Positions 1 through 45,880 of a stretch of DNA of 45,880 nucleotides are shown here, one piece after another; the first letter of the stretch is position 1; every line of letters starts with the position of its first letter. The stretch comes from an uncultured Burkholderiales bacterium (GTDB taxonomy: Bacteria; Pseudomonadota; Gammaproteobacteria; Burkholderiales; Thiobacillaceae), in assembly GCA_938038385.1 (NCBI GenBank), contig CALHRD010000019.1:1-45880 (forward strand), in the 5' to 3' direction. The translations under genes were made by a program, and so were the position numbers. The notes under the pieces are model-generated. The model was not told the origin of the DNA. It worked only from the letters and a program-made list of their open reading frames with translations, and did no database searches.

Positions 1-507
1 GTCGCCGAGTTCGCCGATCCGAACGTCTACATGCGCTGGCTCGCCGCCACCATGGACCCGAACTTCTACACGGCGCTGCTGACCACCATGACCGATCCGG
101 GCAAGATGATGCGCTGGGCCATGCTGCCGATGGATCCCAAGATGTGGGGCATGATGATGAACACCCTCAACCCCGCCATGTACATGAAGTGGATGATGGC
201 CCCGCTCGATCCCAAGGCCATCAACCTGATGGTGGCGCCGATGAACCCCAACTACTACATGGGCTGGATGGGCGCCGGCATGGATCCCAAGACCTACGGT
301 CCGATGTGGGCGGGTTTCCTGAACCCGACCGGCTACAGCGTCGCCCCTGCCGCGACCAGCAATCCATGGGGCAGCACGGGTTACGGCGCCGCTCCGGCCA
401 CTGGCAGCGCGCCGGCCGTGTTCAACCCGTTCGATCCCAATGCCTGGTCCCAGTTGTTCGCGGTTCCCGGCACGCCTGCACCCGCTGCACAACCCGCGCA
501 GAAGTAA
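1..507 (+). CDS. Met-rich tandem-repeat protein, 5' truncated
   Basis: The open frame runs in from the window edge, so the N-terminus is missing; 168 codons are visible and end in TAA. From residue 6 to 108 the protein is a tandem repeat: an Asp-Pro or Asn-Pro pair occurs at visible residues 6, 19, 32, 45, 57, 70, 82, 95 and 108, a period of 12-13. Most units follow the pattern [DN]P-x-x-[YW]-x-x-[WM]-M. Met, Trp and Tyr are strongly enriched. The last 55 residues are Ala/Pro/Gly-rich and contain one more DPNAW. I do not recognise a family. A structural or granule-coating role, for example sulfur-globule-like, is only a guess from composition and from the sulfur genes elsewhere in the window. 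A strong terminator follows. Confidence 0.75.
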   Translation, partial: VAEFADPNVYMRWLAATMDPNFYTALLTTMTDPGKMMRWAMLPMDPKMWGMMMNTLNPAMYMKWMMAPLDPKAINLMVAPMNPNYYMGWMGAGMDPKTYGPMWAGFLNPTGYSVAPAATSNPWGSTGYGAAPATGSAPAVFNPFDPNAWSQLFAVPGTPAPAAQPAQK

Positions 508-528
508 CCGGTCCAAGACCTTGGAAGA

Positions 529-556
529 CGGCTGCCCCAGGGCAGCCGTTTTTTTT
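529..556 (+). terminator. Rho-independent terminator
   Basis: An 8-bp perfect stem (CGGCTGCC/GGCAGCCG) with a CCAG loop is followed directly by eight T residues. It lies 22 bases after the stop of the repeat protein and should end that transcript. Confidence 0.9.
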
Positions 557-630
557 GCCCCTGGCGCGAGGCAAACCCGCCGTCTCGATTCCAAGGCTTA
601 AAGTTGCGGGCGGTAGTGACCGTTAGAAGC

Positions 631-751
631 TGACCTGAATCCGTATCGATGCTGCCGGTTGCCTCGTAGGTCGGGCTTCAGCCCGACACCCAACCCGTCG
701 CACCAGAGTCCGACCTACACCGGGTTGGTCGTGATCAACACGGAATCAGGG
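631..751 (+). repeat. Dispersed palindromic repeat, copy A
   Basis: About 120 bases that recur at 9100-9217 (inverted) and, in a shorter form, at 31241-31327 (inverted). The core is the palindrome GTCGGGCTTCAGCCCGAC. The flanks are also conserved: a GATGCTGCCGGTTGCC side, a CCCAACCCGTCGCACC side and a GGGTTGGTCGTGATCAAC tail. It encodes nothing evident and looks like a REP-like intergenic element. It ends 35 bases before the HDOD gene. Confidence 0.85.
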
Positions 752-786
752 CTGAGGTATACGCCGGGTTTGTCGAGGGAGTTGCC

Positions 787-1665
787 ATGTCGTCACTGAT
801 CGAGTTGTACAAGAACGTGGAGTCCGTACTGGAAAAGATGGAGATCCCGCCGCGTCCGGGCATTCTGGACCAGATCTTCCTGGAGACCCGCCAGGAGGAG
901 CCCGACTTCCTCAGGCTGGCCTCGCTGATCAGCGAGGACATGACCCTCTCGGCGAGCCTGATCAAGACCGTCAACTCGCCCTTTTTCGGACTGCAGCATC
1001 GCGCCTCTTCGGTCCAGGATGCCCTCATGCTGTTGGGCCTGGAAGTGGCCTCGCGCATGGTGGCGGGCATACTGCTGCGGCACACCTTCCCACGGCGGCC
1101 GGAGCTGGACGAACTGTGGGACGCGTCCCTGAAGATCGCCGTGCTCTCGCACTGGCTGGCCCTCAGGCTGGGCAGATCACTCGGCTTGCGTCCAGCCGAT
1201 GCCTACACCTTCGGCCTGTTCCGCGACTGTGGTATGGCGGTCATGCAGATCAGGCAGCCCGATTACGCGAATACACTGACGCGTGCGCGGGCCGAGCCCC
1301 GGCTGTCCTTCACCGAGGTGGAGCGATCTGTCCTGGGTATCGACCATGCCGTGGTCGGCTCCAAGCTGGCATCCGACTGGCGGCTGTCGGACGAGATGGC
1401 CTGGGGCATCCTGTTTCATCATGCCATCGCCGAGCTGGACGCGTCCGCCGAAGTGCCGCAGCCGTCTCGCCTGCGCCTGGTGGCGTTGGCCCAGTTCGCC
1501 GACAGGCTGCTGCAGGACAACGCCCAGCTCGCCGTCGATCACGAATGGGACAAGCTGGGACCGCGGTGTCTGGAAATACTGGGTCTGGACGAGGGCGGGC
1601 AAGCCGAACTGTCGGCCGAGGCGGGCGAATTCATACTCGGCGATCTACCCAGGATGCTGCTCTGA
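787..1665 (+). CDS. HDOD domain protein
   Basis: A 292-residue cytoplasmic protein whose sequence fits the HDOD fold throughout. The N-terminal part (about 15-210) has the family pattern PPRPGILDQI, then ASLISEDMTLSASLIKTVNS, then SSVQDALMLLGLEVASRMV. HDOD proteins resemble HD phosphohydrolases but lack the metal-binding residues and usually act in signalling or regulation, not catalysis; the partner cannot be read from sequence. No receiver, GGDEF or EAL domain is attached. The ATG follows GAGGGAGTTGCC, a good ribosome site. It stands alone, convergent with cysS, with dispersed repeat copy A just upstream. Confidence 0.88.
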   Translation: MSSLIELYKNVESVLEKMEIPPRPGILDQIFLETRQEEPDFLRLASLISEDMTLSASLIKTVNSPFFGLQHRASSVQDALMLLGLEVASRMVAGILLRHTFPRRPELDELWDASLKIAVLSHWLALRLGRSLGLRPADAYTFGLFRDCGMAVMQIRQPDYANTLTRARAEPRLSFTEVERSVLGIDHAVVGSKLASDWRLSDEMAWGILFHHAIAELDASAEVPQPSRLRLVALAQFADRLLQDNAQLAVDHEWDKLGPRCLEILGLDEGGQAELSAEAGEFILGDLPRMLL

Positions 1666-1737
1666 AGCGCCTGCGTGAAGCATGGCTGGCAGCAGTTTTA
1701 CATGCCATGGCGCTCATCCGCGGCCTGTGCCGCGAGG

Positions 1738-3114
1738 TCAGTCTCGCCGCCAGGTGGTGCCCTGGGGGGTATCCTCGAGCAGGATGCCGGCCGCTCTGAG
1801 TTCCTCGCGGATGGCGTCGGCCCGCTTGAAATCCTTCGCCCGCCGGGCTTCCAGACGCTCCCGGATCAGGGCCTCGATGCGCGCCTCGGGGTAGTCCTGG
1901 CCGGCGGCAGTGCCGGCTGCCTGCAGGAAGTCGTCCGGGGCGCGTTGCAGCAGGCCGAGCACACCGCCCAATGCCTTGAGCTGCGCGGCCATCTCGGGCG
2001 CGCGCGTCTTGTTGACCTCGCCGGCCAGTTCGAACAGCACGGCCATGGCCTCCGGCGTGTTGAAGTCGTCATCCATGGCAGCCTTGAAGCGGGCCGCATG
2101 GGGCTCGTTCCATTGCGGCGGCAGGGTCGGGACCTCCAGCCCGCGTAGGGCGGTGTAGAGCCGGGTGAGCGCCCCCTTGGCGTCGTCCAGGTGCTGGTCG
2201 GAATAGTTCAGGGGGCTGCGGTAGTGGGCACGCAGGATGAAGAAGCGCACGACTTCGGCGTCGTACTTGGTCAGTACCTCGCGTATGGTAAAGAAGTTGC
2301 CCAGACTCTTGGACATCTTCTCGTCGTCGACACGCACGAAACCGTTGTGCAGCCAGTAGTTCACGAACTTGCAGCCATGCGCCCCTTCGGACTGGGCGAT
2401 CTCGTTCTCGTGGTGGGGGAACTGCAGGTCCTGGCCGCCGCCGTGGATGTCGAAATGCGGCCCCAGCAGGTCGCTGCCCATGGCCGAGCACTCGATGTGC
2501 CAGCCCGGACGGCCGGGCCCCCAGGGCGAGGGCCAGGACGGCTCTCCCGGTTTGGCCGCCTTCCAGAGCACGAAGTCGAGCGGGTCACGCTTGTGCGGAT
2601 CCACTTCCACCCGCTCGCCGGCGATCAGCGCCTCGATGGACTTGCCGGAGAGTTGGCCATAGCTCGGGTAACTGCGCACGGCGTAATAGACGTCTCCGTT
2701 GTCGGCCGGATAGGCATGGCCACGGTCGATGAGGGCCTGGATCATGTCGAGCATCTTGCCCACGTATTCCGTGGCACGGGGTTCCCGGTCCGGCGGCAGG
2801 ACGTTGAGGGCCTGTTCGTCCTCGTGCATGGCGCGGATGAAGCGGTCCGTGAGGGCGGTATAGGGCTCGCCGTTGTCCTGCGCCCGCTTGATGATCTTGT
2901 CGTCGATATCGGTGATGTTGCGCACATAGGTGACCTGATAGCCGGACACCCTGAGCCAGCGCGCGATCATGTCGAACACCACCAGCACCCGTGCATGACC
3001 CAGGTGACAGAAGTCGTAGACGGTCATGCCGCAGACATACATGCGCACCTGGCCCGGGGTGATGGGCGTGAAAACCTCTTTACTGCGGGTGAGGGAGTTG
3101 TAGAGGGTGAGCAT
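1738..3114 (-). CDS. cysS: Cysteinyl-tRNA synthetase
   Basis: Class I synthetase that charges tRNA-Cys with cysteine. The 458 residues match the usual length of about 460. Visible signatures are [18 protein letters not shown] near residues 25-42 (zinc-ligand Cys28 and the HLGH nucleotide-binding motif), [10 protein letters not shown] (second zinc ligand) and KMSKS within [10 protein letters not shown]. The start is placed at [10 protein letters not shown]; the frame stays open further upstream but that part overlaps the usp gene and is not conserved. It is the last gene of a minus-strand operon, 7 bases after usp. Confidence 0.96.
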
Positions 3115-3121
3115 GGCGGCC

Positions 3122-3565
3122 CTAGACCGGGGGCAGCAGCAAAACGGGCGTGCGTGCCGTACGGATGATGCCCTCGGCGACACTGCCCAGCAGCAGGCGG
3201 TCCAGGCCGCGACGACCGTGGGTGCCGGCGACGATGAGGTCGGCCTGCCATTCGGCGGCCGTCTCCGAGACGAGGGGGCCGACGCGGCGGCCGGCGGCCT
3301 CCAGGAGGCGGGTTTCGGCCATGACACCGGCGGCACGGCAAATCTCCCGTGCATCCTCCAGCAGGCGGGTTGCCGCTTCAGAATAGGGCTCGACCGGGAG
3401 TGCGGGCAGGGTCCAGTCGCCGTTGATCGCCAGGGGCATGAACTCCTCCACGACATGCACGAGCAGCAGCCTGCCGTTGCCGTCCCGGGCCAGCCGGATG
3501 GCGGCATCCAACCCACGTCGTGCCGTCTCGCTGCCATCCATGGCCACCACTATGCGTCCGTACAT
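3122..3565 (-). CDS. Universal stress protein (UspA family)
   Basis: A single 147-residue Usp domain. It opens with [21 protein letters not shown] and ends with the ATP-binding type pattern [22 protein letters not shown] followed by TPVLLLPP, as in nucleotide-binding UspA proteins. Such proteins are small cytoplasmic stress factors without a single defined reaction. It lies between glnS (14-base gap) and cysS (7-base gap), so it is probably co-transcribed with two tRNA synthetases, an unusual placement. Confidence 0.92.
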
Positions 3566-3579
3566 TGCGTCCTCGTGCT

Positions 3580-5256
3580 TCAGGGGCCGGTCGGTCCTTT
3601 CGCCCAGGAGTCCTTCAGGCTCACCGTGCGGTTGAATACGAGCCGGTCGCCGGGCCGATGGTCATGGCGATCAGTGCAGAAATAGCCGAGCCGTTCGAAC
3701 TGGTAACGGGTCTCGGGGGGAGCGTCGCGCACGCAGGGTTCGACCCAGCCCTGGACGACCTCCAGGGAGTGAGGGTTGAGGAAATCCAGGAAATCCCGGT
3801 TCTTGTGACCGTCCGGCTCGGGATCGGTGAACAGCCGGTCGTAGAGGCGTACCTCTGCCGGCAGGGCGTGCAGCGCCGAGACCCAGTGGATGACCCCCTT
3901 GACCTTGCGCCCCTGTGGGTTCCTGCCCAGGGTGTCGTGGTCGATGCTGCAGCGCAGTTCGGCCACTTCCCCTTCTTCGTTCCTGATCACCTCGTCGCAG
4001 CGGATGACATAGGAGTAGCGCAGTCGCACCTCCCCGCCCGGGGTGAGACGCTGCCAGCCGGCGGGCGGCGTCTCGGTGAAGTCGTCGCGCTCGATCCAGA
4101 TCTCGCTGTGGATCGGCACTTCGCGGCTGCCGAACTCGGGGTGGTTGGGGTGGAAACCGGCCGCGCGGCTGGCGGTGACGCCAGCCTGAAAATTGGTCAG
4201 CACGACCTTCAGCGGCCGGATCACCGCCATGACCCGCGGGGCCTTGGCCTCCAGGTCCTCGCGGATGCAAGCTTCCAGAACGGACAGATCGACGATGTTC
4301 TCGGACTTGGAGATGCCGATGCGCCGCGCGAATTCGCGTATGCCCTCGGCGGTGTAGCCTCGCCGACGCATGCCGTGGATGGTGGGCATGCGCGGGTCGT
4401 CCCAGCCCGCCACCCGTCCTTCGGCCACGAGCTGGCTGAGCTTGCGCTTGCTGGTCACCGTGTAATGCATCTCCAGCCGCGAGAACTCGATCTGCTGCGG
4501 GTGGCAGCCGATGCTGATGTTGTCCAGCACCCAGTCGTAGAGCGGCCTGTGGTCCTCGAACTCCAGGGTGCACAGGGAGTGGGTGATGCCCTCCAGGGCG
4601 TCGGAGATGCAATGGGTGTAGTCGTACATGGGGTAGATCAGCCAGGCGTCCCCCGTGCGGATGTGATGCGCCCGTTTGATGCGGTAGAGCACCGGGTCGC
4701 GCAGGTTGATGTTGGGGCTCGCCATGTCGATCTTGGCGCGCAGGGTGCGCGAGCCGTCCGCGAACTCGCCGGCGCGCATGCGACGGAACAGGTCCAGATT
4801 CTCCTCCACGCCGCGGCCGCGCCAGGGGCTGTCGCGGCCGGGCTCGGTCAGGGTGCCGCGATATTCGCGCATCTGCTCCGGGCTCAAGTCGTCGACGTAG
4901 GCCAGGCCCTTGCGGATCAGTTCCTCCGCATATTCATAGAGCTGCGGGAAGTAGTCCGATGCCCAGCGTACCTCACCGGCCCACTGGAAGCCCAGCCAAC
5001 GCACGTCCTCCATGATGGCCTCGGCGTATTCCAGCGTCTCTTTCTCCGGGTTGGTGTCGTCGAAACGCAGATTGCAGATGCCGCCGTAGTCCAGGGCCAG
5101 GCCGAAGTTGAGGCAAATGGACTTGGCATGGCCGATGTGCAGATAACCGTTCGGTTCTGGCGGAAAGCGGGTGACGACGGTGGAGTGCTTGCCACTGGCC
5201 AGGTCGTTGTCGATGATGGTGCGGATGAAATGCTGGACCGGGGCGTGGTCGCTCAT
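3580..5256 (-). CDS. glnS: Glutaminyl-tRNA synthetase
   Basis: Charges tRNA-Gln with glutamine. It has 558 residues against about 554 in E. coli. The class I HIGH motif is at residues 40-43 in [15 protein letters not shown], and the KMSKS-equivalent is [11 protein letters not shown]. The C-terminal anticodon-binding beta-barrels are present ([18 protein letters not shown] region, then a second barrel to the end). It is the first gene of the minus-strand glnS-usp-cysS group and is divergent from the TPR gene across about 100 bases. Presence of glnS implies direct glutaminylation of tRNA-Gln. Confidence 0.97.
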
Positions 5257-5357
5257 GGGTCGGGTGCGCGGAAGGCGAATGGCTGCAGGGGTATCGGGCT
5301 GTAGTGTAGAATTGGCGCGGTCACCAACCGTACGACGCGGTCAAAAGTATAGCACCA

Positions 5358-6503
5358 ATGCCCATCGATCGATTCGCCCTCGTGTTCCTCGTCCTGCTGC
5401 CGGTGCTGGTCTCTGCCAATACCGATGGCATGCAGGAGGCAAGCCAGTTGTTCCGTCAGGGACGACATGCCAGTGCCCTCACCAGGATCGACGCCTATCT
5501 GGCCGGCAATCCCAAGGATGCCCAGGGGCGCTTTCTCAAGGGGCTGATCCTGACCGAGCTCAATCGCTACCAGGAGGCGATCAAGGTCTTCTCCGACCTG
5601 ACCGCGGACTATCCGCAGCTGCCCGAGCCCTACAACAATCTGGCCGTGCTCTATGCCGCCCAGGGCCAGTACGAGCGCGCCAAGCAGAGCCTGGAGCAGG
5701 CCATACGCACGCACCCCAGCTACGCCACGGCGCATGAGAACCTGGGGGACATCTATGCCAAGATGGCCTCGCTGGCCTACGACAAGGCCCTGCAACTGGA
5801 CGAGTCCAACCTCTCGGCCCAGACCAAACTGGCCTTGATCCGGGACTTGTTCAGTCCGGCACGCGGTTCCGATGCCGCCAAGGTCGAAGCGGCGAAGCCG
5901 GGAGCGGCCAAGGCCCCGGTCAAGACGGCGGCCAAAACGCCGCCTGCGGGGACGACTGCAGCCGCGTCGGCCAGGGACGCCGTGATGGCCAGCCCCGAGC
6001 CTGCGGCCCCTGCCGAAGTCAAAGCGGCGGCCGCATCGGCCTCCGAGCCCGGCACTCAAACCGACGCCGAGGTGATCCGGGAGGATGATGCCTCGCGCCG
6101 GCCCCGAGCCGAACCAGCAGCGGCAAGCGGGTCCACACCATCTCTTTCCGTGTCTGTCTCATCTCCAACCGAGACCAGGACCCTCATCGAACAGAGGGTG
6201 CGGGAGTGGGCACAGGCGTGGAGCCGGCAGGATGTGCCGGCCTATCTGGCTTTTTACGCGGCCAACTTCAAGCCGCCACGGGGGCAGGATCGGGCCGCAT
6301 GGGAGGCGGAACGCAACCGGCGTGTCCAGGCCCCCAGCCAGATCAAGGTCGAGGTCAGCGACCTGCGCATCCAGCTCAAGGGCGACAAGGCCCAGGCCAG
6401 GTTCCGGCAGCGCTACGAGGCCGACCACCTGAAGGGCACCTACAGCAAGACCCTGGACCTGGAATTGCAGGACGGGCTGTGGAAGATCGTCAGGGAGCGC
6501 TGA
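5358..6503 (+). CDS. TPR protein with C-terminal Cds6/SnoaL-like domain
   Basis: A 381-residue exported protein. An N-terminal signal peptide (VFLVLLPVLVSA, about residues 8-20) is followed by several tetratricopeptide repeats to about residue 165, including EPYNNLAVLYAAQGQYERA. A long Ala/Pro/Lys-rich linker (about 170-255) leads to a C-terminal NTF2-like domain of the L,D-transpeptidase Cds6 type (about 268-381), ending in YSKTLDLELQDGLWKIVRER. The next gene, four bases later, is an L,D-transpeptidase with the same kind of C-terminal domain. The pair likely works together at the cell wall, with the TPR part as a binding scaffold; this role is inference. Confidence 0.85.
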   Translation: MPIDRFALVFLVLLPVLVSANTDGMQEASQLFRQGRHASALTRIDAYLAGNPKDAQGRFLKGLILTELNRYQEAIKVFSDLTADYPQLPEPYNNLAVLYAAQGQYERAKQSLEQAIRTHPSYATAHENLGDIYAKMASLAYDKALQLDESNLSAQTKLALIRDLFSPARGSDAAKVEAAKPGAAKAPVKTAAKTPPAGTTAAASARDAVMASPEPAAPAEVKAAAASASEPGTQTDAEVIREDDASRRPRAEPAAASGSTPSLSVSVSSPTETRTLIEQRVREWAQAWSRQDVPAYLAFYAANFKPPRGQDRAAWEAERNRRVQAPSQIKVEVSDLRIQLKGDKAQARFRQRYEADHLKGTYSKTLDLELQDGLWKIVRER

Positions 6504-6507
6504 GGTC

Positions 6508-7740
6508 ATGATCTTCCTGGTCTGGCATCGTCTTCTGGCCCTGCTGTTCGCGCTTGTCCTCGCCTGGCCGTCGCTGGCCGACGACGCTGCGATCAGGCTC
6601 GCCGCCGCCGATACGCACAACCTGTTTCCCTCGCCGGACGCCCTCCTGGCCAAGACCCTGCAGGACATCCGCGCGAGCCGACTGGACACCGCGCTCAACA
6701 ACGTCAACCAGCTCATCTCCATCCGCCCCGATTTCAGGCTGGCCCATCTGATCCGGGGCGACCTCCTCCTCGCCCGCGCCCGGCCATTGTCCACCATGGG
6801 CGAGGCGCCGAGGGCCTCGCAGGCCTCCTTGACCGATCTGCGCGAGGAGGCACGGGTGAGGCTCCTGCGCTATCTCGATCAGCCCGAGCAGGGCTACCTG
6901 CCCAAGCAGGTGCTGCAACTGGCCCCCGAACACAGATATGCCCTGCTGGCGGATGCGGGTCGTGCGCGTCTGTATGTGTTCGAAAACGTCAACGGCGTGC
7001 CCCGTCTGGTGCGGGACTATTACATGACCATCGGCCGCAACGGCACCGACAAGCAGGTCGAGGGCGACAAGAAGACCCCGGTGGGGGTGTACACCATCTC
7101 ACAGCATCTGCCGCGCCAGAGCCTGACCGATTTCTACGGGGCTGGCGCCTATCCGCTGAACTATCCGAACGAATGGGATCGGTTGCACGGTCGCAGTGGC
7201 CACGGCATCTGGATTCACGGCACACCTTCCAATACCTACAGCAGGCCGCCGCGGGCCAGCGACGGTTGCGTGGTACTTGCCAACCCCGATCTCGACGACC
7301 TTGGACGCTACATCGAGGTCGGCAGGACGCCGATCCTCATCGCCGACCGTACCGAATGGGTGGATCCGGTCACCTGGGAGATGCATCGTCAGGAGATCCT
7401 CACCGTGCTGGACCTCTGGCGCACGGACTGGGAGGCGCGGGAAGCGCCGCGCTTCCTGCGCCACTACGCTCCGGAGATGCTGGACAAGACGTGGGCGGCG
7501 AACAAGCGCCGCAACATCGAGAACAAGGCATGGATCCGCGTCGGACTGTCCGATGTCAGCGTCTTTCTCTATCCGGATGCCAGACTTGCAGTCACCAGCT
7601 TCACCCAGAGCTACAGCAGCGACAGCTTCAGCAACAGCACGCCGAAGCGGCTGTACTGGCGCCTGGATGACGGCCAATGGCGTATCGCCCTCGAACAGAG
7701 CCTGCCCAACACCACCCAGCTTGCGGCCCGTGGCCGCTGA
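6508..7740 (+). CDS. L,D-transpeptidase (YkuD) with Cds6-type C-terminal domain
   Basis: Periplasmic peptidoglycan cross-linking enzyme family. The 410 residues start with a signal peptide (LLALLFALVLAWPSLA), then a helical region. The YkuD catalytic domain (about 145-275) carries GHGIWIHGTPS and SDGCVVLANPD; the catalytic Cys is near residue 254, preceded by an Asp where many homologues have His. The C-terminal 110 residues are a Cds6/NTF2-like domain ending in LYWRLDDGQWRIALEQ. YkuD enzymes form 3-3 peptide bridges or attach proteins to peptidoglycan. It is transcribed with the preceding TPR protein. Confidence 0.9.
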   Translation: MIFLVWHRLLALLFALVLAWPSLADDAAIRLAAADTHNLFPSPDALLAKTLQDIRASRLDTALNNVNQLISIRPDFRLAHLIRGDLLLARARPLSTMGEAPRASQASLTDLREEARVRLLRYLDQPEQGYLPKQVLQLAPEHRYALLADAGRARLYVFENVNGVPRLVRDYYMTIGRNGTDKQVEGDKKTPVGVYTISQHLPRQSLTDFYGAGAYPLNYPNEWDRLHGRSGHGIWIHGTPSNTYSRPPRASDGCVVLANPDLDDLGRYIEVGRTPILIADRTEWVDPVTWEMHRQEILTVLDLWRTDWEAREAPRFLRHYAPEMLDKTWAANKRRNIENKAWIRVGLSDVSVFLYPDARLAVTSFTQSYSSDSFSNSTPKRLYWRLDDGQWRIALEQSLPNTTQLAARGR

Positions 7741-7760
7741 TCTCCACAAAGGACTACGCC

Positions 7761-8252
7761 ATGGTCATCCTGCACACCAATTTCGGTCCCATCACCCTGG
7801 AACTCGATGCCGCCAGGGCGCCCGACACCGTCGCCAACTTCCTGCGCTACGCCACCGACGGCCACTATGACGGCACCATCTTCCACCGCGTCATCGATGG
7901 CTTCATGATCCAGGGCGGTGGATTCACCGAGGACATGCAGCAGAAACCGACCCGCGCACCGATCCAGAACGAGGCCGACAATGGCCTCAAGAACACCGCC
8001 TACAGCATCGCCATGGCGCGCACCCCCAACCCGCACTCCGCCACCAGCCAGTTCTTCATCAACGTCACGGACAACCCTTTCCTCGATTACACCGAGCCCA
8101 CCGCCCAGGGCTACGGCTATTGCGTGTTCGGCCGCGTGACCGCCGGTCAGGATACGGTGGATCGGATCCGAAAGGTCAGAACCGGTATGCGCGCAGGCCA
8201 CCAGGACGTGCCCCTGGAGAGCGTGATCATCGAGCGGGTGGAGGTCCGCTAG
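7761..8252 (+). CDS. ppiB: Peptidyl-prolyl cis-trans isomerase, cyclophilin type
   Basis: A 163-residue single-domain cyclophilin that speeds proline isomerisation during folding. Family signatures are YDGTIFHRVIDGFMIQGGGF (catalytic Arg and Phe) and SATSQFFINVTDNPFLDY. No signal peptide is present, so it acts in the cytoplasm, like PpiB. The ATG follows an AAAGGA ribosome site 20 bases after the transpeptidase stop. lpxH follows 31 bases later; ppiB-lpxH adjacency is common in proteobacteria. Confidence 0.95.
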   Translation: MVILHTNFGPITLELDAARAPDTVANFLRYATDGHYDGTIFHRVIDGFMIQGGGFTEDMQQKPTRAPIQNEADNGLKNTAYSIAMARTPNPHSATSQFFINVTDNPFLDYTEPTAQGYGYCVFGRVTAGQDTVDRIRKVRTGMRAGHQDVPLESVIIERVEVR

Positions 8253-8283
8253 GCTTGGTCGTCACCACGGGTAGCCGTTACCT

Positions 8284-9105
8284 GTGAGCGAGCGGGCTGC
8301 TTTCGCGCCCGGCTCGGAAATGACATCCGAGCCAGCCCCCAAGGCCGCCAAGTCGTCCTTGGGGCGGCATGCCGAACGACTTGGGAGCCTGTTCATCTCG
8401 GACCTGCATCTGACCGCCGAGCGGCCGGGGGCCAATGCGCGCTTCTTCCGCTTCCTGATCGAGACGGCCCCGGCCGCCGAGGCGCTCTACATCCTGGGGG
8501 ATTTCTTCGAGGCCTGGGTCGGGGATGATGCCCTGACCGACCCCTTCCATGCCCAGGTGGTCGCGGCGCTGCAGCGGCTGGTTTCGCATGGCGTGCGGCT
8601 CTATGTCATGCACGGCAATCGCGACTTCCTCCTGGCGGAGGATTTTTGTCGCGCCAGCGGGGCCACTTTGCTGACGGAGCCGCATGTCGTGAATCTCTTC
8701 GACCGGCCCACGCTCCTGCTGCACGGTGATGTCCTTTGCACCGATGACCTCGACTATCAGCAGTTCCGTCGCCTGGTGCGCGATCCGGCCTGGCAGGCGT
8801 CCTTTCTCGCCCGTCCGCTGCCGGAGCGTGTGGCCCTGGCGCGGGAGTTGCGCGCCCGCAGCGAGCAGGTCAAAGGCAACAAGCGGCCCGAGATCACGGA
8901 CGCCAACCCCGACGCCGTGCTGAATGCCTTCCGTCAATACGGCGTGCAGCGCATGATCCACGGCCATACCCACCGCCCTGCCCATCATCGGCTGATGGTC
9001 GACGATCGGTCCTGCGAGCGTTGGGTGCTGCCGGACTGGTATGACACCGGTGGCTATCTTTCTTGCGGTGACGATGGCTGTGTTCTGGTCTACCTGGAAC
9101 CCTGA
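8284..9105 (+). CDS. lpxH: UDP-2,3-diacylglucosamine pyrophosphatase
   Basis: Hydrolyses UDP-2,3-diacylglucosamine to lipid X in lipid A synthesis, on the cytoplasmic face of the inner membrane. The calcineurin-like metal motifs are all visible: FISDLHL, LGDFFE, HGNRDFLL and HGHTHRPAHH. The chosen start is GTG at 8284. An in-frame ATG at 8320 is equally possible, since the first 30 residues precede the conserved SLFISDLHL and neither start has a good ribosome site. The stop codon lies inside dispersed repeat copy B, so the repeat has contributed the last codons. Confidence 0.93.
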   Translation: MSERAAFAPGSEMTSEPAPKAAKSSLGRHAERLGSLFISDLHLTAERPGANARFFRFLIETAPAAEALYILGDFFEAWVGDDALTDPFHAQVVAALQRLVSHGVRLYVMHGNRDFLLAEDFCRASGATLLTEPHVVNLFDRPTLLLHGDVLCTDDLDYQQFRRLVRDPAWQASFLARPLPERVALARELRARSEQVKGNKRPEITDANPDAVLNAFRQYGVQRMIHGHTHRPAHHRLMVDDRSCERWVLPDWYDTGGYLSCGDDGCVLVYLEP

Positions 9106-9217
9106 TCCGCGTTGATCCCGACCAACCCTATGTAGCTCGGACTTCGGTCCGACGGCTTGGGTGTCAGGCTGAAGCCCGACCTGCAAGGCGACCGGCAGCA
9201 TCGACACGGATTCGGGT
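9100..9217 (-). repeat. Dispersed palindromic repeat, copy B
   Basis: Inverted relative to copy A at 631-751 and matching it over nearly the full length, including the GATCAAC-GGTTGG tail and the GATGCTGCCGGT side. It begins within the last two codons of lpxH and ends 28 bases before the LexA-like promoter. Confidence 0.85.
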
Positions 9218-9244
9218 GGAATAGCGAGCGTTTGTCGAGAACGT

Positions 9245-9273
9245 TTGTGAATATAGAACGATCGTTCTATACT
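9245..9273 (+). promoter_or_regulatory. Promoter with palindromic LexA-type operator
   Basis: A -35 TTGTGA (9245-9250) and -10 TATACT (9268-9273) are separated by exactly 17 bases. The spacer and the first bases of the -10 element are a perfect 20-bp palindrome, TATAGAACGATCGTTCTATA (9252-9271). Its core fits GAAC-N4-GTTC, a pattern known for LexA boxes of Gram-positive bacteria, not the CTGT-N8-ACAG of E. coli. Position and symmetry suggest autorepression by the gene just downstream. Confidence 0.8.
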
Positions 9274-9304
9274 CGGGGCAGGTTGACTCTCCCGTTTGCC
9301 TGCC

Positions 9305-9898
9305 ATGTCCCAAGACACCGACTATCTCGCGAAACTGCAGGACTATTACGCCCGCCATCGGGTGTTTCCACCCTATTCCGGCATCGGTGAGTTGCTGGGG
9401 CTCAAGTCCAAGTCCTCCGTCGCCGCCCTGGTGGCCCGTTTGCGGCTCAACGGTTATCTGGAGGCCATGCCGGACCGGCGCCTGAAGCCGGGGCCGCGCT
9501 TCTTCGAGCGCGTCCTGGCCGAGTCGGTGCGTGCCGGTCTCCCCCAGGCCGCCGACGACTCGGTCAGGGACAGCCTGACCCTGGATGAATACCTCATCGA
9601 GCACCCCTCGCGTACCGTGCTGGTGCGGGTGAAGGGCGACTCCATGCAGGATGCCGGCATCCATCCGGGCGACATCGCCGTGGTGGAGCGTGGCCACCAG
9701 GCGTGTGAGGGCGACCTGGTGGTGGCCGTCGTCGATGACGAGTTCACCCTCAAGTACCTGGCCAGGGAGCAGGGCGTCTATGTCCTCAGGCCCGCCAATC
9801 CGGCTTACCCGGTGATCCGGCCCAGGGGTAGCCTGGAGATCTTCGGCGTGGTGGTGGGTATCATCCGCAAGTATGGCGCCGGTTCGCCATCGAAATGA
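9305..9898 (+). CDS. LexA-like S24 repressor
   Basis: A 197-residue LexA-family protein: an N-terminal winged helix-turn-helix (about 18-60; SGIGELLGLKSKSSVAALVA) and a C-terminal S24 autocleavage domain. The likely cleavage bond is Ala77-Gly78, the nucleophile Ser113 in KGDSMQDAG and the general-base Lys150 in EFTLKYL, so self-cleavage looks intact. It probably represses itself through the palindrome in its promoter and is relieved by RecA after DNA damage. The recognition helix and the operator differ from classical LexA, so it may be a second LexA or a specialised repressor. The start is ATG 9305; TTG 9296 is an alternative. Confidence 0.88.
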   Translation: MSQDTDYLAKLQDYYARHRVFPPYSGIGELLGLKSKSSVAALVARLRLNGYLEAMPDRRLKPGPRFFERVLAESVRAGLPQAADDSVRDSLTLDEYLIEHPSRTVLVRVKGDSMQDAGIHPGDIAVVERGHQACEGDLVVAVVDDEFTLKYLAREQGVYVLRPANPAYPVIRPRGSLEIFGVVVGIIRKYGAGSPSK

Positions 9899-9919
9899 AA
9901 AGGGGCCCCGTGGGGCCCC
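9898..9919 (-). terminator. Terminator of fccB (minus strand)
   Basis: Read on the minus strand, GGGGCCC and GGGCCCC form a 7-bp all-GC stem with a 4-base loop, followed by four T residues. It lies 25 bases past the fccB stop and overlaps the stop of the LexA-like gene, so it separates the two convergent units. Confidence 0.65.
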
Positions 9920-9943
9920 GTATGCGCTTGCCTGCAGTCTGAA

Positions 9944-11212
9944 TCAGGTGAGCATTTCCGCCCAGATCGACTCGGCCCAGGCCCAGTTGAAGACGTGGTT
10001 GATCTCGTCGCCCTGCGAGCTCGCACCACCGCCCGGTTGCGCGTCCCACTGCTTCTTCTCGGGGTTGTAGCGGAACACGGTGGCGACGTGACCGGCCGTG
10101 GTTTCAGACACCGCGCTGTAGCAGGTGTTGGCGACCACGGGGGTGGGTGCCGGCTGGCGGCCGTTGAGCAGCTCGACGATGGCGCTGGCGCAGACCTTTG
10201 CGTGGTTGGTGGCCATGTGGCCCGACTTGGGATGGTTGGACAGCACCGAGTCGCCGATGATGTGCACGTTTTTGGCGGCGGTGGACTCGAAGGTGACGAA
10301 GTCGACCACGCACCAGACCTTGTTGCTGTCGTTGCGCGCGCCGGCGAGCGCCGTGACCTCGCCGGCCCGCTGTGCCGGCACGACGTTGAGCACGTCGCCC
10401 TTGACATCGTCGAACTCGGTATGGACCGTCATGGTCTTGTGATCGACCCGTTTCGGCCCGTTGTTGGGGCGATAATCGATCATGCCGTCGTAGTAGGTCT
10501 TCCACGCCCACTTGAACAGGCCCGGCTTGGAGGCCACGTCCTGGTTGCCATCGAGCAGGATGATCTTGGACTTGGGTTTCGCCTTCTTGAAGTAGCTCGC
10601 CACCATGCAGGCCCGCTCATAAGGCCCGGGCGGGCAGCGGTAGGGGGCGGTCGGCACGGACATGACGAACACGCCGCCGTCCGGCATGGCCTCGAGTTGC
10701 TTGCGCAGCAGCGCCGTCTCCGGGCCGGCCTTCCATGCGTGCACCACCTTTTGCGCGGCATGTGCCTCCTTGTAGCCTTCGACGGTGTCGGTGCGTACTT
10801 CCACCCCCGGCGCCAGGACCAGGCGGTCGTAGGCGATGGTCTGGCCGCCGGCGGTCCTCACCGTGCGCTTATCCACGTCGATGCCGACCACTGTGTCCTT
10901 CACCCAGTTGATGTTGTACTTCTTCATCAGGGTGTCATAGCCGTGGGTAATGTCGGCCATGGTCTTCATCCCGCCCAACACCCAGTTGGAGATGGGGCAG
11001 GAGATGAACTTGTCGTTCGGCTCGATCATGGTGACCTTGATGTTGGGGTCCCACTTGCGGATGTACTTGGCACAGGTGGTGCCGCCGAAGCCGGCACCGA
11101 CCACCACCACGTGCGGGGCGCCGCCACTGCCCATACTGGCGCAGCCAGGCAGGGCGCCGGCCGCTGCGATGGCGGCGCCGGCGGTCAGGAAATCACGACG
11201 TTTGAAGTTCAT
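9944..11212 (-). CDS. fccB: Flavocytochrome c sulfide dehydrogenase, flavoprotein subunit
   Basis: Oxidises sulfide to sulfur or polysulfide in the periplasm and passes electrons to its haem partner FccA. The 422 residues begin with a Tat signal (KRRDFLTAGAAIAAAGALPG). The FAD-binding motif VVVVGAGFGGTTCAKY follows at about residue 34. Redox-type cysteines appear in FISCPISNWVLGG and in CPPGPYERAC, and an FAD-contacting segment in NVHIIGDS. The C-terminal part (NHVFNWAWAESIWAEML) fits the flavocytochrome c sulfide dehydrogenase C-terminal domain. It follows fccA by 35 bases on the same strand. Confidence 0.95.
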   Translation of the reverse strand: MNFKRRDFLTAGAAIAAAGALPGCASMGSGGAPHVVVVGAGFGGTTCAKYIRKWDPNIKVTMIEPNDKFISCPISNWVLGGMKTMADITHGYDTLMKKYNINWVKDTVVGIDVDKRTVRTAGGQTIAYDRLVLAPGVEVRTDTVEGYKEAHAAQKVVHAWKAGPETALLRKQLEAMPDGGVFVMSVPTAPYRCPPGPYERACMVASYFKKAKPKSKIILLDGNQDVASKPGLFKWAWKTYYDGMIDYRPNNGPKRVDHKTMTVHTEFDDVKGDVLNVVPAQRAGEVTALAGARNDSNKVWCVVDFVTFESTAAKNVHIIGDSVLSNHPKSGHMATNHAKVCASAIVELLNGRQPAPTPVVANTCYSAVSETTAGHVATVFRYNPEKKQWDAQPGGGASSQGDEINHVFNWAWAESIWAEMLT

Positions 11213-11247
11213 ATGCGTTCTCCTCGATCAGATCAGGTGGTCCGGTG

Positions 11248-11550
11248 TCATTTCATCGCGGCGAAATACTCGCCCATCTTCTCGAACTCCTGATCCGTGT
11301 AGCCCGGCGCATGGCGATGCATCACCGAGGCGGGACGCTGCCCGGACTTGAAGGCCTTCATCTGAGTGACGAAGTAAGTCTTGTCTATGCCGGCCAGCGA
11401 GGGCATGGCGGACTTGCTCTTGCCATCGGCACCGTGGCACGACAGGCACGTACTGGCGATGATGCGGGTGTGGGCGTCGGACGCCAAGGCACTGCCGGCC
11501 GTGCCCAGCAGACCGAGGCCGAGCATGCCTGCGATCAGTTTCTTATTCAT
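11248..11550 (-). CDS. fccA: Flavocytochrome c sulfide dehydrogenase, mono-haem cytochrome subunit
   Basis: A 100-residue cytochrome c with a Sec signal peptide (LGLGLLGTAGSALA, cleavage after about residue 24) and one haem site, Cys35-x-x-Cys38-His39 in STCLSCHGADG. A distal Met is likely Met77 in ASVMHRHAPG. At about 8 kDa mature it matches the small mono-haem FccA type, not the di-haem FccA of Allochromatium. The start is ATG 11550, preceded by GGAGGAGTGC, an excellent ribosome site; the frame stays open further upstream. Paired with fccB. Confidence 0.94.
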   Translation of the reverse strand: MNKKLIAGMLGLGLLGTAGSALASDAHTRIIASTCLSCHGADGKSKSAMPSLAGIDKTYFVTQMKAFKSGQRPASVMHRHAPGYTDQEFEKMGEYFAAMK

Positions 11551-11571
11551 GCACTCCTCCAAAGACAAGAT

Positions 11572-11593
11572 AAAAAACGGCGGTAGGCCGCCG
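11572..11593 (-). terminator. Hairpin with T tract upstream of fccA
   Basis: On the minus strand CGGCGG-CCTA-CCGCCG is followed by TTTTTT, a terminator-like structure. It lies 115 bases past the hemH stop and only about 10 bases before the fccA ribosome site. It could end hemH transcripts. Because there is no room for a promoter between it and fccA, any fccAB mRNA must read through it, so it could also act as a leader attenuator. Confidence 0.7.
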
Positions 11594-11612
11594 GCTCAGG
11601 CTTTGCCCAGTG

Positions 11613-11629
11613 AGCTTAATCCATAAGCT
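11613..11629 (-). promoter_or_regulatory. Inverted repeat upstream of fccA, possible operator
   Basis: AGCTTA-TGGAT-TAAGCT (minus strand) is a perfect 6-bp inverted repeat with a 5-base spacer. It lies between the hemH stop and the fccA leader hairpin. A possible -35 TTGACT is about 40 bases further upstream, with a poor -10. Size and symmetry suit a regulator site; no protein can be assigned. Confidence 0.4.
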
Positions 11630-11708
11630 GGCTCGGGCATGCGCGCAATGTGCATGAGGAAGACGTACCAGTCAACAAGCAAACTCTAATATTCGTGCGG
11701 CCTTCAGA

Positions 11709-12815
11709 CTAGTTCTTTGCTCCCAGGGCGCGTGCCTGCTGGAGTCTCACTGCCGCTTCCTCCTGTTCTGCCGGCTCATTCCAACTCTCCGGCAGCCAGC
11801 CGGCCAGATGGGTGAGCGTCAGGTCGGCCAGGGCGCTGATCCACAGCGGCCGTTCGTTGAGGGCCGGGATATAGCGATACTCGCCACCCCCGGCATTGAG
11901 GAAGGTCGTCTTCCCCTCCATCGCGATCTCCTCCAGGGTCTCCAGGCAGTCGGCCACGAAGCCCGGGCAGACCACGTCCAGACGGCGAGTCTTGGCGCGC
12001 CCGAGCGCCTCCAGGGTCTCGGCGGTATAGGGCTTGAGCCACTCGGCGCGCCCGAAACGGGACTGGAAGGTGATCCGATACTGTTCCTGCCCCAGACCGA
12101 GGGCTTCGGCCAGCAGCCGCCCGGTCTTGTGGCATTCGCAGTGATAGGGATCGCCCAGATCGAGCGTGCGCCGGGGCACGCCGTGGAAGCTCATGAGCAG
12201 CACGTCCGGGCGGCCGTGTTCGGCCCAGTAGCTCTCCACGCTCTGGCGCAGGGCGTCGACGTAGCCGGGGTGATCGTGGAAATGCCTGACGGTGCGCAGC
12301 TCCGGCATGTTCCGGGTCCTGAGCAGGACGCGGAAGACCGCGTCCAGGGCGGTGCCCGCGCTGCTGCCGGCATACTGCGGGTAGAGGGGGAGGGCCAGAA
12401 TCCGGTCGCAACCCTGCTCCCGCAGCCTGGCCAGGCTGGCCGCAACCGAGGGCTGACCGTAGCGCATGGCGTATTCGACCACCAGCGGCACGGGTGTGCG
12501 TGTCCGCAGGGCCTGGCGCAGCAATTCGGTCTGCCTGGCCGTGTGCACCTTGAGCGGGGAGCCCTCCGGTGTCCAGATACTGGCATATTTCTCGGCCGAT
12601 TTGCGCGGGCGGACGTTGAGGATGACGCCGTTGAGGATCAGCCACCAGAGCGCCTGCGGGATCTCCACCACGCGCCGGTCGGAGAGGAATTCCCGCAGAT
12701 AGGGGCGCAGGGCGGCCGCCGTCGGCGCTTCCGGCGTGCCCAGATTGATCAGGAGGATGCCGATGCGGCGGGACTGGTCGTGGCGATAGGAGGGCTCGGG
12801 TAAATAGGCGGACAT
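11709..12815 (-). CDS. hemH: Ferrochelatase
   Basis: Inserts ferrous iron into protoporphyrin IX, the last step of protohaem synthesis. The 368 residues carry the family signatures [13 protein letters not shown] at the N-terminus, [23 protein letters not shown] (with the catalytic His), [17 protein letters not shown] and [17 protein letters not shown]. It follows hrcA by 52 bases on the same strand and is probably its operon partner. Haem supply fits the cytochromes encoded next to it and at 38.6-40.2 kb. Confidence 0.97.
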
Positions 12816-12867
12816 AGGCAGAGAGGGTGTGAGGTGAGCGAGGAAGCCACGCCTGACCCGGATCGGA

Positions 12868-13887
12868 TCAGTGATAGGACAGTGCGTTCGACAACAGGCG
12901 GGCGGTGATGTCCACGATGGGGATGACGCGCTCGTAAGCCATGCGCGTCGGGCCGATCACCCCCAGGGTGCCGACCACCTCGCCGTCCACCTCGTAGGGG
13001 GCGGCGATGACGCTGCATTCGTCCAGGGGGGCAACACCCGATTCCGCACCGATGAACAGCTGCACCCCGGAGGCATGATGCCCCACCTCCAGCAGTTGCA
13101 ACAGCTCGGTGCGCTGCTCGAACAGGTTGAACAGCTCACGCAGCCGGCCCATGTCGGATACCAGATCGGGGGTGCTGAGCAGGTTCACCTCGCCGGCGAC
13201 GACACAGCCCGCGCCTCGATCGCTGAAGGCCTCGGCGCCGGTCTGCACCACGGCCTCCATGAGTTTGCTGATGTCTGCCTTGAGGTCCTGCAATTCCTGC
13301 TGCAGGCGCGGGCGGACCTGTTCGAAGCTCAGGCCGCTGAAGTGTTGGTTGAAGAAGTTGGCCGTGCGCGTGAGCTGGCTTGCCGTGTAGGGCTGCTGGG
13401 TGAGGATGACCCGGTTCTGGACTTCGCCGTCCATGGTCACCATGATCAGCAGGATGCGTTTGTCGGACAGGCTGAGGAATTCGATCTGGCGCAGCTGCTG
13501 GTTGCGCCGCTTGGGCGTGAGCACGATCCCGGCGTAGTGGGTGAGTTCCGCCAGCAGCTGCGAAGCGGTGTTGACCAGCCGCTGCGGGTCGGCGGGGGTC
13601 AGGCTGTGCTGGATCTGGCTCAGCTGCGGGCCCTCCAAGGGTTTGACGGTCAAAAGCGAGTCGACGAACAGGCGATAGCCGCGCGGGGTGGGGATGCGGC
13701 CGGCCGAGGTGTGGGGGCTGACGATGTAGCCGCCTTCCTCCAGATCAGCCATGATGTTGCGGATGGAGGCCGGCGAGAGGTTGAGCCCTGCCTGGCGTGA
13801 AAGGGTGCGTGAGCCGACCGGCTGGCCGTCCTCGATGTAGCGCTCGACCAGGGTCTTCAGCAGGATGCGTGCGCGCTCGTTGAGCAT
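12868..13887 (-). CDS. hrcA: Heat-inducible transcription repressor HrcA
   Basis: Represses heat-shock genes by binding CIRCE elements; folding by GroEL restores its activity. The 339 residues show the winged helix ([20 protein letters not shown], then [19 protein letters not shown] and [20 protein letters not shown]) and the C-terminal GAF-like domain ending in [20 protein letters not shown]. The start MLNERARI at 13887 is chosen; the open frame continues far upstream but only as the complement of nadK. It is divergent from nadK and precedes hemH. No CIRCE inverted repeat was seen near it or elsewhere in the window. Confidence 0.96.
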
Positions 13888-13924
13888 GGCATCAGAGTGA
13901 GGGCGGTCCGGTATTGGGTCAACG

Positions 13925-13930
13925 TATAAT
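13925..13930 (+). promoter_or_regulatory. -10 element just before the nadK start codon
   Basis: A perfect TATAAT lies 8 bases before the nadK ATG at 13939. A start 6-8 bases downstream of it would fall at or one or two bases before the A of ATG. No ribosome site is present (the bases before ATG are TTTCACGTC), so the mRNA may be leaderless. No good -35 is seen at normal spacing. Confidence 0.6.
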
Positions 13931-13938
13931 TTCACGTC

Positions 13939-14814
13939 ATGGGCACGAATTTCAAGACGATCGGGATCGTCGGCAAGTACTACGCGGCCGCCAGCAGCAG
14001 CGCCGTGCATCGCCTGGCCGATTATCTGTCGGCAAGGGGGCATACGGTCCTCGTCGCCGCCCACACGGCCGAGGTCTGCCAGATCCGCGATCTGCAGACC
14101 GCCACCCTGAACGAGATCGGCAAATCCGCCGACCTCGCCGTCATTATGGGGGGCGACGGCACTCTGCTGAACGTGGCACGCACCCTGGTCGACTACCGCG
14201 TGCCCATGATCGGCATCAACCAGGGGCGTCTGGGTTTCCTGGCCGATGTGTCGGTGGACACCATGTTCTCGACTCTCGACGAGATGCTGGCCGGGGAATA
14301 TATCGCCGAGGACCGCATCCTGCTGACGGCCAGCGTCGAGCGTCACGATGACGTGCTCTATGCCACCTATGCCTTCAACGACGTGGTGGTGAGCAAGAGC
14401 ACCCTGGGCCGGCTGATCGAGTTCGAGGTCTACATCGACAACCAGTTCGTCTACAGCCAGCGGGCCGACGGCCTGGTGGTCGCCTCGCCGACGGGTTCCA
14501 CCGCCTACGCCCTGTCCGCCGGCGGACCCATCCTGCACCCCACCCTGGAGGCCTTCGTCCTCACCCCCATCTGTCCGCATACCCTGTCGGCCCGGCCCAT
14601 CGCCGTGAACAGCCGCTCCGAGATCGAGGTCAACCTCATCCATGCCGACGATGCCCGTGTGCATTTCGATGGCCAGCAGCATGCGGACATCCAGGTCGGC
14701 GACCGGGTGGTGATCCACCGGGCGAAGAACACCGTGCGCCTGTTGCACCCGGAGAACCACAACTATTACGACACCCTGCGCCAGAAGCTGCACTGGGGGG
14801 AAAAGCTGTCGTGA
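13939..14814 (+). CDS. nadK: NAD kinase
   Basis: Phosphorylates NAD to NADP with ATP in the cytoplasm. The 291 residues show IGIVGKYY at the N-terminus, the GGDGT motif in [35 protein letters not shown] and the conserved [20 protein letters not shown]. Length and motifs are typical of proteobacterial NadK. It is divergent from hrcA across 51 bases and followed by recN after 61 bases. The start has no ribosome site and sits directly behind a TATAAT. Confidence 0.97.
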
Positions 14815-14875
14815 TGCGCAAGGGGCGCGGCACAGGGTATCGTGCGTGCTCCTTGCCTCTTGCCTCTGAATCGCC

Positions 14876-16603
14876 ATGCTCCTCGGCCTGACCCTCGTCG
14901 ACTACATACTGGTTGAGCGCCTGGAATTGGACCTGCAGCCAGGCTTCTCTGTGCTGACGGGGGAGACCGGGGCGGGCAAGTCCATCCTCCTGGGTGCACT
15001 CGGGCTGGTGCTTGGGGAGCGCTCCGACGGCACGGTGATCCGGTCCGGGGCGACGCGGGCCGAGGTGGGCGCCGAATTCTCCCTGACCGGCATGCCGGAG
15101 CTGCAAGCCTGGCTGGCCGAATCCGGCTTCGAGGTCGGTGGCGAAGAACTGCTGCTGCGCCGGACGGTGGAGACGGGCGGGCGCTCCCGCGCCTTCATCA
15201 ACGGCAGTCCGGCGACGATACAGCAATTGCGTGAGCTCGGTGCTCGTCTGGTGGACATCCATGGTCAGCATGCCCACTATTCCCTGATGCAGTCCGGTAT
15301 GCAACGCAATCTGCTGGATGCCTACGGCGGCTGTGCACAACTGGCCGAACGCACCGCCAACGCCTATCGTGCCTGGCAACAGGCGATCCGCCGGCGCCAG
15401 GAGGCGCAGCGGCGCGCAGAGGCCGATGCCGGCGAACGGGAGCGACTGGCCTGGGTCGTGGACGAACTCGCTGCCCTGGACTTCCAGCCCGGGCAGTGGC
15501 AAGCCGTGCAGGAGACACATCGCCGGCTTGCCCACGCCGCCGAACTGCTCAGCGGTGCACAGGGTGTGATCGAGCTGCTCGACGGTGAGGTGAACGGGGT
15601 CATACCCCACCTGCGCATGGCCAAGGCCAGGCTGGATGAGCTGGCCGCCTACGATCCCCGCCTCGCAGACTGCGGGCAGATGCTGGCGGACGGTCTCATC
15701 CAGGCCCAGGAGGCGACGCGGGAGCTCGGCCGCTATGCCGAGCGTGTGGAACTCGATCCGGACGCCCTGGCCGCTGCCGAGTCCCGCATCGCGCAGGTCA
15801 TGGCGGCGGCGCGCAAGCTGCGCTGCGCACCGGAGGAACTGCCGCGTATCCTGCACGATGCCCGCACCCGGCTGGCCGACCTGACCGAGGGAGCCGACGC
15901 CGAGGCGCTGGCACGCACCGAGGCCGATGCGCTGGCGGCCTACGACGCATCCGCGCAGGCGCTGACCGCCTGCCGTCGCCTCGCCGCCGAGGCGTTGGGT
16001 TCAGAGGTGACCGAGGCCATGCAACAGCTGGCCATGAAAGGCGGCCGGTTACGGGTCGAACTCACCCCCTGCGCACCGGAGGCGGGCGGCAGGGAGACGG
16101 TGGAGTTCTGGGTCGCGCCGCATCCGGGTCAGGACCTGCGGCCATTGGCTCGTACCGCATCGGGCGGCGAGCTGTCCAGGCTCGGACTGGCGTTGCAGAC
16201 CGTCCTGTCCGCTCGCTCCGGAGCCCGCACCCTGATCTTCGACGAGGTGGATGCCGGTATCGGCGGCGGCGTGGCCGAGGTGGTGGGGCGCCTGCTGGCC
16301 GACGTCGCCCGCGACCGACAGGTGCTCTGTGTCACCCACCTGCCCCAGGTGGCGGCCCGTGCGACGCACCACTGGCGCGTGAGCAAGGAGGATGTGGGTG
16401 GGCGTACGCTCAGCCGGGTGCTTCGCCTCGATCCGGACGAACGGGTGGAAGAGATCGCCCGTATGCTGGGCGGTGTGGAACTGACCGACATCACACGCCG
16501 ACATGCGCGCGAGATGCTCGCTAGGCAGTCTGGGGAGGGGCAGGGCAGGACGGCTGCGCCGGTCGCCGGTCGCGGCTCGAAAGCGTCCAGGGGTAAGGGC
16601 TGA
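14876..16603 (+). CDS. recN: DNA repair protein RecN
   Basis: SMC-like ATPase that acts early in double-strand break repair. The 575 residues show the Walker A motif in [20 protein letters not shown] (about 23-42), a central coiled coil (about 150-370), the ABC signature in [17 protein letters not shown], and Walker B in [20 protein letters not shown]. The D-loop/switch His is in [16 protein letters not shown]. It follows nadK on the same strand and is convergent with fur. No E. coli-type SOS box was seen directly upstream. Confidence 0.97.
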
Positions 16604-16621
16604 CCGCCTGGAGGACGGCCG

Positions 16622-17080
16622 CTAAGCCGCCGGAGAGCTGTTGTCTCCTGGCCCCTGAGACCGGTACGGGCAGTCGACCTTGACGCAATCCACGTAGAGA
16701 TAGAGGCAGTGCTCGTGCAGGCGGAAGCCACGTTCCTCGACGATCTGGCGCTGTCGCTTCTCGATCTCCGCGTCGTAGAACTCCTCCACGCGGCCGCACT
16801 GCATACACAACAGGTGGTCGTGATGGCCGCCCTTGTTGAGCTCGTAAACCGCCTTTTCGTTGTCGAAATGATGCCTGATCAGCAGTCCGGCCTGTTCGAA
16901 CTGGGTCAGCACCCGGTAGACCGTCGCCAGGCCCACGTCCTCGTGCTCCCGCAGAAGCAGGCGATAGACCTCGTCCGCTGTGAGGTGGCGCTTCTCCGCC
17001 TGTTCGAACAGACCGAGGATGCGCAGACGCGGCCCGGTCGCCTTCAGACCCATGCTTTTCAATTGATCGCCGTCGGCCAT
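16622..17080 (-). CDS. fur: Ferric uptake regulator Fur
   Basis: Iron-responsive repressor, 152 residues. The N-terminal winged helix runs to about residue 85 (LKATGPRLRILGLFEQ, then VGLATVYRVLTQFEQAGL). The metal-binding dimerisation domain includes GGHHDHLLCMQCGRVEEF and a C-terminal Cys in VDCVKVDCPY. The start at MADGDQLKSMG is chosen over a longer open frame that runs into bamE. Divergent from bamE and convergent with recN (18-base gap). Confidence 0.96.
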   Translation of the reverse strand: MADGDQLKSMGLKATGPRLRILGLFEQAEKRHLTADEVYRLLLREHEDVGLATVYRVLTQFEQAGLLIRHHFDNEKAVYELNKGGHHDHLLCMQCGRVEEFYDAEIEKRQRQIVEERGFRLHEHCLYLYVDCVKVDCPYRSQGPGDNSSPAA

Positions 17081-17104
17081 GGTGTGACTATGCTGATGAA
17101 CGCA

Positions 17105-17117
17105 CGCTATCATAGCG
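17105..17117. promoter_or_regulatory. Short inverted repeat between fur and bamE
   Basis: CGCTAT-C-ATAGCG is a perfect 6-bp inverted repeat in the 71-base fur/bamE divergent gap. The TATCAT within it could be a -10 element for bamE. It is not an obvious Fur box. Confidence 0.3.
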
Positions 17118-17151
17118 CGAATGGCGCACCGACCGCCGGCATGGACAATCG

Positions 17152-18308
<1,157 letters not shown>

Positions 18309-18392
18309 ACCGGCGCACGGCTAGGGATCGTACAGGAGGACAAGGTTTGTTGCCGAATGCAGGGCGCATGGCGGGGCCGTTGACCTAGACCC

Positions 18393-18824
18393 ATGATGCT
18401 GTCGATCAGACGGGTCGTTGTCCTGATGGCGGCTGTGTTCACCGCATGGCTGGTCATTCCGGCGAGTGCGGTCGAGGTCATCGCCCACCCCTCGGTCGCC
18501 ACCTCACGCCTGAGTCTAATCAACGCCAAGGCCCTGTTCAGCATGCGCCAGACGCGCTGGCCCGACGGCACGCGGGCCTGGGTGTTCGTGCTGCCGGACG
18601 CGCATCCGACCCACAACGCCTTCAGCAAGGAGATCCTCAACCTCTACCCCTATCAGCTGCGTCAGACCTGGGACAGACAGGTCTATTCGGGTACCGGACA
18701 GGCCCCGATAGAAGTGGCGACGGAGGAGGAGATGATCAGTCGCGTTGCCAGTACACCGGGTGCCATCGGCTATGTCAGGAAGGTCAATCCCCATGATCCT
18801 GTTCGCATCGTCACGGTCGATTAA
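18393..18824 (+). CDS. Small periplasmic phosphate-binding-like protein
   Basis: A 143-residue exported protein: signal peptide (VVVLMAAVFTAWLVIPASA, to about residue 26) then a half-size PstS-like fold. The pattern LSLINAKALFSMRQTRWPDG, then the PTHNAFSKEIL segment and TPGAIGYVRK resembles the substrate-binding-like proteins related to PstS, which are usually far longer. Its ligand is unknown. It overlaps the porin gene by 32 bases in another frame, so the two are translationally coupled. No convincing ribosome site precedes the ATG. Confidence 0.75.
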   Translation: MMLSIRRVVVLMAAVFTAWLVIPASAVEVIAHPSVATSRLSLINAKALFSMRQTRWPDGTRAWVFVLPDAHPTHNAFSKEILNLYPYQLRQTWDRQVYSGTGQAPIEVATEEEMISRVASTPGAIGYVRKVNPHDPVRIVTVD

Positions 18825-19998
18825 CGCTGCCCGCCTGGCCGGCGGGATGCTCTGCTGCATCTATTGGGCGGGATGTGCAAATGCCCTGGAACTGGGTCGG
18901 AGCGTCCAGATGCACGGCTTTCTCAGCCAGGCCGCAGCCATCAGCGATCACAACAGCGTCGGCGGAGACAGTTCAGACGGTATCGCCTTCGATCTGCGTG
19001 AATTGGGCGGCAACATCTCATGGCGTCCAGATCCAGACTGGCTGGTCTCCGCCCAGGTGCTCGCGCGTTGGGCGGGCAAGACGGACGACGGCGATGTCCG
19101 GCTGGACTATGGTTTCGTCGATCGCACCCTTCTCTCCGGCGAGGATCGGCTGGGGATACAGCTTGGCAAGATCAAGAACCCTTACGGCCTCTACAACACG
19201 ACGCGTGATGTCGCGCACACCCGACCGGGCATACTCATGCCCCAGTCCATCTACTGGGACCGGATCAGGGACTTCGTGCTCGCGGCACCCGGCGTCTCGA
19301 TCTATGGGGAAAACAACCGGCCGACGGCCAACCTGAGCTGGCAGGCCAGCGTCCTGCGGCCACAAGTGGAAAATACGGAGGTCGAGTACGTCACCTTTCT
19401 GCAGGATATGCCGGGCCGCCTCGAAGGCAGGATCTCCTGGCTCGGCCAGGTCATGCTGGAGCTCGATCACGACCGTTGGCGTTTGGGTCTGTCACTGGGC
19501 GAGGTGGCCGTGCGTTACACACCCGGTTCCCCCGACTTTTGGCAGGCAGGGACCACCCGTTTTCGTCCCATGGTGTTGTCCCTCGAGCACCACCGCGAGC
19601 AATGGAGTTATGCCGCCGAGTATGCCGAGACGGCCGTGCGCAGCCGGGATTACGGCGCATTCTTCCCTTTCCCGGACAATACCGTCCAAGCCTACTACCT
19701 CCAGGCCACATGGCGCTTCAAACCGCGCTGGCAGACTTATGCCCGGTATGACGTCCTTTACGTGAGCAAATCCGACAGGCAAGGCAAAAAGTTCGAAACC
19801 GATACGGGCTTGCCGGCTCACCTGGTCTACTCCAAGGACCTGACCCTGGGACTGCGCTACGACCCGGACAGCGCCTGGTCCCTGGCCATCGAGGGCCATC
19901 ATGTGCGAGGGGCGGCATCGCTCGCCCGGACGGACAATCCCGGCACGCCGCACAAGGACTGGAACCTGCTGTTGCTGCAGGCGGCCTATCGTTTCTAG
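18793..19998 (+). CDS. Outer membrane porin-like protein
   Basis: A 401-residue predicted beta-barrel. An N-terminal signal (about residues 1-31, ending CANA) precedes LELGRSVQMHGFLSQAAA. Alternating aromatic strands follow, for example YYLQATWRFKPRWQTYARYD, and the protein ends in Phe (LLLQAAYRF), as outer-membrane barrels do. It resembles porins encoded beside small PstS-like proteins, but substrate specificity cannot be read. The start at 18793 is chosen because it opens a signal peptide; an upstream in-frame ATG at 18745 gives a poor N-terminus. Confidence 0.78.
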   Translation: MILFASSRSINAARLAGGMLCCIYWAGCANALELGRSVQMHGFLSQAAAISDHNSVGGDSSDGIAFDLRELGGNISWRPDPDWLVSAQVLARWAGKTDDGDVRLDYGFVDRTLLSGEDRLGIQLGKIKNPYGLYNTTRDVAHTRPGILMPQSIYWDRIRDFVLAAPGVSIYGENNRPTANLSWQASVLRPQVENTEVEYVTFLQDMPGRLEGRISWLGQVMLELDHDRWRLGLSLGEVAVRYTPGSPDFWQAGTTRFRPMVLSLEHHREQWSYAAEYAETAVRSRDYGAFFPFPDNTVQAYYLQATWRFKPRWQTYARYDVLYVSKSDRQGKKFETDTGLPAHLVYSKDLTLGLRYDPDSAWSLAIEGHHVRGAASLARTDNPGTPHKDWNLLLLQAAYRF

Positions 19999-20017
19999 TC
20001 GTGACGAGCCGCATAGC

Positions 20018-22807
20018 GTGAAAGCCGTCTCCTTCAGCCTGCGCTGGCAGGTCATCCTCCTGGCCACCCTGGTCCTGGCCCTCATGGCGGGCGCCTTCGC
20101 CTGGCAACAACACGCCCGACTCACCAGGGACTTCGACGCGCAAAGAATCGCAACCGTAGCGCGGCAGACGGCGCTGCTGAAACAACTCTTTGCCGATGAA
20201 ACCGCGCGTCTGCAGGCTATTTCGGGCATGCTTGGCAATTTCCCTGGCCTCAGACGCGCCCTGCTGGAGCGCAATGCCTCCGAACTGCAGGCGGCGCTGG
20301 AACCGCAATGGTCGGAATTGAACCTGGGCACCAGCCTGGAGATGGCCTATTTCTTCGACTGGAGGGGGCGTCTGCTCGCCGGCCTGGGCATGGAGGCCGA
20401 CGTCACTGCGCTCGCCGGACTTGCTCTGCAGGCCGGCCGCAGCGAGTCGCCGGCTCATCTGCTTTCCTGCCTGGGCAGATGTGTCTATTTCATCGCCGTA
20501 CCCATCGTGGAACGCGGAAGCTATCTGGGTTCCGTCGTCCTGGGCTCCGGCTTGCAGGACATGATCCTCGCCTTCCGCAGATTGGCGGGCGCGGAGTTGG
20601 CCGTGCTCTCATCCGTCGCCGGTGACGGGCGCACCCATCTGCCGGCCTTGGGGGAATATCTGGTGTCCGTCAGCGGCGACCCGCGCTATATCGGCATGCT
20701 GCAGAGGCTGACGCAGTCCGACCGCATCGATGGCGAGTATCGTACTGCCTGGGAGGGGCATGACTATCGCATCCGCGCTTTGCAGAAGCCCATGCCCGAC
20801 AGCAATGCCGGGTTTCTCGTCATCGAGGATGTGACGCAACAACTGCACGGGATCCGTGCCGCCATCCGCAGCAATGCGATCTGGGGCGTGTCCGTACTGA
20901 TCGTGGCCATCCTGCTGCTTTATGCTCTCCTCATGCCCATCATGCGTCGCTTCCGCCGCATGACCCAGGCGCTGCCCCTGCTGGGCCAGGGACGCTACAC
21001 CGAGCTGCGCGATGCGATTCCACCCGCCGGCCCGGTGCGCAACGAGGTGGACGAGCTGGGCAGGGTGGCCACCGAATTGGCCGACACCCTGGAACATCTG
21101 GACGGGCTCACCCGTCGCCAGGTGGAACAACTGGCGCATCAGGCCGAGGAACTGCAGCGCGAGCGCGATTTCATCGGCGGCCTGCTCGACACCGCCCCCG
21201 CCCTGATCGTCACCCACGCCGCCGATGGACACATACAGCTCGCCAACGCGCATGCCATTGAAGTCAGCGGTCGGGACACGTCTGAGCTTAATCATCTCGG
21301 TTTCATCGAGGCCTTCTTCAGCCCGGATCAGCATGCCCCCATGCTCGATTTGTTGAGCAGCCTCGAGCCGGGCGACATCCGCCACAGCGAAGGGCATTTC
21401 CAGCGCCCGGATGGCGCCGAGCGGGAGGTGGTCTGGTTCCATTCCCTCTATACGTCATCACCCCAGGGGGAACAGTCGCGACGGCTTTCGGTCGGTCTGG
21501 ACGTGACCGCGCACAAGCAGGCCGAGCGGCGGCTTTCGATGTTGGTGGACCACGACGCGGTGACCGGTTTGCTCAGCCGCAGCGCCTTCCAGCGCGAGCT
21601 CGACATGCTGCTGCAGTCGGCGTATGGGGGCGGTGCCCTGTTCGTGTGCGACATCGATGAGTTCAGGGCGGTGAACGAGGTCAGCGGCCACGAGCGGGGG
21701 GATGCCATGCTCGCCCTGTTCGCGCGCAAGGCCATGACTCACGAACCCCTGCCCAGCCTGGCCGCCCGTCTTGGCGGGGACGAGTTCGCCTTCTATTACA
21801 CCGGCATGAGCGTGGCCGAGGCCATCGTCGTCGCCCGTCAGATGAACCAGTCCCTCGTGGGCATCGGGCCGGGACTGGGACTGCCCAAGCACAGTTTCAC
21901 CAGCTGCGTGGGCATCGCCTTTGCTCAGGACGCGCCCCGGCATGCCGACGCGCTCATCGCCAATGCCGAGACGGCGCTCACCCAGGCACGCCAAAAGGGC
22001 GAGGGGAACTGGCATCTGTACTCGCCGCACGACCCCTACCAGGCGGACAAGGGTCGGCGCGTCTACTGGAGCGACGAACTGGAGCGCGCCCTGGCGGAAA
22101 AACGTCTGGCTCTGCATTTCCAACCCATCCTCGACTTGAAGACGCGGCTGGTCAGTCACTGGGAGGCGCTCATCCGGTTGCACGCCAGCGACGGCAGCAT
22201 CGTCATGCCCGGCCAGTTCATGGGCGTGGCCGAGGCCACCGGCCAGGTGCGTCGACTCGACCGTTGGGTGATCGCCGAGGCCACCCGCACGGTGCGCCAC
22301 GTCCTGCACGCGCCGGGCATCCGCCTGGCCCTCAACCTGTCAGGGCGCAGCCTGGACGACGAGGAGACCCTGGAGACTCTGCGTCATTGTCTGGCGCAGC
22401 AGGGGATGTCCGGTGATCGTTTCATCCTCGAGATCACCGAGACGTCGGCGCTCGCGGACATCAAGTCGGCCGCCCGCCTGATGGGCCGTTACCGTGAACT
22501 GGGCTGCGCCTTCAGCCTGGACGACTTCGGTGTCGGCTACACCTCGTTCCAATACCTCAAGGAGCTGCCGGTCGATTCGGTCAAGATCGATGGCTCCTTC
22601 GTCGTCGGTCTCAAGCGCAATCGCAACGACCAGGTCTTCGTCAAGGCGCTGACCGAGGCGGTGCACGGTTTTGGCAAGAAAGTCGTGGCCGAATTCGTGG
22701 AAGACGGCGAAACACTGGAGATCCTGCGGGAATACGGCGTGGATTACGCCCAGGGTTATTACATCGGCCGTCCTTCGTCCAAGCCAGCGCTCTCCCTCGC
22801 CGCCTGA
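20018..22807 (+). CDS. Membrane sensor GGDEF/EAL protein (c-di-GMP turnover)
   Basis: A 929-residue membrane protein. TM1 (about 8-27) and TM2 (about 287-309) enclose a periplasmic sensor region of about 260 residues. HAMP (about 309-365), PAS (about 385-505), GGDEF (about 510-670) and EAL (about 680-929) follow. The GGDEF motif is intact (ARLGGDEFAFYY), with CDIDEFRAVNEVSGHERGD. The EAL domain has WEALIR, EITETSAL, LDDFGVGY, VKIDGSFV and DYAQGYYIGRP, so phosphodiesterase activity is likely. The start is GTG 20018, 19 bases after the porin stop; the longer open frame upstream is porin shadow. Probably one operon with the two genes before it. Confidence 0.9.
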   Translation: MKAVSFSLRWQVILLATLVLALMAGAFAWQQHARLTRDFDAQRIATVARQTALLKQLFADETARLQAISGMLGNFPGLRRALLERNASELQAALEPQWSELNLGTSLEMAYFFDWRGRLLAGLGMEADVTALAGLALQAGRSESPAHLLSCLGRCVYFIAVPIVERGSYLGSVVLGSGLQDMILAFRRLAGAELAVLSSVAGDGRTHLPALGEYLVSVSGDPRYIGMLQRLTQSDRIDGEYRTAWEGHDYRIRALQKPMPDSNAGFLVIEDVTQQLHGIRAAIRSNAIWGVSVLIVAILLLYALLMPIMRRFRRMTQALPLLGQGRYTELRDAIPPAGPVRNEVDELGRVATELADTLEHLDGLTRRQVEQLAHQAEELQRERDFIGGLLDTAPALIVTHAADGHIQLANAHAIEVSGRDTSELNHLGFIEAFFSPDQHAPMLDLLSSLEPGDIRHSEGHFQRPDGAEREVVWFHSLYTSSPQGEQSRRLSVGLDVTAHKQAERRLSMLVDHDAVTGLLSRSAFQRELDMLLQSAYGGGALFVCDIDEFRAVNEVSGHERGDAMLALFARKAMTHEPLPSLAARLGGDEFAFYYTGMSVAEAIVVARQMNQSLVGIGPGLGLPKHSFTSCVGIAFAQDAPRHADALIANAETALTQARQKGEGNWHLYSPHDPYQADKGRRVYWSDELERALAEKRLALHFQPILDLKTRLVSHWEALIRLHASDGSIVMPGQFMGVAEATGQVRRLDRWVIAEATRTVRHVLHAPGIRLALNLSGRSLDDEETLETLRHCLAQQGMSGDRFILEITETSALADIKSAARLMGRYRELGCAFSLDDFGVGYTSFQYLKELPVDSVKIDGSFVVGLKRNRNDQVFVKALTEAVHGFGKKVVAEFVEDGETLEILREYGVDYAQGYYIGRPSSKPALSLAA

Positions 22808-22842
22808 AGTCGGTGGCCACCCCATGCAGGTCCGGTGGGTGT

Positions 22843-22870
22843 CTTGAAGCCGTCCGCTCGAACCTCATCT
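22843..22870 (+). promoter_or_regulatory. Sigma-32 (heat-shock) promoter of htpG
   Basis: CTTGAA (22843-22848), a 14-base spacer and CCTCATCT (22863-22870) match the sigma-32 consensus CTTGAAA-N13/14-CCCCATNT with one mismatch in the -10 element. The expected transcript start is about 27 bases before the htpG ATG. Confidence 0.75.
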
Positions 22871-22903
22871 AACCCCCCTACTCAGTCTAGGGAGATAGCG
22901 AGC

Positions 22904-24763
<1,860 letters not shown>

Positions 24764-24790
24764 CGAGAGCGGGTTGTCGCGGCAGCGCCG

Positions 24791-26215
<1,425 letters not shown>

Positions 26216-26240
26216 GGCTCGCCTCCGCATCGACGGGATG

Positions 26241-26675
26241 TCAGAGCTGGGCCCGCACCCAGCGCACCAGGTCCTGGGCACCCATGGCGCCGGCCTGACG
26301 CGCCACCTCGCGGCCGCCGCGGAACAGCGCCAGGGTGGGTATGCTGCGGATGCCATGGCGGGCCGCCAGGGCCTGTTCCGCCTCGGTGTTCACCTTGGCC
26401 AGACGCACATGCGGCTCCAGCATGCCGGCCGCCTGTTCGAACTGGGGGGCCATCATGCGGCAGGGCCCGCACCAGGGGGCCCAGAAGTCGACCAGCACAG
26501 GGATGTCGTTGCGTTCGATATGACGGTCGAAACTGGCTTGGGTAAGCTCCACCGGATGCGCGGTGAACAGGGGTTTGTGGCACTGGCCGCAATGCGGTCC
26601 TTGCGCCAAACGGCGCGCCGGCAGGCGATTGACGGCCTGGCAATGTGGGCAGACGATGTGCAGGGCATCATTCAT
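26241..26675 (-). CDS. trxC: Thioredoxin 2 (zinc-containing)
   Basis: Cytoplasmic disulfide reductase. The 144 residues begin with a zinc-binding region (Cys9, Cys12, Cys29, Cys32) typical of TrxC, followed by a thioredoxin fold with the active site Trp-Cys69-Gly-Pro-Cys72 in FWAPWCGPCRMMAP. The cis-Pro is in IRSIPTLALF. CAGGAGTCGATTCG precedes the ATG. It heads the trxC-degQ pair. Confidence 0.96.
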   Translation of the reverse strand: MNDALHIVCPHCQAVNRLPARRLAQGPHCGQCHKPLFTAHPVELTQASFDRHIERNDIPVLVDFWAPWCGPCRMMAPQFEQAAGMLEPHVRLAKVNTEAEQALAARHGIRSIPTLALFRGGREVARQAGAMGAQDLVRWVRAQL

Positions 26676-26947
26676 CGAATCGACTCCTGGCTATGTACTG
26701 AGGCCGAGATAAGGGTCTTGTCGCAGATCCCAAGAGGGGGACAGACGAGTCTGTCGTCGGTTCACACGGCGCGTCCTCTACGCCGCCGGACACGATGGGC
26801 CGGGCCGGTAGGGGCCAGGCGTCCATGCCGATGTCCGCTCCGGTCGTCCGCAGCCACTGTCTCATCGGGATGTCGGTCCTCGCAGGAGGCCCGGACGGGA
26901 TTCTGAACGGCTTGTCACCTTTAGCGTGAAAGTCGGCGCAGCCGGCT
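26676..26947. other. Intergenic region with hairpin upstream of trxC
   Basis: No credible gene. It contains the trxC leader and an exact 7-bp inverted repeat GACAGAC-GA-GTCTGTC at 26740-26755, which could be a regulator site or small hairpin. No other structure was recognised until the inverted repeat begins at about 26948. Confidence 0.5.
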
Positions 26948-27122
26948 CACGAAGCTCCCCTCACCATCCCTCACCCCCGACCCCTCCCCCCGTGGGGGAG
27001 GGGAGGCTCGACCCTCCTCTCTCCCTCAGGGAGAGAGGCCGGGAGAGAGGGCCGGAGGGGCTTAGGGTGAGGGTACGGACAAGGCGACATTCATGCTTTG
27101 GGGTGGCGTCGCCATGTCCGTT
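26948..27122 (+). repeat. Large inverted repeat, left arm
   Basis: About 175 bases of C/T- and G-rich sequence with nested palindromes (CCCCCGTGGGGG and CTCTCTCCCTCAGGGAGAGAG). It ends in a conserved segment containing CGACATTCATG and GGCGTCGCCATGTCCGTT. The same sequence occurs inverted at 27939-28170. The two arms enclose the VTT gene; this arm ends 3 bases from that gene's stop. Confidence 0.9.
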
Positions 27123-27125
27123 AGC

Positions 27126-27806
27126 TCACCGCTTCCCCAGCTCGGCCTCGATCTCCGCATCATAGGCCGTTCCCGCGCGGAAGCGCCGATACAGCCACAC
27201 CCCCAGGATGGCGGAGATCAGGAACAGGAACACGGCCGATCCGATACGCCAGACCGGGTCCAGATGCACGCCGCTGCCGGCCAGGGCAAAGACCAGGGTC
27301 TGGGGCAGGTAGCCAAGAGCCGAGCCGGCGATGAAAGGCAGGGCGCGCACGCTGGAGACGCCGGCGATCAGATTGGTGCTCAGATTGTGGCCTACAGGCA
27401 GGAGGCGGATGAGCAGGGCCATGTTGAACGGGTGACGGCCGAGGAATTCGTCCAGGCGCCGTACCTTGTCGGGAAAGCGGCCTTCAACCAAGGCGCGCCC
27501 CAACAGGCGGGCATAGTAGAAGGAAAGCGCGCATCCCAGCACTGCCGAGAGCAGGGCAAGGGCGGTGCCCAACAGGGCGCCGAAGGCATAGCCGCCGAGA
27601 AAGGCGATGACCTGACGGGGCAGCCCCACGGCCATGGCCAGCGCGCCCGCACCGATGAAGACCAGCTCCCCCGTCGTACCGCGGCCCCGTACCTCGCGGT
27701 CGATCCAGCCCTGGTCCAGATCCAGGCCGACCCAGCGCAGCAGAAAGAACAACCCCACCAGTGAGGCGAGAAACAGCAGGCCATGCAGGATGTGGCGGTA
27801 ATTCAC
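27126..27806 (-). CDS. TVP38/TMEM64 (VTT domain) membrane protein
   Basis: A 226-residue inner-membrane protein with about six hydrophobic segments. The VTT core is visible: PRQVIAFLGGYAFGALLGT, then FYYARLLGR and the loop RLLPVGHNLSTNLIAGVS. DedA/VTT proteins are thought to move lipids or act as antiporters, but no substrate can be assigned here. It sits alone between two large inverted repeats, the stop codon nearly touching the left arm. Confidence 0.9.
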   Translation of the reverse strand: MNYRHILHGLLFLASLVGLFFLLRWVGLDLDQGWIDREVRGRGTTGELVFIGAGALAMAVGLPRQVIAFLGGYAFGALLGTALALLSAVLGCALSFYYARLLGRALVEGRFPDKVRRLDEFLGRHPFNMALLIRLLPVGHNLSTNLIAGVSSVRALPFIAGSALGYLPQTLVFALAGSGVHLDPVWRIGSAVFLFLISAILGVWLYRRFRAGTAYDAEIEAELGKR

Positions 27807-27884
27807 GTCAGTGGGCTCCCGACCGTCTCAAGCGAAATGCCGTGTCTGCACGCAGGTGGACATGGCAGTTGATCGAGGGCGGTT

Positions 27885-27918
27885 GCATAGGGATTGGTTG
27901 GCGGGAATTGCCCTATGC
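27885..27918. promoter_or_regulatory. Inverted repeat upstream of the VTT gene
   Basis: GCATAGGG and CCCTATGC are exact inverted copies separated by 18 bases, about 80 bases upstream of the VTT start and 20 bases from the right repeat arm. It could be an operator or hairpin. The rest of 27807-27938 shows nothing else recognisable. Confidence 0.35.
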
Positions 27919-27938
27919 TATCAGTTGCGACACCGGCC

Positions 27939-28170
27939 AACGGACATGGCGACGCCACCCGAAACATGAATGTCGCCTTGTCCGTTCCCTCTCCCCCAGC
28001 CCCTCCGGCCCTCTCTCCCGGCCTCTCTCCCCCAAGGGGAGAGGCGGGTCGAGCCTCCCCTCCGGCCCTCTCTCCCGGCCTCTCTCCCTGAGGGAGAGAG
28101 GAGGGTCGAGCCTCCCCTCCCCCCACGGGGGGAGGGGTCTGGGGTGAGGGGTGGCGAGGGGCTTCGTGGT
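27939..28170 (-). repeat. Large inverted repeat, right arm
   Basis: Reverse complement of the left arm at 26948-27122, but longer by roughly 55-60 bases. The extra length is a second tandem copy of the unit that holds the gggagagag-type palindrome and the AGGCTCGACC segment. The outer end (GGGGTGAGGGGTGGCGAGG) matches the outer end of the left arm. Confidence 0.9.
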
Positions 28171-28214
28171 CGCTCGCGCGACACATTCACGCCAAGCGGC
28201 TCTGGCGATGACGT

Positions 28215-28988
28215 TCAGCCCTGTTGCACGAGATCGCGGTAGGCATGCCAGGTGGCGTGACCCAGCACGGGGAAGATGATCGCCAGGGGAACGAACCAGG
28301 CCAGCAGGCCGACGAAGCCCAGCACCCCGATCAGGATCGCCCAGACCAGCATGGGCAGGGGGTTTTCGCGCACCACCCAGAGGCTGCCGACCACCGCGGT
28401 GACGAGGTCGACCTTACGGTCCATCAGCATGGGCAAGGACACCACCGAGAGCGCGAAGACCAAGGCCGCGACCACGCCGCCGATCAGAATGTACGGCACC
28501 AGAAAGCCAAGGTGCTCAGGGGCGATCAAGAGCGCAAGACTGAAACCCTGATCGGTCACGATGTCGCTTTTGAGGAACAACCCGACCAGGATGGCGGAGA
28601 TCCGCTCCCATGCACTCATGATGAAGGCCAACAGCAAGCCGAACAGGCCGATGGAGCCGGCGTTGGCACGCAAACCGTCGAACACCGGAGATTCGCCGAC
28701 CTGCCCATGTCGCCGGGATATCTCGTAGAAACCGATGGCCAGGAAAGGTGCTACCAACAGAAAGCCGCTGGTCAGGGCCATGGCGAGGTGCAACCGCGCC
28801 CAGACATAATCGATGAGCAGATAGCCCAGCACGGCGAAGACGATGCCCAGAGTGAGGGACAGGGGCCACGCATGGACGAAGTCATTCCAGCCCAGGCGTA
28901 ACCACGTCAACGGACGCATGGCCGGCACCCGATGCACCGCGGGCAGGTCGATGTGCCTGCTGTCAGGTTTGATGGTCACAGTGCTCAT
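28215..28988 (-). CDS. DUF2189 membrane protein
   Basis: A 257-residue inner-membrane protein with about six hydrophobic segments, fitting DUF2189: WLRLGWNDFVHAWPLSLTLG near the start, LVAPFLAIGFYEISRRHG in the middle and a last helix followed by FPVLGHATWHAYRDLV. No function is established. The start at 28988 follows AAGGAGGGTGAC; the frame upstream overlaps transaldolase and is a shadow. Divergent from tal. Confidence 0.88.
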   Translation of the reverse strand: MSTVTIKPDSRHIDLPAVHRVPAMRPLTWLRLGWNDFVHAWPLSLTLGIVFAVLGYLLIDYVWARLHLAMALTSGFLLVAPFLAIGFYEISRRHGQVGESPVFDGLRANAGSIGLFGLLLAFIMSAWERISAILVGLFLKSDIVTDQGFSLALLIAPEHLGFLVPYILIGGVVAALVFALSVVSLPMLMDRKVDLVTAVVGSLWVVRENPLPMLVWAILIGVLGFVGLLAWFVPLAIIFPVLGHATWHAYRDLVQQG

Positions 28989-29117
28989 GTCACCCTCCTT
29001 TCGAACGCAAGTTTTGGGAAACTGCTGTTGAAACTCTAGTCTATTACTCAAGCATTGGAAGCAAAGAACGGGGCCGGGGTTCCCGCCGGCCCAGGCTCGT
29101 CTCAACAGGAGGCCGAC

Positions 29118-30194
29118 ATGACCAGCTTGCAAACCTTGCGACAACTGGGCCAGAGCATCTGGCTCGACAACCTGTCCCGCGACCACCTGCGTGAGGGGAC
29201 ACTCGCGCGCCTGATCGACGAGGGCGTCAGCGGCATCACCTCCAACCCCACCATCTTCCACAAAGCGGTGAGCGCAAGCCCCTACTATCGGGACGATCTC
29301 GACGCGCTCAGGCGCAGCGAGCCGGACCCGGAGCGACGCTACGAGACCCTGGTGCTGGAGGACATCCGCGCCGCCTGCGACCACTTCCACCCCGTGTATG
29401 CGGCCAGCGCCGGCGACGACGGCTATGTGAGCCTGGAGGTGGCCCCGCGTCTGGCCGACGACACCGCCGGCACGGTGGCCGAGGCCAAGCGCCTGGCGGC
29501 CCTGGTCGGACGCGACAATCTGCTGATCAAGGTACCTGGCACGCCCGAGGGCATCGCAGCCTTCGAACGGTTGACCGCCGAGGGCGTCCGGGTCAATGTC
29601 ACGCTCCTGTTCTCGCTGCAGCACGTCGTGCGCGTCTTCGAAGCCTACATCCGCGGCGCCCGGGCCTGGCTCGCCGCGGGTGGCGACCCGGCCCGGCTGA
29701 AGGCGGTCGCCAGCCTGTTCCTGTCGCGCGTGGACACCCTGGCAGACAAGCGCCTGGATGCCCTGGCCACGCCCGAAGCCTTGCACATGCGCGGCAGGAC
29801 GGCGGTGGCCATGGCCAAGCTGGCCTACCAGCGCTACAAGGACCTGTTCCATGGCGCCGCCTTCGCCGAGCTCAAGGCCGCGGGCGTGCGCCCCCAGTAT
29901 CTGCTCTGGGCCAGCAGCGGCACCAAGAATCCGTCCTACAGCGATCTGCTCTACGTGGAGCCGCTGATGGGCCCGGAGACCATCAACACCCTGCCGGACA
30001 AGACGCTGGAGGCCCTACTCGAGCACGGGCAAGTTGCCGCCCGGCTGGAGGAAGGGGTTGCGGATGCCGAAGCGCACCTGGTCCGACTCGAACACCTGGA
30101 CATCTCGCCGGCCGCCCTGGGCGAGGAGTTACAACGTGAGGGGGTGCGGCTGTTCGCGGACGCCTACGACCAGCTCATCGCGCTGATGCGATGA
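29118..30194 (+). CDS. tal: Transaldolase
   Basis: Transfers dihydroxyacetone units between sugar phosphates in the non-oxidative pentose phosphate pathway. The 358 residues match the longer transaldolase class. Signatures: GVSGITSNPTIFHKAV near the N-terminus, NLLIKVPGTPEG with the Schiff-base Lys, NVTLLFSLQH and LLWASSGTKNP. The start at 29118 follows ACAGGAGGCCGAC, a strong ribosome site. The RpfE-type gene follows 28 bases later. Confidence 0.96.
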   Translation: MTSLQTLRQLGQSIWLDNLSRDHLREGTLARLIDEGVSGITSNPTIFHKAVSASPYYRDDLDALRRSEPDPERRYETLVLEDIRAACDHFHPVYAASAGDDGYVSLEVAPRLADDTAGTVAEAKRLAALVGRDNLLIKVPGTPEGIAAFERLTAEGVRVNVTLLFSLQHVVRVFEAYIRGARAWLAAGGDPARLKAVASLFLSRVDTLADKRLDALATPEALHMRGRTAVAMAKLAYQRYKDLFHGAAFAELKAAGVRPQYLLWASSGTKNPSYSDLLYVEPLMGPETINTLPDKTLEALLEHGQVAARLEEGVADAEAHLVRLEHLDISPAALGEELQREGVRLFADAYDQLIALMR

Positions 30195-30222
30195 ACACGC
30201 CACGCTGCCGGAATACGACGGG

Positions 30223-31194
30223 ATGAAGCGGCTGCATGTCATCCTGGATGGTCTGCCAGGGCAGGGTGGTCTGGCTGGAGGCGTACGCCGCCACGCGCCA
30301 TCGCTTGCCCTGCTCCTGGCCCGGGGCCGTACGCTGCCAGCCCAGAGCAGTCTGAGCGCGTCCATCGCAGGGGCGTTCGGCCTGGGTCGGGACCTGCCCG
30401 TCGCTCCCCATACCCTCGCCGGGGACGGTATCACTCCGGATGACGCACTATGGCTGCGCGCCGATCCGGTCAGCCTGCAGTTCTATCAGGACCAGTTGGT
30501 GCTGTTGGGCCCGGATCGGTTGCATGTACAGCGTGACGAAGCGGACGCCCTGATGAGTGCCCTGCAAGGGTATTTCGACGACGAGGGGCTCGCCTTTCAT
30601 GCGCCCAGACCGCAGAGGTGGTATCTGCGGCTGCATGCGGACGAGACGCTCCCGCATGTCGATCCCCTCGATGCGGTCGTGGGTCGCCCCCTGGAACACC
30701 ACCTGCCGCGCGGGCCTGCAGCAGCCGTCTGGCGCAGACGCATGAATGAGATCCAGATGCTGCTGCATGATCACCCGGTCAACCGGGTGCGTGAAGCGGC
30801 CGGCAAGTGGCCCATCAACAGTGTCTGGTTCTGGGGAGGAGGCCGGCATGCCCCCCTCCCACCCCCGGCGTTCTCCCTGCTGGCGGCGCAACACCCGCTT
30901 GCGCACGCACTGGCACAGGCCGCTCGCATGAACTGTGCGGATCCGGACCGGTTGGAGAGTCTGGATGACGCAGAGGCTGCTATGGTGATATTGGAGCTGC
31001 CCGCGGGAGATGACGCAGATGTGCTCGCCGCGGCCCTGCGTCGGATGGAGGAGAGATGGTTCGGACCCGCACTGAGGCGGCTGCGCCGCTGCGCCGTCGG
31101 CCGCATGCGCCTGGAATGCACCGGAACCTGGTCGCTAAGCCGGGAGCTGACCCCCCTGTCGGTATACCGCCTCTGGCAGCGCCCAGGTATTTGA
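30223..31194 (+). CDS. RpfE-type / phosphoglycerate mutase-related protein
   Basis: A 323-residue cytoplasmic protein resembling the proteobacterial RpfE-type regulatory proteins, often annotated as 2,3-bisphosphoglycerate-independent phosphoglycerate mutase-like. Supporting segments are LWLRADPVSLQFYQDQLVLL, RRRMNEIQMLLHDHPVN and the motif NSVWFWGGG. Metal-binding motifs of a full alkaline-phosphatase-type mutase are not evident, so catalysis is doubtful. It lies just after transaldolase, in the same direction and probably the same transcript. Confidence 0.65.
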   Translation: MKRLHVILDGLPGQGGLAGGVRRHAPSLALLLARGRTLPAQSSLSASIAGAFGLGRDLPVAPHTLAGDGITPDDALWLRADPVSLQFYQDQLVLLGPDRLHVQRDEADALMSALQGYFDDEGLAFHAPRPQRWYLRLHADETLPHVDPLDAVVGRPLEHHLPRGPAAAVWRRRMNEIQMLLHDHPVNRVREAAGKWPINSVWFWGGGRHAPLPPPAFSLLAAQHPLAHALAQAARMNCADPDRLESLDDAEAAMVILELPAGDDADVLAAALRRMEERWFGPALRRLRRCAVGRMRLECTGTWSLSRELTPLSVYRLWQRPGI

Positions 31195-31240
31195 ACCCAG
31201 ATTGTCCATTAGGCGGCCCTACGGGCCTACGCGCGCCCTG

Positions 31241-31327
31241 GCGGTCGGACTCTGGTGCGACGGGTTGGGAGTCGGGCTGAAGCCCGATCTACAAGGCAAC
31301 CGGCGGCATCGACTCGGATACAGGTTT
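31241..31327 (-). repeat. Dispersed palindromic repeat, copy C (shorter)
   Basis: The reverse complement matches copy A at 632-718 with few differences, including the core GTCGGGCTTCAGCCCGAT. It lacks the GGTTGGTCGTGATCAAC tail seen in copies A and B. A small GGCCC-TAC-GGGCC hairpin (31215-31227) lies just outside it. It ends 2 bases before the first possible start codon of pcm. Confidence 0.85.
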
Positions 31328-31353
31328 GAATGTTGCGCAGAAGCCATACGGCC

Positions 31354-32016
31354 ATGAACGAACGGGAAGCCATGTTGCAGGACATCCTCTGGGAGGTGGA
31401 GGTCACCCGCCGCTACCTCGGCAAGGATGCCCTCGATGCGCGGGTCATGCGGGTGATGGCCGAAGTGCCGCGGGAGCGCTTCGTGCCCGAGGACATGCGG
31501 GCTCTGGCCTTCCGCAACGGCCCGGTGCCCATCGGCCACGGCCAGACCATCTCGCAGCCCTATATCGTCGCCCTCATGACCGATCTGCTGGCGCCCGAGC
31601 CCGACGACGTCATCCTCGAGGTCGGCACCGGCTCCGGTTATCAGGCCGCGGTGCTCTCCCGCCTGGTACGCAAGGTCTACAGCCTGGAGATCATCGAGCC
31701 GCTCGCCAGCCAGGCCCGACGTCGATTGGCCGAACTGGGCTATGACAATGTCGAGGTCCGTCACGCGGATGGATACGCGGGACTGCCCGAACACGCCCCC
31801 TATGACGGCATCATCGTCACCGCTGCCGCCCCTTTCATCCCCCCTCCCCTGCTGGAACAACTCAAGCCGGGCGGACGCCTGGTGATCCCCGTGGGGCGGC
31901 CGGGCTGGTCACAGGAACTTAAACTGCTGGAGAAAGATGCCGACGGCCGGGTACGGGAAAAGGACGTGCTGGGGGTGGCCTTCGTGCCGCTGACAGGCAA
32001 GCTGGGGGAAGCCTGA
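31354..32016 (+). CDS. pcm: Protein-L-isoaspartate O-methyltransferase
   Basis: SAM-dependent repair enzyme that methylates isoaspartyl residues in damaged proteins. Signatures: RERFVPEDMR, PIGHGQTISQPYIVALM, the SAM motif VILEVGTGSGYQAAVLSRL, and FIPPPLLEQLKPGGRLVIPVG. The start is uncertain: ATG 31354 is used, while 31330 (just after repeat copy C) and 31372 are also in frame and none has a strong ribosome site. Length is 220 residues from 31354. Convergent with yajQ. Confidence 0.94.
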   Translation: MNEREAMLQDILWEVEVTRRYLGKDALDARVMRVMAEVPRERFVPEDMRALAFRNGPVPIGHGQTISQPYIVALMTDLLAPEPDDVILEVGTGSGYQAAVLSRLVRKVYSLEIIEPLASQARRRLAELGYDNVEVRHADGYAGLPEHAPYDGIIVTAAAPFIPPPLLEQLKPGGRLVIPVGRPGWSQELKLLEKDADGRVREKDVLGVAFVPLTGKLGEA

Positions 32017-32057
32017 AGACAGCGCGCCATGCTTCCCAGCCCGGCGCCCAGGTGCAA

Positions 32058-32546
32058 TCAGTCGCGGAAGTTGGTGAACTGCAACGGGACTTCGGTGACG
32101 GTCTTGCGCAGGAGGGCGATGACCTCCTGCAGGGTATCCCGCTTGGCGCCCGCGACCCGTACCACCTCACCCTGGATGCTGGCCGTGACCTTGAGCTTGC
32201 TGTCCTTGATGAGCTTGATGATCTTCTTCGCCACCTCGGTTTCGAGACCGTTTCTGACCTTGACCTCGCGCTTCACCTTGTTGCCCGAGACCTTCTCGCT
32301 CTTTCCGGCCACATCCAGGGCGCGCACGTCGATGTCACGCTTGGCCAGCTTGGCAATCAACACCTCCTTGACCTGGTCGAGCTTGAAGTCGTCGTCGGCA
32401 TATAGGGTCAATACATAGTCGGTTTGCTCGATGCGGGCGTCCGAGCCCTTGAAGTCGAAACGGTTGGCGATCTCCTTGTTGGCCTGATCGACGGCATTCT
32501 TCAGCGCCTGCTTGTCCACCTCGGAGACGATGTCGAACGAAGGCAT
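32058..32546 (-). CDS. YajQ family nucleotide/c-di-GMP-binding protein
   Basis: A 162-residue protein matching YajQ along its whole length: [20 protein letters not shown] at the start, [12 protein letters not shown] and VQGEVVR-like [18 protein letters not shown] near the end, finishing with LQFTNFRD. Xanthomonas and Pseudomonas homologues bind c-di-GMP and work with a LysR regulator; that role is family knowledge. GGAGGACGCC precedes the ATG. It follows ppnP by 19 bases. Confidence 0.95.
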
Positions 32547-32565
32547 GGCGTCCTCCCTCTGCGGC

Positions 32566-32877
32566 TCAACCGAAATGGCAGACGTAGTGATAGGGCTCCA
32601 GTGCCTCGATGTCGAAACTGGAATTGCCCGGCACGCTGAATGACTCGCCCGGTCCGCAGTGGGTCCACTGGTCCTGCCCCTCGAGCCTGACTCGGCAGCG
32701 GCCGGCGACACACTCCATGGTCTCCGGCACGCCGGTGTTGAAGGTCAGGGTGGCAGGCAGGATCACGCCTACCGATTTTTTCGTGCCGTCCGGGAACAGC
32801 ACGGTGTGCGAGACACACTTGCCATCGAAATAGACATTGGCCTGCTTGACGACGCTGACATTGTCGAATTGGGACAT
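32566..32877 (-). CDS. ppnP: Pyrimidine/purine nucleoside phosphorylase PpnP (DUF1255)
   Basis: A 103-residue single-cupin protein. The segments [44 protein letters not shown] and the ending YHYVCHFG match PpnP, which phosphorolyses several nucleosides in E. coli. The start at 32877 ([10 protein letters not shown]) is preferred; ATG 32889 is in frame. The longer frame upstream is not conserved. Confidence 0.92.
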
Positions 32878-32978
32878 GGGACGGGTCATGGAGTGGCTTG
32901 GGAGAGCGAAAATTGTAACGCGCCCGGGCCGCCTTCGGTGACGGCGGCTGGGCATCGGTATCAGCCCCACGTCGAGGC

Positions 32979-33203
32979 TCAGGTCAGCAGTACGCGCTGC
33001 AGGACCACCTTGCTCACGAATCCGACCATGCCAAGCGCCAACACGAAATAGAGCACGGCCGTGCCGTAACGGCCCGCCTTCGAACGCCAGGCCATGTGAC
33101 CGATAATGAACAGCATGAACAGGATCAGGGCACTCACGCCGACGCTGAGTCCCAGATCGGCCAGTTCGGCCTCGCTGTATCCGAACAGGGTGGCGGTCGT
33201 CAT
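32979..33203 (-). CDS. DUF2788 small membrane protein
   Basis: A 74-residue protein with two predicted transmembrane helices: [20 protein letters not shown] and [20 protein letters not shown]. It fits DUF2788 of proteobacteria; function unknown. Its ATG overlaps the argG stop by four bases (ATGA), so it is translated with argG. Confidence 0.85.
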
Positions 33204-34435
33204 GTCGGTCTCCTCTTCGTGTCACGGCGCGCACCGATACGCATGCGCAGGGCGTTGAGTTTGATGAAACCGCCGGCGTCACGCTGGTCGTATGCGCCGG
33301 CATCCTCCTCGAAGGTGGCGATGGCCGGGTCGAACAGAGAGTCACTGTTCGAGTCGCGGCCGACGACGCTGACGCTGCCCTTGTACAGCTTGAGCCGCAC
33401 CCAGCCGTTGACATGGCTCTGGGTGTGATCGATCAGCACCTGTAGCGCCCGACGCTCGGGGCTCCACCAGTAGCCGTTATAGATCAGACTGGCGTAGCGG
33501 GGCATGAGGTCGTCCTTGAGATGCGCCACCTCCCGGTCCAGGGTGATGGACTCGATGGCCCGATGTGCCTTGAGCAGGATGGTGCCGCCGGGCGTCTCGT
33601 AGCAGCCGCGCGACTTCATGCCGACGTAGCGGTTTTCCACCAGGTCCAGGCGGCCGATGCCGTGCCGGCCACCGAACTCATTGAGCCTCGCGAGCAGCGC
33701 CGCCGGGCTCATGGCCAGACCGTTCAGGGCCACCGGGTCGCCATTGCGGAACGTGATCTCCAGGTATTCGGGCCGGTCCGGCGCCCGCTCGGGTGACACC
33801 GTCCAGCGCCACATGTCCTCCTCGGCCTCAGCGGCAGGGTCCTCCAGATGTCGGCCCTCGTAGGAGATGTGCAGCAGGTTGGCATCCATCGAATAGGGGC
33901 TGCCGCCGGCCTTGTGCTTCATCTCCACCGGGATGCCATGCGTCTCGGCATAGTCGAGCAGCTTCTCGCGCGAGAGCAGGTCCCATTCGCGCCAGGGGGC
34001 GATGATCCTGATGTCCGGTTTGAGCGCATAGGCGCCCAGTTCGAAGCGCACCTGGTCATTGCCCTTGCCGGTGGCGCCGTGGGCGACGGCGTCCGCGCCG
34101 GTCTCGTTGGCGATCTCGATCAGCCGCTTGGCGATCAGCGGCCGGGCGATCGAGGTGCCCAGCAGGTACTCGCCCTCGTAGACGGTATTCGCGCGGAACA
34201 TGGGGAAGACGAAGTCGCGCACGAACTCTTCCTTGAGATCATCGATGTAGATGTGTTCCGGCCGGATACCGAACTGCATGGCCTTGGCCCGCGCCGGCTC
34301 GAGCTCCTCGCCCTGACCGATGTCGGCGGTGAAGGTGACCACCTCGCAGTGATAGTGGTCCTGCAGCCACTTGAGGATGACCGAAGTATCCAACCCGCCT
34401 GAATAGGCGAGTACGACCTTTTTCACGTCGGACAT
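33200..34435 (-). CDS. argG: Argininosuccinate synthase
   Basis: Joins citrulline and aspartate using ATP in arginine synthesis. The 411 residues show the PP-loop motif [42 protein letters not shown] and [20 protein letters not shown]. The start at MSDVKKVV is chosen; the upstream extension of the frame covers a neighbouring gap and is not conserved. It lies 19 bases after the DUF2283 gene and overlaps DUF2788. Confidence 0.97.
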
Positions 34436-34454
34436 GGTGAGTTTTTCCTTGCTG

Positions 34455-34682
34455 TCAGTGAGCGCTGCCGTCAACGGTGACCACATCGCCGGGGAAGTTG
34501 CCGACGCGCAAGGCGCGCAGGTCGGTCATCTGGGAGGCATGCTCGATTTCGATGCCCACCACCCGACCATCCTCGGCGAGGTTGATCACCACCCCCGGCT
34601 GCGCCTCCCAGGCGTGGGAGGGATTTTCCGGCGCAAGTTCAAGGTAGAGGGAATCGGTGTCCTTGAAATAGGCGATGTTCAT
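34455..34682 (-). CDS. DUF2283 small protein
   Basis: A 75-residue protein matching DUF2283: [15 protein letters not shown] at the start, then [21 protein letters not shown]. The family has no confirmed function. No clear ribosome site precedes its ATG. It is placed 19 bases upstream of argG in the same direction, so it may be part of the argG transcript. A 126-base gap separates it from the Sel1 gene upstream. Confidence 0.85.
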
Positions 34683-34808
34683 TGCGGGCTGACGACGCTC
34701 GAGTCGTGTAAAAGTGAAATCCGGCTGTGCATGTTATCAGCTTGTGACCAGCCTTCTGCAGTCGAACAGCCGGTATGGATGGACCAGCGGGCGCCCGCCT
34801 GACACCTC

Positions 34809-35603
34809 TCAGGGCTGGGTCGGCACGCTCTCCTGCGCCGGCTGGGTGGTCTCTCCGTTGCCCGAGATCCCGGTCATCGCCTGCAGGCTCATCTCCTGGG
34901 CGCGCGTCATCTCCGCCGGCGACATGATCACGGCCATCCGCTCGCGCTCGAGCGCAGCCACCTCGTTGCCGTTGGACGCGGCGATGTTCAGCCAGGCATA
35001 GGCCATGTCTTTGCTGACCGGCACGCCCATGCCGTCCCGGTGCATGATGCCGAGCAGATACTGGGCCTCGTGATTGTTGAGCTTGGCCGCCTGCTCGAAA
35101 CGCTGCTGGGCGTACTTGTAGTTCTGGATCGTCCCCCGGCCATAGAGATAGGCCATGCCCAGCTGATAGATCGCGTCCGGATGTCCACGGTCGGCCGCAG
35201 CCTTGATCCAGTTGAAAGCCTTTTGATAATCCAGGCGGGCCCAATACTGCATGCCCAGCTTGAACTGCATGCCCGCATCGCCCTTCTGGGCCATGGCCAG
35301 ATCGAGCGGGCTGATCTCAGGGGCGGATTGCGCCACGGTCTGCGCCTGCTCGATGTCATCCGGCTCGGAGAACCAGCCTAGCGACACCCCTGCAATGATG
35401 GCGGCCAGCGCCGTGGCGGCGATGATGCCGTAGCCCCAGTAGGCCCTGACCTTGAAATGCCTTTTGCACTGCCGGCAGCGATAGGTCGTGCTGAACAGTC
35501 CGCCCGCGCGGCGGTTCGATTTGCGCACATCCGTGCTGCCGCAATGGGGGCACACCTTGCCATTGGCAACCGTCGCCCTACCTTGATATGCCGTCTTTTC
35601 CAT
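34809..35603 (-). CDS. Zinc-ribbon, membrane-anchored Sel1-repeat protein
   Basis: A 264-residue protein. An N-terminal zinc ribbon has two CxxC pairs (KVCPHCGS and YRCRQCKRHF); one transmembrane helix follows (about 54-76). About three Sel1/TPR-like repeats follow (about 105-215): AMQFKLGMQYW-type, DAIYQLGMAYLYGRG and EAQYLLGIMHRDGMG. Sel1 repeats mediate protein contacts. The ribbon should be cytoplasmic and the repeats periplasmic if the topology is N-in. Partner and role are unknown. Same strand as the arginine genes. Confidence 0.82.
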   Translation of the reverse strand: MEKTAYQGRATVANGKVCPHCGSTDVRKSNRRAGGLFSTTYRCRQCKRHFKVRAYWGYGIIAATALAAIIAGVSLGWFSEPDDIEQAQTVAQSAPEISPLDLAMAQKGDAGMQFKLGMQYWARLDYQKAFNWIKAAADRGHPDAIYQLGMAYLYGRGTIQNYKYAQQRFEQAAKLNNHEAQYLLGIMHRDGMGVPVSKDMAYAWLNIAASNGNEVAALERERMAVIMSPAEMTRAQEMSLQAMTGISGNGETTQPAQESVPTQP

Positions 35604-35739
35604 CCCTCAATCCCCAGCCAGTCTTGTCGGGATACCGGATTCGTGGGCACCGGTCTCACAGTGCCTGGCGGATCCCGACAATCCCCATCCGGCGGTCGCC
35701 ATGGCGGCCACCGATCCCCTGTCAAACAGACATCACGCC

Positions 35740-35797
35740 TCGATGCGACCCAGCAGCAGGTACTCCATCAACGCCTTCTGCGTGTGCAGGCGGTTTT
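35740..35797. repeat. Duplicated 3' end of argF
   Basis: 58 bases identical at 57 positions to 35887-35944, the last codons of argF, in the same orientation 147 bases further downstream of the gene. Read on the minus strand it encodes the same HTQKALMEYLLLGRI and then ends GluAla-stop, while the live gene ends AspAspArg-stop. The 89 bases between the copies contain a TGACATC/GATGTCA inverted repeat. It is a partial gene duplication or insertion scar. Confidence 0.9.
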
Positions 35798-35876
35798 GGC
35801 TCCGGCCGCCGCTTCGCGGCTTGACATCTGCTGCCGATGTCAGCCTGCGCCGAAACCGCCTGCACCTTGCCTGCGA

Positions 35877-36800
35877 TCACCGATCATCGATGCGACCCAG
35901 CAGCAGGTACTCCATCAGCGCCTTCTGCGTGTGCAGGCGGTTTTCCGCTTCGTCCCAGACGACGCTCTGGGGGCCGTCGATGACCTCGGCGGTCACCTCC
36001 TCACCCCGGTGCGCAGGTAGACAGTGCATGAACACCGCCTCCGGTTTGGCCATGCGCATCATCTCGGCGTCGACCTGCCAATCGGCGAAGGCCTTCACCC
36101 GCTCCGTGTTCTCCGCCTCGAAACCCATGCTGGTCCAGACGTCGGTGGTCACGAGATCCGCATCCCGGCAGGCATCCATGGGGTCGGCGAATTGCTCGTA
36201 GTGATCGGTCCCGTACAACCCGGCCCGTTCCGGCTCTACCTCATAACCCGGCGGCGTGGAAACGTGTACGTTGAAGCCGAACACCTCAGCCGCCTGCAGC
36301 CAGGTGTTGCAGACGTTGTTGGAGTCACCTATCCAGGCCACTGTCCTGCCTTGGATAGGGCCGCGCAGCTCGATGAAGGTGAAGATGTCGGCCAGGATCT
36401 GGCAGGGGTGATACTCGTTGGTCAGGCCGTTGATGACCGGTACACGCGAATGTCGGGCGAAGCGATCGATGATCTCCTGCTCGTAGGTGCGGATCATCAC
36501 GATGTCGACCATACGCGAGATCACCTCGGCGGCATCCTCGACGGGTTCGCCACGCCCGAGCTGGGTGTCGCGGGTGTTGAGATAGATGGCCGTGCCGCCA
36601 AGCTGGTGCATGCCCGCCTCGAAGCTGAGTCGGGTGCGGGTGGAATTCTTCTCGAAGATCATGGCCAGCGTCCGATCCACCAGCGGGTGGTAGGGCTGAT
36701 AGGCCTTGAACCTCGCCTTGATGATGCGGGTTCGATCGAACAGGTATTCGAACTCGTCCCGCCGCAGGTCCTTGAATTGCAAAAAATGCCGCACGGTCAT
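35877..36800 (-). CDS. argF: Ornithine carbamoyltransferase
   Basis: Makes citrulline from ornithine and carbamoyl phosphate. The 307 residues have the carbamoyl-phosphate motif EKNSTRTRLSFEAGM, the HPCQILAD segment, DVWTSMG and the ornithine-binding HCLPAHRGEEV. The start overlaps the argD stop by four bases. A 58-base copy of its 3' end lies just downstream with a different final sequence, so the present C-terminus may be secondary. Confidence 0.97.
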   Translation of the reverse strand: MTVRHFLQFKDLRRDEFEYLFDRTRIIKARFKAYQPYHPLVDRTLAMIFEKNSTRTRLSFEAGMHQLGGTAIYLNTRDTQLGRGEPVEDAAEVISRMVDIVMIRTYEQEIIDRFARHSRVPVINGLTNEYHPCQILADIFTFIELRGPIQGRTVAWIGDSNNVCNTWLQAAEVFGFNVHVSTPPGYEVEPERAGLYGTDHYEQFADPMDACRDADLVTTDVWTSMGFEAENTERVKAFADWQVDAEMMRMAKPEAVFMHCLPAHRGEEVTAEVIDGPQSVVWDEAENRLHTQKALMEYLLLGRIDDR

Positions 36801-37981
36801 GGGGCGCTCGAGCCTTGATGTTGCCGGATCAGCTCGGCCAGCTGCCGGGTCAACAGCGCCGCCTCGTCCTGTCCCAGAATGAGGGGCGGAAGCAGACGCA
36901 CGACGCTGTCTGCGGTCACGTTGATCAGCAACCGCTGGGCCAAGGCCTGCTTGACCAAGCCGCCACACGGCCGATCCAGTTCGATGCCGATCATCAGCCC
37001 CTGACCTCTGATGTCTTGGATACCGCTGACACCACGCAGACGCTCCGCCAAGTCTTGGCGGATGAAGGCCCCCATCTCCGCGGCGTTGGCGAGCAAATCG
37101 TCTTGTTCGATGACCTGCAGGGTGGTCAGGGCCGCCGTACAGGCCAGGGGATTGCCGCCGAAGGTGGAACCGTGCTTGCCGGGGGTATAGACCTGCGCCG
37201 CGATACCGCGCGCCAGACAGGCCCCGATGGGCACACCGGAACCCAGTCCCTTGGCTAGAGTCATCACGTCGGGCAGCACATCCGAGTGCTGGAAGGCAAA
37301 CCACTTGCCGGTTCGGCCGATGCCGCTCTGTACCTCGTCCAGCATCAAAAGCCAGCCCTTGCCGTCGCAGATTCGACGCAGTTTGGACAAGTAATCGGCC
37401 TGGGGCACGTTGACCCCCCCCTCGCCCTGGTAGGGTTCGACCAGGACGGCGACGATATTGTTGTGCTGCTCGGCCAGCCGGGCCACTGCCTCCGCATCAC
37501 CGAAGGGGACACGGACAAACCCGGTCACCAGGGGCTCGAAACCGGCCTGCACCTTTCGGCTGCCGGTCGCAGACAACGTGGCCAGGGTGCGGCCATGGAA
37601 ACTGCGCTCCATCACCACGATGGCGGGGTTTTCGATCCCCTGCTGGTGACCGTGGAGCCGCGCCAGCTTGATCGCGGCCTCGTTGGCCTCGGCACCGGAG
37701 TTGCAGAAGAAGGCGCGTTCCAGACCGGACAGGGTGCACAGGCGTTCGGCCAGCCGTTCCTGCTCAGGGATGCGGTAGAGGTTGGAGGTATGGATCAGGC
37801 GTCCGGCCTGCTCGCACAGGGCCTGGACCAATGCAGGGTGGGCATGGCCCAAACCATTCACCGCCACCCCAGCCAGCGCGTCCAGGTAACGCGCTCCGTT
37901 GGCATCGTAGAGCCAGACCCCTTCACCGCGGACGAAGGCAATCTCCTGGCGGGCGTAGGTCTGCATCAAGTAATCCGTCAT
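36797..37981 (-). CDS. argD: Acetylornithine aminotransferase
   Basis: PLP enzyme converting N-acetylglutamate semialdehyde to acetylornithine; the family often also serves lysine synthesis. The 394 residues show NLYRIPEQ, FCNSGAEANEAAIKLAR, LVEPYQGEGGV, MLDEVQSGIGRTGKWFAFQH and the PLP Lys in DVMTLAKGLGSGVPIG. First gene of argD-argF (ATGA overlap). A strong hairpin lies in its leader at 38011-38030. Confidence 0.97.
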   Translation of the reverse strand: MTDYLMQTYARQEIAFVRGEGVWLYDANGARYLDALAGVAVNGLGHAHPALVQALCEQAGRLIHTSNLYRIPEQERLAERLCTLSGLERAFFCNSGAEANEAAIKLARLHGHQQGIENPAIVVMERSFHGRTLATLSATGSRKVQAGFEPLVTGFVRVPFGDAEAVARLAEQHNNIVAVLVEPYQGEGGVNVPQADYLSKLRRICDGKGWLLMLDEVQSGIGRTGKWFAFQHSDVLPDVMTLAKGLGSGVPIGACLARGIAAQVYTPGKHGSTFGGNPLACTAALTTLQVIEQDDLLANAAEMGAFIRQDLAERLRGVSGIQDIRGQGLMIGIELDRPCGGLVKQALAQRLLINVTADSVVRLLPPLILGQDEAALLTRQLAELIRQHQGSSAP

Positions 37982-38634
37982 ATTCCACTGGCCCCATCGA
38001 AGAAATACACACGGCGGCTTGCGCCGCCGTCGGGGAAAGCGTGAACTATACCCTCAACCAGGCTGCAGAAAAACCCGTGCCGATTGCAACCATCCAGACG
38101 ATAAGACTGACGGTACCGACGAGAAGTCCACAAAATGTGTGGATAACTTTGTGTACAACTCATGCCCATGATCGCCAACCCCCCGTATCTAAACCACTAA
38201 GTCCAGGACGGCTATTTTTTGAGCGATTGGATATGCATATATATTTCAGTCACTTACAAAAATTTCTTGCATCCTCAGATGGATAGCCATGGGATTTGAT
38301 TAAGCGCTGATGACTGTGGATATAACTTCCGCTTGACAGGCCCGTAAGCCCTGAGAAATCGGCCCGCCCAAGGGTATCCCCTGATGGGGTCGGCGCTGCG
38401 TCGGAAAAGCTCGCCCGCGGTGACAAGGGAATAGTCGATCAGCGTCTCGTCGGCTGGTAGTCATGACCTATGACGCCTGCGCGCACGCCTGTTATACCAT
38501 ACGAGGCCTTACCCGATCGTTTGCCGGCCTTGATCGCCCGCAGTCCCGTTTAGTCCGTCGGGATCTCGCCGATCCGGGGTCAACGGTAAGAACCCAGTCA
38601 TTGCAACCAAGTTTCATTACCAAGGAGATGACGC
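37982..38634. other. Long AT-richer intergenic region with DnaA-box-like sites
   Basis: 653 bases without a credible gene. Contents: a perfect DnaA box TGTGGATAA at 38138-38146 and a one-mismatch TGTGGATAT at 38315-38323, a weaker TGTGTACAA just after the first, and an AT-rich stretch at about 38210-38275 around ATATGCATATATAT. A TTGACA at 38333-38338 lacks a clear -10. The right end is the soxA leader. Base composition differs visibly from the GC-rich surroundings. Confidence 0.6.
38011..38030 (-). promoter_or_regulatory. Hairpin in the argD leader
   Basis: ACGGCGGC-TTGC-GCCGCCGT (plus strand) forms an 8-bp perfect stem with a 4-base loop, 30-50 bases upstream of the argD start. There is no T tract on either strand, so it is a stable leader hairpin or protein site, not a terminator. 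Confidence 0.5.
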
Positions 38635-39477
38635 ATGATCAAGAAAGCCCTGTGTGCGCTACCCCTCGCGCTGGCCCTGGCGGGCACCACCAGCGCCAGC
38701 ACCGGCAAGGCGCCCGAGGACATCCTCGACGAGCTGGCGGCCAAAACCAAATCCCAATACCTGACCCAGAGCCCGCAGAACCGCATGATGATGCCGGACA
38801 ACCCGGCCTATGAGGTGATCGAGGAGGGCGAGAAGCTTTGGAAGCAGAAGCGCGGTCCCAAGAACGCGACGCTGGAGCAGTGCGATTTCGGTAAGGGCCC
38901 CGGTGTGCTGAAGGGCGCCTATGTGGAAATGCCGCGCTACTTCGCCGACACCGGCAGGGTCATGGATCTGGAGTCCCGCCTGGTGCATTGCATGAAGACC
39001 CTCCAAGGCTACGGCAACGACGATCCGCAGGTCAAACAGCGCCACGGCAACAACACGGACGTGATCAAACTGATGAGCTACATCGCCTACCAGTCGAGTG
39101 GCATGGCCTGGAACCCGTCCATGAGTCATCCCATGGAGAAAGCGATGCGTGATGCCGGCGAGGTCCTGTTCTACCGCCGCTCCGGCACCATGGACTTCAA
39201 CTGTGCCACCTGCCACAAACAGACCGGCGGCCGCATCCGCGCCTCCTACCTGCCCAACGTCATGATCCCGGAGGAATGGACCAAGGCGATCTCCTGGCCC
39301 GCCCACCGCACCAGCCAGGAGAACGTGCGCAGCAGTCAGCATCGGGTGCTCGAGTGCCTGTGGCAGATGCGCTATCCCAACATCAAACCCGACTCCGACG
39401 TGCAGATCGCCTTCATCTCCTTCTGGACGGATGCCGCCCGCGGCCAGCCCGCCATCCTGCCCGACCTGAAGCGCTGA
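38635..39477 (+). CDS. soxA: L-cysteine S-thiosulfotransferase subunit SoxA
   Basis: Catalytic subunit of the periplasmic SoxAX cytochrome, which attaches thiosulfate to the SoxY carrier. The 280 residues have a signal peptide (LPLALALAGTTSA, to about residue 21). There is one haem site, Cys190-x-x-Cys193-His194 (NCATCHK). The N-terminal half keeps Cys83 and Cys119, probably a disulfide in place of the second haem. Cys241 (RVLECLWQMR) is the expected persulfide haem ligand. The ATG follows AAGGAGATGACGC. soxX follows; soxYZ and soxB are not in the window. Confidence 0.96.
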   Translation: MIKKALCALPLALALAGTTSASTGKAPEDILDELAAKTKSQYLTQSPQNRMMMPDNPAYEVIEEGEKLWKQKRGPKNATLEQCDFGKGPGVLKGAYVEMPRYFADTGRVMDLESRLVHCMKTLQGYGNDDPQVKQRHGNNTDVIKLMSYIAYQSSGMAWNPSMSHPMEKAMRDAGEVLFYRRSGTMDFNCATCHKQTGGRIRASYLPNVMIPEEWTKAISWPAHRTSQENVRSSQHRVLECLWQMRYPNIKPDSDVQIAFISFWTDAARGQPAILPDLKR

Positions 39478-39511
39478 CCAGCCGATGACGAACCTCGAGG
39501 AGAACCGATAC

Positions 39512-40231
39512 ATGTTCAAGAAGACCCCTATCGCGGCCGTGGTTGCGGCCACCGCCTCCCTGATGCTGCTCGCCGCCGGCTGCACGGCCACCGGTGGCGA
39601 GAAGCCGCAAGCGACCGCCGCCCCGGCAGCCAAAGCCGACTACACCAAGATGTCGCCGGTCGAACTGGCCGAATACCTGGTGTTCCAATCCGGCAGCTAC
39701 GACCTCGCCCAGCCCACCCAGGAGGGCACCACCGGCAAAGACCGCCTGGTCCAGGACGAAATCCAGAAGATCTGCTCGGAGGTCGCCCGCTCGGGCAAGG
39801 AGATCGACGACAAGACCGCCGAGAAGGTGACCGCCATGGCCATGGCCACGATCAAGTACCCGGAAGGCGGCATCAAGTTGGGCGATTGGAAAAAAGGCCG
39901 TGAAATCGCCTGGTCCGGCTTCGGTTTCCGCACCGCACACAACGTCGACGACCACAGTCGCGGCCCCGCCGGTGGCAACTGCTACAACTGCCACCAGCTC
40001 GCCACCGACCGCACCGGCGGCAACCTGGGTCCCAGCCTCACCGGTTACGGCAAGATCCGTGGCGCGAGTCCCGAGATGCTGAAGTACACCTACGAGGTGA
40101 TCTACAACGCCCACGCCTACTTCGCCTGCACCAACATGCCCCGGATCGGCGTGAAGGGTGTGTTGACCCAGCAGCAGATCGCCGACGTCATGGCCTACCT
40201 GTTCGACCCAGCCTCGCCAGTCAACAAGTAA
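39512..40231 (+). CDS. soxX: SoxX, mono-haem partner of SoxA, with lipobox
   Basis: Electron-accepting cytochrome c subunit of SoxAX. The 239 residues contain Cys157-x-x-Cys160-His161 (GNCYNCHQ) and a distal Met209 in ACTNMPRIG. The N-terminus reads as a lipoprotein signal (LMLLAAGC, Cys24), and about 100 residues precede the cytochrome core, longer than the compact SoxX of Paracoccus. If acylated, SoxAX would be tethered to a membrane. GAGGAG lies 10-15 bases before the ATG. A terminator follows. Confidence 0.94.
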   Translation: MFKKTPIAAVVAATASLMLLAAGCTATGGEKPQATAAPAAKADYTKMSPVELAEYLVFQSGSYDLAQPTQEGTTGKDRLVQDEIQKICSEVARSGKEIDDKTAEKVTAMAMATIKYPEGGIKLGDWKKGREIAWSGFGFRTAHNVDDHSRGPAGGNCYNCHQLATDRTGGNLGPSLTGYGKIRGASPEMLKYTYEVIYNAHAYFACTNMPRIGVKGVLTQQQIADVMAYLFDPASPVNK

Positions 40232-40250
40232 GCCTTCGCCGCGCAACCCG

Positions 40251-40290
40251 AACAGCCACCGGCAGCAGTGTCGCTGGCTGTTTTCTTTTC
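40251..40290 (+). terminator. Rho-independent terminator after soxX
   Basis: AACAGCCA (40251-40258) pairs with TGGCTGTT (40275-40282) across a 16-base loop and is followed by a T-rich run (TTTTCTTTTCC, sharing bases with the stem end). It lies 20 bases past the soxX stop and separates soxAX from the response regulator gene. Confidence 0.75.
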
Positions 40291-40384
40291 CGACCCATGC
40301 TGGGCCGGACTTTGTTGATGCTCTAAGTCCTGACGCCACTATAGCCGTTAATGCGGGCATCCAATGAGCTGAGGGCGAAAGGCT

Positions 40385-41968
40385 ATGCGCAACATGAAGG
40401 CGTTGGTCGTGGACGATTCCAAGGTGGGGCGTCTGACCATGCAGAGGAAACTGGAGGCGTTCGGCGTCGGCGTGGATCTGGCCGAGTCCGGGTTGGAGGC
40501 CCTGAACTATCTCGAGCGGCACCGGCCGGACGTGATCTTCATGGATCACATGATGCCGGACCTGGACGGCTTCGAAGCAACCCGGCACATCAAGGCGGTA
40601 CCCGCTACCCGCGACATCCCGGTCATCATCATCAGCGGTTCGGACGATGCGGCGTTTGTCCGCGACGCGCGCGCCATCGGGGCCCTCGACGCCATCGCAA
40701 AACCTCCCGCGAACGATGCGATCGAAAGGATCCTGGCCTCGCTGCCGCAGACCCTTGCCGCCACGACCACCGGGGAAGCAACGCCTACCGCTGCCCAGCC
40801 GGTGGTGCAGACAGGCGCGACAGCGCATCCCGATCAAACGGCGGTACAGGCCATGATCGAGTCCGGTATCCGGCGGGCCATCGAGAAGCTGCACGACGAC
40901 TGGCTGGACGAGTTCAGGACGAGGCTGGAGGCGGAATTCGAGAACGAGCGTCAGCTCCACAGGGCATGGAGCGACCGGCTGGAACAACGACTTGACCAAA
41001 CCATGGCCGGCCTGGCCGACGTCGCCCGGATCGCGGCGGAGTCCGAGGCGCTTCGGCAATCGTTGCAGGCCCTGGAAACACGGCTCCTTGCCCTGGAGTC
41101 CGCAGCGCAGGGCACGAGCACGCCGACCGAGGCATGGATCGAGGCCGTGGAGCGACGTGTCGGACCCAGCTTTGCCGCACTCAGGGAAGGGGCCGAGCGT
41201 CAGGCGGCCGGGTTGGACGCGTTGCGGCAGGAACTGCTGCACAGGCTGGATGACCTGCATGCCCTAAACGAGCCGGTCTTCCACGATCTGGCGGGCCGGA
41301 TCGAGGCCCTGTCCGAAGCGCTGCAAGCGCGGGTGTCTGCCTCGGAAACCCTGGCCGAGACGCACAGCCAGCGCCTGGGAACCATCGAGCAGCGGCTGGC
41401 GAACCTGGAAGCCGCAGGGCCACGCCCCGAGATGGATCAGGCGACGCTGCAGGCCTCCCTGGAGACCACCTTGAGCGGGCGGCTCAATGAGCTGATGCGG
41501 GATGAACTGGAGCCGATCGAGGCCGAACTGGATCGCCTGCGCGGCAAGCTGCAGGCACTCGGCCAGTCCCAGGACACACTGCAGTCGGCGCTTTCAGCCC
41601 AGAGCGAGGGGCTGGGCGCATTGCTGGAAGAGCGCTTCGGCCAGTTGTGGGCAGAGCGCGCTGCGGCGCTGCAATCGGCTATTCCGGGTCCAGAGAGCGC
41701 CCAGGCGATAGCGCCTGCCGAGCCGGACACACAGTCGGCTGTTGTCGAGACCGGGCCTGTGATGACAGAGCCTGCCGCCGACACCCAGCCGGCTGTGGCG
41801 ATGGATCAGGGCCTGGAGGCGCGGCTTGCCCAGCGCCTCACCGACGACTGGCACGTTCGCTGGCAGGCCGAGGTGGAGCGGCTGCAGCGCACAGTGAAGA
41901 CCCTCACCATGGCCACCGCCGCCGGAGGCGTCGCGCTGCTGGCCGCCCTGATCATCCTGGCGTTGTGA
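40385..41968 (+). CDS. Response regulator with long coiled coil and C-terminal membrane anchor
   Basis: A 527-residue protein. Residues 4-120 are a complete receiver domain: acidic pair Asp10/Asp11, phospho-acceptor Asp54 (IFMDHMMP), Ser84 and Lys106 (IAKPP). No DNA-binding or enzyme domain follows. A Pro/Ala/Thr linker leads to a long, predicted coiled coil (about 150-435) rich in Glu, Leu, Gln and Arg, then a second Pro/Ala linker and a short helix. The protein ends in a single hydrophobic helix, LTMATAAGGVALLAALIILAL (about 507-527), with no residues after it: a tail anchor. No cognate kinase is nearby. Function unknown. Confidence 0.87.
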   Translation: MRNMKALVVDDSKVGRLTMQRKLEAFGVGVDLAESGLEALNYLERHRPDVIFMDHMMPDLDGFEATRHIKAVPATRDIPVIIISGSDDAAFVRDARAIGALDAIAKPPANDAIERILASLPQTLAATTTGEATPTAAQPVVQTGATAHPDQTAVQAMIESGIRRAIEKLHDDWLDEFRTRLEAEFENERQLHRAWSDRLEQRLDQTMAGLADVARIAAESEALRQSLQALETRLLALESAAQGTSTPTEAWIEAVERRVGPSFAALREGAERQAAGLDALRQELLHRLDDLHALNEPVFHDLAGRIEALSEALQARVSASETLAETHSQRLGTIEQRLANLEAAGPRPEMDQATLQASLETTLSGRLNELMRDELEPIEAELDRLRGKLQALGQSQDTLQSALSAQSEGLGALLEERFGQLWAERAAALQSAIPGPESAQAIAPAEPDTQSAVVETGPVMTEPAADTQPAVAMDQGLEARLAQRLTDDWHVRWQAEVERLQRTVKTLTMATAAGGVALLAALIILAL

Positions 41969-42039
41969 CATCGCCGCCAGGGTAAGGCAGCCCGGTCATC
42001 CCTCGCCGCGCCCGGTTGCGGGCCCTGTCCGCCCCGGGC

Positions 42040-43368
42040 TCAGTGTCCCGGGTCGGGCACGAACTTGAGCACGTTGCCGTTGATGCAGTAGCGCTTGCCG
42101 GTGGGCGGCGGACCGTCGTCGAAGACGTGGCCCAGGTGGATGCCGGAGCTTGCGCTCCTCACTTCCACGCGCCGCATGCCGTGGCTCGTGTCCTCATGAT
42201 AGGTGAGCGCCCCCGGCAGGGGGTTGAAGAAACTCGGCCAACCGGTTCCGCTGTCGAATTTCGTGTCGCTGCGAAACAGCGGCGCGCCGGTGATGGGGTC
42301 GACGAAGGTGCCGGGGCGTTTCTCGTCCAGATGCGAGCCGGTGAACGGGCGCTCCGTGCCCGATTCGAAGGCGATCCTGCGCTGCTCGGGGGTGAGCAGC
42401 CGAAAGCCCAGCCACTTCCAGAAGCGGGTCTGGTCGCCGTTGTAGCCGGTGTAGCGGGAGACCTCGCGGCCGTTCTCGAACAGCACGATGGTGGGCGTGG
42501 CGAACAAGGGCTTCTCCAGTTGCCAGCCGGCGGGGGGATTGGGGTTCAGGGTGCGCACCACCGGCACCGGGGACTTCCACTGGTCCAGAACCTCGGCCTT
42601 GAACTGCTTGCAGAAGGCGCAGTCCTCGGCCTCGAACACCACGAGCTGCCGGTCATGCTGCAATGTCTTGGCGTCGAGCCGGGGCGCAGCCGGGGCAGCA
42701 GTCGCCGTCGACCTGGAACCGGGGTACTTGACCTTCGTGCCGCCCAGGCCGCAATAGCCGTCAGGGTTCTTCCGGAGATAGTCCTGGTGGTAGTCCTCGG
42801 CCGGGTAGTAGGCCCGGAGCGGGGCGATCTCGGTGGTGATGGGCCCATGGCCGGCCCGTCTCAGGGCCTCTTGATAGACATCGCGGGTGGCGCGCGCCAC
42901 CGCGGCCTGCGCCTCGTCGAGGTAGTAGATGGCGCTGCGGTAGTTGCTGCCGATGTCGTTGCCCTGGCGGTCGCCCTGGGTCGGGTCGTGGTTCTCCCAG
43001 AAGCCGATCAGCACCGCCTCGAGGGTGGTGCGGGTGGGGTCGAAGGTCACCTTCACCACCTCCGCGTGATTGCGCTTTTGGCTTCGGCCGGCGCGCAGAG
43101 CCCGCTCCTGGGCCAGAATCGCCGCATAGCTGCCGGCGACCTCGCCGTTGGCATAACCCGCTTCCACATCCAGCACACCGGGCAGTTCGGACATGCGCTT
43201 CTCCGCCCCCCAGAAGCAGCCCATGCCCAGGACGATGGTTTCGCGCTGCTGGCCGGCATCGAGGCTGACTACCTTGGCGGCGGCCGGATTTTCACGGGCA
43301 CAGGCGCTGACCATCAAGCCCAGGCCCAGGGTCAGGAGCAGGCGTTGCAATAGGCGGGGCGTGATCAT
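42040..43368 (-). CDS. Lipoprotein MsrA-thioredoxin-MsrB methionine sulfoxide reductase fusion
   Basis: Repairs both methionine sulfoxide stereoisomers outside the cytoplasm. The 442 residues run: lipoprotein signal (LMVSAC, Cys23); MsrA (about 44-210) with catalytic Cys51 in [10 protein letters not shown] and possible resolving Cys206; thioredoxin-like domain (about 230-322) with Cys250-Ala-Phe-Cys253; MsrB (about 325-442) with catalytic Cys428 in [12 protein letters not shown]. MsrB lacks the zinc CxxC pairs and has SGTGWPSF instead of SGCGWPSF. The MsrA loop before HAEVV (residues 78-100) is aberrant. Reductant would come from the internal thioredoxin domain. The start 43368 is the only one giving a signal peptide. 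Confidence 0.92.
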
Positions 43369-43507
43369 GATCTCACTCAAGGGGGGTGGCTCGACGGCAC
43401 ACTCGTGCGTCAATGAGACGTAGACAGGCCACCTCATGAACAAATTCCCGACCTTCGGGTTGCCTCCCCGAGGAGCGCGTGATCGATGCCGGGTCAGGGC
43501 AGCCGTG

Positions 43508-44848
43508 TCATGCCAGGTAGGTGTGGACGAGACCGATGACGGCACAGGCACCGATCACCCGCAGGATGTCCTGTTTGTATTTCCACAGGGCAAGAAAGGC
43601 GGCCACCGAAATCAGGGCATAGACCCACTCGAAGCGGCCCGTGAAGGGATCTGCCGCGCTGGCCTCTGGCCACAACACGTGCCAGCCGAAGAACAGTGCA
43701 AGGTTGAGGATCACCCCCACCACGGCGGCCGTGATGCCGGTCAGCGGCGCGGTGAACTTGAGGTCGCCATGCGTCGACTCGACCAGCGGGGCCCCGGCGA
43801 GGATGAACAGAAAGGAAGGTAGGAAGGTGAAGAAGGTCGCCACCCCGGCACCGGCGAGACCGGCCAGCACGAGTAGATCCGGCCCGAAGATCGCCTTGCT
43901 CCAGGCGCCTACGAAACCGACGAAGGCCACGACCATGATCAGCGGCCCCGGCGTCGTCTCGCCCAGGGCCAGACCGTCGATCATCTGCGGGCCGGTCAAC
44001 CAGCCGTAGGTCTCCACACCGCCCTGGTAGACATAAGGCAGCACTGCATAGGCGCCACCGAAGGTGACCAGGGCCGCCTTGGTGAAGAAGGCGCCCATGT
44101 CGCGCAGCACCGGGTCGGTGAGCGCGGCCATGGCCGCCGCCCACACCGCCAGGAACAGGACCAGCAGGGCTGCCAGGCGAGCCGGGCGGAAACGGGTATG
44201 CGGCGGACGCGGGGTGTCATCGTCGATCAGGGCCGGGCCGTAGTCCTTGTCTGCAGCACCATGGCCGCCGCCCACCTGGAACTTCTCGGGTAACAGGCGA
44301 CCGCCCACGTAGCCGAGCAGGCCGGCGCCCAGGACGATGTAGGGGAAGGGCACGTCGAAGGCGAAGATGGCAAGGAAGGCGGTGGCGGCCAGCGCCCACA
44401 GGACACGGTTCTTGAGCGCCCGGGTACCGATGCGCCAGGCGGCGAATACGACGATGGCCACCACGGCCGGCTTGATGCCGTTGAACACCCCCTGCACGAA
44501 GGTGACGTCGCCGAAGGCCAGGTAGACCCAAGTCAAGGCTGCCAGGATGAGGAACGAGGGCAGGACGAACAGCGTCCCGGCGACGATGCCACCCAGGCTG
44601 CGGTGCAGCAGCCAGCCGATGTAGATGGCCAACTGCTGGGCCTCGGGGCCGGGCAACAGCATGCAGTAATTGAGGGCGTGCAGGAAACGGCGCTCTGAGA
44701 TCCAGCGGCGCTTCTCCACCAGCTCCTGGTGCATCATCGCGATCTGGCCGGCCGGACCGCCGAAGCTGATGAAGCCGAGCTTGAGCCAATAGCGGAAGGT
44801 CTGCCAAAAGCCGGGGTGGGGCGGGCGGGTCGGGGTCGTGGTTTGCAT
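43508..44848 (-). CDS. chrA: Chromate transporter, CHR family
   Basis: A 446-residue inner-membrane protein with two homologous halves and about 10-12 hydrophobic segments. The N-terminal half has the CHR signature [22 protein letters not shown] and [18 protein letters not shown]; the second half repeats it as [19 protein letters not shown] and [17 protein letters not shown]. Long-chain CHR proteins export chromate; some carry sulfate or other anions. The start at 44848 is preferred over an upstream TTG. No chrB regulator is seen. Confidence 0.94.
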
Positions 44849-45301
44849 ACGCCGTGATGGCTTGTGGCCCGCTGTGGACAAGCTCGCGACGATATCAACT
44901 CGCCCAAGAACGTGGAAATAATGTCGCCATCAGACCCAATCCCCTGCCCGAGACGATGGACGTCGTCCTGCCCGCGCATGTGGGGCTCGATGAGCTGATC
45001 CGCCAGGTGCCGGCGATGAAGGCGAGTCCGGTCGAAAGACGCGCCCTTGCAGGATGTCGGGCTGACGGGCGAGGAACTGGTCGATCGGATCGCTGCCGGC
45101 GACCAGGATGCCCAGACACACCCGATTGCGCCGGTCCAGCCCGTCGGGCATGGGGGCGGTGCGCGCCGGCCGGGGCGCGGTCGCCGCATCCATCAGCAGA
45201 TCGGGTGTGTAGGGCTTTGAGACGGAAACCTCCGGGGGTGACGACCGTTCGAGGATGCACCCACCACAGGCGCATGGCGTGAGCCTACCCCCCGCCGCTG
45301 C
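44849..45301. other. Gap between glcF and chrA, possible degraded coding sequence
   Basis: Open frames exist on both strands but none is convincing. The best is on the minus strand, about 45235 down to 45030, with YTPDLLMDAATAPRP and later NRVCLGILVAGSDPIDQFL. Its coding appearance fades after about 45030, where other frames look more gene-like. I could not assign a family. It may be a decayed gene or simply GC-rich spacer; no hairpin terminator after glcF was found. Confidence 0.35.
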
Positions 45302-45880
45302 CTACCCCATCACCGCATCGATCAGTTCGACCCAGTGCCGCACCGGCAGGTCGCTGCCGCCGGCGAGGTGGAGCTGGCAGCCGATGTTGGCAGTGGCGAT
45401 CAGTTCAGGCGCGCCCGCCTGCAGGGCGGCGAGCTTGTCGTCGCGCAGCCGCCGCGCGAGCTCCGGCTGCAGCAGCGAATAGGCGCCGGCCGAGCCGCAG
45501 CACAGGTGGGCGTCCTGCACAGGCGTGAGCTGGAAACCCAACCCAAGCAGGACGGCCTCGACCCGGCCGGCCAGCCGCTGTCCGTGCTGCAGGGTGCAGG
45601 GGGCATGGAAGGCCAGGCGCTGCCCCCTCCCCTGCACGTCGAGCCGCGTCAGGTCCTCCCTCTCCAGCACCTCGACCAGGTCGCGTGTCATGGCGCTCAC
45701 GCGCGCGGCGCGCTCGGCATAGGCCGGGTCGTCGGCGAGCAGGCTGCCATAGTCCTTGATCATCAGGCCGCAACCGCTCGCCGTGACCACGATGGCCTCG
45801 GCGCCGGCCTCGATCAGCGGCCACCAGGCATCGATATTGCGACGCATCTGCGCGCGTGCCCGCTCCTCGTCGCCGAGATG
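45302..45880 (-). CDS. glcF: Glycolate oxidase iron-sulfur subunit, C-terminal part
   Basis: Iron-sulfur subunit of glycolate oxidase, which passes electrons from glycolate to the membrane quinone pool. The gene enters from the right edge; 192 codons and the stop are visible. The second cysteine-rich (CCG) domain is clear: TASGCGLMIKDYG, LAFHAPCTLQHGQ, the signature HLCCGSAGAYSLLQPELARRL and IATANIGCQLHL. The ending RHWVELIDAVM fits GlcF. The N-terminal ferredoxin-like part lies outside the window. Confidence 0.94.
   Translation of the reverse strand, partial: HLGDEERARAQMRRNIDAWWPLIEAGAEAIVVTASGCGLMIKDYGSLLADDPAYAERAARVSAMTRDLVEVLEREDLTRLDVQGRGQRLAFHAPCTLQHGQRLAGRVEAVLLGLGFQLTPVQDAHLCCGSAGAYSLLQPELARRLRDDKLAALQAGAPELIATANIGCQLHLAGGSDLPVRHWVELIDAVMG

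Follow-up and report, generated by a model that had tools for sequence, protein, structure and literature searches.

The window (the whole stretch of 45,880 nucleotides that was analysed) encodes a response regulator whose architecture is real, constrained and recurrent, and is undescribed in the literature searched. The protein begins with a receiver domain, continues into a long helical region and ends in a hydrophobic helix that is predicted to anchor it by its tail. The best reading of this predicted anchor, taken with the kept phosphorylation residues, would be a phosphorylation-controlled membrane scaffold. As a tentative explanation with a substantial chance of being right, we propose a phosphorylatable receiver that a helical stalk holds at the inner membrane, where it acts by protein contacts. 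In the open-access literature, no title or abstract opening among the matches listed describes this membrane-anchored response regulator family; the subscription literature lies mostly outside that search.

The proposed mechanism is as follows. The receiver would be a working phosphorylation switch, judging from the sequence, in which the catalytic residues are kept. The long helical stalk would carry the receiver, and the short C-terminal membrane helix would hold the protein at the cytoplasmic face of the inner membrane. A histidine kinase or a CheA-type kinase would phosphorylate the receiver at the membrane, where the kinases are. Phosphorylation would alter receiver-receiver or receiver-partner binding, and a partner would be recruited, released or clustered at the membrane. 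The stalk would give reach and the linkers freedom, and the "output" of the regulator would be its place at the membrane. Since there is no recognised DNA-binding or enzymatic part, action by protein contacts is most likely.

Domain layout and predicted structure

The features of the gene and its surroundings are listed in Table 1. The 527-residue protein matches the Pfam response regulator receiver family (Response_reg, PF00072) with 82.4 bits against a curated cut-off of 30.2, and no second Pfam family exceeds its curated cut-off. Among the best 25 of 91 NCBIfam matches, none besides the receiver is over its cut-off. Hydrophobicity is strongest over the last 19 residues (509-527), and each of the eight top 19-residue hydropathy windows starts at residues 502-509. 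Hydropathy stays at 0.45 or less from residue 120 up to the final 45 residues, which by hydropathy alone gives a single C-terminal helix. The AlphaFold2 model (21 sequences) has a receiver at residues 1-120 with ten-residue pLDDT means of 88-98, helices at 151-242, 248-343 and 352-432 with means of 53-74, and a final helix at 475-526 (means 55-79) that contains the hydrophobic segment. The linkers at 125-149 and 442-475 have pLDDT values below 50. The helical stalk of about 280 residues is rich in Ala, Glu and Arg, and the hydrophobic end segment is rich in Ala and Gly. A complete receiver joined to a C-terminal hydrophobic helix, with no recognised output domain, had been claimed from the sequence beforehand (the original prediction), and this layout is borne out by Pfam, the best 25 of 91 NCBIfam matches, hydropathy and AlphaFold2.

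Table 1. Positions in the window of the regulator gene, its predicted parts and the hairpin upstream of it.
Feature	Position	Strand	Basis or remark
Terminator-like hairpin with U-rich tail after soxX	40250..40288	+	-20.3 kcal/mol; z -1.9 to -2.1; 4/200 shuffles as good
Tail-anchored response regulator gene	40385..41968	+	ORF with exact coordinates; 527 aa plus stop
Receiver domain, residues 1-121	40385..40747	+	Pfam PF00072 at residues 7-114, E 3.4e-23; high pLDDT
D54, predicted phosphorylated aspartate (with D10, D11, S84, K106)	40544..40546	+	Pocket kept in 74/74 family receivers
A103, usual aromatic switch position, three before K106	40691..40693	+	Ala in 7/7 clade rows
Flexible linker, residues 122-150	40748..40834	+	pLDDT <50 at 125-149; K/R absent from 123-152
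Three long amphipathic helices, residues 151-432	40835..41680	+	Helix prediction of moderate to low confidence; periodicity 3.60
Second flexible linker, residues 433-474	41681..41806	+	pLDDT <50 at 442-475
Juxtamembrane helix, residues 475-508	41807..41908	+	AlphaFold2; partly conserved among orthologues
C-terminal membrane helix (predicted tail anchor), residues 509-527	41909..41965	+	Hydropathy 2.38; K/R bias; dN/dS

Relatives of solved structure match the receiver part by sequence; the best is PleD (E 3.9e-13), and CheY and Spo0F are among them. CheY and Spo0F are, as here, receivers with no DNA-binding or enzymatic domain, but they are soluble single domains, whereas here a stalk and an anchor come after the receiver. 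The window's own genome has 40 receiver matches. Thirty of these were fetched, and 28 have their C-terminus in view (L117 and L118 do not). Only this protein has a hydrophobic C-terminus among the 28, the next highest hydropathy being 1.19. Features of the PEP-CTERM/exosortase system were not seen by eye: the N-terminus is the receiver, and the hydrophobic end has no PEP motif. PEP-CTERM substrates have a signal peptide at the N-terminus and, at the C-terminus, a sorting signal that includes a PEP motif, according to the available part of PMC1569441.

The receiver family and its distribution

A scan of named genomes with an orthologue alignment gave 564 loci, and the best 80 were taken. Three architectures occur in these 80 loci: proteins with a C-terminal hydrophobic helix, proteins with a mid-protein helix and a further domain, and proteins without a membrane helix. 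The last are mainly from Nevskia and Solimonas, and a few unrelated long kinases are also among the loci. L095 and L096 were left out of the architecture reading; L078 (short, with an odd tail) and L154 look truncated or frameshifted and were counted as without a membrane helix. In seven tail-anchored relatives (L015, L016, L017, L018, L024, L048 and L050), no second Pfam domain is over its cut-off.

In a receiver tree of 80 rows and only 125 columns, in which long branches meet, the 74 family receivers separate from six other receivers of this genome with a support of 96/82. The family set consists of the 80 scan loci plus five (the window and four whole-genome loci), minus the rows that were dropped: L034, with DDA in place of DDS, L077, L085, L086 and L088-L094. 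The four architecture labels change 5 times on the tree, compared with 34.3 times in shuffles. Our protein falls in a clade with a support of 100/100 together with L010, L011, L012, L013, L015 and L016, all tail-anchored. The L016 protein is identical to that of G031, a genome in the same family as the window's; L095 corresponds to this G031 gene.

D10, D11, D54 and K106 are invariant in all 74 family receivers, and residue 84 is always S or T. The position of A103, which usually holds the aromatic switch residue, varies by branch. The 25 tail-anchored tree rows have F in 8, A in 7, I in 4, T in 3 and V in 3, and the seven Ala are this protein's clade (7/7). The 40 mid-membrane rows have V (29) or I (11), and the nine rows without a membrane helix have V (8) or F (1). 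Overall, the switch residue is aromatic in 9/74 family receivers and non-aromatic in 65/74. The six other receivers of this genome have Y (3), F (2) or W (1). The Ala in this clade makes output via the alpha4-beta5-alpha5 face uncertain.

The wider distribution was assessed with a receiver profile of 26 rows against 370 genomes of the class that are at least 90% complete. Scoring was limited to 12 candidates in each genome and to matches of E 1e-32 or better, so the class counts are lower bounds; some genomes contribute sequences to the profile itself, and some genes are counted under two handles (e.g., L064 and G555). Receiver matches were found in at least 55 of the 370 genomes, with at least 66 matches. 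All 66 were labelled by hydropathy: 27 tail-anchored, 22 mid-membrane, 10 receiver only, two cut by a contig or locus end, two without a membrane helix and two C-terminal receivers. The mid-membrane count is 22 instead of 23 because L182 (116.5 bits) is a receiver-RadC fusion and no membrane protein. The switch residue is Tyr or Phe in all 10 receiver-only proteins, none of which reaches 123 bits. Of the 50 matches that score at least 124 bits, 25 are tail-anchored, 21 have a mid-protein helix, two lack a helix and two are cut by a contig or locus end; this kind of receiver is thus associated with membrane anchoring. In the 27 tail-anchored rows of this search, the switch residue is F in 12, V in 7, I in 3, Y in 3, A in 1 and T in 1, so an aromatic residue is kept in 15 of them (12 Phe, 3 Tyr) and absent in 12.

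The pattern at the switch position bears on another view of the protein, as a phosphate sink or relay fixed in the membrane close to membrane kinases or arrays, where its receiver would take up or pass on phosphoryl groups without any output of its own. Such a role, which we consider unlikely, would be consistent with the Ala in all seven clade members beside kept catalytic residues and with the absence of a recognised output domain; intermediary receivers do not use the alpha4-beta5-alpha5 face, as described in the accessible part of PMC9981736. Against it, the tail-anchored relatives are mixed, and the relay receiver of CckA, in the same partial source, has Phe at the switch position, so relay receivers are not defined by a missing aromatic. 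A stalk of 280 residues would be superfluous for a sink, and no recurrent histidine phosphotransfer neighbour was noticed in the BLAST clusters, with one HPt-like ORF seen by eye near L019.

Tail-anchored members occur in at least 24 of the 370 class genomes, and either membrane form in at least 43. Response regulators fixed to the membrane by their C-terminus had been called rare in the original prediction, and these counts do not support that; the same architecture does recur in other genomes, both in congeners and across the class. Within the order to which the window belongs, occurrence is patchy, with 5 of 300 genomes matching at E 1e-25: two (G000 and G031, both of the same family) carry a member like this one, and three have ORFs of about 1500 residues that are of another kind. 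A query with the part that follows the receiver matches 5 of 101 relatives, the own genome among them, a count that is low because G031 is not among its matches. A further likeness is to the archaeal MetOD3 proteins, in which a receiver is also joined to a membrane-anchored part and which are uncharacterised (PMC5847659, in its available text). Compared by description, MetOD3 differs in that it is reported from one or two genera of methanogens and has very few members, and no long stalk is mentioned in that text.

A sister group (L057:5871-7208, L035:8001-9332 and others; 40 tree rows) has a receiver, a mid-protein membrane helix and a folded domain. It shares the receiver group and the membrane anchoring with our protein, but its chain runs past the membrane helix into the folded domain, and its switch residue is V or I in 40/40. 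The prediction for L057 (25 sequences) has the receiver, a long helix at residues 214-294 that contains the membrane segment, and an alpha/beta domain at 309-442 that is predicted well. Two Cys are invariant in 25 rows of this architecture and would suit a disulfide outside the cytoplasm; a WNxxAxxNxR motif is present in 18 of 23 rows labelled mid-membrane. The C-terminal domain is presumably periplasmic in this model, and signalling from the cytoplasm to the periplasm is possible in the sister group. An alignment of this domain to OmpA with hhalign gave E 0.0066 and a probability of 5.8% (control receiver against OmpA, E 0.37), and PF00691 had no match up to E 0.1 in L057 and L035. We do not claim an OmpA identity, and the likeness is only suggestive. 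A Foldseek search with the sister architecture had only receiver proteins among the 50 matches listed.

It is possible, if rather doubtful, that a group of gammaproteobacterial response regulators works at the inner membrane and not on DNA. Its members would sit on tail-anchored stalks, or their chain would pass through the membrane into a Cys-paired outside domain, which could let a kinase in the cytoplasm send signals out to the envelope. The aromatic switch is gone in the Ala clade and in the Val/Ile branch, which would hint at a different reading of the phosphate; other tail-anchored members keep the aromatic. Two-component signalling is mostly described as a membrane kinase with a cytoplasmic regulator, and membrane-fixed regulators that recur as widely as counted here would add a mode of action.

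The stalk and the predicted anchor

The region after the receiver had been described beforehand as a coiled coil of about 290 residues. A long amphipathic helical region is there, but a heptad repeat over the whole of it is not supported. The hydrophobic periodicity of residues 151-432 is 3.60 (power 21.9; 0/500 shuffles as high) and the power at 3.5 is only 1.3, so a classical coiled coil across the whole stalk finds no support in the periodicity. Windows starting at residues 179-207 peak at 3.48-3.52, and at most a local heptad stretch is possible there. In twelve relatives tested, the stalk periodicity peaks at 3.58 to 3.98, and that of L048 does not exceed its shuffles (94/500). The long amphipathic helices of the stalk may form a straight bundle, a right-handed coil or a folded-back arrangement.

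To our knowledge, FrzS has the nearest plan, and we know of no membrane helix in it. FrzS and AglZ of Myxococcus xanthus have an N-terminal receiver and a long helical region, as here; in FrzS the receiver, a coiled coil of 258 residues and a C-terminal tail are all required for localisation (PMC1974792, available portion). Our protein could organise polarity or motility as FrzS, AglZ or RomR does in Myxococcus, but with an additional membrane tail. The shared order of receiver and helical region fits this, as do the PilG/PilH- and CheY/CheB-like receivers of its own genome (labels by eye). We nevertheless think it improbable. Compared by description from the same portion of that source, the phosphorylated Asp is absent from FrzS, which retains the switch residue (Tyr102); this is the reverse of our protein, in which the Asp is kept, the switch residue is Ala and a C-terminal hydrophobic helix is present. 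The recurrent neighbours noticed in the clustering include no motility gene.

Selective constraint is uneven along the gene. In pairwise comparisons of this gene with two congeners, and of those two with each other, the receiver has dN/dS values of 0.13-0.21, the tail (residues 479-527) 0.16-0.31 and the helical region 0.49-0.64. The helices are 35-36% identical to those of L010 or L011, compared with 83% for the receiver. Thus, the switch and the anchor are kept and the stalk drifts, a pattern to be expected of a spacer stalk between a switch and an anchor that are both important. The same values weigh on the idea that the receiver is an accessory and the protein a membrane protein with a structural or stress role, similar to the tail-anchored ElaB type. 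ElaB is a tail-anchored stress protein (PMC6389858, available text), and the tail anchor and Ala-rich amphipathic helices of our protein resemble that type; with the receiver and tail the most constrained parts and the receiver pocket kept over many lineages, however, we give this idea little credence.

The number of K/R residues is higher before the hydrophobic segment than after it in 40 of 51 tail-anchored rows (some genes under two handles), equal in 11 and lower in none, as expected for an N-terminus-in orientation. From hydropathy and charge, we infer that the protein inserts in the membrane with its N-terminus in and its tail at the inner membrane. The hydrophobic end could instead lie outside the membrane as the oligomer core of a soluble protein, given that its membrane location is a prediction and the segment is Ala/Gly-rich, but the K/R pattern, the constrained tail and the mid-protein helix of similar hydropathy in related receivers make this very improbable. 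TssL, Flk, DjlC and ElaB have a single C-terminal membrane helix and a cytoplasmic main part, as predicted here (PMC6794478, PMC3426401 and PMC6389858, each in its accessible part). Synthetic tail-anchored proteins insert in Escherichia coli without a strict need for SecYEG or YidC (PMC6794478, same part), and TssL is inserted by YidC (PMC3426401, same part). The term "response regulator" is absent from the available text of two papers on tail-anchored proteins (PMC6794478 and PMC3087755).

Genomic neighbourhood and kinase leads

The gene starts 153 bases past the soxX stop, and the identities of SoxA and SoxX were confirmed by NCBIfam profiles. Orthologues in three congeneric genomes (L010, L011 and L012) occupy the same place, between soxX and msrAB. 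Equivalents of the hairpin in Table 1, with T-rich tails, are found in all three at the matching place. The hairpin is clear against shuffles in L011 (z -3.0) and L012 (z -3.1) and weaker in L010 (z -1.7, 14/200 shuffles as good), where the minimum is another pairing. A consensus scan of positions 38500-42100 found neither a terminator nor a promoter. Because soxX is followed by a terminator-like hairpin in each of the four congeneric genomes, membership in a soxAX operon was rejected and the link to soxAX is positional. The adjacency to soxAX that the original prediction had pointed out is therefore conserved in the genus, but a functional tie is not supported, the neighbours being others in the other lineages looked at. 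The gene is most likely a separate transcription unit.

The ORF at positions 42040-43551 on the minus strand is single and has the domain order MsrA-Trx-MsrB, with a thioredoxin-like middle (Pfam). The neisserial three-domain MsrA/MsrB protein has Trx first. Genes of the msrA type lie within two genes of a tail-anchored regulator in three lineages: the window (the ORF above), Hahella (L017, about 5.8-6.5 kb) and G652 (L204:7576-8211). This proximity may be a coincidence. That the protein regulates sulfur oxidation or methionine-sulfoxide repair via soxAX and msrAB is highly unlikely: its place between soxX and msrAB in four genomes and the msrA-type genes in Hahella and G652 would speak for it, but the hairpin after soxX, the opposite strand of msrAB, the different neighbours in other lineages and a count of 3/27 neighbourhood groups for msrA (like several other clusters, weak and noticed post hoc) speak against it.

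Genes in these neighbourhoods were called with a heuristic of length and GC3, and the target was not placed in L016, L059 and L205. Two gene-neighbourhood clusterings, the later one with 27 groups, gave no neighbour that recurs widely across lineages. Comparison of the neighbours in other genomes, suggested earlier as a check, thus yielded mainly lineage-specific synteny. The commonest neighbour cluster occurs in 5/27 groups and is represented by an apparent antisense ORF, and many of the clusters are antisense ORFs of high-GC DNA. By eye, the regulator gene comes right after secD and secF in 7/7 members of a Competibacteraceae clade (L050, L072-L074, L080, L082 and L083), rsmE and prmC-like genes are neighbours in f53, and dut-like genes are neighbours in f182 and f210.

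The search for the kinase, also proposed earlier, gave a lead in other genomes but none that stands out in the window's own. In G482 and G580 (2.0 and 1.5 Mb), a gene for a PhoR-like membrane kinase lies directly downstream of the tail-anchored gene. These kinases score 294 and 271 bits against TIGR02966, whose cut-off is 334, and exceed the cut-offs for HisKA and HATPase. G482 has 6 HisKA kinases and 11 receivers, and each of the other 5 kinases has a receiver within 1.4 kb; the same is true for the other 3 of 4 HisKA kinases in G580. In G656, of another family, the PhoR-like kinase gene adjoins another receiver gene, and no kinase is encoded next to the tail-anchored regulator. From this gene order, the PhoR-like kinase of G482 and G580 is the best candidate lead, although the regulators beside it are among the more distant homologues. 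The tail-anchored homologues of G482, G580 and G656 score 124.6, 119.0 and 115.3 bits against 169 for this protein and have Tyr at the switch position, so the lead may not carry over. The neighbouring kinase and regulator of G482 and G580 offer a concrete pair for in vitro work.

In the window's own genome, 5 of 26 HATPase places have no receiver within 3 kb. Fifteen of 16 HisKA places have one, and the exception (C7:8569) is RegB-like by eye; thus, no free kinase stands out in this assembly, which is 92% complete. The best match to the PhoR-like kinase, at C32, lies about 1 kb or less from an OmpR-like receiver gene and for that reason was rejected as a candidate.

Two other neighbours were seen. 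In G580, a receiver-RadC fusion (L198:8912-10114) lies directly upstream of the tail-anchored regulator and the PhoR-like kinase. In G449, an OmpA/MotB-like protein (L206:9624-10328; PF00691 26.9 bits, cut-off 27.2) directly follows the tail-anchored regulator.
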